DNA of 64,000 bases, from NCBI GenBank assembly GCA_026388155.1, contig JAPLKI010000025.1, positions 1 through 64,000 of the forward strand, read 5' to 3'. Both the position numbers and the translations under genes were made by a program. The notes beneath the pieces are model-generated. The model had not been told where the DNA came from. It saw only the letters and a list, made by a program, of their open reading frames with translations, and did not search any database. Positions 1 to 64,000 of this stretch are shown here, piece after piece. The stretch's first letter is position 1. The number at the start of each line of letters is the position of its first letter. The DNA is from Elusimicrobiota bacterium (GTDB taxonomy: Bacteria > Elusimicrobiota > Elusimicrobia > Elusimicrobiales > UBA9959).

Positions 1-38
1 GCCGGCCTTACGCGCGGCGGAGAGTTGCGGAGTTAGCC

Positions 39-80
39 CTTAATGCCGGTTCCGCCCTGCTGGGCCAAACCGGCATTAAG
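39..80. repeat. 13-bp inverted repeat upstream of the recombinase
   Basis: Perfect arms at 39-51 and 68-80 (CTTAATGCCGGTT and its complement). The loop can itself pair GCCC 54-57 with GGGC 62-65. It ends 20 bases before the recombinase start. There is no T-run after either arm, so an operator or recombinase-binding site is at least as likely as a terminator. Function is inferred only from position. Confidence 0.6.
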
Positions 81-100
81 CGCAAGGTATGGGAGGTCTT

Positions 101-1714
101 ATGCAAAACCAAGACATGCGGTATTTCCTTTATGCCAGAAAGTCCACGGACGAACCTGATAGGCAAATCCTATCCATAGAGGCGCAGCTTGCCGAGCTCC
201 GGGAGTACGCCCTGAAAGAAGGGCTTCTCATAGTCAAAGAGTTCATCGAGAGCAAGACCGCCAAGGAGCCCGGCCGCGAAATCTTCAATACGATGATAGC
301 CTCCATGGAAGACGGCAAGGCGCAGGGCATAATCGCCTGGCACCCGGACAGGCTTTGCCGCAATTCCATCGACGGCGGAAAAATTATCTACCTTGTAGAC
401 ACAGGCAAGATAACAGCTCTAAAGTTCCCTACTTTTTGGTTTGACCCCACGCCACAGGGCAAGTTCATGCTCTCAATCGCGTTCGGCCAGTCCAAATACT
501 ACGTCGATAACCTTTCGGAAAATATCCGGCGCGGCTTCCGTCAAAAACTCCGCAATGGTATCTGGCCCTGTTGTGCACCGCTCGGCTACCTGAACGATAA
601 GAACACCAAGACGATATATCCGGATAAAGACCGGGCGGTCTTTATCCGGAAGACCTTTGAGCTTTATGCTACCGGCGATTACCCGTTGGCCGAAGTGCGG
701 CGCATAATGAACGAGGTTGGACTGAAAGGGCGGCATACCGCCCTTTCAGTAGGGAACTATCAGTATATGCTCAAGAACCCCGTCTATTACGGGCTTATAA
801 GGTATAAGGGCGAACTCTACGAGGGAAAGCACGAGCCGATCATAACCAAGGCTCTATTTGATACGTGCCAGGCCGTAATGCTCCGTAAAAGCAAGCCCAA
901 GGGGCCAAGGTTGAAGCCGTACACCTATCGTGGGGTCTTCCACTGTTCCACTTGTGGCTGCTTCATTACTACGGAAACACAGAAGTCCCATAATTATCTC
1001 CGCTGTACCAAACGGAAAGGGCCTTGCGACGAACACTTTGTACGCGAGGAAGTTATAGAGGAACAGATAAAAGGAGAACTAAAATCTGTTTCCTTACCCC
1101 CGGCCCTGGCAAACGGGCTCATCCTGATGGCGGAAAAGGAACGAGCCGCGTTTGCCCAGGCCGGGGATAGTGCCCGGCAAAAGCTGCGAGGTGAGTTGGT
1201 TATCCTTACAGACCAATTGGGCAAGTTGCTGGATTTGGTACTGCAAGGCCACCTTACACAGTCCGAGTACGCTGAACGTAAAGCCCAATTGGTCAATGGG
1301 AAAAAGGAAATTGAAAACAAACTCGCAGCTTTTGCCCGGCAGGGAGCCAATCGGTTCGAACCGGAGCTAGAACTATATCGCGAGGCGGTTCACGTCGGGG
1401 AATTGGCGGAGAGCGGAAAAGCGGAGGAAAACCGGGAAAAGTTGAAAAAGATCGGTTCGAACTTCCGTATCGGCAGGCGGCGGCTTTCCGTCGAGTTCAA
1501 AAAACCTTGGGAATTTATATTTAATTTTAATTCTGCGCGCGCAGAAAATAATAATTTTTCTGCCGATTTTTTTAAAAGTGAAAAACTTCGGAAAGGGAGG
1601 GATTCGAACCCTCGATACCCTTTTGAGGTATACAGACTTTCCAGGTCTGCGCCTTCAACCACTCGGCCACCTTTCCATCTGTCGCGCCCTTCGCATACTC
1701 ACGCTCAGGGTTGA
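101..1714 (+). CDS. Large serine recombinase (site-specific integrase)
   Basis: Resolvase-type catalytic domain at the N-terminus with the nucleophile Ser15 in YARKSTD and a conserved Arg in the WHPDRLCRN segment. A recombinase domain follows, then a Cys4 zinc ribbon (CSTC, then two more Cys) and a coiled coil, the order expected of large serine integrases. I chose ATG 101 over ATG 89 because GGGAGG lies six bases before it. The last ~40 codons are AT-rich and then pass antisense through the tRNA-Ser gene at 1589-1676, so the natural C-terminus has probably been replaced by the integration junction. The rest of the element would lie left of the window. The tRNA probably marks the attachment site; tyrosine integrases use tRNA genes far more often than serine ones do. 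Confidence 0.9.
   Translation: MQNQDMRYFLYARKSTDEPDRQILSIEAQLAELREYALKEGLLIVKEFIESKTAKEPGREIFNTMIASMEDGKAQGIIAWHPDRLCRNSIDGGKIIYLVDTGKITALKFPTFWFDPTPQGKFMLSIAFGQSKYYVDNLSENIRRGFRQKLRNGIWPCCAPLGYLNDKNTKTIYPDKDRAVFIRKTFELYATGDYPLAEVRRIMNEVGLKGRHTALSVGNYQYMLKNPVYYGLIRYKGELYEGKHEPIITKALFDTCQAVMLRKSKPKGPRLKPYTYRGVFHCSTCGCFITTETQKSHNYLRCTKRKGPCDEHFVREEVIEEQIKGELKSVSLPPALANGLILMAEKERAAFAQAGDSARQKLRGELVILTDQLGKLLDLVLQGHLTQSEYAERKAQLVNGKKEIENKLAAFARQGANRFEPELELYREAVHVGELAESGKAEENREKLKKIGSNFRIGRRRLSVEFKKPWEFIFNFNSARAENNNFSADFFKSEKLRKGRDSNPRYPFEVYRLSRSAPSTTRPPFHLSRPSHTHAQG
1531..1563. repeat. Overlapping palindromes downstream of tRNA-Ser
   Basis: The 16-base palindrome TTCTGCGCGCGCAGAA at 1531-1546 overlaps a second hairpin at 1541-1563 (GCAGAAAA / TTTTCTGC on the minus strand). 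They lie about 26 bases past the tRNA 3' end, so on the minus strand they could end the tRNA transcript. They also sit where the att junction of the integrated element is expected. Confidence 0.45.
1589..1676 (-). tRNA. tRNA-Ser(GGA)
   Basis: On the minus strand the sequence folds as a long-variable-arm tRNA. The acceptor stem is GGAAAGG/CCTTTCC, the D-arm is of the GTGGCCGAGTGG type, and the anticodon loop is CTGGAAA with anticodon GGA. A serine-type variable arm and a GGTTCGAATCC T-arm follow. The discriminator base is G, as expected for Ser, and CCA is not encoded. The recombinase reading frame covers the whole gene in antisense, which fits use of the tRNA 3' part as an integration site. 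Confidence 0.95.
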
Positions 1715-1754
1715 TTAGCAACCGGCCTTTAAGCGGTAACGGCCGGCGCTCCAT

Positions 1755-1800
1755 GAGGGGAAACCGCTACTGCGGTGTCCCCTCAGCTGTTGGGAAGGGG
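1755..1800. repeat. Intergenic hairpin repeat, copy 1
   Basis: Arms GAGGGGAAACCGC and GCGGTGTCCCCTC fold around a 4-base loop with one mismatch, followed by GTTGGGAAGGGG. A related copy in reverse orientation lies at 21021-21063, sharing GGGGAAACCGC, TGCGGTGTC and GTTGGGAAGGGG. The rest of 1677-1967 shows no gene; it contains small GC-rich palindromes such as CCGGCC/GGCCGG near 1725-1745. Confidence 0.6.
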
Positions 1801-1991
1801 TGGAGCTAAGCTCCCCTTCATCGTTCGCTTTGCCGCTTTTGGCGGCCCGCTTACTGAACCCCTTCTATAAGGTCCCCGCGCTCACTAACGAAGGTGATCG
1901 CGCGGGCATATCATACCCCTCACCTGCGGCAGATGTGGGGCGGAAAAATGCTCTGTTTTTTAATTTTATGATATTTGATAGTATAAATACA

Positions 1992-2462
1992 GTGAAAAAG
2001 AAAGAAACCATTGAACTTGTGGCCACCAACCGTAAAGCCCGCCACGATTATTTTATCCTTGAAACCTTTGAGGCCGGTATCGCGCTTGAAGGGCCCGAGG
2101 TTAAATCCCTGCGCCTTAAGCAGGCTGTCATTACACAGGGATTCGCCCGGGTTGAAAACGGCTCGGTTTTGCTTTACGGTCTGCACATAGCGCCCTATGC
2201 CTATAATACGATGAAAGACATTGATCCGCTAAGAGCCCGCAAGCTGCTATTAAAACGCGGTGAAATACACAAACTGGGCAATGCCACCGCCATCAAGGGG
2301 AATACGCTGGTAGCGCTTGAAGTTTATTTCAAGAAAGGCTGGGCCAAAGTGCTTTTGGGGCTTGCCAAGGGCAAAAACGCCTCCGACCGCCACGAGCAAA
2401 TAAAGAAACGGGATATAGACCGCGAACTTCGCAGGGAGTTGGGCGATAAATTTAAAGGGTAA
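1992..2462 (+). CDS. smpB: SsrA-binding protein SmpB
   Basis: SmpB binds tmRNA and delivers it to stalled ribosomes for trans-translation. The 156-residue product has the family signature from the start (ATNRKARHDYFI, then ALEGPEVKSLR), the central YFKKGWAKV strand, and the basic tail KKRDIDRELRR that enters the decoding centre. I chose GTG 1992 because it gives the usual family length and N-terminus. ATG 1968 is the alternative; longer in-frame starts add non-homologous residues. No Shine-Dalgarno sequence precedes either start; TATAAA lies at 1982-1987. The tmRNA gene itself was not found nearby. Confidence 0.95.
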   Translation: MKKKETIELVATNRKARHDYFILETFEAGIALEGPEVKSLRLKQAVITQGFARVENGSVLLYGLHIAPYAYNTMKDIDPLRARKLLLKRGEIHKLGNATAIKGNTLVALEVYFKKGWAKVLLGLAKGKNASDRHEQIKKRDIDRELRRELGDKFKG

Positions 2463-2575
2463 AGAAGAGATTACAGCGATGGGGAAGAGATGATGGCGCA
2501 GAGATTAACGAATTGTTGGTTCATCGTTGTAATCATGTCGTTTTATCCGCTGTCTGTTATAGCGGGAATCTCCGC

Positions 2576-3292
2576 CTAGAACCTCAATCCCGTACTGGCG
2601 TTAGCCAGTGTGCGGCCGTGCGTGAAAGTCAATCCGCCTGACAGATAAGCCAAATTCAATTTAACTTTCAAACCAAAAGTATAGCGGGGTTCAAAAACAT
2701 ATATTGTTTTGCCGATAAACGCCGTATTATTCGTGTTTTGTGGCGTCAATTGCGTATAGTCAAAACCGGCTCCGAAGTACGGAGCCACATGCGCGGCATT
2801 AAGGGAAAACATGAGGCCTGAGTTAAAGTGCACGGCGTAAAAAAACTTATAAACAGCCAGGTCGCCCATAGTAATAAGCATCATCTGCATATAATGAGGC
2901 GCGTCTGAAACTTTCCTGAGGCCGTAACGAAGCCCCCCGCCGGCGACAGTAAGCCCCTGATGGGATCCTGCGCGTATAAACCCGTCCAGGCGGTAGGGCA
3001 TGCCTATATCGGCCTGCACCAGGGTAAGCCCGAACGGATGATCGTTTTCCAGAATAGTGTCATTCTTTTCAGGCGCGAACTGCATGGAGCTTTTAATACC
3101 TATGTCAAAACCTGAAAAACCGAGAGAGCGCGCGGTCTGGTTTGAGCCGGACCCGAGCAGACCTCCTAAATCTCTGGCAAAAGGCTTAAGGTCCGACTTC
3201 AACGCGAAAAGAAAATTTGTATAACCGGCAGCCGAAACCGCCGCCGGAGCCAGCATGCATAGCGCACAAGCCGCAAAAAATATTTTTTTCAT
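2576..3292 (-). CDS. Secreted outer-membrane beta-barrel protein, unknown function
   Basis: 238 residues with a clear signal peptide (about 1-21, cleavage near AVSAAG). The remainder alternates polar and aromatic residues in short strands and ends in a C-terminal Phe (STGLRF), as BAM-inserted barrels do. No enzyme motif is visible. It lies 48 bases upstream of the start of... nothing it obviously partners with: the next gene downstream is convergent smpB and the gene behind it is the pilus-type ATPase. Probably an OmpW- or OmpA-like small barrel of 8 to 10 strands; the family is not recognised. Confidence 0.75.
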   Translation of the reverse strand: MKKIFFAACALCMLAPAAVSAAGYTNFLFALKSDLKPFARDLGGLLGSGSNQTARSLGFSGFDIGIKSSMQFAPEKNDTILENDHPFGLTLVQADIGMPYRLDGFIRAGSHQGLTVAGGGLRYGLRKVSDAPHYMQMMLITMGDLAVYKFFYAVHFNSGLMFSLNAAHVAPYFGAGFDYTQLTPQNTNNTAFIGKTIYVFEPRYTFGLKVKLNLAYLSGGLTFTHGRTLANASTGLRF

Positions 3293-3339
3293 CGTTTAAA
3301 ACCTTGTTCCTGCGGCTTCCAGGGCAAGAACTTTTCAGA

Positions 3340-5121
3340 TTACGACGCGCCGCCAAGGACTTCCTTCACCGTGGTAAGTCCAAGAAGCACCTTTTCAAGC
3401 CCATCCATGGCGATGGTGCGCATGCCGCCTTTCATGGCCAAATTTTTAATCGGTATGGCGGAAGGATCTTTAAGTATCTGCGCGCGGATTCCGTCATCCA
3501 GTATAAGAAGTTCGTGCATACCCACGCGCCCTTTGTAGCCGCTGCTCTTGCACTCGTCGCAGCCCTTCGGCCTGAAAATTTTCCTGCCCGGCGGAATAGT
3601 CACATTACAAGCTTCAAACACCGCGCGCTCTTCCGGGGAAATTTCGGCTTCTTCCTTGCATTTGCAAAGCCGCCTTGCCAGACGCTGGGCAAGCACAGCT
3701 TTCATGGTATTTGCCACAACGAACGGCGGCAGCCCCATCTGGGTAAGGCGCTCCAGCGCCGAAGGAGAATCGTTGGTGTGTATGGTTGAAAAAACCAAGT
3801 GCCCCGTCATGGCGGCTTCAAGGGCTATGCGGGCGGTTTCACCATCGCGTATTTCCCCCACCATTATGACATCCGGGTCAAGGCGCATAAAAGAGCGGAG
3901 CGCCGAGGCAAAATCGAATATTTTATCCACCCCGAGCTTGATCTCGGGATTTACCGGCACCTGCACTATGCCGTCGATGTTGTATTCCACGGGGTTTTCC
4001 GCCGTGAGTATTTTAATGTCGGGGCGGTTTACATAGTTCAGGCAGCCGTAAAGCGTGGTTGATTTGCCCGAGCCCGTGGGCCCGCACACGAGCACCAGGC
4101 CGAAATTCTTTTTGCCTCCTATGCCCTGAAACTGCGCCAAAAGTTTCTTTTCCGTGTCCGGCAAAAAGCCCATTACCTTTATGTCAACGCGCACTGAGGC
4201 GCGGTCAAGGATACGCATTACGCACGACTCGCCATAAACCGTGGGGATCATTTCAACGCGGAACTCTATAGGGTTCCCCTTGGCTATTATCTGTATGCGG
4301 CCGCTCTGCGGAATGCGGCGCTCGGTTATGTCCATTGAGTTTGTGAGAATTTTTATCTTGGCGGTTACGGCGTTGCGGTAAGCCCAGGGTATAAGAAAAG
4401 AGGCCGCATGCAGCATGCCATCCACGCGGTAACGTATAAGCACCTTGCTGTTTTTTCCGGTGGCATCTTCAAAAGGCTCTATATGTATATCGGAGGCCTT
4501 TAAGTTAAGGGCTCCCAGTATTATTGCGTTTACCAGCTTTTCCACCTCGGGAGCGTTGGCGTCCACATCCGAGATGTCTTTTTTTGAATCGTCCCCCGCC
4601 AGCGAAAACCCCTCTTCATCGGGAACCTTGGCGGCCACGGATTCCACCAGCTTGTTTACCGCGGCGCTGTCGCCGCGGCCGTAAACATTTTCAAGCAATC
4701 TGGTGATTATCTGGGGGAGCGCGAGGAAGGCCTCCACTTCAAGCCCGGTGCGCAAACCGATATCTTCCACCACCAAAAAATCCCTCGGGTCAGCCATCGC
4801 CAAAAACAACTTATTATCCTGGTGCGCGAAAGGCACGCAAAGCTGCTTCCTGGCCATAGCCTCGGGCACAAGCCGCACAATTTCCTTGGAAGGATTTACT
4901 TTAGACAGATCTATGGCTTTGAATCCCCATTCGGCGGCAAGGATTTTAAGAAGCTTGAGTTCCGGAATAAGCCCTAATTCGGCCAGGACCTGCATTAAAG
5001 ATTTGTTTTCTTTTTTGGCGGTTTCCTCAGCGGCCGTCACCTTATCCTCAGGGACAAGCTTCTCCTCTATGAGGATTTCCCTCACATTCCTTTTTCGCTG
5101 AAGTCCTTTAGCCAAAATCAT
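3340..5121 (-). CDS. Type IV pilus / type II secretion assembly ATPase (PilB/GspE family)
   Basis: Cytoplasmic hexameric ATPase that powers pilin polymerisation. Residues 1-150 form the MshEN/GspE N-terminal domain. The Walker A motif GPTGSGKSTT is near residues 344-353 and the Walker B region DPDVIMVGEIRD near 410. His-box segments follow (TGHLVFSTIHTND), and a C-terminal zinc site uses CKC and CDEC cysteines near 485 and 522. At 593 residues it is of normal family length. No other pil or gsp gene lies in the window, so PilB and GspE cannot be separated. Its promoter, TTGCAA-17-TATAAT, lies only 11 bases before the ATG, with no Shine-Dalgarno sequence. Confidence 0.95.
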   Translation of the reverse strand: MILAKGLQRKRNVREILIEEKLVPEDKVTAAEETAKKENKSLMQVLAELGLIPELKLLKILAAEWGFKAIDLSKVNPSKEIVRLVPEAMARKQLCVPFAHQDNKLFLAMADPRDFLVVEDIGLRTGLEVEAFLALPQIITRLLENVYGRGDSAAVNKLVESVAAKVPDEEGFSLAGDDSKKDISDVDANAPEVEKLVNAIILGALNLKASDIHIEPFEDATGKNSKVLIRYRVDGMLHAASFLIPWAYRNAVTAKIKILTNSMDITERRIPQSGRIQIIAKGNPIEFRVEMIPTVYGESCVMRILDRASVRVDIKVMGFLPDTEKKLLAQFQGIGGKKNFGLVLVCGPTGSGKSTTLYGCLNYVNRPDIKILTAENPVEYNIDGIVQVPVNPEIKLGVDKIFDFASALRSFMRLDPDVIMVGEIRDGETARIALEAAMTGHLVFSTIHTNDSPSALERLTQMGLPPFVVANTMKAVLAQRLARRLCKCKEEAEISPEERAVFEACNVTIPPGRKIFRPKGCDECKSSGYKGRVGMHELLILDDGIRAQILKDPSAIPIKNLAMKGGMRTIAMDGLEKVLLGLTTVKEVLGGAS

Positions 5122-5132
5122 ATCAGTTTATA

Positions 5133-5161
5133 ATTATAAACATATTCGCCGGCTTTTGCAA
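5133..5161 (-). promoter_or_regulatory. Near-leaderless sigma70 promoter of the PilB/GspE gene
   Basis: On the minus strand TTGCAA (5156-5161) is separated by 17 bases from TATAAT (5133-5138). The start codon is 11 bases past the -10 box, so the predicted transcript begins about 4 to 5 bases before the ATG. Confidence 0.65.
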
Positions 5162-5180
5162 TGCTATGATAGCGCTGAGG

Positions 5181-5300
5181 CGCTAGAAGCTCTGAAGTCT
5201 GAAGTTAACTAAATTTGAAGAGGCCGTTTGTCGGCCATGGATCTGTGGCCGACAAACGGCCTTCCGGAACTTCAGCGCTTCAGGGCTTCAGAACTTCAGG
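5181..5300. repeat. CTGAAG-word fold-back element with central 15-bp stem
   Basis: A perfect inverted repeat, 5222-5236 with 5247-5261 (GGCCGTTTGTCGGCC and complement), is flanked on the left by CTGAAG words and on the right by CTTCAG words, so the whole block folds back on itself. It lies between the DUF192 gene and the upstream region of the ATPase gene, both on the minus strand. A second block of the same design is at 37887-38015. The stem could terminate transcription, but there is no T-run. Confidence 0.75.
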
Positions 5301-5306
5301 ACTGGT

Positions 5307-5645
5307 TTACCGGAAGGCCAACTGGTCGCCGACTGCCAGCCTGCCCCCGCAGCGGCCCGCGTTAAGCTCCAGCACGCTTTTTGCCCCGTAAACCCACGGC
5401 GAGAAGCGCCATGGCTTCAGATTTTCAACGACCCTGAGTGTTTTTAGATTTTCATCCAAAAATACGGCGTCTATGGCGAAGCTCATGAAACACATATGTA
5501 TCATGGCGCACGGGAAAAGCCACAGCCCCTCCTCTTCGCCAATGGAACGGCGCGGAATAAGGCCAAAAAGCCGGCTTGAAAAAGTATCCGCTTTCCGGGC
5601 CTGTGAAACCACGGACAGATTTCTTGTAAGGTTGAAAACGATCAT
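5307..5645 (-). CDS. DUF192 family protein
   Basis: 112 residues matching the DUF192 fold: the short N-terminal strand with TFSSRLFGL, the core WLFPCAMIHMCFMSFAIDAVFLD, and the C-terminal GAKSVLELNAG segment. Biochemical role is unknown for the family. Unlike many homologues it has no signal peptide. GAGGAG lies eight bases before the ATG, supporting the start. Confidence 0.88.
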   Translation of the reverse strand: MIVFNLTRNLSVVSQARKADTFSSRLFGLIPRRSIGEEEGLWLFPCAMIHMCFMSFAIDAVFLDENLKTLRVVENLKPWRFSPWVYGAKSVLELNAGRCGGRLAVGDQLAFR

Positions 5646-5749
5646 TTAAACATCTCCTCTGAAAGGTTGCAGGCAACAGGTTACAGGTGACAGGCAGAGG
5701 GCAATCCCGCAGCTTAAGTTCTTAGTGTTTCCTGCTGCCTGTTACCCGC

Positions 5750-7444
5750 TTACCTTATCACGGCGAACTTGCCTTTCGCGCTTCCTTTGTCGGTTTTAAG
5801 GTGAAAAACATAAACGCCGCTTGCCACGAAAAACCCCGACTCGTTTTTCCCATCCCAACCGGGGCTTGAAAGTTTTTTCACAAGTTCACCTTCCTGGGTG
5901 TAAATTCTAAGCTCAACATTTCCCGCCAAAAGTTCAGTCGGAATGGTAAAAACAATAGTTTTGTCGGTTTTAGGCCGGAAAGGATTTGGTAAAGGCAGCG
6001 ATTTAAAGGCGCCTTTAAAATCCGCATATGTATTATTAACGGCAAGACGCATAGCTTTCAAAGCGTTTATACGGCCGAAACCAAAGTACTGGTCGGCCCC
6101 CGGCATGCCAAGATCGTCAGCGGAATTTTTCATTATATCCCAAACTTGGCCGGGAGAAAGTCCCGGTTTGGCTGACCAGATAAGCGCCGCAAGTCCCGAA
6201 ACCATGGGGGCCGAAAATGAAGTGCCGGAAGCGTAGGTGTAGGCGCCGGCTAGATCCGTGGTTAAAAGATTATCGCCAGGCGCCGTAAGCCCGCCCTGGG
6301 TCATCTCTGAACCGTAATTTGAGAAAGAAGCCAGATTGTCGCCTGAGTCAGTAGCCCCTACCGGAATTACATGCGAGCAATTAGCCGGAGAATCGACATA
6401 AGAAGACTCATTGCCGCCGGCCGCCACAATAAGCAGCCCTGCTGCGTAAGCGGAATTTACCGCCGCCTGCAACTGTCCGGAGGAATCACAAGTGCCGGGC
6501 GAACCAAGGCTCATATTGATTATTATTCTGCCGATACCGGGCGAATTATTCTGGGTGACGGCATAATTTATAGCCGCGGATATGGTGGCGTCGTCCGTGG
6601 AACAGGAGCCGGTTCCGCTTTTATCGCCGCAGTTTGGCGTACAGTCATTATCGCTAAAGACCTTAAGAGAAAGCAGCTTCGCCCCCCAGGACATTCCGGC
6701 TATGCCGATGCCGTTGTCGGTGGAGGCGGCGGCCACCCCCGCGGCATGAGTGGCATGATTACAGGCGGGGGTGGGCGCGTTCGGGCTCTGGGCGCTTAAC
6801 TGGTTGGGATCAAAAAATTGGCTTTGGCCGGTAAGCTTGCCGGAAAGATCCGGATGCGTCCCGTCTATACCGGTATCAAGAATGGCGACTGTGATTGTAT
6901 TGGATGAGCCGGTATCGAATTCCCATGCGGAAGTTGCAAGCACGTTCACAAGCGCGTACTGGGAAGAAAGTAAAGGGTCGTTTGGAGTCTTTTTTACCCT
7001 GTAGGCCCGGTCCGGCTCCGCAGCTTCAAGACCGGTGACATTTTTTGCCAGGGCGAGTCCCCGCGTTACCGTCATGCCGTCAGGCAGGCCGACAAGCGTC
7101 CAACCGGTAGAGTCGAATTCCTTAAGAACGGCAAGACCGGCGGATGCAAGGTGTTTTTTTTTAGTTTCAGCGTCGGTTCCCGCCTTAAAGCGGGCAAAGA
7201 TCATTCCGCTTGCCGCTTCAACCGCGACTCTGGCATGGCCTGAAACCGCCGGGTAAGCCGGAAAGAGTTTCTCTGTTTTGAGAGCGAAGCAAGCCGGCTC
7301 AAGACAGCATAAAAGAGCCAGAAAAGCGGCGAGTATCCGCCGCATTCCGGCCATACTACTGCCCGGTTGGGATCTGAATGGCAGGGAACAAAAGGAGTAT
7401 ACGGAACAAAAAACGGCAAACGGCAATGCGGCAAAAAAAGTCAT
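5750..7444 (-). CDS. Secreted subtilisin-like serine protease (S8) with C-terminal FlgD-like domain
   Basis: Catalytic Asp near 187 (VAILDTGIDGTHPD), His near 231 (HATHAAG) and Ser near 408 (GTSFSAPM) are all present. An I9-type propeptide precedes them (about 65-150). The last ~85 residues form an Ig-like FlgD/T9SS-type beta-sandwich (PNPFRP, then LRIYTQEGELVKKL and a GVYVFHL motif), common at the ends of exported proteins. The ATG at 7444 has AGGAG eight bases upstream, yet a second start at 7345 opens a more typical signal peptide (RRILAAFLALLCC). Both starts give a secreted protein; 7444 adds a second hydrophobic stretch. Confidence 0.92.
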   Translation of the reverse strand: MTFFAALPFAVFCSVYSFCSLPFRSQPGSSMAGMRRILAAFLALLCCLEPACFALKTEKLFPAYPAVSGHARVAVEAASGMIFARFKAGTDAETKKKHLASAGLAVLKEFDSTGWTLVGLPDGMTVTRGLALAKNVTGLEAAEPDRAYRVKKTPNDPLLSSQYALVNVLATSAWEFDTGSSNTITVAILDTGIDGTHPDLSGKLTGQSQFFDPNQLSAQSPNAPTPACNHATHAAGVAAASTDNGIGIAGMSWGAKLLSLKVFSDNDCTPNCGDKSGTGSCSTDDATISAAINYAVTQNNSPGIGRIIINMSLGSPGTCDSSGQLQAAVNSAYAAGLLIVAAGGNESSYVDSPANCSHVIPVGATDSGDNLASFSNYGSEMTQGGLTAPGDNLLTTDLAGAYTYASGTSFSAPMVSGLAALIWSAKPGLSPGQVWDIMKNSADDLGMPGADQYFGFGRINALKAMRLAVNNTYADFKGAFKSLPLPNPFRPKTDKTIVFTIPTELLAGNVELRIYTQEGELVKKLSSPGWDGKNESGFFVASGVYVFHLKTDKGSAKGKFAVIR

Positions 7445-7466
7445 CTTTGCTCCTACCGATTACCGG

Positions 7467-7997
7467 TTACTGCTTTTTCCTGGGATTTTTCAGCGCTTTG
7501 GCATAGGCCTCTTTAATGAGCTTTTCGGCTTTGGCTTTTAACGCGGAGTCGTTTATTTTAAAGTCTTCAGGCCAGCCGATCCATAACCCGCCGGGCTCGC
7601 GCGAAGAATTCATTACGCCGGCCGTCACCAGCAATTCCCCGTCAAAGGCCGTGTCAGCGTTGGCAAGGCGGGTTTTTGATTTAAGCATTTTAACGCCTGT
7701 CACGCTTATTTTTGGTTCGGCGCCGGGCGGGTTTTTGCATACGCCTTTGGAAAGGCAGGCCTCTATTTTGGCGTAAAGGCCCTTTGAAAGAAGTTTTATG
7801 TCTTCGTAGGTGCGTTCCTTATATTCGGTGACCGGCATTACCACGGCATTTTTCCGCCAACTTATCCCCTTCACTTCAATAACACCGGAAAAGACAATAG
7901 CGGCTACGGGAACGGTGCTTAATTTTACGACCTCAAGCGCCGGCGCACTGACCGTGACGAAAAAAAAAGCCAGAAAAAAAACGGTTTTACTTTTCAT
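7467..7997 (-). CDS. Secreted protein of unknown function
   Basis: 176 residues with a signal peptide (KTVFFLAFFFVTVSAPA) and a mixed alpha/beta body ending in a Lys-rich helix. Two cysteines sit close together (ACLSKGVCKNPP) and may form a disulfide. No family is recognised. AAGGGGG gives a good ribosome-binding site. The start overlaps the end of the HAD gene by 11 bases, so the two genes are co-transcribed, and the protease gene follows 22 bases later. Confidence 0.75.
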   Translation of the reverse strand: MKSKTVFFLAFFFVTVSAPALEVVKLSTVPVAAIVFSGVIEVKGISWRKNAVVMPVTEYKERTYEDIKLLSKGLYAKIEACLSKGVCKNPPGAEPKISVTGVKMLKSKTRLANADTAFDGELLVTAGVMNSSREPGGLWIGWPEDFKINDSALKAKAEKLIKEAYAKALKNPRKKQ

Positions 7998-8670
7998 TCA
8001 TCCCCCTTATGACCGCAAGCAGATCATGGATATCGTCCAGCTCGTAATCGGCTCCGGAAACCTTGGTGTCGAACTCATTGCCATATTTAGCCCAGGCCGT
8101 CTGGATACCAAGATTTTTGGCGCCTGTAATGTCTCGTTCGGCCCAATCGCCGACCATCACCGCCTCCGCGGGTTTTACCTTTAAAAGTTCAAGTATTTTT
8201 TTGAAAGGCTTGGGAGAGGGTTTTTTCTCGCCCGTATCGTCCAAGGTGACCACATGGTCAAAATAGTGGTGAAGGCCTAAACCGACTATGCGCAGCCAGA
8301 CAGGCAGGCGCGGGGCGTCCGAAACCACGCCCATTTTAACCCCGGCCTTTAAAAGCTCGGTGAGGGTGAGTTTTACATGCGGGTAGAGGGTCATGTGTCC
8401 CTCTTTGGCCCGCTTGTAGCCGATGATCCCCGCGGCTAAAATTTTGTAATCTATCTGGCCGAACTCGCTGGTAAGAACCTTATCGAAGATATTCTGATCC
8501 TCTATCCCTTCCGCCCAATAGACCTTGAAAATTTTGTCCACCATTTTATCTTTCGGCGTGCTCAAGCCCGCGTCTATCATGGCGTCCACAGCCGCGTCCA
8601 CGGAGGCGCGCTTCATACGCATGAAATCCATGAGGGTATTGTCGATGTCAAAAATTACGGCTTTTATCAT
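7987..8670 (-). CDS. HAD-superfamily hydrolase (phosphatase)
   Basis: 227 residues. Motif I is FDIDNTLMD with the nucleophilic Asp8 and acid Asp10, motif II is VVSDA, motif III is a Lys in KKPSPKPF, and motif IV is MVGDWAERDI. The helical cap between motifs I and II matches the YjjG/phosphoglycolate-phosphatase type, so a small phosphorylated metabolite is the likely substrate. AAGGA precedes the ATG. First gene of a three-gene minus-strand run with the secreted protein and the subtilisin; no functional link is evident. Confidence 0.92.
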   Translation of the reverse strand: MIKAVIFDIDNTLMDFMRMKRASVDAAVDAMIDAGLSTPKDKMVDKIFKVYWAEGIEDQNIFDKVLTSEFGQIDYKILAAGIIGYKRAKEGHMTLYPHVKLTLTELLKAGVKMGVVSDAPRLPVWLRIVGLGLHHYFDHVVTLDDTGEKKPSPKPFKKILELLKVKPAEAVMVGDWAERDITGAKNLGIQTAWAKYGNEFDTKVSGADYELDDIHDLLAVIRGMNEK

Positions 8671-8684
8671 AATTCCTTAACTTC

Positions 8685-8767
8685 TATTGCCATAAGTTTT
8701 ATGCCATATGCTTTTTAGGAGTTTCCTTGTAACTTATGGCCTTTGGCTTATGGCTTATGGCTTATGG
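8685..8767. repeat. GCTTATGGC-word fold-back element
   Basis: Left arm words CCATAAGTTTTATGCCATATG and right arm words ACTTATGGC, TTTGGCTTATGGC flank a core AGGAGTTTCCTT at 8717-8728. The right arm is a degenerate reverse complement of the left. One of at least five spacers in this window built of the same words. Confidence 0.7.
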
Positions 8768-8769
8768 CG

Positions 8770-8800
8770 CCGAGAAGGTAGCCTCAGGCTACTTTCTCGG
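8770..8800 (-). terminator. Hairpin over the efp stop codon
   Basis: Arms 8770-8783 and 8787-8800 (CCGAGAAGGTAGCC type) pair with one mismatch around a 3-base loop. The stop codon and last codons of efp lie inside the stem. No T-run follows, so termination is uncertain; an mRNA 3' end stabiliser is an alternative. Confidence 0.5.
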
Positions 8801-9364
8801 CTCTGTCACCCTTTCAACGTATTCAAATGTTCTGGTATCCACCCGTATTTTATCGCCTTCGTTCACAAAAAGCGGCACTTTAACTTCAAGACCGGTCGAC
8901 ACTTTGGCGGGTTTGGTGACATTGGAAACCGTATCACCTTTAACGCCGGCTACCGTCTCGGTGACTACCATCACTAAATTTGCCGGCAGCTCTATATTGT
9001 AAAACCTTTCGTCAAGATAAAGACCCTGCACTTCCATGTTATCGCTGAGAAACTGCATGAGGCTGCCTATTTTTTCCATGCTCAGGCCCAACTGTTCATA
9101 ATTCGCATTATCCATGAAATAGGCCATCGTTCCATCGTTATACATGTAGGTTTTCGGACGTTTTTCCACCATAACTTCCTTAAATTTGTCCTCGGGCCTG
9201 TAAGCGGTTTCAATTACCGAGCCGGTATCAAGGTTTCGCAGCTTGACGCGAACCACGGCCCTGGCCTGGGACTTGCGGTGATGCTGATGAGTAAGAACCT
9301 CGACGGTCTGGCCGTTCTCATTTATGAAGATGTCGCCTTCTTTGAATTCAGTAGCTAGTATCAT
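8789..9364 (-). CDS. efp: Elongation factor P with unusual tip loop
   Basis: EF-P rescues ribosomes stalled at polyproline. The 191-residue product has the KOW-like domain I (ATEFKEGDIF, then VRVKLRNLDTG), the OB domain with YNDGTMAYFMD, and the C-terminal OB fold ending FEYVERV. The modified tip is odd: the usual KPG(K/R)G loop is replaced by HHRKSQAR (about 28-35), so a gapless alignment puts Gln33 at the position normally lysylated or rhamnosylated. No epmA, epmB or earP homologue is in the window. GGAGATC provides the ribosome-binding site. Confidence 0.95.
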   Translation of the reverse strand: MILATEFKEGDIFINENGQTVEVLTHQHHRKSQARAVVRVKLRNLDTGSVIETAYRPEDKFKEVMVEKRPKTYMYNDGTMAYFMDNANYEQLGLSMEKIGSLMQFLSDNMEVQGLYLDERFYNIELPANLVMVVTETVAGVKGDTVSNVTKPAKVSTGLEVKVPLFVNEGDKIRVDTRTFEYVERVTEPRK

Positions 9365-9395
9365 TTCGTGATCTCCTTCAATATCGATTTCGCTC

Positions 9396-9482
9396 AGGGG
9401 TTAGGGGCGATGGGTTAGGGTTTAGGGAAGCAATTCCTTATTTCTGCAACCTCTACCCTCAACCCTAGCCCCTCTACCCTGT
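9396..9482. repeat. GGGTTAGGG-word fold-back element
   Basis: Left words AGGGGTTAGGGG, GGGTTAGGGTTT and right words CTCTACCCTC, AACCCTAGCCCC form opposed arms around the core GGGAAGCAATTCCTTA (9425-9440). The element fills the space between efp and the M48 protease gene. The same core recurs at 13150, 27532, 46430 and 50581. Confidence 0.75.
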
Positions 9483-10535
9483 AGTTTGCCCCCTGCTGCT
9501 TTGGTACGCCATTGCCTTTAATGCCAGTATCCGTTTTTCCATGGGGGGATGGGTGGCGAAAAGGTCAGCCGCGAGGCCCATTTTTTCCTCTATCAGGCTG
9601 CCGCGCGGGTCCGTTATGCACATATGCGCCACTCCGTTGTTTATGGCGTAAGTGGGCATGACGGCGTTACGTATTTTTTCAAGCGCAGACGCGAGTGAAA
9701 GCGGATTTCTGGTCAGCTCGGCGCCGGAAGCGTCGGCCAGATATTCACGCTCGCGCGAAACCGCCATGGCAAGAAGCCGCGAGAGAATAGGCGCAAGTAT
9801 CACAAGCGCTATCCATAAAACGAACAAGACCAGCATCAGCGGTCCCAACCCCTTTTTTGAGCCCCCGCCTGAAGAAGAGGAAGATGAGGAGCCGCCGCCG
9901 GTAGAAACCCTTGAGTAGCGCGTACTTCTGCCGGCGAAATCGCTTAAGAGGCCGATAGCTCCGATGAGCGCCGCAGTCACCGTCATAAGGCGCATGTCGT
10001 AATTCCTTATGTGGCTCATCTCGTGAGCCACCACGCCCTGCATCTCCTCGCGGTTGAGCGAACCCAAGAGCCCCTCGGTGACGGCAATAACGGAATTGGC
10101 TGGATTCGTGCCGGTGGCAAACGCGTTCAGGTCAGGGTCCGGAACTATATAGACCGTAGGAGGCGGCAGCCCCGCCGCCGTGGCCATCTCCTCAACTATA
10201 TTTATCAGCTGCTTTTCTTTTTCATCCGTAGACACGGCGCGCCTGGCCATAGTGGACTTGAGCACCATGGCCGGGCCGTTCAGCATGCTGTTGGCAGCCA
10301 TACCCAAACCGATGAGGAGCGCTATTATTGTGCCGTATGGGATCGGCTGGGCGGTGTGGGTGTCGGCCTCGTAATAACCGGACGAGGTCAGGTTATATTT
10401 CGGGTCCGGCGCGGGATTAAAGCTAAGATAAAAAAAGTCAAACCCAAGCCCTATGAATAAAAACAGCGCCACAAAGACGCTCATAATGAAAGCCGTCATC
10501 CGTCTGTTGTGCGCCTGTTGTTCGAAGAGGTTCAT
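9474..10535 (-). CDS. htpX: Membrane M48 family zinc metalloprotease (HtpX-like)
   Basis: 353 residues with two N-terminal membrane helices (about 15-35 and 72-90), the zinc-binding HEMSH at about 169-173, two further hydrophobic segments around a Ser/Gly-rich loop (SSSSSSGGG), and the third zinc ligand in REREYLADASGAEL. This is the HtpX layout for inner-membrane protein quality control. It follows a LemA gene on the same strand, a pairing widely seen in bacteria. No clear Shine-Dalgarno sequence is visible; a word-type fold-back element (10546-10632) lies directly upstream. Confidence 0.93.
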   Translation of the reverse strand: MNLFEQQAHNRRMTAFIMSVFVALFLFIGLGFDFFYLSFNPAPDPKYNLTSSGYYEADTHTAQPIPYGTIIALLIGLGMAANSMLNGPAMVLKSTMARRAVSTDEKEKQLINIVEEMATAAGLPPPTVYIVPDPDLNAFATGTNPANSVIAVTEGLLGSLNREEMQGVVAHEMSHIRNYDMRLMTVTAALIGAIGLLSDFAGRSTRYSRVSTGGGSSSSSSSGGGSKKGLGPLMLVLFVLWIALVILAPILSRLLAMAVSREREYLADASGAELTRNPLSLASALEKIRNAVMPTYAINNGVAHMCITDPRGSLIEEKMGLAADLFATHPPMEKRILALKAMAYQSSRGQTTG

Positions 10536-10545
10536 AATGCAGAGG

Positions 10546-10632
10546 CTGGGGGCTAGCGGATAGAGATCAGCGGCGGAATACTAAGTTTTTGCTTAAAGAG
10601 CTCATTCCCCATCCGCCAACCGCTATCCGCTA
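10546..10632. repeat. CTAGCGGATAG-word fold-back element
   Basis: Left words GGGGGCTAGCGGATAG and right words CATCCGCCAACCGCTATCCGC face each other between the M48 protease and LemA genes. The middle is less conserved than in sister elements. It may therefore be an older copy. Confidence 0.6.
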
Positions 10633-10643
10633 TACCCTGTCTT

Positions 10644-11207
10644 TTATACCGTCAGGTCCACCTTGGGGGTTTCCCGTTCGGGGGAGTCGGCCGGCAGTTC
10701 CCAAAGCGTCGCTGCAGAGAAGCCCATCATAGAGGCTAACACATTGGCGGGGAATGTCTGCTGCCGGTTATTGAAGCTGGTTACCACATCGTTATAGAAC
10801 TGGCGGGAAAAACCGATCTGATTTTCAGTGTGGGTCAGCTCTTCCATAAGCGATTTAACGGATTCGTTGGCCTTGAGGTTGGGGTAATTTTCCGCCACGG
10901 CCATCAATCTGCCCAGGGCCTGCGTGAGCATGCCTTCCTTGGCCATAATGTCGCCGGGATTGCCGCCCTGCCCGGCTGAAACCGCGGCCGCGCGGGCCTG
11001 TATGACTCCTGTAAGGGTTTCCTTTTCAAACTTCATTTCTCCCTGGACGGAGGCGACCAGATTGGGAATAAGATCGTGGCGCCTTTTAAGCTGCACATCT
11101 ATCTGTTTGAAGGCGTTAGCCACCTGATTCCTGAGCCTTATGAGGCTGTTAAAAATGGCCACTACTCCAAAACCCAAAAGCAACAAAACAACCGCTAATA
11201 CAACCAT
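10644..11207 (-). CDS. lemA: LemA family membrane protein
   Basis: 187 residues: one N-terminal membrane helix (VVLAVVLLLLGFGVVAIFNSLI) followed by the helical-bundle signature RLRNQVANAFKQIDVQLKRRHDLIPNLV and the C-terminal FNDVVTSFNN/FPANVLASMMGF region. The bundle faces outside the cytoplasm in LemA proteins, and exact function is unknown. AAGGAGG lies six bases before the ATG. It is followed by the M48 protease gene, so a joint role in envelope protein turnover is plausible. Confidence 0.93.
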   Translation of the reverse strand: MVVLAVVLLLLGFGVVAIFNSLIRLRNQVANAFKQIDVQLKRRHDLIPNLVASVQGEMKFEKETLTGVIQARAAAVSAGQGGNPGDIMAKEGMLTQALGRLMAVAENYPNLKANESVKSLMEELTHTENQIGFSRQFYNDVVTSFNNRQQTFPANVLASMMGFSAATLWELPADSPERETPKVDLTV

Positions 11208-11219
11208 ATATTTCCTCCT

Positions 11220-12257
11220 TTATTTTGTCAGTATTTCACAACCGTTTTTTTTCACCAGCACAGAATCTTCTATTCTCACGCCGAATTTGCCGCTGAGATA
11301 AATGCCGGGCTCCACCGTAACCGCCATGCCCGCCTTTAAGGTTTCTTCCGACTTGGTATTAAGGGTGGGCGCCTCATGGATCTCCAGCCCCACGCCGTGA
11401 CCGGTGCCATGTATAAAATACTGGCCGTAACCGGCATCCGCGATATGGTCCCTGCAGACCTTGTCCACAAGCCGGGCCTTTACTCCTGCCTTGACGGCCT
11501 TAACTCCCGCTTTTTGGGACGCGGCCACAATGGAATGGATTTTAAGAAATTCCGGGGTAGGCCTGCCGTAGAAGAAAGTGCGGGTTATGTCGGAACAATA
11601 GCCTTTGTAAATGCAGCCGAAATCGATCAATACCGCCTCGTTATTTTTAAGTTCGCGCTCCGAACTCTCATGGTGCGGCAGGGCTGAGTCGGGACCGAAA
11701 CCGATGATAAGGTTAAAAGAAGGCCCTTTAGCGCCCATAGCCTGCATAAGGTCCTCAAGCTCTCTGGAAACCGAAATTTCCGTTCTACCCCGTTTCACTC
11801 GGGGTTTTATGCGTTTGAAAGCCTCCGCCGCTATGCGGCAGGAATGCCTGAGCGCGGTTACCTCCTCCCCCTCTTTTATGAGCCGCAGAGAAGCGGTAAG
11901 CCCCTTTTTCTCCAGACAACCCTGTTTTGCCCAAAATTGCCCGCGCAAATATGTTTCTGTCTCAGGTTCAAAGGCGGTTTTTTTTAATTTCTGTTCTTTC
12001 ACCTTGGAAATAACCGCTTCAAGCGTGTTATCGCAGGAGGCGGCGTTTATGAACGGGGCTTTTGAATTAAACTGCTCCAGCAGCATTTTAGGCATAAAAG
12101 CCCAGGCATCAGTCCTTGAAACAAGCATAATGTAGCCGTCCATGGAGAATCCGGTCAGGAAAGCGGTTTCAAGCGGACGCGTCACCACCAAAGCGTCAAT
12201 TTTATCGTCTTTAAGAAGCCCCTGCAAATCTTTGATTCTTCTAGCGTAAAAGTTCAT
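11220..12257 (-). CDS. M24 family metallopeptidase (Xaa-Pro aminopeptidase/dipeptidase)
   Basis: About 345 residues. The N-terminal creatinase-like domain (RIKDLQGLLKDDKIDALVV) is followed by a pita-bread domain with all five metal ligands: Asp in IDFGC, Asp in SDITRTFF, His in GTGHGVGLEIHE, Glu in VTVEPGIYL and Glu in VRIEDSV. It cleaves N-terminal residues before proline. ATG 12257 is preferred to 12272 because AGAGGG lies seven bases before it. LemA follows 12 bases downstream, so the genes are probably co-transcribed. Confidence 0.94.
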   Translation of the reverse strand: MNFYARRIKDLQGLLKDDKIDALVVTRPLETAFLTGFSMDGYIMLVSRTDAWAFMPKMLLEQFNSKAPFINAASCDNTLEAVISKVKEQKLKKTAFEPETETYLRGQFWAKQGCLEKKGLTASLRLIKEGEEVTALRHSCRIAAEAFKRIKPRVKRGRTEISVSRELEDLMQAMGAKGPSFNLIIGFGPDSALPHHESSERELKNNEAVLIDFGCIYKGYCSDITRTFFYGRPTPEFLKIHSIVAASQKAGVKAVKAGVKARLVDKVCRDHIADAGYGQYFIHGTGHGVGLEIHEAPTLNTKSEETLKAGMAVTVEPGIYLSGKFGVRIEDSVLVKKNGCEILTK

Positions 12258-12341
12258 GCGCGGCCCTCTCATGAAAAAATATTCGTCCTGATACCGTAAT
12301 TATACAATTTTAAAAAGGGTAGGGGGGTCTTAGGGCTCGGT

Positions 12342-13109
12342 TTAACGAGCCCTTAACTCCGCGATTAGTTTCAGGTAATCTTCAAGCGACAACTCCTGAG
12401 GCCTGACTCTGGATTCCAGGTTGATTTTTGAAAGCGCGCTTTCTACGGCTGTCTTTGAGAACCTGCCCGAAAGAGCGAGTGAATTAACCAGGGTTTTTCT
12501 TCTGTGCGAGAAAGCGGATTTTAGTAAGCTGAAAAGTTCTTTTTCAAGCTCCGCGGCCAAAAACTTCCGCGGCCTTAAAACAAGCACGGAAGAATCCACT
12601 TCCGGCTCCGGCTGGAAGCTGGCCGCCCCCACGTCAGCCAGTAAAGTAATATCGGCGCGCGCCTGCGCGGAAATAGAAAGATAGCCGTAGTCGTGTGTAC
12701 CGCGCTCCGCGGTCAGCTTGCGGGCCACCTCTTTCTGGAACATAAAAACCGCAAGCGCAAAATTTTCAAGGCGGAGGACCCGCTCAAGTATCGGGGTGGA
12801 GCAGGAGTACGGGAGATTCCCTATGAAAGCCGTCTTTGCCCCGCGCATTTCCGCAGCGAGGTCCAGTTCAAGAAAATCCCGGTTAACCAGGCTTATGCCG
12901 GGATATTTTCCGCGCAGGAAATCAGCCATCTCGGGGTCAATTTCCACCGCTTTAAAACGCGGCCCGTATCTGGGATAAAGGAAATCCGTAAGGGCGCCGC
13001 GGCCGGGCCCTATTTCCACCAGATTTTCAAATTTCTCCCCGTCAAGAGCGGAAACTATTTCAGCGCAAACCCGCTTGTCTGTTAAAAACACCTGGCTGTA
13101 TTTAGGCAT
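12342..13109 (-). CDS. rsmA: 16S rRNA (adenine1518/1519-N6) dimethyltransferase RsmA/KsgA
   Basis: 255 residues. The SAM-binding motif EIGPGRGALT is near 32-41, the acidic ribose contact is VEIDPEMA, and the catalytic NLPYSCSTPIL is near 117. The C-terminal helical domain (FSHRRKTLVNSL) that contacts 16S rRNA is present. It dimethylates two adenines of the small-subunit 3' hairpin late in ribosome assembly. The gene starts after a word-type fold-back element (13112-13205) and has no evident Shine-Dalgarno sequence. Confidence 0.96.
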   Translation of the reverse strand: MPKYSQVFLTDKRVCAEIVSALDGEKFENLVEIGPGRGALTDFLYPRYGPRFKAVEIDPEMADFLRGKYPGISLVNRDFLELDLAAEMRGAKTAFIGNLPYSCSTPILERVLRLENFALAVFMFQKEVARKLTAERGTHDYGYLSISAQARADITLLADVGAASFQPEPEVDSSVLVLRPRKFLAAELEKELFSLLKSAFSHRRKTLVNSLALSGRFSKTAVESALSKINLESRVRPQELSLEDYLKLIAELRAR

Positions 13110-13111
13110 AG

Positions 13112-13205
13112 TTTAAGAGCAGCGGATAGGGGAAAGCGGCTAGGGGTTAGGGAATGAGTTCCTTAATGGCGCTAACCGCTCGCCTCCAGCCTATATCCCA
13201 CCTAC
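13112..13205. repeat. GGGTTAGGG-word fold-back element
   Basis: Left words GCGGATAGGGG, GCGGCTAGGGGTTAGGG and right words GCTAACCGCTCGCC, CTATATCCCACCTACCCC surround core GGGAATGAGTTCCTTA (13150-13165). The right end reaches the last codons of murC. It separates murC from rsmA, both minus strand. Confidence 0.75.
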
Positions 13206-14581
13206 CCCAGCCTCATTCTCACTTCAGCGCCTGTTTTCCACACATCCCCGGCCCCGACTGTTATTAAAACATCTCCCGGACGCAATTCTTTGGACAATTC
13301 GAGTGCCCCCGGGAATTCCGAAGCTGCAATGCCGGTTTTTCTAAGCCCGTCAAGCAGCAGCCGGGAAGTGACTCCAGGAATAGGTTTCTCCCCCGCCGGA
13401 TAAATTTCCATTACATAAACCTTGCCCGCGCTCGCGAATGCGGGCGGGAATTGGCGGAAAAGAAGTCTGGTCCTTGAGTAGCGGTGCGGCTGAAATAAAA
13501 CCACCAGCCTGCGTCCTTTGAAAAGTTCAGCCGCCGTATCAAGCGTGGCTTTTATCTCGGTGGGATGGTGGCCGTAATCGTCAAGGAACTCCACGCCGGA
13601 GACCGTTCCAAGGCGTTCCAGGCGGCGTTTCACTCCGCTAAAATCCGCGAGGCCCCCGGCCAGCTTGTTAAAATCAAAACCCAGGTAACTGCCGGCGGCC
13701 ATGGCGCAAAGGGAATTAAGCAGATTATGCCGCCCCGGCGCGCGCAGGCGCACTCTGCCTTTTTCGGCTCCCTTGAAAACCGCCGTATAAGCCGTGCCCC
13801 CCCCCTCAAGCTGCCTCATGTCTTTCGCCGTCCAGTCGGAGCGGTTTTTAAGGCCGTAGGTTAAAAATGGCCCCTTTAGCTTTCGGGCCATTTCAAGGAC
13901 GTTAGCATCATCGGCGCAAAGGACGGCTGTCCCGTAAAACGGCGGTTTGGACGCGTAAGCCAGGAACGCGTTTTTCAGGTTGTCCATATTCCCGTAATGC
14001 TCAAGATGGTCGGAGTCGATGTTGGTAATGCAGGCGACCAAGGGGGAGAAATAAAGGAAGGAGCCGTCCGATTCATCGGCCTCGATGACAAAATATTCGC
14101 TTTTGCCCAGCCGTATGTTAGAGCCGGCGTTTTTAAAAATCCCCCCCACCACCGCGGTGGCGTCGGCTCCTGCCGCGTGCAGGGCCGCGGCCGTCATGGA
14201 AGTGGTGGTGGTTTTTCCGTGCGTACCGCTTACCGCCACGGTCTTTTTCAGTTCAGCGATTTTTGAAAGCATCCGCGCCCGTTGAACGACTTTCACACCG
14301 GCGGCGTATGCGCGCTTAAGCTCCGGGTTGTCCGGCCCGATGGCGGAACTGACTACCACGATATCGCTCGCGCCGAGGTTGCCCGCCTTATGCCCCGCGA
14401 AAACCTCCGCGCCCTCGGCCTTTAATCCTTTTGTTATCTCGGAGTCGTTCAAGTCGGAACCGGACACCTCAAAGCCGGCCGCGAGCAGCAGCCGGGCTAT
14501 GCCGCTCATGCCTATGCCGCCGATGCCTATAAAGTGAACTTTTTTTATTTCCTCAAGCGAAAAATCAAGCGTGAAATTCAT
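13202..14581 (-). CDS. murC: UDP-N-acetylmuramate--L-alanine ligase
   Basis: Cytoplasmic murein precursor enzyme adding L-Ala to UDP-MurNAc. The 459-residue product has the N-terminal Rossmann motif GIGGIGMSG (19-27), the ATP loop GTHGKTTT (119-126), the central ligase domain with EADESDGSF and TNIDSDHLEHY, and the C-terminal domain with DDYGHHPTEI and FQPHRYSRT. It begins one base after the stop of the THEP1-like gene, so they are translationally coupled. No other mur gene of the dcw cluster is adjacent. Confidence 0.97.
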   Translation of the reverse strand: MNFTLDFSLEEIKKVHFIGIGGIGMSGIARLLLAAGFEVSGSDLNDSEITKGLKAEGAEVFAGHKAGNLGASDIVVVSSAIGPDNPELKRAYAAGVKVVQRARMLSKIAELKKTVAVSGTHGKTTTTSMTAAALHAAGADATAVVGGIFKNAGSNIRLGKSEYFVIEADESDGSFLYFSPLVACITNIDSDHLEHYGNMDNLKNAFLAYASKPPFYGTAVLCADDANVLEMARKLKGPFLTYGLKNRSDWTAKDMRQLEGGGTAYTAVFKGAEKGRVRLRAPGRHNLLNSLCAMAAGSYLGFDFNKLAGGLADFSGVKRRLERLGTVSGVEFLDDYGHHPTEIKATLDTAAELFKGRRLVVLFQPHRYSRTRLLFRQFPPAFASAGKVYVMEIYPAGEKPIPGVTSRLLLDGLRKTGIAASEFPGALELSKELRPGDVLITVGAGDVWKTGAEVRMRLG

Positions 14582-14582
14582 T

Positions 14583-15119
14583 TTACAGCTCCTTCAATCC
14601 GCGAATGCATTCCTCAAACCAGCTTTCGGTCTGCTGCCGCAGCCTGACGGCGTCCGGGTTCAGATCGGCCACCGCCGTATTATCAAGCCCCGAAAGCGTC
14701 CCTTCAAAACTTTTAGCCCCGCGCCTGAAAAAAACCAGGCAGGGCACGGAGGAGACAAGCGCCTCCGCCGCCATACGCCGGACGGCAGGCGAAAGCAGGG
14801 TCATCGGGCCAAGCTCATCAAGGAACAGTATTTTTTTATCCTTCGCGGCAGACTCAAAGGCCTCTTTGAAAGCCGTCTCAAGTCCGGGCAGATTCACTCC
14901 GTATTTATTCAGCCGCGCCGGACCGAACAGATTTTTTGAAGCCAGTTCAAAGCGCTGTCCGCGCGCGGTTTCAAGAGTAAAGCCCAAACGCGAACCGGCC
15001 TCCCTTTTCTCAATAGTGCGGAAACCGGAGAGCCAGTAATTGTAGCTGAAAAAAAGTTTCGCCACAAAGATCTCTTTAAGGCTGTAACTCCTGAAGGCTA
15101 TAGCCAGATTTTTTTTCAT
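14583..15119 (-). CDS. THEP1-like protein lacking the P-loop
   Basis: 178 residues. It matches THEP1 nucleoside-triphosphatases (DUF265) through LSGFRTIEKREAGSRLGF, NKYGVNLPGLE and the Walker B-like ILFLDELGPMTLL. The N-terminus, where THEP1 proteins have GxxGxGKT, reads MKKNLAIAFRSYSLKEIFVAK and carries no P-loop. It is therefore unlikely to hydrolyse NTP in the usual way. ATG 15119 is preferred; TTG 15128 is in frame. An intact relative with SAPVNSGKTAF is encoded at 50631-51125. Tight coupling to murC suggests a role tied to cell-wall precursor synthesis, which is only inference. Confidence 0.78.
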   Translation of the reverse strand: MKKNLAIAFRSYSLKEIFVAKLFFSYNYWLSGFRTIEKREAGSRLGFTLETARGQRFELASKNLFGPARLNKYGVNLPGLETAFKEAFESAAKDKKILFLDELGPMTLLSPAVRRMAAEALVSSVPCLVFFRRGAKSFEGTLSGLDNTAVADLNPDAVRLRQQTESWFEECIRGLKEL

Positions 15120-15164
15120 TGTGAACAAGACAAAAGGCGCATATGCATAAAGTGAAGGAGCTAT

Positions 15165-16901
15165 TTATAACTTTGAACCTTTTCCGCTCTGTGCCTCTTC
15201 CCCCTGCTTTAACCCGCCTCCCGAAAGCCATTTGATATTGGAGAGGGCTGTTTGATTTTCAGGTTCTTTTTTGAGCGCCTCACGGCAGGCTTTAAGGCCT
15301 CCGGCCTCATCTCCCTTTTCCACTAATGCCGCGGTCCTGCCCAAGTCGGATAGAACACCGCTTTTCACGTCAAATTCATCCAGGGCGGAATCAGCGCGGC
15401 CAAGCAACAGATAGCCGAGGCCCAGCACCGCGCCGAACTCCGGAACTGTTTCAGGTCCAGACCCGCGAGGCTGCCCCGCCGCCGTATTCGCGGCAAGCGC
15501 CGGGTTCTCCATCTCTTCAACCGCGTCGGAAACATTTTCAAGCCAGTTGTCGCCCATAACCCAAAGCCCCATGTCATTGCCGACATTTCTGGGCTTGTAG
15601 CTGACTTCAGCGGCCCTTGGCCCGCCGGCCCCGGGCGCGCCGGCTGCCTCCCGGCTGCCGGCGCTTTTATGCGTTTCAATGTTCAAAGAAAGCTTCGCGT
15701 CGTTTCCGGGGGAAACGTCCTGCATCATTTTTTTTACTTCAGCTGAAATAGCGGCCGCTTTTTCAAGCCTTCCGGCGGACTTCCCGGCCGCCATAAAATA
15801 TTCCTTTTTCGTGTAGGAAAGACGCGGTCTTTTGTAAGCGGCCGACAGCTGGTCTTTAAGGGCGCTTGGCTTTTCCGGGTCTATTTTAACAAGCCCGGTT
15901 TTTGGAAGTTCCAGGATTTCGACCTTTATCTTTACATCCTCGTCTTCCGGAATTTTAGCCACGGCGTTTTCAAGCGGGCTGTCTCCGGCGCTTGTGTTTT
16001 CATGGGTTTCCGAGCCGGGCCCGCCGCCGCCCGCGTAGGCAAGCGTTATGGAAATGCCTCCCTTGTCATTTTTAGGAGTAAGCAAAAACGCCCCCTCCAA
16101 AACTTTTTTTATTTCCCCGCCGCTGCGTTCGCCGGTTTTCAAAAGCGTCCAGGCCAGACGGAAGCGCACCACCGAATCGCCGGGTTTTAAAACCAAAGCC
16201 TTTCTGTAAAGCTTTACGGCCGCGCCGTAATCACCGCGCCTGTCGTATAAAGCGGCCAGTTCGAGCATTGCATCCTCGTAATCCGGATAAATAGAAAGCG
16301 CTTTTTTTAATTCCGCCGCCGCCTGGTCATAACGCCCCAGCCGCGAGTAAAGAAGACCGATTTGAAAACGGTAAAGAGGGTTATCGGGCTCAAGCGAAAC
16401 CGCGAGCCTCGAGTAATCAAGCGCCTTCTCGTATAAACCCATGGAATGATAAATCGAACCGATATTCATTTTTATATCCGCGCGGTCGCCCGCTATAGCG
16501 TCCGACCTGGTAAAATTATCAAGCGCCCCTTCGTAATCGCCCTGCCAGGCGCGCACTATACCCTTAAGCTGAAAAGCCATGGCATTCCGGGGATCACGTT
16601 TCAAAGCGGAATCAAATTCTTCCACCGCTTTTTGAGGCTCCCCTAGCCAATAGAGGCTGGCGCCGTAAAGCACGAGGGCGCTTGGATCGTCGGGGGTTTT
16701 TTCAAGCGCTTTCAAGAATTCATCCGCAGCTTCGGGATATCGTTCGGAGTTCATTAAAGCGTAACCTTTGCGCAGGTTAAGGGAGCTCTGTTCCTCCATC
16801 AGTCTGTCCCACACGGTTTTTACCTGCGTGTTTTCAAGCGAGGCAAATGCTGATCCGCGCAAAAGAAGAAAGCAGACAAGTATGGCGGCCGGAAGTGGCA
16901 T
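15165..16901 (-). CDS. Exported TPR-repeat protein
   Basis: 578 residues with a signal peptide (PLPAAILVCFLLLRGSAFA). About seven TPR units follow (residues 40-270), many showing the W/L-G-Y-A-F-P spacing, for example AALYDRRGDYGAAVKLYRKAL. Then comes an Ala/Gly/Ser-rich low-complexity middle and a short second TPR pair near the C-terminus (ALKKEPENQTALSNIKWL). TPR solenoids bind other proteins; no catalytic motif is seen. The promoter TATAAT is 11 bases before the ATG and no Shine-Dalgarno sequence is present. Confidence 0.85.
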   Translation of the reverse strand: MPLPAAILVCFLLLRGSAFASLENTQVKTVWDRLMEEQSSLNLRKGYALMNSERYPEAADEFLKALEKTPDDPSALVLYGASLYWLGEPQKAVEEFDSALKRDPRNAMAFQLKGIVRAWQGDYEGALDNFTRSDAIAGDRADIKMNIGSIYHSMGLYEKALDYSRLAVSLEPDNPLYRFQIGLLYSRLGRYDQAAAELKKALSIYPDYEDAMLELAALYDRRGDYGAAVKLYRKALVLKPGDSVVRFRLAWTLLKTGERSGGEIKKVLEGAFLLTPKNDKGGISITLAYAGGGGPGSETHENTSAGDSPLENAVAKIPEDEDVKIKVEILELPKTGLVKIDPEKPSALKDQLSAAYKRPRLSYTKKEYFMAAGKSAGRLEKAAAISAEVKKMMQDVSPGNDAKLSLNIETHKSAGSREAAGAPGAGGPRAAEVSYKPRNVGNDMGLWVMGDNWLENVSDAVEEMENPALAANTAAGQPRGSGPETVPEFGAVLGLGYLLLGRADSALDEFDVKSGVLSDLGRTAALVEKGDEAGGLKACREALKKEPENQTALSNIKWLSGGGLKQGEEAQSGKGSKL

Positions 16902-16912
16902 ACGATAAATGG

Positions 16913-16918
16913 ATTATA
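16913..16918 (-). promoter_or_regulatory. Near-leaderless -10 box of the TPR gene at 15165-16901
   Basis: TATAAT on the minus strand, 11 bases before the ATG, in an AT-rich stretch. A weak TTCCTT lies 17 bases further upstream. Confidence 0.55.
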
Positions 16919-17009
16919 TTAATTAAAAGTAATAAAAGGAAACCAGATGAAAGACAAGCTGGTTTTAAGATTATGGAAGGTTTGAACGACCCAGTAAGGC
17001 AAAAACAGG

Positions 17010-17139
17010 CAAAAAGAAAGGGAGCACGAAAAGATTGCGCCTGCCAGATGCCTTTTCGTGCTCCCTATTGTACGCAACGCAACAACTACCGCGGCCTGCC
17101 GCCGCATGCCTCCCTCAGATACACATAATAGTAAACCAC
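17010..17139 (-). ncRNA. Candidate small RNA (~130 nt)
   Basis: A strong promoter, TTGACA (17169-17174)-17-TATAAG (17146-17151), predicts a start near 17139 on the minus strand. A terminator hairpin, 15 bp with arms 17019-17033 and 17052-17066, followed by TTTCTTTTT, ends it near 17010. The only start codon inside (17107) has GGGAGG just one base before it and its frame runs through the terminator, so coding is unlikely. A second small hairpin (GCGGC/GCCGC) lies mid-transcript. It matches neither tmRNA nor the SRP RNA signature. The remaining spacer to 17353 holds TTTAGATT-type word repeats. Confidence 0.45.
17019..17066 (-). terminator. Rho-independent terminator
   Basis: Perfect 15-bp stem (AGGGAGCACGAAAAG and complement) with an 18-base loop and a T-rich tail on the minus strand. 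It would end the candidate small RNA and any read-through from the LysM gene. Confidence 0.75.
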
Positions 17140-17145
17140 AACTAT

Positions 17146-17176
17146 CTTATACCACATATCCCTTGACTTGTCAAGG
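17146..17176 (-). promoter_or_regulatory. sigma70 promoter with overlapping palindrome
   Basis: TTGACA-17-TATAAG on the minus strand. The -35 box is inside the perfect palindrome CCTTGACTTGTCAAGG (17161-17176). The identical palindrome occurs at 59884-59899 and a one-sided variant at 58875-58890, each upstream of a secreted-protein gene, so it may be an operator. Confidence 0.65.
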
Positions 17177-17224
17177 CCTATGGTTAAAGGCACAACAAGG
17201 ACAATCAAGCTGCTGGAGGGAAAA

Positions 17225-17340
17225 CTGAAGACTCAAGATTTAGGATTCAAGACCGGATAAGCAGGAAAAAGTAAAAATCAGGGGAAATTTGGAGATTGTA
17301 TTCTAATTTTAAATCTTAAATCCTGAATATAATCTTGTGA
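17225..17340. repeat. TTTAGGATT-word fold-back element
   Basis: Left words AAGACTCAAGATTTAGGATTC and right words TTTTAAATCTTAAATCCTGAA are degenerate complements of each other. The same word class is at 21732-21800. Confidence 0.55.
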
Positions 17341-17353
17341 CCGCATACTCTTA

Positions 17354-18616
17354 TTACCGGGTACCCGCCTGCCCCAGTGTTATCTGCCGCGGAGCGTTAA
17401 ATTTCCCTTCAAAGCCAAGCAGGTCAACATAAGAAACCCTCATCCAGTAAACTCCCGGCGGCAGCTGTTTATTAAGGTCTATGGTGTCTAACGCGTCATA
17501 TTGCCGGTCCAACACGATCTTTGTGAAACTCTGATCGACGGCTATCTGTATATGGTAGGCCTGCACCGGGCTGGCCACTGAGATCATCTTTACCAGATCT
17601 TCGTTTTTTATAGCCCTGTAGTTCGGGTCAGCCACCTTGGGCACGCCTGGTATAAAATCGGGGTTTTTATCTCCCTGCTGCGTCTGCGTTCCTGTTTTTT
17701 CCGTCCGCCCCATTTTAAAGGAAATGAGCCCGCCTTCCAATTTTATCTGCGGCCCATTTCCCGCGCCAGCCAGGGTGGGGGTTCCGCCCTGTTCAAATTC
17801 CGGCGGCGGAGGAAGCTTTATCGGCTGTGATGGCGGCATATCAAGTTTAACCTCGGAGGCGAAACCCGCCGGCACTTCCACCGTCTTGCCTTGAGATTCT
17901 ACGGAGGCGCGGCCGGTATAAACCTGCACAAGCGTGGTCAGATCATCTTTTATTTTGGCGCCGAATTCGGTATTTTTAGTTTTGGGGATTATTCTCGCGG
18001 AAGTAGTTACGACCCTAGAACGCATCCCGCGCATTTCCCCGCTCAGCAGCTCGACATCCGCCTGTTTATTGGGCGGACGCAGAACCGCTATGGAATTGGG
18101 ATACAGGTTAAGGATTTCGCCGGTGTAAAATCTGACATCGGCCCTGGCGTTCACGGTGGTGCGCAGAGTGTCGTTTTTAAAAAGTTCCATCTTAGCTTCC
18201 ACAGCCTTCCAATCGGCGGAGCCGTTGGGCCTGAGAAGGACCTCGTTGATGTAATTGATAAGCTTGGCCGCCCGATACTGCTCCTTTATAAGGACTGTCG
18301 GCACCCTGAGAGCCATGCCCGGCAGCGCGATTGAGGGGTCGGAGGAAGGCAGTTTGTTATATTTGAGCAGTTCATTCCACCTGGTCGGGTCTTTCAGGTA
18401 AGTTTGTGAAAGGCTCCAAAGCGTATCGCCGGGGCGCACCACAATATTCTGCAGCTCCTGGGCCGATGCCCTGCCGGCAAAAAGGGAAAGGCAAAGCCCC
18501 AGCAGGAAAGACCACACGCCTGTCTCCGGCATACCCCCGCCGTCTGAACGCCCGGCTTTGGCCCCACCACGTGCTTGTCCCGCTCTTTTGGTTCGTATGC
18601 TATCGTCTTTAGACAT
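17354..18616 (-). CDS. Secreted LysM and FecR-domain protein
   Basis: 420 residues. A hydrophobic export segment (VWSFLLGLCLSLFAGRASA, about 34-52) follows a basic N-terminus. A LysM peptidoglycan-binding module comes next (VVRPGDTLWSLSQTYLKDPTRWNELLKYN), then a FecR-type domain (ARADVRFYTGEILNLYPNSIAVL, VELLSGEMRG), a Pro-rich linker and a C-terminal Ig-like region (GVYWMRVSYVDLLGFEG). A periplasmic, murein-anchored role is likely. It lies between the histidine kinase and the candidate small RNA; no iron-uptake gene is near, so FecR here need not mean siderophore signalling. No clear Shine-Dalgarno sequence. Confidence 0.88.
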   Translation of the reverse strand: MSKDDSIRTKRAGQARGGAKAGRSDGGGMPETGVWSFLLGLCLSLFAGRASAQELQNIVVRPGDTLWSLSQTYLKDPTRWNELLKYNKLPSSDPSIALPGMALRVPTVLIKEQYRAAKLINYINEVLLRPNGSADWKAVEAKMELFKNDTLRTTVNARADVRFYTGEILNLYPNSIAVLRPPNKQADVELLSGEMRGMRSRVVTTSARIIPKTKNTEFGAKIKDDLTTLVQVYTGRASVESQGKTVEVPAGFASEVKLDMPPSQPIKLPPPPEFEQGGTPTLAGAGNGPQIKLEGGLISFKMGRTEKTGTQTQQGDKNPDFIPGVPKVADPNYRAIKNEDLVKMISVASPVQAYHIQIAVDQSFTKIVLDRQYDALDTIDLNKQLPPGVYWMRVSYVDLLGFEGKFNAPRQITLGQAGTR

Positions 18617-18641
18617 AATTTCGTCAATAACCCGTTACATT

Positions 18642-18678
18642 GCCCCAAAAGGGCGGGGCTTGCCCGGCTTTGCCGGGC
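18642..18678. repeat. Two adjacent GC-rich hairpins
   Basis: GCCCCAAAAGGGCGGGGC (18642-18659) and GCCCGGCTTTGCCGGGC (18662-18678) lie between the histidine kinase and LysM genes. They may terminate kinase transcription on the minus strand, but no strong T-run follows. Confidence 0.5.
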
Positions 18679-18721
18679 CCCCTCGGTACCGAAGCAGGTG
18701 GCGGGGTGACAGATTGCCCGG

Positions 18722-20866
18722 TCATCCGGCCTCCGTCCTCACCGACACTTTGCCGTTATCATCGGAGGTCAGATTTTTGGGCACGGTAAAAATAAATTTA
18801 GCTCCCTTGCCGGGTTCAGACTCCACCCAGATGCGCCCCTGGTGCGCGGCGGAGATGTACTTGCAGATAGTAAGTCCAAGGCCCGTACCGCCCGCTTTCT
18901 GGCCCTTGACCTGTTCAAATTTTTCAAATATTTTATCAAGGTATTCGAGGGGAATGCCATCGCCCGTATCCTGGACAAAAGCCGTTATTTGACCGTCCCC
19001 ATCTTCCAGCCCCAGCGTAATAGAGCCGTTTTCAGGGCTGAATTTGATGGCGTTTCCGATGAGGTTCGTAAACATTCTCTCCATAAGGACCGAGTCGGCC
19101 GTGAGCGTCACCGTTTTTTTTGCCTCAAGGATGAACTTGATATTCTTTCGCTGGCCCAAAGACTCCATCAGTTCAATAACTCTCTGCCCGACCTCGTTTA
19201 AATTGACGGGGGTCAGTTTCGGTTCCATCTTACCCGCCTCCATCTTGGCGATGTCGAGAATATTATTTATCATCCCAAGCAGTCTGAACGCGGCCTTATC
19301 CATTGACACCAGCATTTTACGCTGGGACTCGTTTACCGGGCCGGGAATTTCCTTCAGCATAAATTCGATAAAACCTTTTATGGCTCCCATGGGATTGCGC
19401 AGATCATGGGTAATGGAGTGAAGGAATTCGTCCTTTATCCTCGCAAGTTCCCTGTCAAGCGTGATATCGGAGAAAGCGACCAGCGTGCCGAGCTCCTCCG
19501 CTTTTCCCGGGGCGGTTATGGGCCGCACGAAGCATTTAAAAAAACGCCTGGAATGTTGCAGATCAACTTCAAAAACGCTTGAGAAATCCTCTTTTTTACT
19601 CTCAAGCACCTCGGCGATAAGCTCTTTTATTTTAGCGTCGCTTATAAGCTGCAAAAGAGCTTTTCCCTCAAACTGTCCGTCGGCGCTAAGCCCAAGCACC
19701 GAACGCGCGCGGCGGTTGACCAGCTGAACATTACGCTCCTTGTCTATCATCACTATGCCGTCCTCCGTAGAAAAAAGCACGGCTTCAGTGTTTTTTTGCT
19801 CCCGGATAATGCGGTCCACCTGCATATCGGAATAGGTTTTAAGGCGGCGCACCATGTTATTGAAAGTTTCCGCCAGGTCGCGCAGTTCGTCCGCGGTGGT
19901 AACAGTCACGGTCCTTGAAAAATCCCCGGCGGCAACGCCGGCGGCTACTTCCGTCAATTTGGTGATGGGTCTTGAAAGGTTCCTGGACATCAGCCAGGCC
20001 GCGGCCACCGCGAGCAGCACGAAAACGATCACCCAATAAAGCGCCTGCTCCCGCATGAAACTGGCGTAGCGGAAAGCGACTTCTTGCGGCTGTCTGACTA
20101 TAACCGCTCCTCCTATTTCAGGGATCGGCGCATAGGCGCCAAGAAACTTTTTACCGCGGGAATCCTTAAATTCGGACGAGCCGGATGAGAGAGAAGTAAG
20201 CGCGGTTTTGGAAATCTGCCAAAGGCCGGCCTCTCTCACCTCCTCGGGATCAATATCGCCCGGATACGCAATGGCCCTGCCCTCGGAGTTAAGGATCACG
20301 GGGAACCCGCCGCTGCCAAGCTTGCGCAGATCAAGAGAATTCATGAAGCCTGCCATATCAAGCTCCGCCCTAAGAGCCATCTGTTTTCCGAACGGGTAGT
20401 AAAGGATCAGTTTTTTTGACCCGCCGGCCAGGCTGAAATTTATAACGCGCCGGCCGGTCTTGCGCAGTTCCTTAAAGCCGGGCTCGGAACCGTGAGAAAC
20501 CAATGTCCCCCCGCCCTTGACAAAAGGGCTTATAGCCTTAAGCACCTCCTGTCCTTCGGGAGAAAGCACCGACACTTCCAGCATATCCCGGTCGGTTTGC
20601 AGGAAAGAGGCCATAAGCGTCTGTTTATTTTCCCAATCCATTTGAGCCAGGGCGTCCAGCACAAAGCGCAGTTCGGAGTCGGTGGAAGAGATACGGGAAC
20701 GGAAGCCGGAAGCTATTCTTTCGGCGATGTTCAGGTGCAATTCAAGGATAGCGGTCTGCACGCCAAGCTGGCCCATGTTTATGAGCCGCCAGCCAAGCAA
20801 CGAAAGAGGAATGACGGAAATGGCAAGCATTACCGCCACGAACTTATGAAAAATCCTTATCTTCAC
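18722..20866 (-). CDS. Membrane sensor histidine kinase (dCache-like, HAMP, PAS, HisKA, HATPase)
   Basis: 714 residues. A first membrane helix (about 7-30), an extracytoplasmic sensor domain of ~240 residues and a second helix (WVIVFVLLAVAAAWLM) are followed by HAMP (SRPITKLTEVAAGVAAGDF) and a PAS domain (FSTEDGIVMIDKERNV). HisKA carries the phospho-accepting His near 486 (SITHDLRNP), and the ATP domain has N, G1 and G2 boxes (NLIGNAIKF, DTGDGIP, GTGLGL). No response regulator is adjacent. Translation starts at GTG 20866 with TATAAT only 6 bases upstream, so the mRNA is probably leaderless. Confidence 0.95.
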   Translation of the reverse strand: MKIRIFHKFVAVMLAISVIPLSLLGWRLINMGQLGVQTAILELHLNIAERIASGFRSRISSTDSELRFVLDALAQMDWENKQTLMASFLQTDRDMLEVSVLSPEGQEVLKAISPFVKGGGTLVSHGSEPGFKELRKTGRRVINFSLAGGSKKLILYYPFGKQMALRAELDMAGFMNSLDLRKLGSGGFPVILNSEGRAIAYPGDIDPEEVREAGLWQISKTALTSLSSGSSEFKDSRGKKFLGAYAPIPEIGGAVIVRQPQEVAFRYASFMREQALYWVIVFVLLAVAAAWLMSRNLSRPITKLTEVAAGVAAGDFSRTVTVTTADELRDLAETFNNMVRRLKTYSDMQVDRIIREQKNTEAVLFSTEDGIVMIDKERNVQLVNRRARSVLGLSADGQFEGKALLQLISDAKIKELIAEVLESKKEDFSSVFEVDLQHSRRFFKCFVRPITAPGKAEELGTLVAFSDITLDRELARIKDEFLHSITHDLRNPMGAIKGFIEFMLKEIPGPVNESQRKMLVSMDKAAFRLLGMINNILDIAKMEAGKMEPKLTPVNLNEVGQRVIELMESLGQRKNIKFILEAKKTVTLTADSVLMERMFTNLIGNAIKFSPENGSITLGLEDGDGQITAFVQDTGDGIPLEYLDKIFEKFEQVKGQKAGGTGLGLTICKYISAAHQGRIWVESEPGKGAKFIFTVPKNLTSDDNGKVSVRTEAG

Positions 20867-20872
20867 GGGAAT

Positions 20873-20953
20873 ATTATAGCATTACTCCGAAAGTTGCAAT
20901 TACTTTTACTCCATATTGGGACAGGGGCTGAACAAAAAAAATGCAACTTTCGG
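20873..20953 (-). promoter_or_regulatory. Histidine-kinase promoter region with spaced inverted repeat
   Basis: TATAAT (20873-20878) lies 6 bases before the GTG start, and TTGCAA lies 15 bases upstream of it. TTGCAA is inside the left arm (20887-20898) of a 12-bp inverted repeat whose right arm is 20942-20953 (TGCAACTTTCGG). The arms are 43 bases apart and could bind a dimer or support looping. Confidence 0.5.
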
Positions 20954-20986
20954 AAGGCTGAAGGTTTAGAGCTAAAGGCTGAAGTT

Positions 20987-21063
20987 GGCCGTCTGGTGGA
21001 CATAGGCCCTTAGTAGACGACCCCTTCCCAACTCCTTAAGTGACACCGCATGGCGGTTTCCCC
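20987..21063. repeat. Composite intergenic repeat (two families)
   Basis: 20987-21005 is the reverse complement of 21872-21890 with two differences (CTATGTC.A.CAGACGGCC). 21021-21063 is an inverted copy of the hairpin repeat at 1755-1800. A local stem joins TTCCCAAC (21025-21032) with GTTGGGAA (21069-21076). The block is flanked by GGCTGAAG words on the left and CTTCAACCTTCAG on the right. Confidence 0.6.
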
Positions 21064-21116
21064 TACCTGTTGGGAAAAAGTGCGGGGTAAATCTTCAACC
21101 TTCAGTCTGCCCGCCT

Positions 21117-21704
21117 TCACCGGTTTTTGAGCAGGTTAATCATGGCGCGCAGCGCCGCGGCCCTGTGGCTTATGGAATTTTTTTCCTCCGGCGCGAGCTC
21201 CGCCAGGGTTTTTCCAAGAGCATTCACCTCAAAAACGGGGTCGTAGCCAAAGCCGTCCTTTCCCCTGGCTCTGCGGGTTATAAAACCCTCAAGCTGCCCT
21301 TGCGCCATAAGAGATTTCCCATCAGGATAAACAAGCGCCACCACGCACCTGAAGCGGGCGCTTCTTTTCGCGGCAGGCAGGCCGGAAAGGGCTTCCAGCA
21401 GTTTTTTATTGTTTTCCTCGTAAGAACAGCCGGGGCCCGCGTAGCGCGCGGAAAAAACCCCCGGCGCGCCGCCAAGAGCGTCCACCTCAAGCCCCGTATC
21501 GTCGGCCAGCGCCGGCAGGCCGGTAAACCCCGCCGCGGAGCGAGCCTTCTTTAAGGCATTTTCTTCAAGCGTGGATCCGTCCTCATCGACTTCCGGCGCA
21601 CCCGCGAAATCCGCCAGAGTTTTAAATTCAAAATCGGACTTGCCGAATATCTGCAGGATCTCGCCTGATTTATTGGGATTGCGGGTAGCCAGAACTATTT
21701 TCAT
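21117..21704 (-). CDS. rdgB: dITP/XTP pyrophosphatase (RdgB/HAM1)
   Basis: House-cleaning enzyme that hydrolyses non-canonical purine NTPs to NMP and pyrophosphate. The 195-residue protein has the substrate motif ATRNPNKSGEI at the N-terminus, EDGSTLEENALKKA, the catalytic ALADDTGLEVDALGG, the GARY-like FSARYAG segment, and GKDGFGYDPVF followed by SHRAAALR. Full length. It is divergent from the TPR gene at 21992 and lies 250 bases from the histidine kinase. Confidence 0.96.
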   Translation of the reverse strand: MKIVLATRNPNKSGEILQIFGKSDFEFKTLADFAGAPEVDEDGSTLEENALKKARSAAGFTGLPALADDTGLEVDALGGAPGVFSARYAGPGCSYEENNKKLLEALSGLPAAKRSARFRCVVALVYPDGKSLMAQGQLEGFITRRARGKDGFGYDPVFEVNALGKTLAELAPEEKNSISHRAAALRAMINLLKNR

Positions 21705-21731
21705 AATTTATCATTACTATCCTGGCAGACA

Positions 21732-21800
21732 GAATTCAGATTTTAGAGTTTAGATTCTAAGTTTTAGATTCCAGCTCCCCAATTCCGACTCCTGAATTCT
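21732..21800. repeat. TTTAGATT-word fold-back element
   Basis: GAATTCAGATTTTAGAGTTTAGATTC and neighbours face CTCCTGAATTC on the right. It belongs to the same word class as 17225-17340. Confidence 0.5.
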
Positions 21801-21832
21801 GGCCGATGGCTGTGTCGTAACAAGGGCTATCT

Positions 21833-21890
21833 CCCGCCCTTTTGGTTGAACTTTAATCCAAAAGAGCGGGGCTATGTCTATCAGACGGCC
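21833..21890. repeat. Hairpin plus CAGACGGCC repeat
   Basis: Arms 21833-21845 and 21858-21870 (CCCGCCCTTTTGG type) pair with one G-T position. They are followed by CTATGTCTATCAGACGGCC (21872-21890), which recurs inverted at 20987-21005. Shorter TCAGACGG matches occur near 32398 and 43142. Confidence 0.5.
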
Positions 21891-21978
21891 CGATTTCCGG
21901 CCACCTGAGTATTTGCCTTTTATATCCGCCATTTTGAAATAACACAAACTTCAAGCGCAAAATCCGGGTTTAAAAATG

Positions 21979-21984
21979 TAAAAT
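21979..21984 (+). promoter_or_regulatory. Leaderless -10 box of the 858-residue TPR gene
   Basis: TAAAAT lies 7 bases before ATG 21992, so the predicted transcription start is at or next to the A of the ATG. No Shine-Dalgarno sequence and no convincing -35 box are visible. Confidence 0.45.
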
Positions 21985-21991
21985 ATCCGCT

Positions 21992-24568
21992 ATGACACCG
22001 GACAAGCAATATGATTTTAACATTTTTAAGCCGGGGCAGGCTTCTTTCGGGGACATCATCGAAAGCTTCAAGTCTTTTCATGAACTGGCCGCCCCGCTGG
22101 TTGAAATAAATTCCGCCGGAATCCGTCTTTTCACCATCCCTGTTTACAAGGATCAAAATTATACCCTGCTGCCGGCATTCACCGACGCGCGTCTGCCCAA
22201 ACCTCCTTTTGCGATAAAGTCTCCGCTGGAACTCCTCAACTTCTATTTTCATTCCCAGAACGCGGATTTTTTCACATTCAACCCGTCAGGCGGCAGTTCC
22301 GGCGCCGCGGGGCCTGAAGTTCGCCTTAACCGGCTTCAGCTTTCCCTGATAATAGGCGCGCTTGAAACACTGGCTTATCCCCCGTTGGAACCGTCCGCCG
22401 CTGAAACAGGCAAAGGATACAACCCCTCCAATTCCGTTAGGCTGGCTACGCGGTCTTTAGAGCAGATACGGCCGCACAGCGCTTATTACATGGCCTCGTT
22501 CGCGGGCGCCGGGCCGCAGGCAAATTTCATAAAAGCGGCCGCGCTCGCGGAACTTGACCTTTACCAGGACGCCTATGATCTGCTGAAGGACGATAGAAGT
22601 CCGCGGGCGTTATGCCTGCTGGCCGAAATTTACCGCCGGACCGACAATCCGCGCAAAGCCCGTGAGATACTCCTGTCCATCCCGCAGGGCACCGGCCTGG
22701 ACCGTAAAAAAAGTCTTGAGACCGCCTGGCTTGATCTGGACGAAGGAAAAACTGCCGAGGCTCAACGCATATTTGGAACTCTCCTGGACGCAGGGGATGA
22801 ACGGCAGGAAGCGCTTTTCGGCCTGGCGCTTGCGGGCGCCGGCAAGGTAATGAAGACCGAAGACCCCGATGTCCTCCGAGAGGCTGTCGCGGCTTTTGAA
22901 GCCGCACTTGAAAGCCATTTAAAAGTAAGTTCCAGAATGTTTTTTTACGCCGGAAACTTTTTTTTACGTTTAGGCCGCTCAGCCCGCGCCGAGATCTGCT
23001 ACAGAGAATCGTCACGCCTTTTCCCCTCGCCGCAGGCAAGGGCGAATCTGGTTCTGGCCCTGCTTAAAGGGAATGAATTAGAGGAGGCCGCGGCTATCGC
23101 CGCTGAACTAGCCCTTACTGAACCGGCCTCGGTCGGACGCCTGGCCGCGCAATTTCCAAAAGATAAAGTCCAGTGGCTTTTTAAAAACGCCTTTCGCTCA
23201 ATTTTGGAGGCAAAGCCTCCCTCCCCGCCGCCCGCGGCAAAAGGATCTCCGGTCCCCGCCGTGCAAACACCGTACGCGCCGGCGGAGAGCGTCGCCCCGC
23301 CGCCCGCTCTGGCGCCAGAGGCCCGCGACAGCTCAGAGCCGCAGCCGTCAGAAATGGGTACTGGCGGCACTCCGACTCAGCCAAACAGCACGGCTGATAA
23401 GCTTCCGGCTCAAAAACCGGGCACGCCCGCAGGCGGACAAGCGGACGGCGGCGTCAAAACCGAGGAAGCCACAGTTTCACTTGAAGCCGCCGCACCGAAG
23501 ATAAGTTCCAGAAGCGTCAATGCATCCGCCTCCAAGCCGGTAAAAAGCGCCCCGCCCGCCGGTGTGCCGCAGCCGCAACCAGGCAGGCAGACCGGCTTGC
23601 CGGGAGGAGGCAAGGACGCGTCCGCTGACGCGAAACGCAGCCAGGCAAACGCGCCGGACACAAAACTGGAAACGTTCAAAGGCATATTATCGTCTCACAG
23701 CGCCTCCCAAGAGGAAACTAAAAAAGATTCTTTCCTGTCGCGCGCTTTCACGCTCGCCTCGGACCTGGAGGACCAGTTCGGGGAAAAAATCTATTTTAAC
23801 GCGGACGGTCTTACGCAGATTGAACGGAAACTCCGCCTTACTTTCATTAAGACCAAAGATAATCCGCAGGAGAGATTGAATGCGGTTAAGGATTGCTCCG
23901 CTTTTCTTTGCTATGTCCTGCAGGAACGGCTTAAAGGCCGGCTGATAAAATTCCAGGACTTTGACCCGTGGGGCTGGCCTATGATCTTTGAGCAGCCCTC
24001 AAGGAAGATTACAAGTTATCCTGTAGAACGCGTGTGGAAACTGCTCTGGCAGGACGACCTGCCTGAACCCGGCTGGCTGATAAAATATCTGCACTATATG
24101 GAAGAAGAGCTGAACTCCGCTCCGGGCGCAAAGCTGCAGGGAGTGGTCGCGGTACGCTCCAGGGTTATGAGCCATCCGGAAAAAATAACCGAAGCCCAAA
24201 CCGAGCATAAACGCATTCTTATTTTAGCCTCATCCCTGGGCGAAACCAGCTATATAGAAACAGGGCGCACCGGCCTGATAAAACTGGAGCAAATCTTAAA
24301 AAATAGTTTTCACCCCAATGTCCCGCCCACCGCCGACGGCTGGAAACTTCTGCGCTGCTACGGTCATATTCTGGCGGGAACCCTGACGAAAGACTTTAAG
24401 GCTTCCTGGTACAACGTGGAAGGCAACGACGGTTTATGGTCCATGCAAACGCCCTGGAAAACATTTATTTTCCCGATCGGAAAAATTTACAAGGCGACCT
24501 CCGCAAGAGAAAGCCTGCTGGAATATTACGACCACCTTAGCGAGGAAAAACTGAAATATATGGGGTAA
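21992..24568 (+). CDS. Large cytoplasmic TPR protein with conserved-looking C-terminal domain
   Basis: 858 residues and no signal peptide. Residues 1-130 form an N-terminal domain of unknown type. TPR-like helices run from about 160 to 400 (for example AYDLLKDDRSPRALCLLAEIYRR). A Pro/Ala/Ser-rich linker covers about 405-570, and the last ~270 residues are a compact domain rich in Trp and aromatic residues (DFDPWGWPMIF, RVWKLLWQDDLPEPGW). The family is not recognised. Such linkers often separate an interaction solenoid from an effector. It is monocistronic. Confidence 0.8.
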   Translation: MTPDKQYDFNIFKPGQASFGDIIESFKSFHELAAPLVEINSAGIRLFTIPVYKDQNYTLLPAFTDARLPKPPFAIKSPLELLNFYFHSQNADFFTFNPSGGSSGAAGPEVRLNRLQLSLIIGALETLAYPPLEPSAAETGKGYNPSNSVRLATRSLEQIRPHSAYYMASFAGAGPQANFIKAAALAELDLYQDAYDLLKDDRSPRALCLLAEIYRRTDNPRKAREILLSIPQGTGLDRKKSLETAWLDLDEGKTAEAQRIFGTLLDAGDERQEALFGLALAGAGKVMKTEDPDVLREAVAAFEAALESHLKVSSRMFFYAGNFFLRLGRSARAEICYRESSRLFPSPQARANLVLALLKGNELEEAAAIAAELALTEPASVGRLAAQFPKDKVQWLFKNAFRSILEAKPPSPPPAAKGSPVPAVQTPYAPAESVAPPPALAPEARDSSEPQPSEMGTGGTPTQPNSTADKLPAQKPGTPAGGQADGGVKTEEATVSLEAAAPKISSRSVNASASKPVKSAPPAGVPQPQPGRQTGLPGGGKDASADAKRSQANAPDTKLETFKGILSSHSASQEETKKDSFLSRAFTLASDLEDQFGEKIYFNADGLTQIERKLRLTFIKTKDNPQERLNAVKDCSAFLCYVLQERLKGRLIKFQDFDPWGWPMIFEQPSRKITSYPVERVWKLLWQDDLPEPGWLIKYLHYMEEELNSAPGAKLQGVVAVRSRVMSHPEKITEAQTEHKRILILASSLGETSYIETGRTGLIKLEQILKNSFHPNVPPTADGWKLLRCYGHILAGTLTKDFKASWYNVEGNDGLWSMQTPWKTFIFPIGKIYKATSARESLLEYYDHLSEEKLKYMG

Positions 24569-24643
24569 AGGCCCGGATTCCCAGCCGCTTTACCGTCTTG
24601 ATTACTAAATTACTCCCTCTCTCTGGGCCTTTTGTCCCTTGAC

Positions 24644-24673
24644 TTTACAGGCTCTTTCGGTCAATAATATTAT
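24644..24673 (+). promoter_or_regulatory. sigma70-type promoter of the C11 peptidase gene
   Basis: TTTACA (24644-24649) is 18 bases from TATTAT (24668-24673). An overlapping TTGACT is also present. This gene has a normal leader with AAGGAG nine bases before the ATG, unlike the near-leaderless genes of the window. Confidence 0.5.
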
Positions 24674-24700
24674 AACGCGCGTAAGACTTAAGGAGCCATC

Positions 24701-26134
24701 ATGCTTAAACTCGCCGCTTTGCTGACAGCTTTATCCGGATTTGTGCCCCCGCTATCGGCCGCCTTACCATCCATGTCCTTACCGGACGGCCTGCCTGATT
24801 TTAAACTTAACTCGCTGAACGCGGCGCAGATTTCATCTTCACCCGCTGTATCCTCATACGATCCTCAGGCCGGAAAAGCAAAAACGGAAAATATCAAAGA
24901 CTGGACCATCATGGTATTCATGAACGGCAAAAGCAACATAGAGCCCTTCGCGCTGGGCGACTTTAACCGCTTTGAAACCGTGGGCTCAAGCGATAAGGTC
25001 AACATTGTTGTGGAACTCGGCCGCTCAAAAGGCCTGGAGAACGACACACAGGCCGACGGCGACTGGGACGGCGTAAGAAGATATCTGGTGGTCAAGGACG
25101 CCGACAAGGACCACATAACCTCGCCCGTGCTTATGGACCTGGGCAGGGCTGACATGGGCGATTACAAGGAAGTGGTTTCTTTCGTTAAATGGGCCAGGGG
25201 AAATTACAGTTCGAAACGCTATATGCTCATCATATGGGACCACGGCTGGGGCTGGCTGGACCCCAAAAATTTCGGCGCGAACCACGTGGACGACGCGAGC
25301 ACGCCATCCAAATCCATTTCCCACGATTTTGTCACCGGCAACTATATAAAGACTACGGACCTGGGAAAGATATTCAAGGAAGCGGGCAAAGTCGACCTTT
25401 ACGCCTCGATGGCCTGCTTCATGCAGATGGCGGAAGTGGCCTATGAGATCAAGGACGGCGCGGATATCATCGTGGGGTCGGAAGAGGTTATACAGCTGCC
25501 CAGTTTTAATTTTGAGGATTTTTTCGCGCTGATGCTTAAAACTCCCGAAGCCTCCGCGTATAAAGCCGGCCTTTATCTTGTGGACACTTTTAAAGAGATG
25601 TACTCGAGGCCCGAGTATGCCGACATGCTTGAAAAGTCGAAGTACGGAACCCAGCTCTCGGCCATCAGACCCGATAAGCTTGCCGCTTTCGCCCGGAAAG
25701 CCAAAAACTGGGCCGCGCTTGCCATGGAAGTCAATGATACCGGGGCTTATAAAAAAGCGAAAGAGGGCCTGCTGCGCTTTGAGGTGGGAGACGAAGTAAC
25801 GGACCCGGACAAGCAGATATCTTTTTACGGCGACCTCTACAATTTTGTGGAGCTCGTCAACATCAGCCTGAACACCTCCCTTCCAGGGGCAGGCAAATTC
25901 AGGGCGGCCGGAGAAGACCTCAAGAAATTCATAACCGACGAGCTTGTAATAAAAAATGTCTACCAGGGCAAAGACCGCACGGGCAAGGATTATTCCAACA
26001 CCCACGGGATTTCCATAGATATTCCCGGAAAGCCCGGGACCCTGGTAGAATACAACGACACCTACGGCGAACTGGCCTTTGAAAAGGCGGCAGGCTGGCA
26101 GAAATTCATGAAGTATCTGGAAGCCCTGAAGTGA
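24701..26134 (+). CDS. Secreted clostripain-family cysteine peptidase (C11)
   Basis: 477 residues with a signal peptide (LAALLTALSGFVPPLSAA). The C11 fold is recognisable from WTIMVFMNGKSNIEPFALGDFNRFE. The catalytic His is near 181 in IIWDHGWGW, and the catalytic Cys near 239 in YASMACFMQMAEVAYE. The C11 family cleaves after basic residues. No autocleavage linker is obvious. The stop codon overlaps the start of the squalene/phytoene-synthase-like gene (TGATG), which implies translational coupling with a biochemically unrelated partner. Confidence 0.93.
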   Translation: MLKLAALLTALSGFVPPLSAALPSMSLPDGLPDFKLNSLNAAQISSSPAVSSYDPQAGKAKTENIKDWTIMVFMNGKSNIEPFALGDFNRFETVGSSDKVNIVVELGRSKGLENDTQADGDWDGVRRYLVVKDADKDHITSPVLMDLGRADMGDYKEVVSFVKWARGNYSSKRYMLIIWDHGWGWLDPKNFGANHVDDASTPSKSISHDFVTGNYIKTTDLGKIFKEAGKVDLYASMACFMQMAEVAYEIKDGADIIVGSEEVIQLPSFNFEDFFALMLKTPEASAYKAGLYLVDTFKEMYSRPEYADMLEKSKYGTQLSAIRPDKLAAFARKAKNWAALAMEVNDTGAYKKAKEGLLRFEVGDEVTDPDKQISFYGDLYNFVELVNISLNTSLPGAGKFRAAGEDLKKFITDELVIKNVYQGKDRTGKDYSNTHGISIDIPGKPGTLVEYNDTYGELAFEKAAGWQKFMKYLEALK

Positions 26135-26955
26135 TGACGGGACCGGCATACAAAACCTCTAATTTCAGCGCGGCATTCATGTTTCTGGGCGGCGCCCAGC
26201 GCAGGGCGCTGTCCGCTTTCTATGCTTACGCGAGAGCCGTTGACGATATAGCCGACGACCCCGCGCCTGATAAAAGCAAGAAACTCGCGGCGCTTGCCTC
26301 CTGGAAAATGGAAATAGAGGCGCTTTTTTCAGGAGAAGGAACCGGAACGATACAGGGTCTTAAAGAAGCTGTTTCGACTTTCCCTCTTAAAAAAGAACAT
26401 TTTCTGCTGGTCCTTGAAGGCGTAAGCCGGGACCTTGATAAAACCGCCTATTCCACCATAGCCGAGCTTGAGAGCTATATGTATAAGGTAGCCTCAGCCG
26501 TAGGGCTGACCTGCCTTGCTATTTTCGGCTACGAAGATCAGAGGGCCGGAGAATATGCCGAAAACCTCGGCTATGCCGTACAGCTCACCAATATCATAAG
26601 GGACGCGAGGGAAGATGCGCTGGCCGGACGCTTTTATCTTCCCTCCGAGGACATGCGAAGATTCGGCTGCCGCGCGAATGACCTGCTTGATTTGAATTAT
26701 CCCCCCAATTTTATAGAATTGATGAGCTTTGAAGCCGGCAGAGCCAGGGCTTATTACGCCAAAGCGCGCGCCCTGATAAATCCCGCCGGCAAAAAAAAAC
26801 TGTTCAGCGCGTTCGTAATGGCGGCCGTTTATGAAACCCTGCTCGAAAAAATCACCGCATCGGGTTTCAGGGTAAAGCGGGGCAGGATACGCCTGAATAA
26901 ATTTGAAAAAATGAAGGCGCTTTACAGGGCCTGGAGGAATTATGCTCAAATCTGA
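26134..26955 (+). CDS. Squalene/phytoene synthase family protein (HpnD/CrtB-like)
   Basis: About 273 residues. It has both Mg-binding aspartate motifs: AVDDIADD near 37-42 and [18 protein letters not shown] near 150-168. The family joins two prenyl diphosphates head to head (presqualene diphosphate or phytoene). Compact length and RFYLP resemble HpnD and bacterial phytoene synthases, but substrate cannot be assigned. ATG 26134 overlaps the C11 stop; GTG 26131 is the alternative. dcd begins 14 bases before its end. A second, longer family member is at 47021-48070. Confidence 0.9.
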
Positions 26956-27511
26956 TTCGTGGATACGCGAGAATTGCCTGAAAAACAAAATGATCTCCCC
27001 CTTTGTGGAAAAACTTGTGGCTAAAGGCCGCATTTCCTACGGGCTTTCCTCCTACGGTTACGATATTCGTGTGGCAAATGAGTATAAAGTTTTCACCGAC
27101 GTGCATAACTGCGTGGTGGATCCCAAAGAATTCAACTCCAAATCTTTCGTGGATATCCGTGCTCCGTACTGCATAGTGCCGGCTCATTCCTTCGCGCTCT
27201 CGCGCTCCGTGGAATATTTCCGGATACCGCGCGGCGTTATCGGCCTCTGCATAGGCAAAAGCACTTACGCCCGCTGCGGAATAGTGGTGAACATCACCCC
27301 GCTTGAGCCGGAGTGGGAGGGGCACCTGACCCTTGAAATTTCAAATACCACTCCCCTGCCGGCGAAAATTTACTCGAACGAGGGGATAGCGCAGCTGATT
27401 TTCCTTGAGAGCGACAAGATATGCGAGATATCCTACAAGGACAGGAAAGGCAAATACCAGTCGCAGCGCGGCGTTACGCTTCCAAGGATAATTTCTGGAA
27501 AAAGGGGATAG
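26942..27511 (+). CDS. dcd: dCTP deaminase
   Basis: Converts dCTP to dUTP for dTMP synthesis. The 189-residue protein has the signature [13 protein letters not shown], the active-site segment [28 protein letters not shown], and the C-terminal IAQLIFLE. It may be mono- or bifunctional (dCTP deaminase with dUTPase activity); the sequence does not decide. Overlap by 14 bases with the upstream prenyl-synthase gene indicates one transcript. A GGTTAGGG-type fold-back element follows directly. Confidence 0.96.
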
Positions 27512-27550
27512 AGGCTAGCGGTTAGAGGTTAGGGAAGGATCTCCTTATAC
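27509..27550. repeat. GGTTAGGG-word element
   Basis: GGCTAGCGGTTAGAGGTTAGGG leads into core GGGAAGGATCTCCTTA (27532-27547), then CATATGCC. Only the left arm is well preserved. Confidence 0.6.
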
Positions 27551-27616
27551 CATATGCCACGACAGCAAATCTTTCCACTCTACCGAACCACTTTTAAGTT
27601 AACAAAAGGCTGAAAC

Positions 27617-29731
27617 ATGTCAACGGCCGGTAAAAAAATTATTTTTTTCTGCCTTGCGCCGGCTTGTCTGGCCGGGGCGGGATTGGTTTTTGCGGCTACT
27701 GGCCAAAAGCCGGCCAATCCTTCAGAGGTGCCGTTCCAAAGGCCGCTGGCCCACAAAGCGGCCCCGCTCAAGCGGGCAAAAGAGCTTCAAGCCGCCGGTC
27801 CTTCCGACAGTGCGCTTGATACGGCCATTGCGGCGCTTAAAAAAAACCCGTCAGATAAAGACCTTTACCTTCACACGCTTGAACTTTTACCCGAAACCCC
27901 GGTAAAAGCAGGCCCGCAGCAAGCCGGTGTCACAAAACAAACCATGGCTTTTAAAATCATCACCTTCCAGGTTCTGGAAAAAGATAAGGATTATTACGGT
28001 TATTACCTCGGCCTCTGCAAAATACATAGAAATGGAGGCGAAACCCAGGCAGCGCTGTCCAACTGCAGAAAAGCTATGGAGCTTGACGCAACGCCTTATC
28101 CGGTTTACCGCGAATTCGGCCTTACCTGGGCAAAAGCCGGAAATAAATCAAAAGCGGAAGAAATGCTTTCACAAGGCGTGGAATTATCCTCCGACAATTG
28201 CAAGGCTTACCTTAGCCGGGCCGCGGTCAGGGAACAATTCGGGGAAACAAAAACAGCCCTTGCGGATTACATTAAAGCCCTTGCCTTGCTTAAAAAAAAT
28301 AAAAGCGCGGGGCAGGGGCTGGATACCGCGTTTATAAACGCAAAAATAAAAAAACTTTCGCAGCCGGCGCCTGGCCGGAAAATCGCGGGCTCGCAAAAAC
28401 CGCAGGCCGTAAGCGCGCCTCCGTCCGGACAGCAGGTACGCACCGTCAGAGTATCCGCCGCGGACGCTGAAAAATGCGCGCGGACCTTCCGCTCCGAGCT
28501 TGCCGCCGGCAACCTTGAAGCGGCAGAGCGCTCAAGCGGCGCCTGTTTAAAACTCACCCCCTCAGACCCCGAACTGTGCAAGGACCGCGCCGGCCTGCTT
28601 ATACGTCTTGGCCACTACGAAGACGCCGTGAAAGAATATAACAGGGCTGCGGAACTTTACAAAAACAGTCCGATGGCGGCTTTTTGCCTGGTTAAAAAGG
28701 CTGAAACTTTAATTAAGCTGGGCCGGGAAGCGGACGCGGAAAAAGCGTATGTAACCGCCCTTAAAACAAGTCCCGCTGATTTAACCGCCCTCAACGGTCT
28801 GGCCGGGATTTTTGAGACGCGGGGAGATTTAAAGTCGGCCTCCGGCGTTTATGAAAAAATACTTTCGGCCGAACCGGGCAACGCCAGGGCGCGCTCGCGC
28901 CTGGCTGAAATCGAGGCAGGGCTTACCCTCCCGGAACAGGCGCTTGCCGCGTTAAAAGAACGCCAGGCGGTTGATCTGAAAAAAACTTCGCCCGCTCCCG
29001 AAGACCTGAAATTGTTCAAGGATATTACGGTCGCCGAAAGGAACGGCGCCGTGGATTACCTTAAAATGAAGAACCACGCTTTAAACGGGCTGGTTCTGGA
29101 GAAACAAAGCGGGAAGGGCCCCAAACTTTTCTTGACTGGCGCCGGCTACAGGCTTTACCTTTCCTATTTATCCAGGGACGCGGTGGCTTTTTTTGAAGCC
29201 CAGCCGATGACGCTTAGAGACGTCTTCGCGCTGCGCGATAATTCGGGGGCGCCCCTTTTTGACAAAGCGGGCAAATTGACGGCGGAGGGCGACGCCGCGC
29301 TGCGCCTGGCCAAAAGCGGGAAGAAATCCTGGCTGCTGATATATGAAGCGGTTCCTGCAAGCCCGCAGGCCGAGAAGACGAACAAAGAAATTGAAGCCGC
29401 GCTTAAAGAGGGCTATCGCGAAATTTCGGAACCGGAATATCTCTGGCTCGCAAAAGCCACCACCTGCCCCGAAGAAACGCTGACGGAAGAGCCGACTGTC
29501 ATCATGAAAATAATAAAAATGCCCACATACCGGAGATATTTTTTATGTTCTATCCCCGATACCAGCCTGTGCTCCATGAAGGGCACCACCAAGCTTGCCA
29601 TATATATAGAGAATTACCGAAGAGGAGATACTCATATCCCTGAAGGCGAAACTTCCACGGCCTTTTTCGGCTCCGGCGCCATCAAACAACGGCACTTCTG
29701 CGAGAAAGGAAAGATCTGGATGGGAGATTAG
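27617..29731 (+). CDS. Secreted TPR-repeat protein
   Basis: 704 residues with a signal peptide (KIIFFCLAPACLAGAGLVFAA). TPR-like units cover about 75-270 and 285-450 (for example YPVYREFGLTWAKAGNKSKAEEML and EDAVKEYNRAAELY). The C-terminal ~250 residues form a separate domain (SGKKSWLLIYEAVP, then a Cys-containing tail with CPEE, FLCSIPDTSLCSMKG and RHFCEKGKIWMGD). No known family. The 3' end is duplicated as a 67-base remnant at 31309-31375. Confidence 0.82.
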   Translation: MSTAGKKIIFFCLAPACLAGAGLVFAATGQKPANPSEVPFQRPLAHKAAPLKRAKELQAAGPSDSALDTAIAALKKNPSDKDLYLHTLELLPETPVKAGPQQAGVTKQTMAFKIITFQVLEKDKDYYGYYLGLCKIHRNGGETQAALSNCRKAMELDATPYPVYREFGLTWAKAGNKSKAEEMLSQGVELSSDNCKAYLSRAAVREQFGETKTALADYIKALALLKKNKSAGQGLDTAFINAKIKKLSQPAPGRKIAGSQKPQAVSAPPSGQQVRTVRVSAADAEKCARTFRSELAAGNLEAAERSSGACLKLTPSDPELCKDRAGLLIRLGHYEDAVKEYNRAAELYKNSPMAAFCLVKKAETLIKLGREADAEKAYVTALKTSPADLTALNGLAGIFETRGDLKSASGVYEKILSAEPGNARARSRLAEIEAGLTLPEQALAALKERQAVDLKKTSPAPEDLKLFKDITVAERNGAVDYLKMKNHALNGLVLEKQSGKGPKLFLTGAGYRLYLSYLSRDAVAFFEAQPMTLRDVFALRDNSGAPLFDKAGKLTAEGDAALRLAKSGKKSWLLIYEAVPASPQAEKTNKEIEAALKEGYREISEPEYLWLAKATTCPEETLTEEPTVIMKIIKMPTYRRYFLCSIPDTSLCSMKGTTKLAIYIENYRRGDTHIPEGETSTAFFGSGAIKQRHFCEKGKIWMGD

Positions 29732-29734
29732 GGC
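29668..29734 (+). repeat. Direct repeat A, left copy (3' end of TPR gene)
   Basis: The last coding bases and stop of the TPR gene recur at 31309-31375 with about five differences in 67 positions, in the same orientation, on the far side of the ATP-grasp gene. Confidence 0.85.
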
Positions 29735-29782
29735 AGGCTTTTTAAGACTGGCGGGGGATCCGTATCTGCAGCAAAACAACAC

Positions 29783-29830
29783 AAAGAGCGGGGTTTTTTT
29801 ATTAAATTTTTTGAAGTTTTCCCCGCCGCC
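29783..29830 (+). repeat. Direct repeat B, left copy
   Basis: A 48-base block (GCGGGG, T-run, ATTAAA, then GAAGTTTTCCCCGC) matches 31187-31234 with two differences. The GCGGGG and CCCCGC ends can pair, so it may be an old terminator. The two copies bracket the ATP-grasp gene. Confidence 0.85.
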
Positions 29831-29863
29831 TTCTGAGTTCAGGAATTTCCGTATTTCATAACG

Positions 29864-31063
29864 TCAGCTTCGCAGTTCAGATATCCGGGCCAGGATTTCT
29901 ATTCTTTGCTCCTGCGTTTCCGTCAGCACCAGGTAGGCGTAGTCGCCCATCACTTTACTGTCCATGGGCATGTGGAAAACTATTTCGCGGCCGTAGCACG
30001 CCAGCAGTTCCTCGTGAGACAACTGGTAGGGCCTGTCAAGAACCCTGGCCGCGTAGGTGCAGACCATATCGCGCGTGAACCGCGCGTCAGGTTTTTCCCC
30101 CGCGCACATCCGCGCGTAAAGGTCCCAGCAGTCGATCCCCTTTGAATGGTTGATCATGTCCATGGTCAGCACACCGGGAGGCCGCGCGTTGATCTCCAGG
30201 CCGAAGCAAGTGCCGTTCACCCGGAAGAATTCAATATGAAAAAAATTCTTTTTCAGGTCAAAAGCTTTTAATGCCGACAGGCCGGCCGCTTTCAGGTCCG
30301 CCGGTATTTCTTCCGCCCTCAGGTTGTGATAGCTGAGCGGATTTCCCTCCACCACCTCAAGGATGCCGTCATTGTAATGATGGCAGGTAAAAAACACAGG
30401 TTCCCCTGAAGCATCGGTAAAACCGTCGAATGAATACAGGTCCCTCCCGGGGTCCCCGATGAACATTTCCATGTAGTACGGGAACGCGGGATTACGGATA
30501 TTAAAAAAATGTTCCGCCTCCTCCCTGTTACGTATCCGGTAGGTGTCGGAAGCTCCTACTCCCCGGTCCGGCTTGACAACGATATCCCGCCCCGATTTTT
30601 CAAAGAAGGCGAGCAGACTCTGAAGGTCCGTCACCATCGCGCCGTCCACCACCGCAACCCCCGCCTGCATGAAACGCCCCTTCATAAGCGATTTTCTGAC
30701 CAGGCGGGCAAGTTCTGCCGGTTTGATGCCCGGGATGTCCAGGTCCCGCCGGAGGGCCGCGTCCAAGGGCAGCCACCACTCGTTGAAGGATTCCAGGTAT
30801 TCCGGCGGTCCGTATTTGTTTTTAAGATACTCTACGGTTGCGCGTATGGGGGCATATTTTTCATCAATGATGGCCTCATTTCCGGCATAACAGGCAAGAT
30901 CGGCCCGGCAATACTCGGCAAGGTCCGCTTTCAGCCCGTCGTCCACGGCCCCCCATTCGGCGTCTCCGACGCCTAACACGATGAAACCGTGCGCTTTGAG
31001 CCTGTTGATAAAAAAGCGCAGGCGCGGCGGGTATTGCGGGGAAATGACAATAAAAGTTTTCAT
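29864..31063 (-). CDS. ATP-grasp superfamily carboxylate-amine ligase-like protein
   Basis: 399 residues. A Rossmann-like N-terminus (FIVISPQYPPRLRFFINRL) is followed by the ATP-grasp lid (DIVVKPDRGVGASDTYRI) and the metal/ATP site (FFHIEFFRVNGTCFGLEINARPPG). This is the arrangement of carbamoyl-phosphate-synthase-like ATP-grasp ligases, which activate a carboxylate as acyl phosphate. Substrate is unknown and no biosynthetic partner is adjacent. It is the only minus-strand gene between 21992 and 41554 and is framed by direct repeats, consistent with an inserted cassette. Confidence 0.87.
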   Translation of the reverse strand: MKTFIVISPQYPPRLRFFINRLKAHGFIVLGVGDAEWGAVDDGLKADLAEYCRADLACYAGNEAIIDEKYAPIRATVEYLKNKYGPPEYLESFNEWWLPLDAALRRDLDIPGIKPAELARLVRKSLMKGRFMQAGVAVVDGAMVTDLQSLLAFFEKSGRDIVVKPDRGVGASDTYRIRNREEAEHFFNIRNPAFPYYMEMFIGDPGRDLYSFDGFTDASGEPVFFTCHHYNDGILEVVEGNPLSYHNLRAEEIPADLKAAGLSALKAFDLKKNFFHIEFFRVNGTCFGLEINARPPGVLTMDMINHSKGIDCWDLYARMCAGEKPDARFTRDMVCTYAARVLDRPYQLSHEELLACYGREIVFHMPMDSKVMGDYAYLVLTETQEQRIEILARISELRS

Positions 31064-31186
31064 GGGCTTAGGGAAAAAGGTACAAGGGCCTTTTTCTTAA
31101 TCTTTAGTTCCCCCCTGCCTGAAGCTTTCGACCTCGTAAAAAAATTCACAACAAGCGATCCCCGCCGTCCATTTTATCTATAATAC

Positions 31187-31234
31187 AAAAAGCGGGGCTT
31201 TTTTATTAAATTTTTTGAAGTTTTCCCCGCCGCC
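31187..31234 (+). repeat. Direct repeat B, right copy
   Basis: 46 of 48 positions match 29783-29830. The 31064-31457 spacer otherwise holds repeat A, the gene remnant and the rplM promoter, and no intact gene. Confidence 0.85.
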
Positions 31235-31308
31235 AGTGTTGAGCGGTGGAAGATTCAGGAGTCGGTCAATCGTCAACCGGGGCGTGTAAAAAAGGCACCT
31301 TTTCCCCA

Positions 31309-31375
31309 CGGCTCCGGCGCCATCAAACAACGCCACTTCTGCGAGAAAGGAAAGATTGGGATGTGAGATTATGGC
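31309..31375 (+). pseudogene. Remnant of a TPR-protein C-terminus
   Basis: It translates to GSGAIKQRHFCEKGKIGM and a TGA stop, nearly identical to the tail of the TPR protein at 27617-29731. No upstream homologous coding sequence remains, so it is a truncated duplicate of that gene's 3' end. Confidence 0.75.
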
Positions 31376-31418
31376 GGGGAATGACGCGAATGGTTGAGCA
31401 ATGGCGTGAAAAAATAAT

Positions 31419-31448
31419 TTTACACAATGGGGGGAAATTTGTTATCAT
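31419..31448 (+). promoter_or_regulatory. Near-leaderless promoter of rplM-rpsI
   Basis: TTTACA (31419-31424)-18-TATCAT (31443-31448). ATG 31458 is 9 bases past the -10 box, giving a predicted leader of about 3 bases. The same TATCAT-9-ATG arrangement precedes rplU. Confidence 0.55.
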
Positions 31449-31457
31449 AGTCCTACT

Positions 31458-31907
31458 ATGATACAGAAAACTACTTTGCCCAGTGTGTCTGAAGTTGAAA
31501 AAACCAGAAAGTGGCATTTTTTTGACGCCGACGGCCAGATTCTTGGCAGGCTTGCGAGCAGAATTGCCATCCTTTTAATCGGCAAGCACAAACGGCTATA
31601 TACCCCAAGCATGGACTGCGGAGACTTCGTTGTGGTCACCAACGCAGCCAAAGTAAAAGTAACCGGCAATAAGCTGGAGGATAAATTTTACTTCCGGCAC
31701 TCCGGCTATGCCGGCGGCGCCAAGGTTATACCTTACAAACGGCAGATGGAAAATGATCCGACCAAGGTGCTGAACCTGGCCGTCCGGCGTATGCTTGACG
31801 ATAACAGGCTCAGGGATCGGCGCATGAAGCGGCTTAATATTTTTGCCGCTGAACAAACACAGTTCCCGAACCCGGCGTTAAAAAGCGCCATAAGCCTTAA
31901 GCCATAG
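31458..31907 (+). CDS. rplM: Large-subunit ribosomal protein uL13
   Basis: 149 residues with family hallmarks KWHFFDADGQILGRLAS, DCGDFVVVTNA, VTGNKLEDKFYFRHSGYAGG and the RRMLDDNRLRDRRMKRL region. It binds 23S rRNA early in assembly. The usual tail is replaced by NPALKSAISLKP: the last eight codons and the stop are made of GCCATAAGCC words belonging to the fold-back element that follows, so the element has rewritten the C-terminus. It has no Shine-Dalgarno sequence. Confidence 0.97.
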   Translation: MIQKTTLPSVSEVEKTRKWHFFDADGQILGRLASRIAILLIGKHKRLYTPSMDCGDFVVVTNAAKVKVTGNKLEDKFYFRHSGYAGGAKVIPYKRQMENDPTKVLNLAVRRMLDDNRLRDRRMKRLNIFAAEQTQFPNPALKSAISLKP

Positions 31908-31965
31908 GCTTTGAGGAATTCCTTGCAGCATATGGCGTATAGCGTACGGCTTATGGCAGGTTGAA
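31880..31965. repeat. GCCATAAGCC-word fold-back element overlapping rplM
   Basis: Left words GCGCCATAAGCCTTAAGCCATAG (including the rplM stop) and right words CATATGGCGTATAGC, GCTTATGGC enclose core GAGGAATTCCTT (31913-31924). It lies between rplM and rpsI. Confidence 0.75.
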
Positions 31966-31981
31966 CTAAAAAGGATATATT

Positions 31982-32380
31982 ATGGAAAACAAAAATTTAA
32001 TACTGGCCACCGGCAGAAGAAAAACTTCCGTGGCGCAGGTGCGTCTCATGCAGGGCGGCACAGGCAAAATGACCGTAAACTCAAAGGAGTTAAAAGATTA
32101 TTTCGGCAACACCCCGCGGCTTGCGGCCGTTATAAGCTCCCCCTTTGACCTTGCCAAGGACCAGAAATTCGACTGTATAGTGAAGGTGCAGGGCGGCGGC
32201 GTTTCCAGTCAGGCCGGCGCGATACGCCACGGTATTTCACGCGCTATCGCGAGCCTTGGCCCAAGCTTCCGCTCCTCCATGAAAAAAGCGGGATTCCTTA
32301 CCCGGGACTCGCGCATGGTGGAAAGAAAGAAATACGGCCAGCCCAAAGCGAGAAAGAGATTCCAGTTCTCCAAGAGGTAA
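31982..32380 (+). CDS. rpsI: Small-subunit ribosomal protein uS9
   Basis: 132 residues with ATGRRKTSVAQVRL at the start, the VQGGGVSSQAGAIRHGISRA core, and the basic tail KKYGQPKARKRFQFSKR that reaches the P-site tRNA. AGGA precedes the ATG by seven bases. It forms the conserved rplM-rpsI pair and is followed by a strong terminator. Confidence 0.98.
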   Translation: MENKNLILATGRRKTSVAQVRLMQGGTGKMTVNSKELKDYFGNTPRLAAVISSPFDLAKDQKFDCIVKVQGGGVSSQAGAIRHGISRAIASLGPSFRSSMKKAGFLTRDSRMVERKKYGQPKARKRFQFSKR

Positions 32381-32425
32381 TACCTGCCTCTGGCCATCAG
32401 ACGGTCTCGCGGAGTTTCTTCAAAA

Positions 32426-32457
32426 CGCGGGGAGGTTTATCCTCCCCGCGTTTTTTT
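32426..32457 (+). terminator. Rho-independent terminator of rplM-rpsI
   Basis: Perfect 10-bp stem CGCGGGGAGG/CCTCCCCGCG with a 5-base loop, followed by seven T. Confidence 0.93.
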
Positions 32458-32489
32458 GTATCATTTAATAACTGCTCCGGCGGATAGGC

Positions 32490-32572
32490 AGTAGGTAGGA
32501 ATAACTGCTTTAGGCCATAAGCTTATGGCAGCCTTTCTGCTTATGGCTTAAGGCCTACGGCATATGGCGCTT
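32490..32572. repeat. GCTTATGGC-word fold-back element
   Basis: GGCCATAAGCTTATGGC and CTTATGGCTTAAGGCCTACGGC words on both arms. Its core is degraded (AGGAATAACTGC). Confidence 0.6.
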
Positions 32573-32607
32573 TTCAGCCTAAACGGCCTTGAGCGGCTGA
32601 AAAACCA

Positions 32608-33171
32608 ATGATACACGCTTTGTTATTACGCTTCAGTAACCCGGGGCTTTACCAAGCCGCCGTTGCCCTGAAAGAATTGCGGAAACTTGTGTACTGCCTG
32701 GCGCAGAAAACGCCTGACCGGCGCAGAATCAACAGGGCAAAAACGCGGCTGCAGGATATACTTCAAAAAGCCGGGAACGGGCGCAGCAGCTCAAACGGCA
32801 TCCGGCTCATCCGCGATATAGAACAGATACTATCTCTGGTTGAAAAGGGTTTCTCGGAAATCAGGGACTATAAGCTGGCGGGAAATCCGGAAATAGTCTG
32901 GTTCTTTGCCTTATATCTTTCCCTTTTGGACGCTCTTGGCGAAGCCTTCACAGGGCATTCTTTCGGGCAGGGTGAAGCCGCCGCCCGGGCTGGCAAGCTT
33001 ATAGCGGCCGGCAGAAAGCAGCTTGGGCTTTTCAGGGCAGGCCGCTTATCAGCGGCGGATGATTTTTTGGGAAACCTGAAGCTTGCCACCCTGTACAGCG
33101 ACTTTGACAAGTGGTTATACGAAGCGGAGAAGCTTTCAGAGAACATAATTTCAGCGCGCAACAAGCCCTGA
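32608..33171 (+). CDS. Helical protein of unknown function
   Basis: 187 residues, mostly alpha-helical and basic in the first third (RRRINRAKTRLQDIL). There is no signal peptide and no recognised motif. It ends 17 bases before the secreted 5'-nucleotidase gene and is probably the first gene of that operon. No clear ribosome-binding site precedes ATG 32608. Confidence 0.7.
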   Translation: MIHALLLRFSNPGLYQAAVALKELRKLVYCLAQKTPDRRRINRAKTRLQDILQKAGNGRSSSNGIRLIRDIEQILSLVEKGFSEIRDYKLAGNPEIVWFFALYLSLLDALGEAFTGHSFGQGEAAARAGKLIAAGRKQLGLFRAGRLSAADDFLGNLKLATLYSDFDKWLYEAEKLSENIISARNKP

Positions 33172-33188
33172 CTTAGGAGATAAAAAAC

Positions 33189-34742
33189 ATGAAAAAAGCA
33201 ACCATGATAATACTCTGTTTCCTGATTTCAGCCGAAGTTGTAAACGCGAAAACAATTTCCATTTACCATACAAGCGACGTGCACGGCTGGTATTCGGCCA
33301 GGCCCGCTAAATGGGACAAGGAAAACTCCACCCGGACCATCGGCGGGTTCGCGGCCCTGTCTTCGCTTTTAAAAGCTGAAAAGAATCCTTACATTCTGCT
33401 TGATTCGGGCGATATGTTCCAGGGTACGCCGGAAGGGAATTTCACAAAAGGCATGGCCAGCATAATAATCATGAACCAACTGGGCTATACGGCGGCGCTC
33501 GTCGGCAACCATGATTATGACTACACCGAGGAGAATTTAAAAACGCTGGTATCAAGCGCCTCTTTTCCTGTGCTTGGCGCGAATGTCTATGTCAAGGCCA
33601 CCGGGAAAAATGTCGACTATTTGAAACCCTACGCCATAATTGAAAAAGCGGGCGAGCGCATAGCGGTGCTCGGCATCGCCGGAGTGCACACCTCGCACTC
33701 CACTCTGCCGGCCAATGTCGCGCATCTGACGTTCGCCGACGAACCAGCCGAAACAGCCAGGTGGATGGAAGAGATCAGAAAGCAGAAGCCGGACGCCGTT
33801 ATAGTGCTCGCGCACATCGGCATCGGCGATTTTGGCGGCAGGAAAATCGATCTTTCAACTGTAACGCTTACGGACGAAGAAACCGCTTACGGAACTATCC
33901 CGGTGGCAAGAGCCGCAAAAAACGCCGCTGTGGTCATAGGCGGGCATAATCACACCGGCCTGTTAAAGGGCTATTTCGACAAGCCCAGCTCCACTTTGGT
34001 GGCCGAAAGTTACTGGGGCCTTACGGATTTTACCAAAGTGGACTTGGACTTCGACGACGCCACAGGTAAATTTAAAGGCGCGAAAGCCGAACTTATCCCC
34101 CTTTGGACCGATAAAACGGGAGAGGACGCCGAGGTACTCAAAACCGTCAGCTCTTTAAGCGCGGAGGTTAACAAGGAAATGGACAAGGTGGTAAGCAAAA
34201 CCGCCGTTGACCTTTCATTTTCCCAGGAAGGGCTTGATTCGCCCATAGGAAACTGGATGACCGACGCCATGCGCAGACAATCGGGCACTGATCTGGCTTT
34301 CCAGAACAGCCCGGGCATACGTGCCGGGTTTACCAAAGGATCCATAACGATGCGCGACATTTATCAGGTAATGCCTTTTGAAAATACCCTGGTAACCCTT
34401 ACGATGACCGGCGCCCAGCTTTCAGAACTTTTCCTCGACAATCTGCACCACGGCAAAAGCTATCTGCAGGTTTCAGGACTAACGGTTAAATTCCACGAAG
34501 GCCCGGACGGCAAAACGACGGGACTGCGCCTTGAACAGAGCGGAAAAGAAATAAAGCCCGAGGATAAATTCAGCGTGGTCACGAACAATTATATGACCAC
34601 CGGCGGCTCCGGCGGTAAAGTGTTCCTTAAAACCGGAAATATGCAGGATACCATGCGCCCCGTGCGCGAGGCGCTTGTAAAAGATTTGAAGGAAAACCCG
34701 GTTACGGCCCTGCCCGCGGGCGGCAGGATAACTAAATTCTAA
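33189..34742 (+). CDS. Secreted 5'-nucleotidase / 2',3'-cyclic phosphodiesterase family
   Basis: 517 residues with a signal peptide (1-20). The calcineurin-like domain keeps the two-metal ligands: Asp30 and His32 (HTSDVHGW), Asp72 and Asp75 (DSGDMFQG), Asn107-His108-Asp109 (GNHDYDY), and the late GGHNH near 252-256. The C-terminal nucleotide-binding domain has NWMTDAMR and DIYQVMPFENTL, whose Phe would stack on the base. It likely hydrolyses extracellular or periplasmic nucleotides. GGAG precedes the ATG. The next gene, one base downstream, encodes a degenerate paralogue. Confidence 0.95.
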   Translation: MKKATMIILCFLISAEVVNAKTISIYHTSDVHGWYSARPAKWDKENSTRTIGGFAALSSLLKAEKNPYILLDSGDMFQGTPEGNFTKGMASIIIMNQLGYTAALVGNHDYDYTEENLKTLVSSASFPVLGANVYVKATGKNVDYLKPYAIIEKAGERIAVLGIAGVHTSHSTLPANVAHLTFADEPAETARWMEEIRKQKPDAVIVLAHIGIGDFGGRKIDLSTVTLTDEETAYGTIPVARAAKNAAVVIGGHNHTGLLKGYFDKPSSTLVAESYWGLTDFTKVDLDFDDATGKFKGAKAELIPLWTDKTGEDAEVLKTVSSLSAEVNKEMDKVVSKTAVDLSFSQEGLDSPIGNWMTDAMRRQSGTDLAFQNSPGIRAGFTKGSITMRDIYQVMPFENTLVTLTMTGAQLSELFLDNLHHGKSYLQVSGLTVKFHEGPDGKTTGLRLEQSGKEIKPEDKFSVVTNNYMTTGGSGGKVFLKTGNMQDTMRPVREALVKDLKENPVTALPAGGRITKF

Positions 34743-34743
34743 A

Positions 34744-36369
34744 ATGACCCTAAAAACTGCGGCGCTTTTGGGCCTTTTCCTTATTTTAGGCTCCTGTTCA
34801 AAAAAAGAAGAGGCGGTAATTTTCGTCACCGCGCGACTTGAAGGACGCATAAGCGCCGAGCCGGATTCCGCCCTTAAGGGAGCCTTGGCCGGAGGGGTGG
34901 CGGTTTTCAAAAACCTATACAAACTGGAAGGCAAGCCCAAACTCGCGCTGGATATGGGTAACTGGCTTTCAGAAACATCCGAAGGGCGGGTAATGGGCGC
35001 GCAAGCGGTGCTTGACTGCCTGGATGCCGTGCCCTACTCGGCCGCCGCCCCCGGCTACCGTGATTTGGCCCTTGCCCCCAGGGAACTTGAAAAGCTTTCA
35101 AAAACAGTCTCATTTCCGCTTCTGGCTTCAAATCTATACCTGAAAAACAACAGGAAGCCGGATTTTCTGCGCGGCTTCGCCCTGCTTGAAGCCGGCGGAC
35201 ACAAGATAGGCGTGTTTGCAATTAACGTTGCGGATCCGCAAAAGGCGAACCAGCCGAAAAATCTATTAAACTACCACCTGGAAAAAGAAAGCTACGAAAT
35301 CGAAAAAGCACTTAAAGCATTGAAGGATGGCGGCGCCAAAATTACCGTGATGCTTTTAAACATCAACCCCAAAGCCTCCGCAAAACCGGAATTCTACCGT
35401 AAATTCCTTGAAAAACTCCCTAAAACAGACCTCATAATCACCGACGAACCTTCTTTAAAAAAGCCGTTCAAGGCAGGCAAGTCATGGGTGGTGCCTTCGG
35501 GCCTCGGCTCAAGCGCCGCGCGCATACGCTTGTACATTGATCCCGTCGCGGGGACGCTCACCGCCATAGACTGGGACCTGCTGCCGCTTGACAAAGCCAA
35601 ATACGGAGAAGACCCGGCCGCCCTGGAGGTCGTTAACCGGCATTTACACTCGGTTACGCGCTACATGGAGCGGCGCATAGGCTTTCTGTCAACAGAACTT
35701 AAGCTGCGCGACGGAGGAAGATCGGCCATGGGTGATTTTGCCGCAGGCTGCATGAAACGCTGGGCCCATTCAAATGCAGCTTTGCTTGTAAATTCAGACC
35801 TGGCCGCCGGGATTTCCAGCGGGCCTGTTACCGTAGGAGATATCTACAGGGTTATGCCATACGACACCAGCGTGGTTTTTGTAAAAATACGCGGCGCCGA
35901 ACTGGCAGACGCGCTGGAGGACAAGGTCCTCTCGGACATAAGCGTTTCCGGCCTTAAAATAATTGCGGGGGAAACCGGCATAAAAAGCGTTGAAACAGAC
36001 TCAGGCCCGCTTGTGCCGGGCCATGTCTATCGTCTGGCGGTGCCGGATTCCATCGTAAACAACGCGGATTATCCCATTTTACCTAACGCCATGGAGTTCG
36101 CAAATTCAAAAAGATTTTTGCGGGAAATACTCGGCTGGTGTTTCTCGTTGCGAAAGATCTCGGCCCCCGAGCCTGAGGCGGAAATGCGGGACACGAACGG
36201 GGCGCGCGCCGAAGGCAGCGGACGCCATCCCGCGGAAGGGACGCCGCAGCGGCAGGCCAGCGTCCAGCCCCCGCCCGCTCCGGAGGCGGAAGGGCCGGCC
36301 ATCGTAGGACAGGCAGGCGTCGTGGACACGGATAAGCCTGAAAATCACGGCACAAAAGGCACTGAATAA
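34744..36369 (+). CDS. Lipoprotein paralogue of 5'-nucleotidase lacking metal ligands
   Basis: 541 residues with a lipobox LGSC (Cys18). The fold aligns with the preceding 5'-nucleotidase along its length, but the catalytic motifs are gone. HTSDVHGW becomes VTARLEGRI, DSGD becomes DMGN, GNHD becomes PGYRD, and GGHNH becomes TDEPS. The C-terminal domain is better kept (GDIYRVMPYDTSVVFVKI). The last ~80 residues are Pro/Ala/Glu-rich and disordered. It is probably an outer- or inner-membrane-anchored binding or regulatory pseudoenzyme. One-base gaps on both sides place it in the same operon as its neighbours. Confidence 0.85.
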   Translation: MTLKTAALLGLFLILGSCSKKEEAVIFVTARLEGRISAEPDSALKGALAGGVAVFKNLYKLEGKPKLALDMGNWLSETSEGRVMGAQAVLDCLDAVPYSAAAPGYRDLALAPRELEKLSKTVSFPLLASNLYLKNNRKPDFLRGFALLEAGGHKIGVFAINVADPQKANQPKNLLNYHLEKESYEIEKALKALKDGGAKITVMLLNINPKASAKPEFYRKFLEKLPKTDLIITDEPSLKKPFKAGKSWVVPSGLGSSAARIRLYIDPVAGTLTAIDWDLLPLDKAKYGEDPAALEVVNRHLHSVTRYMERRIGFLSTELKLRDGGRSAMGDFAAGCMKRWAHSNAALLVNSDLAAGISSGPVTVGDIYRVMPYDTSVVFVKIRGAELADALEDKVLSDISVSGLKIIAGETGIKSVETDSGPLVPGHVYRLAVPDSIVNNADYPILPNAMEFANSKRFLREILGWCFSLRKISAPEPEAEMRDTNGARAEGSGRHPAEGTPQRQASVQPPPAPEAEGPAIVGQAGVVDTDKPENHGTKGTE

Positions 36370-36370
36370 A

Positions 36371-37099
36371 ATGTTTGCGGCTATAGGGGCTTTCTTTTCA
36401 AAATGGTTCGCGCGACTGCGCGCCTTCGCGATGTTGGCCGGCGCGTGGGGCGTACTTTTCAGCGTAATAACGCTTATCGGTTTCAAGGTCGGCTTTGAAT
36501 ACGACGACGGCCTGGTTTTTTCAACCCCGGCCTTTAAGAGCGCGCAGGGCTCCAAAGCCGAACCTTCGGCCACCCTCACCATAGCGCCGGCGCGCGACTT
36601 GCCCCTCTCTTTTAGCGCTGGAAAGCGCGCTGACGCGGAGTATATTTCGCCCGGCGGTTACGGTCTGGAAACAAAGGGGCGGGGATTGCCGGACGAAGAT
36701 ATAGCATCGGGCGCGGATTATTGGAACGCGGTAAACAGGGCGTATAAATATGAGCATATCAAGCCCATCCCCTGGTTGACGGCCTGGTTTTTCAAGGTCC
36801 TGGGATTTAAGGTGGAAATTTTCTGCGGCCGCGGGCAGGAAGGCTCAGACAGCCTTGAAAACTCCTGGAAAACCCTGGCCGATTATTTTCATTTCACCAC
36901 GGACGAAAACAAAAAATATGAGCTGCTTGAACGAAGCCGTTTCATATTTTATTTCACACCGTCGGATGAAGGCGTAATACAGGCAAAAAAAGCCGGGGTG
37001 ACGCCAGTGAGGATACGCAAAAACAAAAAGTCCTTAAATAACTGCTTATACAACCCCGGCGAATTCAGGGAACGCATACTGCCGCTGTCAGAGTTTTAA
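36371..37099 (+). CDS. AphA-like (class B acid phosphatase) HAD protein, apparently inactive
   Basis: 242 residues with an N-terminal membrane/export helix (about 18-37). The sequence GFKVGFEYDDGLVFSTPAF aligns with motif I of AphA (GFDIDDTVLFSSP), but the nucleophilic Asp is Glu43 and the following Thr is Gly47; the acid Asp45 remains. SWKTLADYFHF and VTPVRIRKNK match later AphA segments, while motif IV GDSDND reads TPSDEG. Catalysis by the normal mechanism is therefore unlikely. It is the last gene of the nucleotidase operon. Confidence 0.75.
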   Translation: MFAAIGAFFSKWFARLRAFAMLAGAWGVLFSVITLIGFKVGFEYDDGLVFSTPAFKSAQGSKAEPSATLTIAPARDLPLSFSAGKRADAEYISPGGYGLETKGRGLPDEDIASGADYWNAVNRAYKYEHIKPIPWLTAWFFKVLGFKVEIFCGRGQEGSDSLENSWKTLADYFHFTTDENKKYELLERSRFIFYFTPSDEGVIQAKKAGVTPVRIRKNKKSLNNCLYNPGEFRERILPLSEF

Positions 37100-37104
37100 G
37101 AGAG

Positions 37105-37205
37105 CAAATAGCAAACGGCGAGTGTAGCGTGGATAGTGCAGAGTATATAGCTTTACAGGAGTTTTTGATTTTCTCCGCACTATTTACTCTACGCCCCACA
37201 CTTTC
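37105..37205. repeat. GTAGAGTG-word fold-back element
   Basis: GCGAGTGTAGCGTGGATAGTGC on the left and GCACTATTTACTCTACGCCCC on the right enclose AGGAGTTTTTGATTTTCTCC. The same word class flanks the rpoD terminator (41553-41680). Confidence 0.6.
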
Positions 37206-37236
37206 GATCCCTGCCTCGTTTTCCCGCAACACCCAT

Positions 37237-37265
37237 TTGCCTGCCGCCCCGAAAACTAATAGAAT
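37237..37265 (+). promoter_or_regulatory. Near-leaderless promoter of the HIT gene
   Basis: TTGCCT (37237-37242)-17-TAGAAT (37260-37265). ATG 37277 follows after 11 bases, and no Shine-Dalgarno sequence is present. Confidence 0.6.
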
Positions 37266-37276
37266 GTATATAGCTA

Positions 37277-37618
37277 ATGGCTGATTGCATTTTTTGCCGC
37301 ATCATTGAAAAGGAAGTACAAGCAAGAATTATCCGCGAGGACGCGGACATGGTGGCTATTTACGATTTAAATCCGCAGGCCCCCACGCATGTAATACTTA
37401 TACCGAAAAAACACATCGCGTGCCTTGCCAAGGCCCAGGCGGAAGACATTGAACTTCTGGGCAAGCTGCAGTACGCCGCCAAAGAAATCGCGCGTGAGCT
37501 TGGCATAGGCGAAGCCTTCAGGCTGGTGCTTAACAACGGCCATAAGGCCGGACAGACGGTGGACCATATCCATTATCATCTTCTGGGCGGCAGAAGGCTG
37601 ATGTGGCCCCCCGGTTGA
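37277..37618 (+). CDS. HIT-family nucleotide hydrolase/transferase (HINT-like)
   Basis: 113 residues. CIFCRII at the N-terminus is typical of the bacterial HINT branch, and the catalytic histidine triad is VDHIHYHLLGGR. The family removes AMP from adenylated amines such as lysyl-AMP. Full length. It is flanked on both sides by word-type fold-back elements. Confidence 0.95.
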   Translation: MADCIFCRIIEKEVQARIIREDADMVAIYDLNPQAPTHVILIPKKHIACLAKAQAEDIELLGKLQYAAKEIARELGIGEAFRLVLNNGHKAGQTVDHIHYHLLGGRRLMWPPG

Positions 37619-37619
37619 T

Positions 37620-37678
37620 AAGTTGGGTGGGAACTCCATCGCTATTCCCTATTTACTATTCGCTATTTGCTGTCGTTA
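37620..37678. repeat. TATTCGCTATTTGC-word element
   Basis: Words TCGCTATTCCC, TATTTACTATTCGC, TATTTGC are reverse complements of GCAAATAGCAAACGGCG at 37103-37120, so the pair encloses the HIT gene. Confidence 0.5.
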
Positions 37679-37694
37679 AAAGGTGGTGATATTT

Positions 37695-37886
37695 GTGGTA
37701 TTCATCAAGCTAAGAGACGAGGAAAACATAGAAGAAGCTCTCAGGCGTTTCAAGCATGAGTGCGAACGCAGCGGTGTGCTTAAAGACATAAAACGCAGGG
37801 AGCACTACCTCCCGCCAAGCGTCAAGAGAAAACTCAAATCGGAAGAGCTAAGGCGCAAGATCCGCAAGGGCAGACGATCCTACTAG
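37695..37886 (+). CDS. rpsU: Small-subunit ribosomal protein bS21
   Basis: About 63 residues. The bS21 pattern is VFIKLRDEENIEEALRRFKHECERSG followed by the basic YLPPSVKRKLKSEELRRK tail. GTG 37695 is chosen over GTG 37683 because it gives the family N-terminus and has AGGTGGTGA at the right distance. It is the first member of the rpsU-dnaG-rpoD macromolecular-synthesis cluster, though a repeat block and terminator separate it from dnaG. Confidence 0.96.
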   Translation: MVFIKLRDEENIEEALRRFKHECERSGVLKDIKRREHYLPPSVKRKLKSEELRRKIRKGRRSY

Positions 37887-38015
37887 AACTGAAGCGCTAG
37901 TGACACTGGCCTGTCGCGGACCTTTGGCGCTGTCCGCGACTGAAGCGCTGAAGAGCTGAAGTAAAAAACTTCCAGGCTTCAAAACTTCAGTTCTTCAGAG
38001 CTTCGGACTTCAGCT
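37887..38015. repeat. CTGAAG-word fold-back element with central 9-bp stem
   Basis: Stem 37913-37921 with 37932-37940 (GTCGCGGAC/GTCCGCGAC), preceded by CTGAAGCGCTAG and followed by CTGAAGCGCTGAAG and then CTTCAG words in opposite sense. It has the same architecture as 5181-5300 and shares GAAGCGCTAG-like words with it. Confidence 0.7.
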
Positions 38016-38022
38016 CTTATTG

Positions 38023-38054
38023 CCCCGCGTCCCTTCAGGGGACGCGGGGGTTTT
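38023..38054 (+). terminator. Intrinsic terminator between rpsU and dnaG
   Basis: 11-bp perfect stem CCCCGCGTCCC/GGGACGCGGGG with a 5-base loop and TTTT. It ends eight bases before the dnaG -10 box. Confidence 0.8.
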
Positions 38055-38061
38055 CCGTTCA

Positions 38062-38067
38062 TATAAT
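38062..38067 (+). promoter_or_regulatory. Near-leaderless -10 box of dnaG-rpoD
   Basis: TATAAT is 11 bases before ATG 38079, directly after the terminator, and there is no Shine-Dalgarno sequence. The -35 position falls inside the terminator stem and matches poorly. Confidence 0.55.
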
Positions 38068-38078
38068 TTCCTTTTACC

Positions 38079-39818
38079 ATGGCTTCAAACTCAGCGATCG
38101 AATCAATACGGGAAAAGCTGGATATAGTGGACGTTGTAAAAGACTATGTGCCCGCGCTCAGGCGCGCCGGCCGCAATTACAAGGCACCCTGTCCGTTTCA
38201 CAACGAGAAAACCCCCTCTTTCACGGTCAGCCCCGATAAGCAGATCTTTTATTGTTTCGGCTGCAATGAAGGCGGCGACATATTCACCTTTGTTATGAAA
38301 ATAGAGGGGCTTACCTTCCCCGAAGCGGCGCGCAAGCTCGCACAAAAAGCGGGGCTAAGCTGGGAAGACCGGCATTTTACCGGGTTAAGCGCCGCCGACA
38401 GGGAAAACCTTGAAATAAAAAAAGCCCTCGCGGCGGCCTGCGAGTTTTACAAAAAGTTTCTTTTTTCTTCCGGCGGAGAAAAAGCCCGGCTTTACCTTGG
38501 CGCCAGAAAAATAAACAAGGCCACCGTAGAAGCCTTCGGCCTGGGATACGCGCCATCAGGCGATAACGCCCTGACGCAGGAACTGCTGGGCAAAGGTTTC
38601 TCAAAGGACCTGCTTTCAAGAGCCGGGCTCTCGGGGCTCAGGGACTCGGACGGCAGCCCCTACGATTATTTCAGGGGACGCATAATGTTCCCGATAAAAA
38701 CGCAGACAGGCACGGTAACGGGTTTCGGCGGCAGGATATTGGATTCGGGAGAGCCTAAATACTTAAATTCCCCTGAAACCCCGGTTTTCTCAAAACGTAA
38801 AACGCTGTACGGCCTTGACAGGGCGCTGGCCGGCATAAGGAAAAGCGGCCGCCTTCTGCTGCTTGAGGGCTACATGGATGTTATAAGCGCCCACCAGCAC
38901 GGAGTGGATTTCGCCGTGGCGCCGCTGGGCACCGCGCTTACCATGGAACACGCCTCCTTTATAAAGCGTTACGCGAAAGACACCATAATAATGTTCGACC
39001 CGGACGCCGCCGGTATAAAAGCCTCGGTGCGGGCGGCGGAAATTTTTATGGAAGCCGGCCTGTATTCGCGGATCGCCGAACTTGACGCCGGGCTCGACCC
39101 GGACGAATATCTCAATGAAAACGGGCCGGAGGCCTTCGCCCAAAAAATTTCGGATGCGGCCGACCCGCTGGATTTCAGGATGAACCTGTTTTTCAAAAAC
39201 AGGGCCGCGGTTTCCTCGCAGGACAAAGCCAGAGCCATAGACGCGCTGCTTGAGACGGTTTTAAAACAGGGCGATGAGATACTTAAAAGCGAATGGGTAA
39301 AAAACATCGCTTTCCGTTTTGAGGTTTCGGAAATCTCGGTCCTACAACAGCTTAAAAAAAAGAGCCAGGTCCCCGGCAAAGAAAGAAAGCCGGACGAGAC
39401 GTCCGCCCCGCAGTCCATGCCGGCGCTTGAACTGGGCTTCATACAGCTTCTTCTTAAAGACCCCGAACTCGCCGTCTGCGCGGAAGGCCTGGAGGAAAGC
39501 GACCTTTCACACCCGCTGGCAAAAAGGATTTTTTCTGAAATAAAAAATCTTAAACCCGAAGAGCGGCCACGGGCCGCGGCCGCGCTCATTGCCAGGCTCC
39601 CTGAGGAAGCGTCCCTGATAATGAAGCTTGCCGTGGCCGATATTCCAAGCGACATAAATCCGGCCCAAAACGCCGCAAAAACAGTTAAAATGCTTAAAAA
39701 AAATTCGCACGAAAGGCGGCGCAAAGAGCTGAGCAAAAATTATTCAACGCTTACCCCCTCGCAACTGGAGGAATTAAAACACCTGACAGAGTTAAGAGGT
39801 AAGGCGGGCGAGCTTTAA
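38079..39818 (+). CDS. dnaG: DNA primase
   Basis: 579 residues. The N-terminal CHC2 zinc finger ([18 protein letters not shown], then CFGCNEGGD) is followed by the RNA-polymerase core with the Toprim acidic residues ([17 protein letters not shown] and [10 protein letters not shown]) and a C-terminal helicase-binding domain that is divergent. It makes RNA primers for replication. It is co-transcribed with rpoD, 26 bases away. Confidence 0.97.
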
Positions 39819-39844
39819 CCTTCCGTCCAAGTAAGGAGAAAAAC

Positions 39845-41554
39845 ATGGCACAACCTAGAAAGGCTTTAAGAGATCTGGTGGAACTGGGCAAGGAGCACGG
39901 ATACGTGACCCTTGAGGAGATGAACCGCTCGCTCACGAACGCCTCCATGTCAAGCGAGGAAATAGACACCCTCATGGGCACGCTGGAAGACCTGGGCATT
40001 GAAGTGGTGGACCGCAAGAAATTCAAGATGGTGGCGGCGGCGGAGCGCGAAGCATACACGGAAGAATGGGGAGCGACCCCCGACGTGTCGAACTCCATAC
40101 GCATGTATCTTTCCGAGATGGGCAAAGTTCCCCTGCTCACGCGCGACGAAGAGGTGACGCTGGCGCGAAATATCAGGGAACGCGAGCGTGAACTGCGCAT
40201 GCTGGTGCTTGAATCCCCCATAACGCTCCGGGAAATACGCAACTGGGAAACTTTGATCGAGCAGGATGAAATGACCACCAAAGAGCTCATGCCGCGCGGC
40301 CGCAAATCCACGCAGGAACTTTCGGCCATGAAGAGGAAGATGAAAAATGTGGCTCACCTGATAACCCGGATAGAACGTGAGATGGAAAAACTCTGCGAGC
40401 GGATGGAGACGCCCGGAATTTCAAACGAACTGAAGAAGAAGCTGGGAGCTGTGCTTGACTCCAAGCGCATGCAGATAGTGAACAATATCATCAACCTCAA
40501 TCTGAACCAGGAAAAGATAAAGCGTCTTACCAACAAAATAAAAAACCTGGCCCATAAAATAAGGGAATACCGCCAGGAGCTGGAAAAATACGAGAAGCAT
40601 TACGGAGACCTTACAAAACTGAAAGCGGATTACGAGCTTGTAGCCAAAAACCGCATGAAAGCGGCAGCTTTCCGGTCGAAGTGGGGCTACAACACCACGG
40701 AGGTTGAAGCCGCGCTGGTAAACGCCGAGGCCATCCGCGAGCGCGAGCGCCATCTCATAAAAACTCTGCCTATAGAGCCGGACGAGTTTATGGCCCTGAA
40801 CGAAAAGATAACCTTTCTTGAGGACCAGATCCTGCAGGACAAGCTCAAACTCATAAAGGCCAATTTGCGACTGGTGGTCTCGATCGCCAAAAAGCACGTG
40901 AATTCCAACCTCGAGCTTTCAGACCTGATACAGGAAGGCGGACTGGGCCTGATGAAAGCCGTGGAGAAATTCGAATACAAGCGCGGCTTTAAGTTTTCCA
41001 CCTACGCCACCTGGTGGATACGCCAGTCGATCAACCGCGCCATCGCCGACCAGGCGCGCACCATCCGCATTCCCGTGCACATGAAAGAACTGGTTTCAAA
41101 ATTAATGAAGGTTACCCGCAAGTACCGTCAGGAATTCGGCAGGGACCCCCAGATCGAGGAATACTCAAAGCACATGCATATCTCCATGGACAAGGTAAAA
41201 AACGCCATGAAGATAATGCAGGATCCCATCTCGCTTTCCACCCCCATCGGCGAAGACGAGGACTCTCATCTTGAGGACTTTATCGAAGATAAGACCGGGC
41301 TCCCCCCCTCCCACTCGGCCATAGAGCTTTTGCGCAGACGCGAGGTGACAAAAATACTTGACACTCTCACGGAACGGGAAGCTAAAATAATAAAGCTCCG
41401 CTTCGGCATAGAGTCCGGTTATCCGCGCACCCTTGAGGAAGTGGGGAAGATCTTCCGCGTTACCAGGGAGCGGGTGCGCCAGATAGAGGCCAAGGCCATA
41501 CGAAAGCTCCGCCATCCTTCCCGCAGCAAAATGCTGAGGGATTACATGGACTGA
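39845..41554 (+). CDS. rpoD: Primary RNA polymerase sigma factor (sigma70/RpoD)
   Basis: 569 residues. Region 1.1 is near 1-60, region 1.2 is [18 protein letters not shown], and a long non-conserved helical insert (about 130-300) follows. Region 2 has [36 protein letters not shown], which opens the -10 element, then region 3 and region 4 ([28 protein letters not shown]) for the -35. Good AAGGAG ribosome-binding site. The TTGACA/TATAAT-like boxes annotated elsewhere in the window fit this factor. Confidence 0.98.
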
Positions 41555-41680
41555 GGAGAGTGGATAGTAGATAGTGTAGAGTGTGTAGAGCCAAAGAAAA
41601 GCCCCGGATAGTTTCCGGGGCTTTTCTTTGACAAGCAAGCATTCAAGTATCGACTCTACACTCTACACTCTCAACTTCTC
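41553..41680. repeat. GTAGAGTG-word fold-back element around the rpoD terminator
   Basis: GAGAGTGGATAGTAGATAG and GTGTAGAGTGTGTAGAG on the left, and CTCTACACTCTACACTCTC on the right, enclose the terminator stem. It starts at the rpoD stop codon. Confidence 0.75.
41592..41630. terminator. Bidirectional terminator after rpoD
   Basis: Perfect 16-bp stem (41592-41607 with 41615-41630), CAAAGAAAAGCCCCGG and complement, with a 7-base loop and T-rich flank in both senses. It lies between convergent rpoD and the channel-like gene. Confidence 0.9.
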
Positions 41681-42365
41681 ACTTTTCGTCTTTCTTCTCG
41701 GTGAACATCTCCTGTATTATCTCGTGGGCTATGTCTTTCGCTCCCAGGCCCACGGCAATAGCGAACGCGAGGCCCATTGAAGCGAACAGAATATTAATAC
41801 TGGAACGGATGACCTTCATTTCAATACCCATCTGTTCAACGGCCGCAATGGCCGTAAATACCAGTATCACGAAGTTAACTATCTTTGAAAGCGACTTGCC
41901 GCCGCGCAGATTGTTCGCGGTGGCGGAATTAAGCACTACATCGGCCACAAATTTGGCAAAAAGCAGTCCGCCGAAAGCTATAAAAATGGCCGCCGCGATC
42001 CTGGGGATAAAGACGATGAGTATCTTTTCAAGTATCTGCGCGACGGCGGTCAGATTCAGGATGTCGGCCGCGGACACGAAAAAAACCAGTATTATGGACC
42101 AGTAAACCAGGACGCCAAGTATGGTAACCACGGATTTTCCAAAGCCGAAACGGGTCATTACCTCATTGATGCCGACACGGCTGGTGTAGCTGTCAAACTT
42201 AATTTTGCGCAAAAACTGCTCAAGCAGCGAGCTGGCCATGCGTGCGGCGAAAAGACCGACCAGGACAAAGATAAGCGCCGCAATTATATTCGGAACATAG
42301 GAGACAAAAACACCCCATATTTTCAGCACAGGATGTGTAAAAAGTTCAGCCACGTCTTTGATCAT
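41679..42365 (-). CDS. Small mechanosensitive-channel-like membrane protein (TM-helix repeat family)
   Basis: 228 residues with five or so hydrophobic helices: NIIAALIFVLVGLFAA, VVTILGVLVYWSIILVFF, ILIVFIPRIAAAIFIAFGGLLF, IVNFVILVFTAIAAV and the Gly/Ala-rich pore-like ASMGLAFAIAVGLGAKDIA. The last segment resembles the MscS TM3 pore helix, but the large cytoplasmic vestibule of MscS is missing. It may form a small channel or a truncated MscS-type protein; conductance is not predictable. GGGGAAGG precedes the ATG. Confidence 0.85.
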   Translation of the reverse strand: MIKDVAELFTHPVLKIWGVFVSYVPNIIAALIFVLVGLFAARMASSLLEQFLRKIKFDSYTSRVGINEVMTRFGFGKSVVTILGVLVYWSIILVFFVSAADILNLTAVAQILEKILIVFIPRIAAAIFIAFGGLLFAKFVADVVLNSATANNLRGGKSLSKIVNFVILVFTAIAAVEQMGIEMKVIRSSINILFASMGLAFAIAVGLGAKDIAHEIIQEMFTEKKDEK

Positions 42366-42531
42366 ATACCTTCCCCGTAAACGTAAAAATCAACAACCGC
42401 TCCGCTTCTTATTCTATTAATTATCCGGCCGGCTTTCAATCACGAAGCTGAACAGGAAGCACAAAGCAAAAAAATAAAAATTTCAAAACACAAAATGACG
42501 CAGTATTGCCTGTAATTTCGCGCTTTGTATT

Positions 42532-42978
42532 TCAGATGGTATTTTTGCTTTTCAGGGGATCTATCTGTAAAGGTTTTACGGTTTTCCGCTTCTTCAGGAC
42601 TGGTTTATTTTTCTGCCTGGGGTTTTGTTTTTTTAAGCCGGCCGGGTCCGCGGGGGCGTCCCGCAAGGTTACAGCTTTCAGGGTTTTAACTGCTTTATCG
42701 CTCAAAACGCTTGATTTTAAAAATTCCTTTGAGCCTTCCCTGTAGAGCGGATCGTTAATATTGCTGAATTCGTCAAAATCGCCGTAGGCTATGCCTGCGG
42801 GATCGGTCCGGTCTAGTTTCAGATAATTGGTCGCGGGGGCCTTCAAACCGGTAAAAAGGACGCCGGTCCTGGTTTTAATCTGGTCTCCGGAGGCGGAAAC
42901 AGCGGCGGGCGAGAACAAAAATGAAAAGAAAAAGGGCACGATTAAAAAGAAAAACAGCAGGCTAAAAAAATTTTTCAT
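42532..42978 (-). CDS. Short secreted protein of unknown function
   Basis: About 148 residues from ATG 42978, which has GGAGG ten bases upstream. An upstream in-frame start at 43056 lacks one. The signal peptide is very hydrophobic (NFFSLLFFFLIVPFFFSFLFS). The mature part is polar and its C-terminus is strongly basic (KKQNPRQKNKPVLKKRKTVK). No family recognised. Confidence 0.7.
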   Translation of the reverse strand: MKNFFSLLFFFLIVPFFFSFLFSPAAVSASGDQIKTRTGVLFTGLKAPATNYLKLDRTDPAGIAYGDFDEFSNINDPLYREGSKEFLKSSVLSDKAVKTLKAVTLRDAPADPAGLKKQNPRQKNKPVLKKRKTVKPLQIDPLKSKNTI

Positions 42979-43205
42979 GAGTAATCCTCCACTTGCTCTT
43001 ATTTTAATTATGGCATAAAAATCTCCGCGGCGTAAGTGGCTAACGGCCCTGATCAAGGTAGGTCCTTTGACCTTACGGGAGGGAAACGGGGAGCAAATCC
43101 GGCAAGTTTCAAGCCATAGGTAACTCTATAAGCCTATGGCGTCAGACGGCCGACTTAAGAATTCGGGTTAAATCGCCGGCGGCTTTGGGCAGGGCAGGGT
43201 GAATG

Positions 43206-44135
43206 CTATTTGTATTTGGCCAGAAAGGCCTTATATTGCTTCCAGAGGGCGGCCATGGAGTAGGTGTGCTGGCCGTAAGGGCTTCCGGGAAGAGAGGCCC
43301 ATATGTCGTTGAGCTTACCCATGGCTTTCTTGAAATTGTTATAGTCGGCGGAATTCTCCACCGCGCGATACGCGCCGGCTCTGCGGATAATTTCCAGTGC
43401 GGCTTTATCCTGATTGGGCGGAGTGAAATTTTTCAATTCAAGATCCCCGGCAAGGGGGTCCCAGGTCGAGGCAAGGAACTGATATCGTCCGGCCGCGCTT
43501 GAACATAGCCCGCCCTGACACTTCACCTTCCGGGGATGATCGGCATAGCTTTTAAAGGTGGCGAAAGTAAATATATAGTTGTATCTGTCCCTGGTACCCT
43601 CGGCGTAAGCCAGGGTGTCAAGGAACGCGCGGACATTTTTAGGGAGCTGCCATGCGCCTCCTGCGGAACTGGCGGCGACATGCGTCATAAGGATATAGCC
43701 TTTCGTCAGGGCGCAGCCGGGGACGGGCTCCTTAAAAACCACGGTCATATATTCGCTTTCAAATCCCGGCGCAGCCTCGGTCGGATATCTGGTGTTCGGG
43801 GAAAGGGCGCATTTCCCTGTCCCATCCTCAAGCTGGTCCAAGTTGACGCCGCCAGCCGCAAGAAAGGCGGTGGCCCCGCCGATAAGAACATAGTCCCCGA
43901 CATCCGCACTCTTTTGCCGCGGCCAGGTGAAACCGGGTTCATTGTTGTTTTCGGGCAGGCGCTGTTTGGCAAATACGACCTGCTGTTCGGGTTCAGGAAA
44001 AGATATCTGCGCCTGACTGGAGGCGCCTGCACTGTCCAAAAGACTTTGCAGAGCCGGCGTCCGGGCGAATCCCTCCGCGCAAAGAGAGAGGAGGATAGTT
44101 GCCGCTGCCAGGGAAACCGATCTTCGCGCGTTCAT
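43206..44135 (-). CDS. Secreted GH104 (phage-lambda-endolysin-type) murein transglycosylase
   Basis: About 309 residues. ATG 44135 opens a signal peptide (VSLAAATILLSLCAEGFA). After an N-terminal domain of ~165 residues, the last ~140 residues match lambda endolysin R. These are RAFLDTLAYAEGTRDRYNY with the catalytic Glu, SYADHPRKV, AAGRYQFLASTWDPLA, FTPPNQDKAAL and NDIWASLPGSPYGQ. It would cleave MurNAc-GlcNAc bonds in the periplasm. A phage lysis domain fused to an exported domain and surrounded by housekeeping genes suggests domestication, since no other phage gene is near. Confidence 0.88.
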   Translation of the reverse strand: MNARRSVSLAAATILLSLCAEGFARTPALQSLLDSAGASSQAQISFPEPEQQVVFAKQRLPENNNEPGFTWPRQKSADVGDYVLIGGATAFLAAGGVNLDQLEDGTGKCALSPNTRYPTEAAPGFESEYMTVVFKEPVPGCALTKGYILMTHVAASSAGGAWQLPKNVRAFLDTLAYAEGTRDRYNYIFTFATFKSYADHPRKVKCQGGLCSSAAGRYQFLASTWDPLAGDLELKNFTPPNQDKAALEIIRRAGAYRAVENSADYNNFKKAMGKLNDIWASLPGSPYGQHTYSMAALWKQYKAFLAKYK

Positions 44136-44336
44136 GAATATAGTATGGCCGATAAAACCGGCTCTGTACTGGGCCCAACGGCCCATTTAACTATAGGTCT
44201 TCTGTCCTGGCGGACGCCGGGTGTGGATTCCCCCTCAGAAGCGCGGCCCTGGTCCGGCGCAGATGAGCCTGCATTAAAAAAACACACGACACTCGGCCCG
44301 GGAATCCCGCGAGTTGATTTTTCCGCAATTTTTTGC

Positions 44337-44365
44337 TTTACCGGCGGCGGGGTTTTTGCTATCAT
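44337..44365 (+). promoter_or_regulatory. Near-leaderless promoter of rplU-rpmA-obgE
   Basis: TTTACC (44337-44342)-17-TATCAT (44360-44365). ATG 44375 is 9 bases past the -10 box, the same spacing as at rplM. Confidence 0.55.
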
Positions 44366-44374
44366 ATCACTATC

Positions 44375-44683
44375 ATGTACGCAATAATAGAAACAGGCGG
44401 AAAACAATATTGGGTAGTCCCGGGAGAGATTTTGCAGATAGAGAAACTCCCTGCCGAAAAAGGCGCGGAAGTGACTTTTAAGGCTTTATGGTCGGCATCG
44501 CAGGAGGAAAAAAGCGCCGCCGCCAAGTCCCCCGAAGCCAAAGTAACGGCCAAAGTCCTGCGGCATCTCAAAGGCCCCAAATTACTGGTTTTCCGTAAAA
44601 AGCCGAAAAAGGCTTACGAAAGAAGTTTAGGCCACCGCCAGGAACTGACTGAAATAGAAGTTAAAGAAATTCAGTTGTCATAG
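44375..44683 (+). CDS. rplU: Large-subunit ribosomal protein bL21
   Basis: 102 residues starting [17 protein letters not shown], with [33 protein letters not shown] at the C-terminal half. A short Ser/Ala/Lys insert ([15 protein letters not shown]) lies mid-protein. ATG 44375 gives the family N-terminus; the frame is open upstream but not homologous. No Shine-Dalgarno sequence. It heads the classic rplU-rpmA-obgE operon. Confidence 0.97.
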
Positions 44684-44721
44684 TTGCTGGCTTCGAATTT
44701 CAAGAAAAGAGGTTTTTGTTT

Positions 44722-44982
44722 ATGGCGCATACAAAAGCACAAGGTTCAAGCACCAACGGGCGCGACAGCCAGGGCCAGCGCCTTGGCGTAAAGCGCTACG
44801 GCAGCCAGGCCGTAAACGCCGGTGAGATCCTGGTAAGACAGCGCGGCACAAAGTTCCTCCCCGGAGCCAATGTGGGCAGGGGTTCCGACGACACGCTGTT
44901 CGCCAAAATAACGGGTGTGGTTAAATTTGAGTGGGCCAAACGCGATAAAAAGCAGATCAGCGTTTACCCCGCCGCGAAATAG
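44722..44982 (+). CDS. rpmA: Large-subunit ribosomal protein bL27
   Basis: 86 residues: [26 protein letters not shown] and [21 protein letters not shown] are family signatures. The N-terminus lies near the peptidyl-transferase centre and begins AHTK without the cleavable extension of Firmicutes. ATG 44722 is preferred to the in-frame TTG at 44716. Confidence 0.98.
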
Positions 44983-45000
44983 CGTTTTTTCCGGCTAAAA

Positions 45001-45027
45001 CCTCCTAAACTTTTTAGGAGGTTTTTT
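45001..45027 (+). terminator. Intrinsic terminator between rpmA and obgE
   Basis: 9-bp stem CCTCCTAAA/TTTAGGAGG, 3-base loop, six T. Its 3' arm contains AGGAGG, 16 bases before the obgE ATG, so the same bases may serve as a distant ribosome-binding site when unfolded. This could attenuate obgE. Confidence 0.8.
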
Positions 45028-45037
45028 ATTTCAATTT

Positions 45038-46393
45038 ATGTCAAGAGAAAAAGGCAAGACCCCGGACTTCATAGATACGGCTAAAGTCTATCTCAGGGCC
45101 GGAAGCGGCGGCGACGGCTGCTCGTCGTTCCGGCGGGAAAAATTCGTGCCTTACGGCGGGCCCGACGGCGGGCACGGCGGCCGGGGCGGCAATGTTTATT
45201 TTGAAACCACGCATAATGTAAACACCCTTTCCGAAATAGCCTCGCACCCGCACATTTTCGCCACGGACGGTTCGCCGGGAAAGGGCAAGAAAATGGAAGG
45301 TTTGTCCGGAAAGGATATTCTGGTATATGTGCCCTGCGGAACCCTTGTCAAAGTCGGGGGAAAAGTGATAGCCGACCTGAAAATTCCCGGGCAAAAATTC
45401 CTGGCCGCGAAGGGCGGACGGGGCGGACGGGGGAACCTCTCTTTTAAAACGAAATTCAACACGGCTCCGCACATTTCAGAGAAAGGCGAGCCGGGAGAGG
45501 CCCTGGAAGCGACGCTTGAGCTGAGCATTCTGGCCGATGTGGGATTTGTCGGCTTCCCGAACGCCGGGAAATCCACCCTGCTCGCGCGTATTTCGGCCGC
45601 GCGGCCAAAAATAGCCTCTTATCCTTTTACCACTTTACATCCCAGCCTCGGCGTAATCCGCCACAAAGGCAGTTCATTTGTGGCCGCGGACATTCCCGGC
45701 CTGATCGAGGGGGCGCATTCAGGCAAAGGTCTTGGCGTCCAGTTCCTTAAACATATTTTAAGAACCCGCCTGCTGATACAGTTAGTGGACCCCCAGGGCT
45801 TCAAAGACTGCACGCCTGAGCAATCGGTGCGCGTAATTGCAAGGGAGCTTAAAGAATTTCACCCTAAACTCGCTAAAAAACCGCGGCTGCTGGTCGTAAC
45901 CAAGAGCGACCTGCCTGAGGCGCAGAAAGTTTTCACTGCGCTTTCAAAGAAATTCAAAAAACAGGAAATTTTCCTTATTTCCCCCTTCACTGGCGCGGGA
46001 ACGAAAAACCTGCTTGACTCAATAATAAAGCTGCTGCCGCGAATAAAGGAAACTGAGATTTTTGCCCCTAAAAAAGAACCCGACACGGGCCTTGTCAACA
46101 AACCTCTGCCCACGGGCTTTAAGGTGGGACATTCCGCCGACGGTGTTTTTGAACTGACCGGCGAGAAACTGCTTAAAATCATGGCCATGGTCAATTTTTC
46201 CCAGCCCGATTCACTGAACCGGCTGCGGCGTATTTTCAAGCTGATAGGCGTTGACAAGATGCTTAAACGGCACGGCGTAAGGGCAGGAGAGATCGTGCGC
46301 ATAGCCGGCAGGGAGTTTGAGTGGACCGAGGAAATACAAAGGACCAGGCCGAAGAAAAACGCCAAATTTGCCTACAAATACGAGGAACATTAG
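45038..46393 (+). CDS. obgE: Obg-family GTPase (ribosome assembly, stress)
   Basis: 451 residues. The Obg fold has Gly-rich repeats (GGPDGGHGGRGGNVYF, GGRGGRGN). The G domain has G1 GFPNAGKST, switch region with YPFTTL, G3 DIPGLIEG, and G4 TKSD. The C-terminal OCT domain is present (about 345-430). Essential late 50S assembly factor. A strong terminator and only 55 bases separate it from rpmA. Confidence 0.97.
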   Translation: MSREKGKTPDFIDTAKVYLRAGSGGDGCSSFRREKFVPYGGPDGGHGGRGGNVYFETTHNVNTLSEIASHPHIFATDGSPGKGKKMEGLSGKDILVYVPCGTLVKVGGKVIADLKIPGQKFLAAKGGRGGRGNLSFKTKFNTAPHISEKGEPGEALEATLELSILADVGFVGFPNAGKSTLLARISAARPKIASYPFTTLHPSLGVIRHKGSSFVAADIPGLIEGAHSGKGLGVQFLKHILRTRLLIQLVDPQGFKDCTPEQSVRVIARELKEFHPKLAKKPRLLVVTKSDLPEAQKVFTALSKKFKKQEIFLISPFTGAGTKNLLDSIIKLLPRIKETEIFAPKKEPDTGLVNKPLPTGFKVGHSADGVFELTGEKLLKIMAMVNFSQPDSLNRLRRIFKLIGVDKMLKRHGVRAGEIVRIAGREFEWTEEIQRTRPKKNAKFAYKYEEH

Positions 46394-46397
46394 ATAG

Positions 46398-46495
46398 AGC
46401 GGGGCTAGCGTATAGGGGCTAGGGGTTTAGGGAAGGAGTTCCTTATTCCAGCACCCTCTAACCCAATCCCCTGGCCTCCAACCCCTAACCTCTGT
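46398..46495. repeat. GGGGTTTAGGG-word fold-back element
   Basis: Left words GGGGCTAGCGTATAGGGGCTAG and GGGTTTAGGG, and right words CCCTCTAACCCAATCCCCTG and CCAACCCCTAACC, around core GGGAAGGAGTTCCTTA (46430-46445). It fills the convergent gap between obgE and the OmpA-type gene. This is the clearest copy in the window. Confidence 0.8.
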
Positions 46496-46497
46496 TG

Positions 46498-47001
46498 TTA
46501 ATATATCGCTTCCCAATCTCTGGTGGTAATTGTGAATTCCACTCTTCTATTGAGCGCGCGGGCCTTATCGGAAGTATCCGTAAACAAAAGCCGGCCCTTG
46601 CCGTAGCCTCGTATCCGTATGAAATCGGGGTATACTCCCTTTAAAACAAGGTAGGACTTTACGGCCCCCGCCCGCATGAAAGAGAGCTTCTCGTTGTAAA
46701 CCTCCCCTCCGACATCGTCGGTATGGCCCTCAAGCGAAAGTTTAAGCGTGCGGTGCTTTAAAAGCACCTCGGCCACCATATCCAGCGTACGGAAGGAGTC
46801 GGGAAGCAGCTTGTCGGAACCTGATTCGAATTCTATGGGGGGTATTTGTTTTGAAAACACCATATCCATTATGGACTGAAGCTCAAGTCTGGCGCGGCGG
46901 GCTTCCTCGATATCGGCCGCGCTCCGGCGGGTCCCGAAACAGGCGCATGCAAAAACAATAACAGTCAGAAAATATAAATGATAATTGCGTTTTTTATACA
47001 T
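46498..47001 (-). CDS. OmpA/Pal-type peptidoglycan-binding protein
   Basis: 167 residues. A hydrophobic export segment (YFLTVIVFACACFG, perhaps a lipobox with Cys) is followed by a helix and the OmpA C-terminal domain: IEFESGSDKLLPDSFRTLD, LEGHTDDVGGEVYNEKLSFMRA and RIRGYGKGR. The domain binds meso-DAP murein non-covalently. It may be a Pal-like lipoprotein, but no tol genes are near. It follows the squalene-synthase gene by 19 bases. Confidence 0.9.
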   Translation of the reverse strand: MYKKRNYHLYFLTVIVFACACFGTRRSAADIEEARRARLELQSIMDMVFSKQIPPIEFESGSDKLLPDSFRTLDMVAEVLLKHRTLKLSLEGHTDDVGGEVYNEKLSFMRAGAVKSYLVLKGVYPDFIRIRGYGKGRLLFTDTSDKARALNRRVEFTITTRDWEAIY

Positions 47002-47020
47002 AATTTAAGCCTTTCAACCC

Positions 47021-48070
47021 TTAGTGAGATTGATTTATGGAAACTATCAGAGTTTCCCTTCTGAAGCGGTAGCCCCTGGCGAAAGCGGTATTGCTTAACA
47101 GCAGCGGCGGGGTTAAGGCGATGGTCGAATAAATTCTGTTGCGTTTAATACGCGGACGGTCGGCGGGATCAAGCAAGTTCGAGTCGACAACCTCCGCAAG
47201 GGTATCCATGGCCCAATAAACGGGCCAAATAACGGCGGCCCGCATGGCCAGTTCGGTCTTTGGGATGGAGGCCACAAATTCCTCGCTCATATCCAGCTGA
47301 TCCACCGCCCATGCTATCCATTTATAAACCACAGCCTGAAGCCTTTCCATGTTAATGGGATTAAAAAGGTCCTGCGGCAGAAGATCTTGCGGCGAAAGAT
47401 CCGATTGCGGCAGGTAACACCGGCCGGCTTTAAGATCGGCGCTCATGTCTTTGAGAATATTTGTCATCTGGAGGGCGGAACCTATGGCGAACGCCGCTTG
47501 TTCGGAAGGGTACTTTACCGCGCTTATGTTATTGTGCCGTATAGCCGCCCTGTAAAGCCGGGCCCAGAAAATTCCCGGAATGCCGCCTATACAGCCGCAA
47601 TATTTTTTAAGCTCTTCCTCCGTTTTAAAAGCGGACAGGCCCGGAGCCGCGAAAATTTCCAGGTCCATTTCCATGCCGCGGGCCACGCCGTCGCAGACAA
47701 AATTGATCAAAACGCGGTCGCTTTCAGGTAATTTGAGGTAAACGGCTAAAAGCTTATCAAACCTGAGCAACAGCTCTTTTTCCCTGGGATTTGCGGCGCA
47801 GGCTCCCAGCCGCTTTATTTTCTCAGACAGCTCCGCGGATATTTTTTTGTCATCCAAACTCCGTGAAAGGGCCAAAATTTCGCGTTTAAGCCCGTTAGCG
47901 GGTCCTATACAGTCGGTTACCGTGTCAAGCGCGCGGCAAAGCAGATAGCCCATGGCCATTGCCGCCCGCGTTCTATCCGGCAGAATGTTAATGCTGAGAT
48001 AAAACGTACGGGAAACATTTTTAAGTATCCTCTTGAGATCCGCGTCAAATACGCGGCTGTGTTTTTCCAT
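47021..48070 (-). CDS. Squalene synthase family protein (long form)
   Basis: 349 residues. The entry segment is SRTFYLSINILPDRTRAAMAMGYLLCRALDTVTDC, with the first Asp motif DTVTD. The second is NILKDMSADLKAGRCYLP. The spacing and length resemble farnesyl-diphosphate farnesyltransferases and their bacterial homologues, which condense two FPP. No hopanoid cyclase, hpn or carotenoid gene is in the window, so product is open. The C-terminal membrane helix of eukaryotic enzymes is absent. Confidence 0.9.
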   Translation of the reverse strand: MEKHSRVFDADLKRILKNVSRTFYLSINILPDRTRAAMAMGYLLCRALDTVTDCIGPANGLKREILALSRSLDDKKISAELSEKIKRLGACAANPREKELLLRFDKLLAVYLKLPESDRVLINFVCDGVARGMEMDLEIFAAPGLSAFKTEEELKKYCGCIGGIPGIFWARLYRAAIRHNNISAVKYPSEQAAFAIGSALQMTNILKDMSADLKAGRCYLPQSDLSPQDLLPQDLFNPINMERLQAVVYKWIAWAVDQLDMSEEFVASIPKTELAMRAAVIWPVYWAMDTLAEVVDSNLLDPADRPRIKRNRIYSTIALTPPLLLSNTAFARGYRFRRETLIVSINQSH

Positions 48071-48106
48071 ATGAGTTGCTACTAAATTCTACAAAATTAG
48101 ATAACC

Positions 48107-49414
48107 CTACAACGCCGTCCGTTCAAGCCCCTCGGCATCTCCCAGGACGGCCGCTTCACTGTCCAGCAGACCCAGATCCCTGTAAACATGGTGTGCCCTG
48201 CCGCTTATCTCACCGATCTTGCTTCTAAAAACCATAGCCCCGCATATAACCGCCGCCCCGCTCAGGAAAATTGTCCAGGGGGCGCCGATACGGCTGGCCA
48301 TCCAGCCGGCCAAAAGGCTGCCGAAAGGCGCCATCCCCATGAAAGCCAGCGAATACAAGGCCATTACCCGGCCGCGCTTATCATCTTCCACCACAGTCTG
48401 TATTACGGTATTACTGGAGGCCATCTGGCTTATAAGGCCGAAACTGGCCGCCGCGATACAGACAGCCGAAACGGCTAAAACCCTGGAAAAAGAAAAAGCT
48501 ATCAGGCCCGCTCCGAACAGCCCGGAAAAAACAGGTATCTTCCGCTCAAGCCCCGGCACATGTTTCCGCCAGGCAAGGCGCAGGGCCGCGCACAAAGCGC
48601 CCGCGCCCGAGCAGGCAAACAGGAAACCAAGCGTCCTTGGCCCACCCTTGAGCACGCCTTTTACGAATACAGGCATAAGCACCGTATACGGCATACCCAA
48701 CAGGCTGCCAAGCGCCAGCAGCATGAGTATGTATCTTATAGGCGTAAACCCAAAAGTGTACGAAAGCCCTTCTTTAAAGCCGGATCCCGCTTTTTTGCGC
48801 CCGTCAGCGGCGGCTGGCTTCCTGTTTATTTTCATTGCAAGCAGCGCGGCTATCACCGCCAGGTAGGACAGTGCATTCAGAAGGAAACAGAGGCCTTCGC
48901 CGAATGCCGCTATAAGTATTCCGGCAGCGCTTGGCCCAATGAGCCTGGCGGAATTGAAGATGGATGAATTAAGGGCTATGGCGTTGGCCAGATCTTCTTT
49001 GCGCTCCACTATCTCTATGACAAAAGACTGCCTGGCGGGCATGTCAAACGCGTTGACGATACCCAAAAGAGCGCTTAAAGCGATTATATGCCATATCTCT
49101 ATGCGGCCGGAAAGCACCAGCATGGAAAGTATAAAGGCCTGCAGCATGGCAAGTGTCTGGGTACATATAATTATCCGGTGGCGGTTGAAGCGGTCGGCAA
49201 CAACCCCGGTAAACGGCGCAAGAAGAAAACTGGGTATCTGGCTGACGAAACCGACCACACCCAGCAGCATGGCGGAACCGGTCAGCCGGTAAACAAGCCA
49301 GCTCAGAGCCACGGTCTGCATCCAGGTTCCCACAAGCGAGATTATCTGCCCGGAAAAGTAAAGGCGGTAATTCCGGTGTTTTAAGGCCCGGAAAAGCCTG
49401 TCTAGACGCTGCAT
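48107..49414 (-). CDS. MFS transporter (exporter type)
   Basis: 435 residues with about 12 membrane helices. The MFS signature between helices 2 and 3 is GVVADRFNRHRIII. The overall pattern (FRALKHRNYRLYFSGQIISLVGTWMQTVALSWLVYRLTGS at the N-terminus) is that of the MFS_3 / enterobactin-exporter-like group of drug or siderophore exporters. Substrate unknown. Its start overlaps the end of anmK by 13 bases, so both are on one transcript. Confidence 0.92.
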   Translation of the reverse strand: MQRLDRLFRALKHRNYRLYFSGQIISLVGTWMQTVALSWLVYRLTGSAMLLGVVGFVSQIPSFLLAPFTGVVADRFNRHRIIICTQTLAMLQAFILSMLVLSGRIEIWHIIALSALLGIVNAFDMPARQSFVIEIVERKEDLANAIALNSSIFNSARLIGPSAAGILIAAFGEGLCFLLNALSYLAVIAALLAMKINRKPAAADGRKKAGSGFKEGLSYTFGFTPIRYILMLLALGSLLGMPYTVLMPVFVKGVLKGGPRTLGFLFACSGAGALCAALRLAWRKHVPGLERKIPVFSGLFGAGLIAFSFSRVLAVSAVCIAAASFGLISQMASSNTVIQTVVEDDKRGRVMALYSLAFMGMAPFGSLLAGWMASRIGAPWTIFLSGAAVICGAMVFRSKIGEISGRAHHVYRDLGLLDSEAAVLGDAEGLERTAL

Positions 49415-50532
49415 GAATTTATAACCTTCCCCAATACCCGCGCGCTTTTGGCGCCGGTGGCGGAGGGGCAGTGGTTAACTTCGCCGTTAAGCGCCAGCCA
49501 CCCCAGCAAAGCGAAACAGGCCGCCTCTTTTGCCAGCGGGTGTATGCCGCGGCGGGCGATGGTGTAAACTTTTACAGGGGCCAGAAGTCCGGAAAGATTG
49601 GCCATAAGCGCGGGGTTCAACGCCCCTCCCCCGCTCACTATAAGCTCTTCAGTGCCGGCCGGGGCGTGCCTTTGGAACGCCAGGGCGATACTCACGGCGG
49701 TGAAATAATTCAGCGTGGCAAGAAGATCGTGTTTAGACCGGACATTAAGCCGGTTTAAGAAATATTTCCTCAGGAACACACCGGAGAATTCATCTCTATC
49801 CAGGGATTTAGGCGGCATTAACCGGAAAAAAGGCAGCTTCATAAGTTTCATGACCATGGCATAGTCCACTTTCCCGGCCATGGCCCAGCGGCCGTTACGG
49901 TCAAAAGCCTCTTTTCCGCCGGTCAGCAGGGATACCGCCGTATCCATAAGTGAGTTTCCGGGGCCGGTGTCAAAGCCGGTAGTCACCAAGTTCCTGCCCA
50001 CGAAAGCGATATTTCCCACGCCGCCGACATTCTGCAAAGCGACGGGCCGCCCCCCGCCGAACAGATATTCATCCATAAAAGGGATAAGCGGAGCGCCCTC
50101 CCCGCCGGCCGCCATGTCCGCCGGCCTGAAGTCCGAAACCACCGGAATGCCGGAAGCTTCAGCCAGGAAAGAAGCCTCGCCTATCTGTAAAGTGTTGGGA
50201 ATACCGCCCCCCGGATAATGGCAGACTGTCTGGCCGTGGGAACCGATGACGGCAATATCCCTGAAATTCACCCTGTTGCGGCGGGCGAACTTGATAAGCA
50301 TAGCGGCCCAGGTCCGGCCCAGTTCGAAATTAAGCCCGGAAAGGCGCGGTGTCTTCATTTCTTTGGCGGAAAGTATTTTAGCCCGGAGACCCGCGCTATA
50401 CGGATAAGTTTCACAGGCCAGAGTTGCAAGCTCTTTTTTGCCGGAATTAAGCGAACAAAGCGCTATCGAAAGCCCGTCAGCCGAAGTGCCGGACATAAGG
50501 CCGATAATTTTCACTTGTTTCCCCTTGTTCAT
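49402..50532 (-). CDS. anmK: Anhydro-N-acetylmuramic acid kinase
   Basis: 376 residues. GLMSGTSADGLSIAL opens the actin-like ATPase fold; SHGQTVCHYP, DTGPGNSLMD and VSGGGALNP are family motifs. AnmK phosphorylates and opens the anhydro sugar released by lytic transglycosylases, the first step in reusing murein. That links it functionally to the GH104 enzyme at 43206, although a lambda-type product is also anhydro. murQ is not in the window. Confidence 0.95.
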   Translation of the reverse strand: MNKGKQVKIIGLMSGTSADGLSIALCSLNSGKKELATLACETYPYSAGLRAKILSAKEMKTPRLSGLNFELGRTWAAMLIKFARRNRVNFRDIAVIGSHGQTVCHYPGGGIPNTLQIGEASFLAEASGIPVVSDFRPADMAAGGEGAPLIPFMDEYLFGGGRPVALQNVGGVGNIAFVGRNLVTTGFDTGPGNSLMDTAVSLLTGGKEAFDRNGRWAMAGKVDYAMVMKLMKLPFFRLMPPKSLDRDEFSGVFLRKYFLNRLNVRSKHDLLATLNYFTAVSIALAFQRHAPAGTEELIVSGGGALNPALMANLSGLLAPVKVYTIARRGIHPLAKEAACFALLGWLALNGEVNHCPSATGAKSARVLGKVINSCSV

Positions 50533-50554
50533 AGGAACCTCGTTAAAGGCAGTG

Positions 50555-50595
50555 GTTAGAGTTCAGGGGCTAGGGGTTTAGGGAGAAGATCCTTA
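50555..50595. repeat. GGGGTTTAGGG-word element
   Basis: GTGGTTAGAGTTCAGGGGCTAG and GGGGTTTAGGG lead into core GGGAGAAGATCCTTA (50581-50595). The right arm is poorly kept. Confidence 0.6.
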
Positions 50596-50630
50596 TTTCT
50601 GCGGCCCGACCTTTTAGCCTTCCTGGCCAT

Positions 50631-51125
50631 TCATGACAATAACAAACCCAGAACTTTTTTGTAATTTACCTTTTCCGCTTTAATTACCGCGTATTTTTTA
50701 AGATTAAGGGAAGCTGCCGCCTGCTTGCAAAGCCCTTTCCTGACCACAATAAAAATTTTCATGTTCCGGCTCTTTATCAGTTTTTTCACCGCTGCCGCGT
50801 AGCCATAGCCGGAGACTTCAAGCGGCCCGAATTCGTCTATGATCGCCACTTCACAGCCTTTTGCCTGAAGAATGGCTTTTGAGGCGAAAGAAAACCCGGC
50901 CTTTGATGCGGCTATAACGCCATTAGAAACTTCAAGCAGCGGAACGCTTTTTCCGGAAAGGATATCAAAAACCCTGTACAATCGGCTGGAGCCCTTAAAT
51001 TCCTTTATAGCGTAAACCCCGCCTGTTTTAATTCTTTTTTCCTTAAGGGCCTTAAGCAGGCGCTTTATAAAAGCGGTTTTACCTGAGTTTACCGGAGCGC
51101 TCAGAAAGCATACTTCACTTTTCAT
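50631..51125 (-). CDS. THEP1-like nucleoside-triphosphatase (intact P-loop)
   Basis: 164 residues with Walker A SAPVNSGKTAF (9-19) and Walker B AIIDEFGPLEVSG, the THEP1/DUF265 layout. These hydrolyse NTPs in vitro but have no firm role. The same family, without the P-loop, is encoded next to murC at 14583-15119. A TAACAT box 8 bases before the ATG hints at another near-leaderless start. Confidence 0.85.
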   Translation of the reverse strand: MKSEVCFLSAPVNSGKTAFIKRLLKALKEKRIKTGGVYAIKEFKGSSRLYRVFDILSGKSVPLLEVSNGVIAASKAGFSFASKAILQAKGCEVAIIDEFGPLEVSGYGYAAAVKKLIKSRNMKIFIVVRKGLCKQAAASLNLKKYAVIKAEKVNYKKVLGLLLS

Positions 51126-51212
51126 AGACGTGCATGTTACAGCGAATAGTGAATGGCGATCAGGGGATGTTTACAGCACCCTGCTTCTAAACTCGAACAT
51201 TAAATCGCTTAA

Positions 51213-51842
51213 TCACTGTTTACTTCCCGCTATTTTTTTCAGCTCTTCGACTTCGGCGCGTAAAACTTTTATTTCCTCTCCGCACACGTCAAAAAGTTTG
51301 TTATGGTCCAGCTGGGAGGTTTCACCTATTCCGCCCTCTTTGGACTTGGCCGGCACGCCAAAAACAGTGGTTTGCGGCGGCACTTCTTTAAGCACCACAG
51401 AACCCGCGCCGATGCGCGAATGATCGCCTATGTTAATGGCGCCAAGTATTATAGCCCCGGAACCGATAACAACCCCGTTGCCTATTGTCGGGTGGCGCTT
51501 TTTTTTCTCAAGCGAAGTGCCGCCAAGCACTACGCCCTGGTACATCAGCACATCATCGCCTATCTCAGCGGTTTCGCCTATGACCACGCCCATGCCGTGG
51601 TCAATAAAAAACCTGCGGCCTATAGCGGCGCCGGGATGTATTTCAATGCCGGTAAACGCTCTTGCGGCGTGAGAAACAAGGCGCGCAGGCAAATAAAGCC
51701 CCAGCCTCCATAAAAAATGCGCCAGCCTGTGCGCCCACACGGCATGCAGGCCCGGATAACACAACAGAACTTCGACAAAACCCCTGGCAGCCGGGTCCTC
51801 TTTAAAAACCGTGCGCACATCCTCAATTATTCTTTTTATCAT
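51213..51842 (-). CDS. cysE: Serine O-acetyltransferase
   Basis: 209 residues. A short N-terminal helical domain is followed by a left-handed beta-helix of hexapeptide repeats ([31 protein letters not shown], then [31 protein letters not shown]). The active-site His residues are in FIDHGMG and in KKRHPTIG. It makes O-acetylserine for cysteine. The C-terminal tail is a coiled coil ([12 protein letters not shown]) rather than the usual Ile-terminated peptide. No cysK in the window. Confidence 0.95.
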
Positions 51843-51844
51843 TT

Positions 51845-52366
51845 TTATCTTCTGGCGTAGCGCGACGTCAGCGCGGCTTTTGCAAGCATTAATTTTGGGA
51901 TAGAAGGCTGTGAGCCTTCAAGACGCGCGGCGGACAGCGCGTAGAGCGTGAAGATATAGCGGTGCGTGCCTGAAGGCGGGCATGGGCCGCCGTAACCGGA
52001 CTCCCCAAAGCTGTTTTTAAGTTCACGGGACGGAGCCGGGAATTTTCCGGCTCTCTCCAGAGAATGTACGCCTGCCGGGATATCCACAACTATCCAATGA
52101 GTGAAATTGCCCATAGGCGCGTCGGGGTCTTCAAGAATAAGCGCGAAACTTTTAGTCCCTTCCGGCTCTCCGCTCCATTTAAGCCCGGGCGGAACATTTT
52201 TCCCGTCGCAGGTAAAAACAGCATCCAGCGCGTCTCCGTCTTTAACATCCTCCGAAAACAGCGTAAAAGCCGGAACACCGGGAACCGCAGCCGGTCTGTC
52301 AGTGTGAGCAGGCTGGCAGGATACGAACACCGCCGCTGCAAAAACCATGAAAGCTGTATTTTTCAC
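51845..52366 (-). CDS. PEBP-family (YbhB/YbcL) lipoprotein
   Basis: About 173 residues. GTG 52366 is preferred since GGAGGG lies just upstream of it; ATG 52381 is the alternative. The lipobox is FVSC. The PEBP fold shows in [46 protein letters not shown] and [20 protein letters not shown], which holds the ligand pocket. Function of bacterial members is unclear. It ends two bases before the cysE start codon region, in the same transcript. Confidence 0.92.
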
Positions 52367-52618
52367 AATATATCCCTCCATTGGCGGATAACGCGAAATG
52401 ACGGTTTTTCGGACCCTTAGCGGCTGTTCAACCGATTCCCGGCTATTCGTCTTAATCGTTAGTGATATTTTAGCAATTCAAAACCTTAAAGAAACCGTCG
52501 GGCGGCGTTTGCCGCCGCGCAAATTGACTTATGGGGTGAGATGTTGTTAAACTTCATTTAATACGCGCGTTCATATAATATCGCGTACCAAAGGGGGTTG
52601 CCGCTTATAAAGCTTTCC

Positions 52619-53551
52619 ATGAAAAATGAAAAAGAAGTTTTTGCGCTTAACTCGACTGTCATAGTATTTCTCTTTTTATACGCTCTAGGCAGCGGAGTTT
52701 TTTTCCCAAAAAAAGCTATGGGGCAAACCACGCCCGGCAATTCGGAGATAATCGCGCTTGCGGGCGGCGGCACGGTGCTCCAGCAGGACATTCTGGACTG
52801 GCAGGCGGCGCAGGCCTGCTACGGGGAAGACGCGTTAACTTCGCGCAGGGCGGGTTTCATGCGGATGTTCGAAGCCACTATACTGGAGGAAGTGCTGCGG
52901 CAACAGGCGGCGCGGCCCCTGACTCCCGAAGACTATAAAAAAGAAGTCGAGAGAATAGACTCCGAAACCCGCGCTCCGGATATTCTTGCCTGCATAAAAA
53001 AGCACTTCGGCGATGATACCGGCCGTTACAAGAGGATATTTATCAGGCCCATTCTTGTGCAGCAGTTTATACACGAGTTCGTGAAGTCCAACCCCAAGGT
53101 TCAGGAGAAGGCGTATGGTCTGCGCGCTAAAATCTCAACGGACGTGGTAAAAGGAGTTCCGTTTAAAGACATAGCTTCGGCGCCGGATGTCGCCTATTCC
53201 TCCGCGACATATTCGCTGGAAGCGGATACCCAGACCGCGGCGGGAGCCGCGCCCTGGGAGAGGTGGTCGCCTTTTGAAGCCGCGTTCATAGAAGAAAATC
53301 TGAAGGAGCTTGCTCCGGGACAGGCAAAACAAAATCCGATCGAAGACGAGACTGATATAAAATTCGTCAGGCTGATAAGCGTTGACGGCAAAAAATATTA
53401 CTTTGAATCTTTGACGGTTCCCAAGCTTACCACGGAGGGATATCTGAAGGCGATACCAAAGCTGCCGTGCAGGATAAACGACAAGGAACTGCATGATTGG
53501 GCAGCCCCCATAAGGAACCCGATACTGGTTGCGACGGAAATCGCGCCGTAA
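52619..53551 (+). CDS. Exported SurA-like protein (probable periplasmic chaperone)
   Basis: About 310 residues from ATG 52619 (TTG 52598 also in frame). An N-terminal membrane/export helix (VIVFLFLYALGSGVFF) is followed by a SurA-like helical segment (LQQDILDWQAAQA to EVLRQQAARPLTPEDYKKEVERI). A region then resembles a degenerate parvulin domain (GVPFKDIASAPDVAYSSATYSLE to IKFVRLISVDGKKYYF). The usual parvulin Gly-Gly-Asp-Leu-Gly motif is absent, so isomerase activity is doubtful. The spacer 52382-52618 before it holds no gene. Confidence 0.65.
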   Translation: MKNEKEVFALNSTVIVFLFLYALGSGVFFPKKAMGQTTPGNSEIIALAGGGTVLQQDILDWQAAQACYGEDALTSRRAGFMRMFEATILEEVLRQQAARPLTPEDYKKEVERIDSETRAPDILACIKKHFGDDTGRYKRIFIRPILVQQFIHEFVKSNPKVQEKAYGLRAKISTDVVKGVPFKDIASAPDVAYSSATYSLEADTQTAAGAAPWERWSPFEAAFIEENLKELAPGQAKQNPIEDETDIKFVRLISVDGKKYYFESLTVPKLTTEGYLKAIPKLPCRINDKELHDWAAPIRNPILVATEIAP

Positions 53552-53687
53552 ATCAGTAAGAATTCCCGAAAATCGGCCGTTTGACGGCGATCAGCCCTTA
53601 CGGCGCGGACACAGGCTTGCATGGATATTTTTATCCGGTTATCGTCTTTATCTTTCTTACATCACGACTGCGGCCGCTTCTATTGCC

Positions 53688-56420
53688 ATGCCTGAAAACT
53701 TTCACCTGACCGCGGCGGTTGTCATTCCCGCTTATAACGAAGCTAAGCGCATTTCAGCCACTTTGGAGGCTTTGACGTCTCATATCAGGCAGGGAACGCT
53801 CAAGCCGCTGGACATTCGCGAAATTATAATCTCGGATGACGGGTCCAACGACGAGACAGAGGCGGTCGTCCGAAAGTTCAAGCCCTCCCTGCCGAACCTG
53901 AAACTCATAAAGAGCAAAAGGAATTTTGGAAAGGGCCATGCCGTCAGGACCGGGTTTTTTCAAGCCAGCGCCGACTGGGTGCTGGTGGCTGACGCGGACA
54001 TGTCGACCCCCTGGACCGAGGCCCGCCGGCTGGCTTTGCATTGCCTTCAACAAAAGGCCTCCGGAGCCATCGGCTCCCGCGGCTTACCGGAAAGCAACAT
54101 CCTCAAGCACCAATCTTTTTTCAGGGAAAGGCTGGGAAAATCGTTCAACCTGCTTGTCCGCGCTTTAACCCGGCTGCCTTATACGGACACGCAATGCGGG
54201 TTTAAATTGTTTAAAAGACAGGAGGTTGAAAAGATTTTTGCCTCACTGAAGATCGACCGCTTTGCCTGGGACGTGGAATTCCTCGTTTTCTGCCGCCGGG
54301 CCGGCGTAAAGATAGTCGAGATCCCTGTGACCTGGGAAAACAGCGAGCAGACCCGGGTGAGGATGCTTCGCGACGGATTTGACATGGCGTTCTCGGTTTT
54401 GAGCATTTCTCCCGGAAACGCCGCCGTCCCCGCGTTGTTCGCCTGCGCGGCCTTCTTTGTGCCGCTTGCCGCGTACCTGCTCACCCTGGCGCCGACGGCC
54501 TTCTGGCAGGATTCAGGCATTTACCTGGCTGCCGCCAGAGAATTCGGTATTCCCTATCCGACGGGATTCCCCCTTTATGTGATCATGACGTACCTGGCCG
54601 GACTCGTTCCTATTGGGACTTTCGCCCAGCGGGTCCATACAGTTTCCGCTTTAGCCGGCGCGGGAACCTGCCTGGCCGTCTACCTGACCGTAGTCAGATT
54701 GTCAATTAAAGGGGAGCGGCCGGGTTTGATGGAGAGAAGCGCGGCGTTTATCATGGCGCTTGGCGCCGGATTTTCATTCGCCCTATGGTGCCAGGCGGTC
54801 AACTCCGAGGTTTATTCTCTCCACGCTTTCATCGTGGCCCTGATGCTTTATTTCCTTCTCAGGCTGGATGAAAATCCCTCCCTGGCCTGGTCCCTTTGGC
54901 CCCTGGCTTGCGTGGCGGGTCTTGGATTTGCCAATCATCCCATGATAGTGGGCATGCTGCCTGTTCTCTGTTTCGCCATATGGAAGCATAAGGACAAGGC
55001 AAGGACATGGCTGAAAGTCTTTCCCGTGTTCCTGCTCGCCGGGCTTCTGCCTTACGCTTACTTTCCATTCCGGTCAAGGGCCAATCCCCTGACCGACTGG
55101 GGAGACCCGGAAACGCTCGGTAAATTCATCCATCTGATTTCAGCCACTCATTGGACCGCTGAAAAGGCGTCTTATTCTTTTTTCGGCCACGATTTCTGGA
55201 TGCGGGTCGTTGATCTATTCCGGCTCTTTTTTCTTCAATTCGGGCCTGTTGCCATACCCCTCGGATTCATAGGCGGCATAGCCCTTCACAGGAAAAAATA
55301 TTTTTGGTTCTGGTGCCTTACAATAGCCTGCGGCTTTGCCCTGTTTCTGCCTATGTTATATCACCAGACCGCGGAATTCGAGAGTTGGTTCATACCTGCC
55401 TATATTGTTTTTACTATCGCGGCAGGCCAGGGGACTTTCGAAGCGATCCAGAGGATCAATGCCCGATGGCCGGATCGTCCGGGGATGCCCTGGGCCTTCC
55501 TGCTTGCTTTGGCACTGGTTTATCCGGGTTTGCTTTTGACCATAGCTTTGCCCGACGTGAACCGCGCGAAAGATTGGGATGCTGAAGATTATGCGACCAA
55601 TATCCTGCGCGGGGTCGGACCCGGCGCTATCTTCTTTATCAGCGGAGACAATCCATCAAGCACGGTCTTATACGAACAGGCCGCCTTGGATTTGCGGCGC
55701 GACGTGGCGGCGGTAAATATAGACGCTCTCTGGGCGCCGTGGTATCGCGACCACATGAACAAGAACCTGCATCTCTCCTGGGGCCGGCTCAGGGCGCCGC
55801 CTCCCGGTTCGGATTACTCCCCCGGAGATTATGCCATGGCCCTGATCCGCGGAAACCCGGGCAGGCCCGCCTACATTCTGATCCCCAAACATCTGGGTTC
55901 TCAGCCGAATGTTCAGTTTAGTCCGGCCGGGATGGTTTTTCGGATATCCGAAACTCATATTGAGGAGCCCGCATGGAAATGGGACTTCAAATTCCATGAT
56001 CCGGAAACGCTGATCCGCAAAAGACGGCCGGACCAGCGCCGGCTTATCAATGACATCCGCAGAGAGATGAAGCTGGGATTCCTGCAGGCTTATTCAACGG
56101 GTGGGGCGGAGTTCCTCCAGCGGAATGATTTTAAGGAAGCGGCCTTGCTTTACGCGAAGGCCGTTGAGCTTGCCCCGGATCGGGAGGATTTGCGCTTGCG
56201 CCTGGGCGTTGTCCTGGCTCAGATGGGCGACTATCCCGCGGCGCGCGGGGTTTTCACGGAATTGGTCAAACTGTTCCCGGAAAACTACCAGGCTTATTAC
56301 GACCTTGGCAATGTTCTGCTTGAGCTTGGGGATAAGCGGGAAGCGCAGGGCGCATATCTCAGGGCCCTGGAGATCGAGCCGGGTTTCGAGATGGCTAAAA
56401 AGGCTTTGGGCGGACTTTAG
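53688..56420 (+). CDS. Fusion of GT2 glycosyltransferase (DPM1/ALG5-like), DUF2723 membrane domain and TPRs
   Basis: About 910 residues. Residues 1-240 are a GT-A domain like dolichyl-phosphate glycosyltransferases: VVIPAYNEAKRI, IISDDGSNDETEAV, the DXD-like VADADMSTP and YTDTQCGFKLFKR. About ten membrane helices follow in a DUF2723 (GT117/GT-C) domain beginning FWQDSGIYLAAAREFGIPYPTGFPLYV. Two or three TPRs end the protein (AALLYAKAVELAPDREDLRLRLG). One polypeptide would thus make a lipid-linked sugar and transfer it outside the membrane. ATG 53688 fits the GT2 start; upstream in-frame codons to 53529 overlap the preceding gene. Confidence 0.88.
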   Translation: MPENFHLTAAVVIPAYNEAKRISATLEALTSHIRQGTLKPLDIREIIISDDGSNDETEAVVRKFKPSLPNLKLIKSKRNFGKGHAVRTGFFQASADWVLVADADMSTPWTEARRLALHCLQQKASGAIGSRGLPESNILKHQSFFRERLGKSFNLLVRALTRLPYTDTQCGFKLFKRQEVEKIFASLKIDRFAWDVEFLVFCRRAGVKIVEIPVTWENSEQTRVRMLRDGFDMAFSVLSISPGNAAVPALFACAAFFVPLAAYLLTLAPTAFWQDSGIYLAAAREFGIPYPTGFPLYVIMTYLAGLVPIGTFAQRVHTVSALAGAGTCLAVYLTVVRLSIKGERPGLMERSAAFIMALGAGFSFALWCQAVNSEVYSLHAFIVALMLYFLLRLDENPSLAWSLWPLACVAGLGFANHPMIVGMLPVLCFAIWKHKDKARTWLKVFPVFLLAGLLPYAYFPFRSRANPLTDWGDPETLGKFIHLISATHWTAEKASYSFFGHDFWMRVVDLFRLFFLQFGPVAIPLGFIGGIALHRKKYFWFWCLTIACGFALFLPMLYHQTAEFESWFIPAYIVFTIAAGQGTFEAIQRINARWPDRPGMPWAFLLALALVYPGLLLTIALPDVNRAKDWDAEDYATNILRGVGPGAIFFISGDNPSSTVLYEQAALDLRRDVAAVNIDALWAPWYRDHMNKNLHLSWGRLRAPPPGSDYSPGDYAMALIRGNPGRPAYILIPKHLGSQPNVQFSPAGMVFRISETHIEEPAWKWDFKFHDPETLIRKRRPDQRRLINDIRREMKLGFLQAYSTGGAEFLQRNDFKEAALLYAKAVELAPDREDLRLRLGVVLAQMGDYPAARGVFTELVKLFPENYQAYYDLGNVLLELGDKREAQGAYLRALEIEPGFEMAKKALGGL

Positions 56421-56441
56421 GGTTCGCGTCAGAATAATATG

Positions 56442-56690
56442 AGCCGCAGACAGAACCCGAGTTGAAGCGGCTATCGGCCTGGACGGTAACGGCGGGAGGA
56501 GTTCTCTGACGCTTGCCCTGAAAAGGCTCGCTAAAGATGAGTTTACCGGGAATGTAAGGGCCTGTAATTTTTTCACGACATCGCCCGCCCCCGCCATGCC
56601 CGGGGCGGTCAGGTTCAGGCGGAAGCCATACGCTTTTCCTCCCCAAAGCCAAAGTTTTATATAATTTTTACATCGGCCTACCCGCCTAAG
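56442..56690 (+). other. Non-coding spacer with a possible gene remnant
   Basis: The 56421-56700 spacer has a 60-odd-codon open frame without a start (VEAAIGLDGNGGRSS, then LALKRLAKDEFTGN) ending at TAA near 56661. Codon use looks coding-like, but no homologue is recognised. It may be a decayed 3' end of a lost gene. AAGGAG at 56691 belongs to the next gene. Confidence 0.3.
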
Positions 56691-56700
56691 GAGAATTAAA

Positions 56701-57705
56701 ATGGGATTCAATCTGAAAAACAGGAACTTCCTCAAAGAACTTGACTTTACAAAGGAAGAATTGGTTTTCCTTCTGAAATTGTCCAAAGACTTCAAAGCCG
56801 CGAAATACGCGGGCGCCGAACAGCAGAGACTTACCGGCAAGAACATAGCCCTGATCTTTGAAAAAAGCTCCACCCGCACGCGCTGCGCTTTTGAAGTGGC
56901 CGCGCTCGACCAGGGAGCCCATGTGACCTACCTTGAACCGACAGGCAGCCAGATGGGACACAAGGAAACGGTTAAGGATACCGCCCGTGTTCTGGGCAGG
57001 ATGTATGACGGCATCGAATACCGCGGTTTCGGTCAGGCGATAGTGGAAGAACTGGCCAGGTTCGCCGGCGTTCCCGTATGGAACGGACTGACGAACGAAT
57101 GGCACCCGACCCAGATGATGGCCGATGTGCTGACCATGACGGAGCACTCTCCCAAGCCGCTTGAGAAAATCTCTTATGCCTATGTCGGAGATGCCCGCTT
57201 CAACATGGGCCGCTCCCTGCTGGTGATCGGCTCGATACTCGGCATGGATGTGCGTATAGGCGCGCCCAAGGGCCTGCAGCCCGATGCCGGGCTTGTAGCT
57301 ACCTGCAAAGAAATATCCAGGATTTCCGGCGCCCGCATTACCGTCACCGATAAGGCCGCCCAGGCCGTTAAGGGCGTGGACTTCATACATACCGACGTGT
57401 GGGTCTCGATGGGCGAACCCAAGGAAGTGTGGGCGGAGCGCATAAAGCTGCTGAAACCCTACCAGGTCAATCCGGTGCTCATGAAAAAGTCCGGCAACAA
57501 GAACGTGAAGTTCATGCACTGCCTGCCGGCTTTCCACAACGCGGACACCAAAGTCGGAAAACAGGTATCCGAGCAGTTCGGGCTGCGCAACGGCATTGAG
57601 GTTACCGAAGATGTTTTCGAATCAAAAGCCTGCATCGCTTTCGATCAGGCGGAGAACCGTATGCACACGATCAAAGCCGTAATGGTCGCAACTCTCGGAC
57701 GCTGA
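56701..57705 (+). CDS. argF: Ornithine carbamoyltransferase
   Basis: 334 residues. The carbamoyl-phosphate motif is [10 protein letters not shown], followed by [15 protein letters not shown], the ornithine-side segment DVWVSMGEP, and [10 protein letters not shown] with the catalytic Cys. The [14 protein letters not shown] tail is typical. It makes citrulline from ornithine and carbamoyl phosphate. Length and motifs also fit catabolic ArcB; no arcA, arcC or other arg gene is in the window to decide. AAGGAG lies ten bases before the ATG and a terminator follows. Confidence 0.96.
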
Positions 57706-57745
57706 CACAATGCCATAAGCCATATGCCGGAAGCCATAAGCTCTA
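57706..57745. repeat. CCATAAGCC-word element
   Basis: AATGCCATAAGCCATATGCC, GGAAGCCATAAGC words directly after the argF stop. Only one arm orientation is clear. Confidence 0.5.
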
Positions 57746-57798
57746 AACAATATTTTTAGCAGAGCAGGCCAGGCCGTAAGCGACAAACAGAAAGCGAC

Positions 57799-57837
57799 AA
57801 AAAGGCCGTCCCCCACAACCTGGGGAACGGCCTTTTT
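57799..57837. terminator. Bidirectional terminator after argF
   Basis: AAAAAGGCCGT pairs with ACGGCCTTTTT, continued after one mismatch by CCCC/GGGG around a 5-base loop. T-runs occur on both strands. It separates argF from the convergent secreted-protein gene. Confidence 0.88.
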
Positions 57838-57864
57838 ACTTTTAAGTTATGTTATTACGGCCGG

Positions 57865-58797
57865 TTATAGAAGTTTGAATATTTCCAGCGTACCATCCAC
57901 TATCCTGAAACCGTAGCCGGGCTCCATCTCCGGATAGGTCACCCCGGGCGGCATTAAATCCGCGCGGTTCAGAAAATACAACCCGTCCGCCCCCACGGGG
58001 GACAATATCACCACCAGGTTTTCGGAGAACCTGGCGCCGCCTTTACCCTGGAGAAGTTCATTGCCGTAGACCAGCTTATAGGGCCTGCCCAGCCTGACAT
58101 CCAGGCCTTTACCCGCCACCGCGTTTCCAAGCTGAGCTAAAGTGGAGGCAAACACCTTCACGCGGCCGCAGGTTATCTCTATCCTGCTGGAGGGGATGTC
58201 GGTGAGAGCGGCGTAGATCTTCACGGTAAGCTCATCGCCTCCTATAATGACTTTCTTTAAACCGCTCGTAATGAAGGTATTGATGATATCCGTGGCTTTG
58301 ACAAAATAGTTTTCCGTGGGGCCGGCGGAAAGGATCAGAAAGAACCTTTCCTTATCGGCGCAGGACTGGCCTCCGTTAGGGCAATTCGCGGCGGTGTAGC
58401 CGCTGAATTTAATGCTGGCGCCGTGCGGGGTCCGGAAAGACAGGCCGGCGTCGATATAAGAGTTGAGGATAGAGTCAAGTTTAAACGAATACACCACATT
58501 TCCGGCGCGCCCATCGGGAACAGCAGTTGCGGACTTCCCGGACCTTTCGGTCAGCGGCAGGGCCTTTGGAGCTTGAAAAATATCCCCCATATATTTAAAA
58601 AACGCATCCATCTCCGCCACAGATTCACCTTCGACACTGGAAGCGTGGGGAGTCGGCAGGGAAATTTCGGTACTGGCGTTAACAAGGCCTAAAGCGGATA
58701 GATCCACGGCTTCTTTATCCGGCCCGGCCGCGTTCAACATTCCGATCGAAACGGCGAGCATCGCCGCTGCCGCCAGAATCGTGCCTGTAAGTTTCAT
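57865..58797 (-). CDS. Secreted protein, tandem paralogue 1, unknown function
   Basis: About 310 residues. ATG 58797 is chosen because AAGGAG lies ten bases upstream; GTG 58815 is in frame. Signal peptide GTILAAAAMLAVSIGMLNAA. It aligns over its length with the product of 58892-59821: FFKYMGDIFQAPKALP, NCPNGGQSCADKERFFLIL, DIINTFITSG, LVYGNELLQGKGGARF and YPEMEPGYGFRI. Two conserved Cys in the NCPNGGQSC segment could form a disulfide. Family not recognised; repeated TonB- or SORL-like features are absent. Confidence 0.8.
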   Translation of the reverse strand: MKLTGTILAAAAMLAVSIGMLNAAGPDKEAVDLSALGLVNASTEISLPTPHASSVEGESVAEMDAFFKYMGDIFQAPKALPLTERSGKSATAVPDGRAGNVVYSFKLDSILNSYIDAGLSFRTPHGASIKFSGYTAANCPNGGQSCADKERFFLILSAGPTENYFVKATDIINTFITSGLKKVIIGGDELTVKIYAALTDIPSSRIEITCGRVKVFASTLAQLGNAVAGKGLDVRLGRPYKLVYGNELLQGKGGARFSENLVVILSPVGADGLYFLNRADLMPPGVTYPEMEPGYGFRIVDGTLEIFKLL

Positions 58798-58859
58798 CTC
58801 CCGCTCCTTATACACCGCCTCGAACTTGATCCTGATCCACCGGGCCTATTCTCGAATAT

Positions 58860-58890
58860 GTTATAACAGATAAACCTTGACATGGCAAGG
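58860..58890 (-). promoter_or_regulatory. Promoter with variant palindrome, upstream of 57865-58797
   Basis: TTGCCA (58883-58888)-17-TATAAC (58860-58865) on the minus strand. The -35 overlaps CCTTGACATGGCAAGG (58875-58890), a variant of the perfect palindrome at 17161 and 59884. The promoter lies between the two paralogues, so paralogue 1 can be expressed on its own. Confidence 0.65.
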
Positions 58891-58891
58891 C

Positions 58892-59821
58892 CTACAACCT
58901 TGAAATTTCAAGCATACCTCCGCTTATCCGAAATTTGTAGCCGGCCTCCATGGAAGGGTAGCTTACGCCGCCCGGGCTCATCATGTCGGCCGCGCTGAAA
59001 ATATAATAATTGGAAGCGTCCACAACAGGGAAAGGCATCATCAGAATAAGCATCTTGCCGGTGAATGCAGCTCCGCCCTTTACCTGCGTCAGTTCATTGC
59101 CGTAGGCGAGCTTATAGGCCCGGGAAAGATTCACATCCACGCCCTTGTCGGCAATGGCCGACCCCATCTGGCCAAGTGTGCCGGCAAATATTTTGGAGGA
59201 GCCCTTTTTCACCTCTATAATGCTTTTTTCAGGGTGCGATACCACGGCGTCCACCAGAACAGTGAAAGTCTCTCCGTCTATAGTTAAATCCCTGGACCCG
59301 CTGTAAAGGAGGAAAACATTGATTATGTCCATAACCCTGGCAAACTGCGTTTGGCCGTTGTCAGGCGTAAGCGTCAGAAAGAACTTTTCCTTTTCGTCGC
59401 AGGAATTGCCGCCGTCCGGACAATTGGTGGCCTTGGTGCCGCTTATGTGGACGAAAGCGCCTTTTGAGGTTTTAAAACCGAAAGCGGGCATAAGATACTG
59501 ATTTTTCACCTTCCCAAGTTCTATGGTGTATAGAGCCGCCTCTTTCAACACTGAAGCCGGCTCATTGACTCCGGACACTTCAGGCACAGCCCTCGGGGCG
59601 CTGAACATGGAATTCAGGTAATTAAAGAAAGGGGCCGCATCGCCGGATCGCGGCGCAGCCGCCGGGACAACCGGTATGGGCACAGCCGCTTCCGACGCCT
59701 TAATGCCTGAGATATCCAACCGTGTGTCAAAGGACCGGTTTTCAGCTTCCCCGGCCATAAGCGCGCCGGAGAACAAAACCGGAACTGCCGCAACAATAAT
59801 AGTTCTGATAGTCTTTTTCAT
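58892..59821 (-). CDS. Secreted protein, tandem paralogue 2, unknown function
   Basis: 309 residues with a signal peptide (IIVAAVPVLFSGALMAG). Shared blocks with paralogue 1 include FFNYLNSMFSAPRAVP, NCPDGGNSCDEKEKFFLTL, LAYGNELTQVKGGAAF and YPSMEAGYKFRI. Roughly 40 percent of positions look identical by eye. AAGGA precedes the ATG. TATAAT and TATAAC boxes lie at 59839-59850, and the CCTTGAC palindrome sits about 34 bases further upstream. Confidence 0.8.
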   Translation of the reverse strand: MKKTIRTIIVAAVPVLFSGALMAGEAENRSFDTRLDISGIKASEAAVPIPVVPAAAPRSGDAAPFFNYLNSMFSAPRAVPEVSGVNEPASVLKEAALYTIELGKVKNQYLMPAFGFKTSKGAFVHISGTKATNCPDGGNSCDEKEKFFLTLTPDNGQTQFARVMDIINVFLLYSGSRDLTIDGETFTVLVDAVVSHPEKSIIEVKKGSSKIFAGTLGQMGSAIADKGVDVNLSRAYKLAYGNELTQVKGGAAFTGKMLILMMPFPVVDASNYYIFSAADMMSPGGVSYPSMEAGYKFRISGGMLEISRL

Positions 59822-59883
59822 TTTTTCCTTTTTGCCCTATTATAGTTATAGCAGACCGCAGAAAGGCAATCCAGACCGATAGG

Positions 59884-59899
59884 CCTTGACTTGTCAAGG
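59884..59899. promoter_or_regulatory. Perfect palindrome CCTTGACTTGTCAAGG (candidate operator)
   Basis: Identical to 17161-17176. It lies about 52 to 67 bases upstream of the predicted start of paralogue 2 transcription, an activator-like position, whereas at 17161 and 58875 it overlaps the -35 box. Confidence 0.5.
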
Positions 59900-59910
59900 A
59901 TAAAGGCCCA

Positions 59911-59942
59911 GCCCTTTATGGGTCTTTAGACCCATAAAGGGC
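59911..59942. terminator. Hairpin downstream of the MFS gene
   Basis: 14-bp perfect stem GCCCTTTATGGGTC/GACCCATAAAGGGC with a TTTA loop. It lies between the MFS gene and the paralogue pair, all minus strand. The T-run is weak. Confidence 0.6.
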
Positions 59943-59984
59943 AGGGCTTAGGGAATAGCGATTAGGGGTTTAGGGGAGGAAGCG

Positions 59985-61211
59985 CTACCTGTTTTCTTTT
60001 TTTATCAGCTTAAGGAAGGGAATAATGGCCGCCGCCCTTAAAGCGCCGGAAATGATGAGCAGCGTAATAAACCGGCTTCCGCCCAAAGGCGGCGCGAAAT
60101 CATAAAGCCACCCGCCGACCAAAGCCCCGCCGAACTGGGCGATCCCCCCCACAAAAGCGAAAGCCGCGTTATAACCGGTTCTTTCAGCCGGGGTTGTGTA
60201 GTCGTAAATGAAATTGTTCATGCCTATTATGTAAGCCCCCCAGATTATTCCGGAGTAAAGCTCAACCGAAGCGAGAAAATAAAAATTACGGCTGAGCGTC
60301 CATAAAAACGGCACGGTCGGAATAATAAAAAAAGCGGCCTTAAGTATCTTAACGCTTCCCATTGCGTCAGCCGCAAGCCCCCATTTTTTCATGAACAGGT
60401 AAGTCATGAGCGGGCCGATGGTCATGATAACCGTGTAGCGCATATAGTCAAAATGCAGTTCTTTCAGCGCGTAAACGCTGAAATACGGAGCGGCGAGGAA
60501 GGTGGCTGAAAGCATGAGAAAAACCGAAAAAAACATGGCGGAAACCCGGTTCCGCCTGAAATCGAAAGCACTCAGCAGCTTGAACGGGGTCGTTTGCGGC
60601 AGATGGAACCTGGTTTTCGACTCATAATGGAGCGTCAGATAATAAAAAGAAAGCAGACGGGAAAAGCCCGCCGCAGCAAAAAGCGCTGCGAAACCCCATA
60701 GAACCCCCTCGCCTAAAAAACTCAAAAACCTGGCGGCCATGAAACTGGCGGTAAAAAAAGTCACACCCACAACCTGGAACCTGAAACCAAAAAACGCCCC
60801 TCGTTTGGACGCCGGGATATATTCCCCCACGAGGACGGCCCAGGGCGGGTTAGCCAGGTTTCCGCTTACTGCGTAAAGCACCGTCAGAAATATGAAAACA
60901 GGCAAAGCCGTCCCGGCAGGCAGGAACACGCAGAACGCCATAGCGAGGAGCGACGCAGCCTGAGCGAAAACAACCGCCAGCACGCTTTTTTTACAACTGC
61001 CGAGCCTGAGCACCAGCCGTTCCGTGAAAAATTGGGAAAAGGAGGAAACCAAAGCCGGCAATGAGCGCAAATACCCCACCGCCATGGTTGAGGCACCTAT
61101 AGAAAGGACAAACGGCACAGCGTAGGGCTCGGCAAACCCGCTCATCACGGCCCAGGCCAGCCCGTCTTTTATTGAGGCGGCCACGCTTTTTTTTATGGAT
61201 TTTCTTTGCAT
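59985..61211 (-). CDS. MFS transporter, unknown substrate
   Basis: About 408 residues with 12 predicted helices. ATG 61211 opens QRKSIKKSVAASIKDGLAWAVMSGF. The longer frame to 61421 overlaps the divergent WD40 gene and is not hydrophobic. The MFS loop motif is poorly conserved (ERLVLRLGSCKK). The first helices resemble transporters with an N-terminal amphipathic start. TATAAT lies 12 bases before the ATG and no Shine-Dalgarno sequence is present. Confidence 0.88.
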   Translation of the reverse strand: MQRKSIKKSVAASIKDGLAWAVMSGFAEPYAVPFVLSIGASTMAVGYLRSLPALVSSFSQFFTERLVLRLGSCKKSVLAVVFAQAASLLAMAFCVFLPAGTALPVFIFLTVLYAVSGNLANPPWAVLVGEYIPASKRGAFFGFRFQVVGVTFFTASFMAARFLSFLGEGVLWGFAALFAAAGFSRLLSFYYLTLHYESKTRFHLPQTTPFKLLSAFDFRRNRVSAMFFSVFLMLSATFLAAPYFSVYALKELHFDYMRYTVIMTIGPLMTYLFMKKWGLAADAMGSVKILKAAFFIIPTVPFLWTLSRNFYFLASVELYSGIIWGAYIIGMNNFIYDYTTPAERTGYNAAFAFVGGIAQFGGALVGGWLYDFAPPLGGSRFITLLIISGALRAAAIIPFLKLIKKENR

Positions 61212-61223
61212 AAGACGGCGGAA

Positions 61224-61229
61224 ATTATA
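61224..61229 (-). promoter_or_regulatory. Near-leaderless -10 box of the MFS gene, in a 45-bp divergent spacer
   Basis: TATAAT on the minus strand, 12 bases from the ATG. The whole space to the divergent WD40 start is 45 bases, so the two promoters must overlap. Confidence 0.5.
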
Positions 61230-61256
61230 TAGATTGTACAAAATGGGGGGTTTTTC

Positions 61257-62129
61257 ATGTCTGAAAACGGGTTGATAAGAACTTTTGAGGGACACTCGGA
61301 CGGCGTGCTTTGCGCGGCCTTTTCTCCCAGCGGGAAATTTCTGGCCACGGGAAGCGAAGACAACACCATAAAACTGTGGTCCATCCCGGACGGCATTAAT
61401 ATACATACCCTCGCCGCCCACGGGGGCGATGTGAGGGACCTCGCTTTCTCACCGGACGGCGGCCTGCTTGCCTCCGCCAGCTGGGACAAAGCCGTAAAGA
61501 TCTGGCGGATCTCTGATTATTCGCTTATAAACACTCTCTCCGGGCACGATTCCTGTGTAAACCGGGTTTGCTTTTCCCCCGACGGTAAGACATTGGCCAC
61601 ATCCTCCGATGATACTTCGCTTAAGATCTGGAACGCGGGCGGGTCGCTTTTAAAAACCCTGAAACCGGACATCGGCGATGTAAAAGCCATGGCGTTTTCC
61701 CCCAACGGCGATATACTGGCTATTGGCGGCGTGGAACTGCAGTTTTTGGCTTTAAAGGATTTTTCTCTTCTGAAAGATAACGATACTTATGTTTACGGCG
61801 TGCGGGATATGGCCTTTTCCCCTGACGGCAAGGCGCTTGCGGCCGCGCTTGGCATGGAAAAGAAAATGGAAATATGGTCGTCTGAAACACTGTCGCTTTC
61901 AGGCACGCTTAAGGACTCCGACTGGCTTAATTGCGCCGCTTTCACCCCCGACGGGAAATCAGTGGTCACCGGCGGCTCGGCGGTAAAGGCATGGGATATT
62001 CAAAGCGGCACAGTCATAAAAACCTTTGAAGGCCACACCGATGAAATCTATTCGGTTTGTGTTTCTCCCGACGGGCAATATATAGCCTCCGCCTCCAACG
62101 ACAAAACGGCAAAACTCTGGAAAATCTGA
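61257..62129 (+). CDS. WD40-repeat protein (single seven-bladed propeller)
   Basis: 290 residues made of seven WD40 units, for example GHSDGVLCAAFSPSGKFLA with TIKLWSI and GHTDEIYSVCVSPDGQYIA with TAKLWKI. Blades 4 to 6 are degenerate. The protein is just one propeller, with no signal peptide, kinase or other domain. It probably serves as a cytoplasmic interaction platform; partner unknown. GGGGGG eight bases before the ATG acts as the ribosome-binding site. Confidence 0.93.
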   Translation: MSENGLIRTFEGHSDGVLCAAFSPSGKFLATGSEDNTIKLWSIPDGINIHTLAAHGGDVRDLAFSPDGGLLASASWDKAVKIWRISDYSLINTLSGHDSCVNRVCFSPDGKTLATSSDDTSLKIWNAGGSLLKTLKPDIGDVKAMAFSPNGDILAIGGVELQFLALKDFSLLKDNDTYVYGVRDMAFSPDGKALAAALGMEKKMEIWSSETLSLSGTLKDSDWLNCAAFTPDGKSVVTGGSAVKAWDIQSGTVIKTFEGHTDEIYSVCVSPDGQYIASASNDKTAKLWKI

Positions 62130-62176
62130 GAAAAGTTGCAAGTTACAAGTCACAGGTCACATGTAAGAAGAATTTA

Positions 62177-63376
62177 ATGAAAAAGGCGGCATTAGCGGCG
62201 TTTCTGGCGTTCGGTATTTCCAGCGCTTACGCTGCGGGCTTTCGCCTATCCGAGCAGGACGCTAAAGCGAACGGTATGGGCAACGCCTTCGTGGCCGCGG
62301 CGGATAACGCCTCAGCCGTGTGGTACAACCCGGCCGCCATGACCGAGCTTGATAAAACGAGCCTGTCTCTCGGCACAGTAATGGTATATCCCACAACGAC
62401 GCATGACTATACCGGCGGTTCAGACGAGATCGCAAAGGTAGTACACATCCCCCCCTACTTTTACGCTACCCACAAACTAAATAATAAAATGGCGCTCGGC
62501 TTTGGTTTCAATGCTCCTTTCGGGTTGTCCACCGATTGGGATACAACTTCCCATGCCGCTTCGGTAGCCGCTTATTCCGATATAAAGGCTTACAGCTATA
62601 ACCTTAACGGAGCCTACAAGGTTAGCTATAAGCTCTCGCTCGCCTTGGGCGCGGACTATGTCTATCTAGACGCCACCATGAACAACACTAGTATGGATCT
62701 CTCCGGCAATGGCCATGGCTGGGGCTACAATGCCGCGGTTTTCTACAGGGCCGGCGACAAGTGGAACTTTGGCGCCAATTACAGGAGCTCCGTAAAGATA
62801 GATGTTGACGGGACGGCAACAGTAGCCGCTTTGGGCAGTTCCAACGACGCTTCAACCAGGATAACTCTGCCGGACACCTTCCAGATAGGCGCGGCCTACA
62901 AAGCGAATGAAAAGTGGCTGGTCAGCGCCACCGCTGACTACACCAACTGGGCCACCTATCACGCGTTGATCGTGAAGTCCAACACCATAACAGCCCTGAC
63001 TTCATATCTTAATAGTGTTGTGCCTGGCGGCTATCCTGTCAGCAACACCATCACTGAGCGGAAGAACTGGCAGAGCGTCTGGGGCTTCCATGCCGGTACC
63101 GAGTATAAGTACTCAGATACCTGGGCTTTCCGGGCCGGTACTTTCTATGACTGCAACCCGGTAAAGGAAAAGTACTTCGACACGAGCATACCGGATTCGG
63201 ACCGCATGGCCTTCTCTATCGGCGCCGGGTACACCAAGGGCAACATCGTAGCCGATCTCTCTTACACCTACCTGATGCTGGTGAAAAGGACCGTAGACAG
63301 CGCTACCAATACCCTGGACGGCATCTACAAATCGTCCGCCCATCTGCCGGCTATCAGCGTTGGTTGTAAATTTTAG
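62177..63376 (+). CDS. OmpP1/FadL-family outer-membrane porin
   Basis: About 399 residues. The signal peptide is KKAALAAFLAFGISSAYA, then the FadL start AGFRLSEQDAKANGMGNAFVAAADNASAVWYNPAAM. Beta-strands run to the C-terminal Phe (ISVGCKF). FadL barrels carry fatty acids or other hydrophobic compounds across the outer membrane. ATG 62177 is right; the frame upstream overlaps the WD40 gene. AAGAAG precedes the ATG. No fad genes nearby. Confidence 0.93.
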   Translation: MKKAALAAFLAFGISSAYAAGFRLSEQDAKANGMGNAFVAAADNASAVWYNPAAMTELDKTSLSLGTVMVYPTTTHDYTGGSDEIAKVVHIPPYFYATHKLNNKMALGFGFNAPFGLSTDWDTTSHAASVAAYSDIKAYSYNLNGAYKVSYKLSLALGADYVYLDATMNNTSMDLSGNGHGWGYNAAVFYRAGDKWNFGANYRSSVKIDVDGTATVAALGSSNDASTRITLPDTFQIGAAYKANEKWLVSATADYTNWATYHALIVKSNTITALTSYLNSVVPGGYPVSNTITERKNWQSVWGFHAGTEYKYSDTWAFRAGTFYDCNPVKEKYFDTSIPDSDRMAFSIGAGYTKGNIVADLSYTYLMLVKRTVDSATNTLDGIYKSSAHLPAISVGCKF

Positions 63377-63405
63377 GAAAAGGATAGAGTCGTAAACAAT
63401 TATAA

Positions 63406-63440
63406 AAGCCCCCGCGTCTTTTTAAAGGACGCGGGGGCTT
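63406..63440. terminator. Bidirectional terminator
   Basis: 13-bp perfect stem AAGCCCCCGCGTC/GACGCGGGGGCTT with a 9-base loop, between the convergent porin and response-regulator genes. A T-rich tail is present on the minus strand. Confidence 0.85.
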
Positions 63441-63493
63441 CGTTATAAAAATTTTGTCCTGCCAACTACTAACGACCGGCTGTCTTTCTATAT

Positions 63494-63904
63494 TTATCTT
63501 TCTTCTTCAATGTGCCAGGGCTTTTCTGAAACTTTTTTATTGTCCTCCAGCCCGCCCAAAGCTGAAACCACCATATCCCTCAGCTGTTCTATATCAAACG
63601 GCTTTGTAATGTACCCGGAAGCGCCCATTTTCAGCGTTTTTATCGCCGTGTCCAGGTCCTCCTCGCCGGTAAGCATAAACACTATCGGTTGGCAGGTCAG
63701 CTCTTTCAAACCTGCAAGCACGCCAAGCCCGTCCATGGACGGCATCTTTATATCCAAAAGCACTACCGAGGGCCGCTCGGAGACAATAAGGCGCAGGGCC
63801 GCTTGCCCCTCCATGGCGGTCAGCACTTGATAATCGGAAAATACCTGCTGCAGTATCAGGGTGATACTTTCGTCGTCATCCACCACTAAGATTTTATGAG
63901 CCAT
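63494..63904 (-). CDS. Single-domain response regulator
   Basis: About 136 residues, one receiver domain: acidic pair VVDDDES, phospho-acceptor Asp in VVLLDIKMPSMDG, Thr in FMLTGEED and Lys in YITKPFD. A short polar tail replaces an output domain, as in CheY-like proteins. ATG 63904 has TATAAT 7 bases upstream and no Shine-Dalgarno sequence, so the mRNA is predicted leaderless. No kinase is adjacent; the orphan kinase at 18722-20866 is a possible partner only by elimination. Confidence 0.93.
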   Translation of the reverse strand: MAHKILVVDDDESITLILQQVFSDYQVLTAMEGQAALRLIVSERPSVVLLDIKMPSMDGLGVLAGLKELTCQPIVFMLTGEEDLDTAIKTLKMGASGYITKPFDIEQLRDMVVSALGGLEDNKKVSEKPWHIEEER

Positions 63905-63911
63905 CTGCTCT

Positions 63912-63917
63912 ATTATA
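63912..63917 (-). promoter_or_regulatory. Leaderless -10 box of the response regulator
   Basis: TATAAT on the minus strand lies 7 bases before ATG 63904, placing the predicted transcription start at the start codon. The -35 match (TTACGG, 17-base spacer) is weak. Confidence 0.5.
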
Positions 63918-64000
63918 CAAAAGTCGGCGCGCGTCCGTAATTTTACCCGGGATTTACAACGGCGATTACGCAAAATTTATATAATTACTTATCCTTAATC

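Follow-up and report, generated by a model that had tools for sequence, protein, structure and literature searches.

A rare single-chain fusion of a GT2 glycosyltransferase, a TMEM260-like GT-C domain and TPRs in Elusimicrobiota

One gene in a 64,000-nucleotide stretch of Elusimicrobiota DNA (the window) encodes three known parts in a single chain: an N-terminal GT2 domain, a TMEM260-like GT-C membrane domain, and C-terminal TPRs. The fusion is a real yet rare new combination of these parts, and its likely role is the synthesis of a sugar donor and the transfer of the sugar in the periplasm. The gene and its features are as follows.

53688..56420 (+): GT2-TMEM260-like-TPR fusion, 910 aa (single frame, Pfam domains, full-length homologues in genomes G010 and G229)
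53715..54407 (+): GT2 domain, aa about 10-240, polyprenyl-phosphate glycosyltransferase type, predicted cytoplasmic (PF00535; relatives align over aa 9-243; Foldseek)
54405..55550 (+): GT-C membrane domain, aa about 240-621, read as 11 TM helices (PF11028; 9rql; hydropathy)
54501..54581 (+): predicted first periplasmic loop, aa 272-298 (D275 kept, E278 replaced by I, H290 by Y)
55143..55154 (+): altered RxxY motif, aa 486-489, A..W in the fusion (comparison with other PF11028 members)
56103..56402 (+): C-terminal TPRs, aa about 806-905, predicted periplasmic (Pfam, structure model, hydropathy)

The frame runs without interruption across the 910 aa and is open upstream to a possible TTG start at 53529. 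Pfam places on it, above curated cut-offs, Glycos_transf_2 (PF00535; aa 11-183, 2.2e-23), the TMEM260-like family PF11028, which we take to be the former DUF2723 (aa 275-437, 3.1e-25; 89.4 bits against a cut-off of 24.2), and TPR models at about aa 806-905. Among the matches listed, the same single chain occurs in three of 340 Elusimicrobiota genomes, which belong to two families: the window's own genome (G000), G010 (a 923-aa frame, about 64-65% identical to the G000 fusion) and G229 (a 936-aa frame, about 63-64% identical). The homologues align with the G000 fusion over the full length at 63-65% identity; 462 of 910 positions are identical in all three, and this three-way identity is alike across the GT2 (104/240), GT-C (220/400), linker (80/150) and TPR (58/120) parts. 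The original prediction of a single polypeptide with GT2, DUF2723 and TPRs is thus confirmed by one open frame, Pfam domains over cut-off and two full-length homologues. It had also named split genes in homologues as the sign of a local frame accident; these were looked for, and because both homologues carry the undivided chain, such an accident is rejected. A frame accident, or an assembly chimera of two neighbouring genes, would suit the rarity of the fusion (3/340) but is exceedingly improbable given three independent assemblies, alignment over the full length and similar conservation in every domain.

PF11028 itself is present in 151/340 Elusimicrobiota genomes. No full-length fusion is among the matches listed for the sampled genomes of Acidobacteriota (277), Bdellovibrionota (270) and Planctomycetota (274), in searches that scored two to three candidates per genome at strict E-values and that a very divergent fusion could escape; a pattern scan of genome contigs used two peptides only. 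The long frames inspected beside GT2 or PF11028 matches (L078, L079 and the 18 regions L188-L205, a set outside the frames of more than 1000 aa in G167, G191, G183, G195 and G209) hold no further GT2-PF11028 fusion; the only fusions among them are those of L188 and L189 with PMT_2.

Simple vertical descent is unlikely between G000 and G229: their fusions are 63% identical, whereas 31 reciprocal best hits, sampled from part of each genome, have a median identity of 36% (3 of the 31, the fusion among them, reach 63). Vertical descent would better fit the pairs G000-G010 (64% for the fusion, median 56% over 54 reciprocal best hits) and G010-G229 (58%, median 46% over 25). The sister fusions also differ between trees, G000 joining G229 in the GT-C tree (96/83) and G010 in the GT2 tree (82).

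Missing GT2 catalytic residues, which the original prediction had listed as evidence that would count against it, are ruled out by a 13-row alignment in which the motifs DDGS, NxGKG, DAD, TP, DTQCGFK and FAWDVE are intact and nearly invariant. The domain has the GT2 fold with the DxD and downstream motifs of polyprenyl-phosphate glycosyltransferases (DPM1/ALG5/ArnC/GtrB type); we take its motifs to look ALG5-like. NCBIfam equivalog models match it far below their cut-offs and give it no named function; mannose by analogy is not adopted here, and the label "DPM1-type" in the original prediction is too specific as to the sugar. The remainder of that claim, in which a cytoplasmic lipid-linked-donor synthase is joined to a GT-C facing outward and to TPRs in the periplasm, is supported by hydropathy and model matches. 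By sequence, the nearest solved relatives of the whole GT2 part are ArnC and archaeal Dol-P-Man synthase; human TMEM260 (9rql) matches aa 254-694 of the fusion at 5.6e-22 in a PDB sequence search. With a structure model built from 13 sequences (mean pLDDT 65.8, pTM 0.39; good in the GT2 and TPR parts, poor in the GT-C part), rows 1-17 of the Foldseek matches listed are Dol-P-Man synthase (DPMS), ArnC or GtrB; absences from the VIA and Foldseek listings were not counted as evidence. The hydropathy and charge pattern fits a predicted topology of 11 TM helices with the N-terminus (GT2) inside and the C-terminus (TPRs) outside, the orientation reported as experimentally shown for the termini of the M. 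tuberculosis PMT (PMC12331936).

In a 66-row tree made with a quick method, the three fused GT2s are monophyletic (SH-aLRT 99) inside a larger clade of 18 rows (100). The remaining rows of that clade are from loci of Planctomycetota, Bdellovibrionota or Pseudomonadota and from genomes of the searches in other phyla; no standalone Elusimicrobiota GT2 of that tree falls in the 18-row clade. Because its clade mates are in other phyla and none is a standalone GT2 of the phylum itself, the GT2 half looks imported from outside Elusimicrobiota. GT2 domains of this family are also joined to a PMT-type GT-C in another Elusimicrobiota genome, G243 (L093/L058; PMT_2 3.8e-15), and in Planctomycetota (L189, PMT_2 1.2e-11; L188, 0.001, below the PMT_2 cut-off); these fusions branch elsewhere on the GT2 tree than the GT2-PF11028 fusions.

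L093:211-2583: one-chain GT2-PMT_2 fusion, Elusimicrobiota
L189:1208-3637: one-chain GT2-PMT_2 fusion, Planctomycetota
L188:1271-2755: one-chain GT2-PMT_2 fusion, Planctomycetota

Furthermore, a large ORF with at least seven predicted TM helices adjoins the GT2 gene in six of the nine bacterial GT2-only loci counted (L063, L065-L068 and L070 out of L063-L071; L064, L069 and L071 are without one). PMT_2 exceeds its cut-off in the neighbour at L063 and falls just short in L065 and L066; the neighbours in L067, L068 and L070 match nothing. Taken together, the GT2-PMT fusions and the TM neighbours indicate that coupling of this GT2 family with membrane enzymes is recurrent. GT-C frames related to that of G243 (28-32% identity) are also found in Elusimicrobiota loci L011-L014.

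The fused GT-Cs form one clade (100/100) on a long branch. Compared with 54 other PF11028 members, all three fusions keep the first-loop catalytic Asp of GT-Cs, D275 (D in 53/54), as well as E374, R462, W471, E565, D634 and D654. Other positions are replaced in the fusions: E278 by I (E in 48/54 others), H290 by Y (H in 53/54), N317 by H (N in 50/54), R486 by A (R in all 54 examined), and Y489 by W (Y in 47/54). Of 59 rows, 52 have D-x-G-E or D-x-G-D as the first-loop motif and four have D-x-G-I, namely the three fusions and L081 (three rows are unread). L081:2770-4938 (G186) is an unfused PF11028 protein that keeps the R of RxxY and joins the fused GT-C clade only through long branches. In a published account, the first-loop Asp is considered critical in GT-Cs, and any change of D77 or E78 abolishes the activity of a yeast PMT (PMC7801869); E278 of the fusion is a possible counterpart of that E78.

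Since all three fusions have lost several residues that nearly every other family member shares, mannosyltransferase activity is not transferable to them, and the fusion GT-C is best described, on its sequence, as a divergent relative of TMEM260 and is not filed as an O-mannosyltransferase. The loss of E278, H290, R486 and Y489 would also suit a GT-C half that now serves as a scaffold, lipid-sugar carrier or regulator and keeps the GT2 at the membrane, the donor being used by other GT-Cs, for which G000 offers candidates (it has four PF11028 matches, and L002 is another GT-C of the family there). We regard this alternative as unlikely, though deserving of weight: the fusions retain D275, E374, R462, W471 and E565, and few stretches are as well conserved as the altered loop, where 22 of the 27 positions of aa 272-298 are identical in the three fusions against 462/910 overall. 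This degree of conservation argues for a changed, probably working site rather than decay, and the altered loop suggests a changed donor or acceptor, not classical O-mannosylation. The proposal of a protein O-glycosylation machine therefore survives in its architecture of donor synthesis and transfer, and is weakened by E278I, H290Y, R486A and Y489W in all three copies and by a chain that includes no flippase. Elsewhere in the family, genomes of family f29 carry runs of two or three neighbouring PF11028-like genes (L083, L082, L084, L085 and L087).

A second gene accompanies the fusion, lying directly upstream of it in 3/3 fusion genomes.

52598..53551 (+): SurA/PrsA/parvulin-like secreted or anchored protein with two invariant Cys, the partner (adjacency, family alignment, fold match)

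The original prediction had called the fusion self-contained, a description overstated in view of this neighbour and of the lack of a flippase in the chain. Homologues of the partner are found in 22/340 Elusimicrobiota genomes, and two cysteines are invariant in a 20-row alignment of the family. For a partner model made from 3 sequences (pTM 0.59), the eight best VIA rows read as PPIase/SurA/PrsA-type entries (Z 5.0-8.9; row 3, YRVJ-YACD, is presumably such an entry), and the best Foldseek match is the PPIase 8hm3 (E 8.5e-3). Rotamase_3, the parvulin Pfam domain, is touched by 2 of 20 partner members (best E 0.017).

When the neighbour is defined as the next same-strand ORF of more than 300 aa, the 22 partner genomes show the fusion in 3 (G000, G010, G229), a Kelch protein in 7 (G055, G044, G039, G189, G195, G025, G034), a beta-helix/G8 protein in 1 (G045), an Lcl_C protein in 2 (G047, G040), a Schlafen-like gene in 1 (G041), and nothing assigned in 5 (G004 and G183, both at contig ends, G015, G185, G190); surface-type proteins, Kelch or other, thus follow the partner in 10/22 loci. 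In another 3/22 (G204, G230, G232) an STT3-like enzyme and the partner share a single long frame, the partner at its C-terminal end.

L128:4553-7414 (G204), L129:3892-7026 (G230), L130:3594-6557 (G232): STT3/AglB-like enzymes (PF02516, PF22627), each frame ending in the partner domain
L127:170-7261, L123:3478-10500, L126:3-6917, L132:3288-10001: giant Kelch/Fn3/beta-helix surface-type proteins after the partner gene

L062:8694-11117 belongs with these STT3/AglB-like enzymes, and in G229 the gene immediately downstream of the fusion is STT3-like. STT3 was rejected as a constant partner: PF02516 is present in G229 and the three partner-fusion genomes (4/9 genomes examined) and absent from G000 and G010. 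Three of the giant surface-type proteins (L127, L123 and L126) have an FGE-sulfatase-like end.

The partner tree, which took in 20 of the 22 genomes, places G000 in an 11-row clade (100/99), while G010 and G229 fall together in a separate 6-row clade (99/98); the fusion thus adjoins two partner lineages. Between G000 and G229 the fusion is 63% identical and the partner 40%. Repeated association or partner replacement would explain this mismatch; an old linkage with losses could do so as well.

In the window's own genome, fusion and partner lie within a segment that is missing from a congener, G002.

51843..56633 (no strand): segment of ~4.8 kb, absent at the corresponding place in G002 (flanking genes side by side there)

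The segment contains the partner, the fusion and a gene that we take to be PEBP-like. Its flanking genes, at 51213-51842 (presumably serine acetyltransferase-like, cysE-like) and 56701-57705 (presumably ornithine carbamoyltransferase-like), are 86% and 91% identical to their G002 counterparts, and the last bases matching G002 are window 56634-56685 (35 stretches of the G002 genome were read in this comparison). Since the two flanking genes adjoin each other in G002, about 94 bp apart, the segment is accessory, equally readable as an insertion in G000 or a loss in G002; its GC content does not stand out. Further along the window, two adjacent genes on the minus strand (57865-58815 and 58892-59821) encode secreted proteins that look similar by eye.

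A tentative reading, which we hold to be plausible without quite giving it even chances, is that the fusion is a bifunctional inner-membrane enzyme with a foldase-like partner. The N-terminal GT2 would move one sugar, in the cytoplasm, from a nucleotide-sugar onto polyprenyl phosphate; the lipid-linked sugar would be flipped by a protein outside the fusion chain; and the fused GT-C would pick the sugar up at the outer leaflet and transfer it to an acceptor. The most likely acceptor is Ser/Thr in an exported protein that the periplasmic TPRs would hold. The SurA/PrsA-like partner would present or fold the same client. TPRs as substrate recruiters are a published proposal for human TMTC and TMEM260 (PMC11292533). 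Alternatively, both activities work but the sugar goes to a lipid, LPS or a surface glycan, not to a protein, as in ArnC/ArnT or GtrB-type decoration. ArnC and GtrB are indeed among the nearest solved GT2 relatives, and members of this GT2 family elsewhere lie beside, or are fused to, PMT_2-type GT-Cs; the C-terminal TPRs and the SurA/PrsA-like partner nevertheless point to protein clients, as does a GT-C that resembles TMEM260, in humans a family of protein O-mannosyltransferases, and a glycan acceptor seems rather improbable.

If the bifunctional enzyme acts on exported proteins, giant Kelch/Fn3/beta-helix surface proteins would be its best candidate clients. Giant Kelch frames are found in all three fusion genomes: 5926, 3682, 2155 and 2023 aa in G000, 6998 aa in G010 on the same contig as the fusion, and 4103 aa in G229. 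The 3682- and 5926-aa frames of G000 lie at about 285900-309900 of contig C22. Among 34 genomes (G000's own and its relatives), Kelch motif counts at 1e-8 are 63 in G000, 41 in G007, 26 in G010, 2 each in G015 and G019, and 1 each in G017 and G018, with none in the other 27, congeners G001 and G002 included. G007, rich in Kelch motifs though the fusion has no match there, counts against exclusivity, and the co-occurrence of Kelch and fusion covers three genomes and was looked for after the partner pattern had appeared. Surface beta-propeller proteins are nonetheless better candidate targets than the secreted TPR proteins first suggested, for which nothing was found in support. A broader and speculative picture, which we consider unlikely, is a mobile module for surface-protein glycosylation, in which a SurA/PrsA-like foldase domain is paired interchangeably with outward-facing glycosyltransferases, as a fusion with STT3-like enzymes in some genomes and as the neighbour of the donor-making and donor-spending chain in others. 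Giant beta-propellers would be decorated as they are exported, with intramolecular channelling of the sugar across the membrane and a new donor or acceptor specificity of the reshaped GT-C site.

How a lipid donor finds its user is hard to study, and to our knowledge the enzymes that load and spend lipid donors are separate in known pathways. One chain that does both would make coupling across the membrane directly testable, and the association of a foldase-like domain with two types of membrane glycosyltransferase would point to bacterial coupling of folding with glycosylation for giant surface proteins. No paper on GT2-DUF2723 or GT2-PMT fusions was found in the open-access literature searched; the nearest published precedent found there is M. 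tuberculosis Ppm1 (Rv2051c), in which an Lnt domain is fused to a PPM synthase domain and the two are split into neighbouring genes in relatives (PMC3460810). As described there, Ppm1 resembles the fusion in joining a lipid-linked-sugar synthase to a membrane enzyme of exported-protein modification, and differs in what the synthase is joined to, an N-acyltransferase instead of a glycosyltransferase able to use the donor. TMEM260 (PF11028, CAZy GT117), an ER protein O-mannosyltransferase, is like the fusion in its GT-C (aligned with aa 254-694 of the fusion), C-terminal TPRs and first-loop Asp; the fusion, in contrast, is bacterial, has an extra N-terminal GT2, and carries replacements of the E of DxGE, the first-loop H, and the R and Y of RxxY in all three copies. 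As DUF2723 with TPRs is already the usual TMEM260 layout, only the GT2 is an addition to it. Archaeal Dol-P-Man synthase, ArnC and GtrB have the GT2 fold and motifs in common with the fusion, which differs in the full GT-C domain behind its GT2. The GT2-PMT_2 fusions of G243 (L093) and Planctomycetota (L188, L189) have the same GT2 family N-terminal to a GT-C; theirs, however, is of another family, and TPRs are not among their listed Pfam matches (L188 reaches its contig end). Each part of the fusion is therefore known; the join to GT2, the reshaped GT-C site and the foldase-like neighbour are, to us, new.
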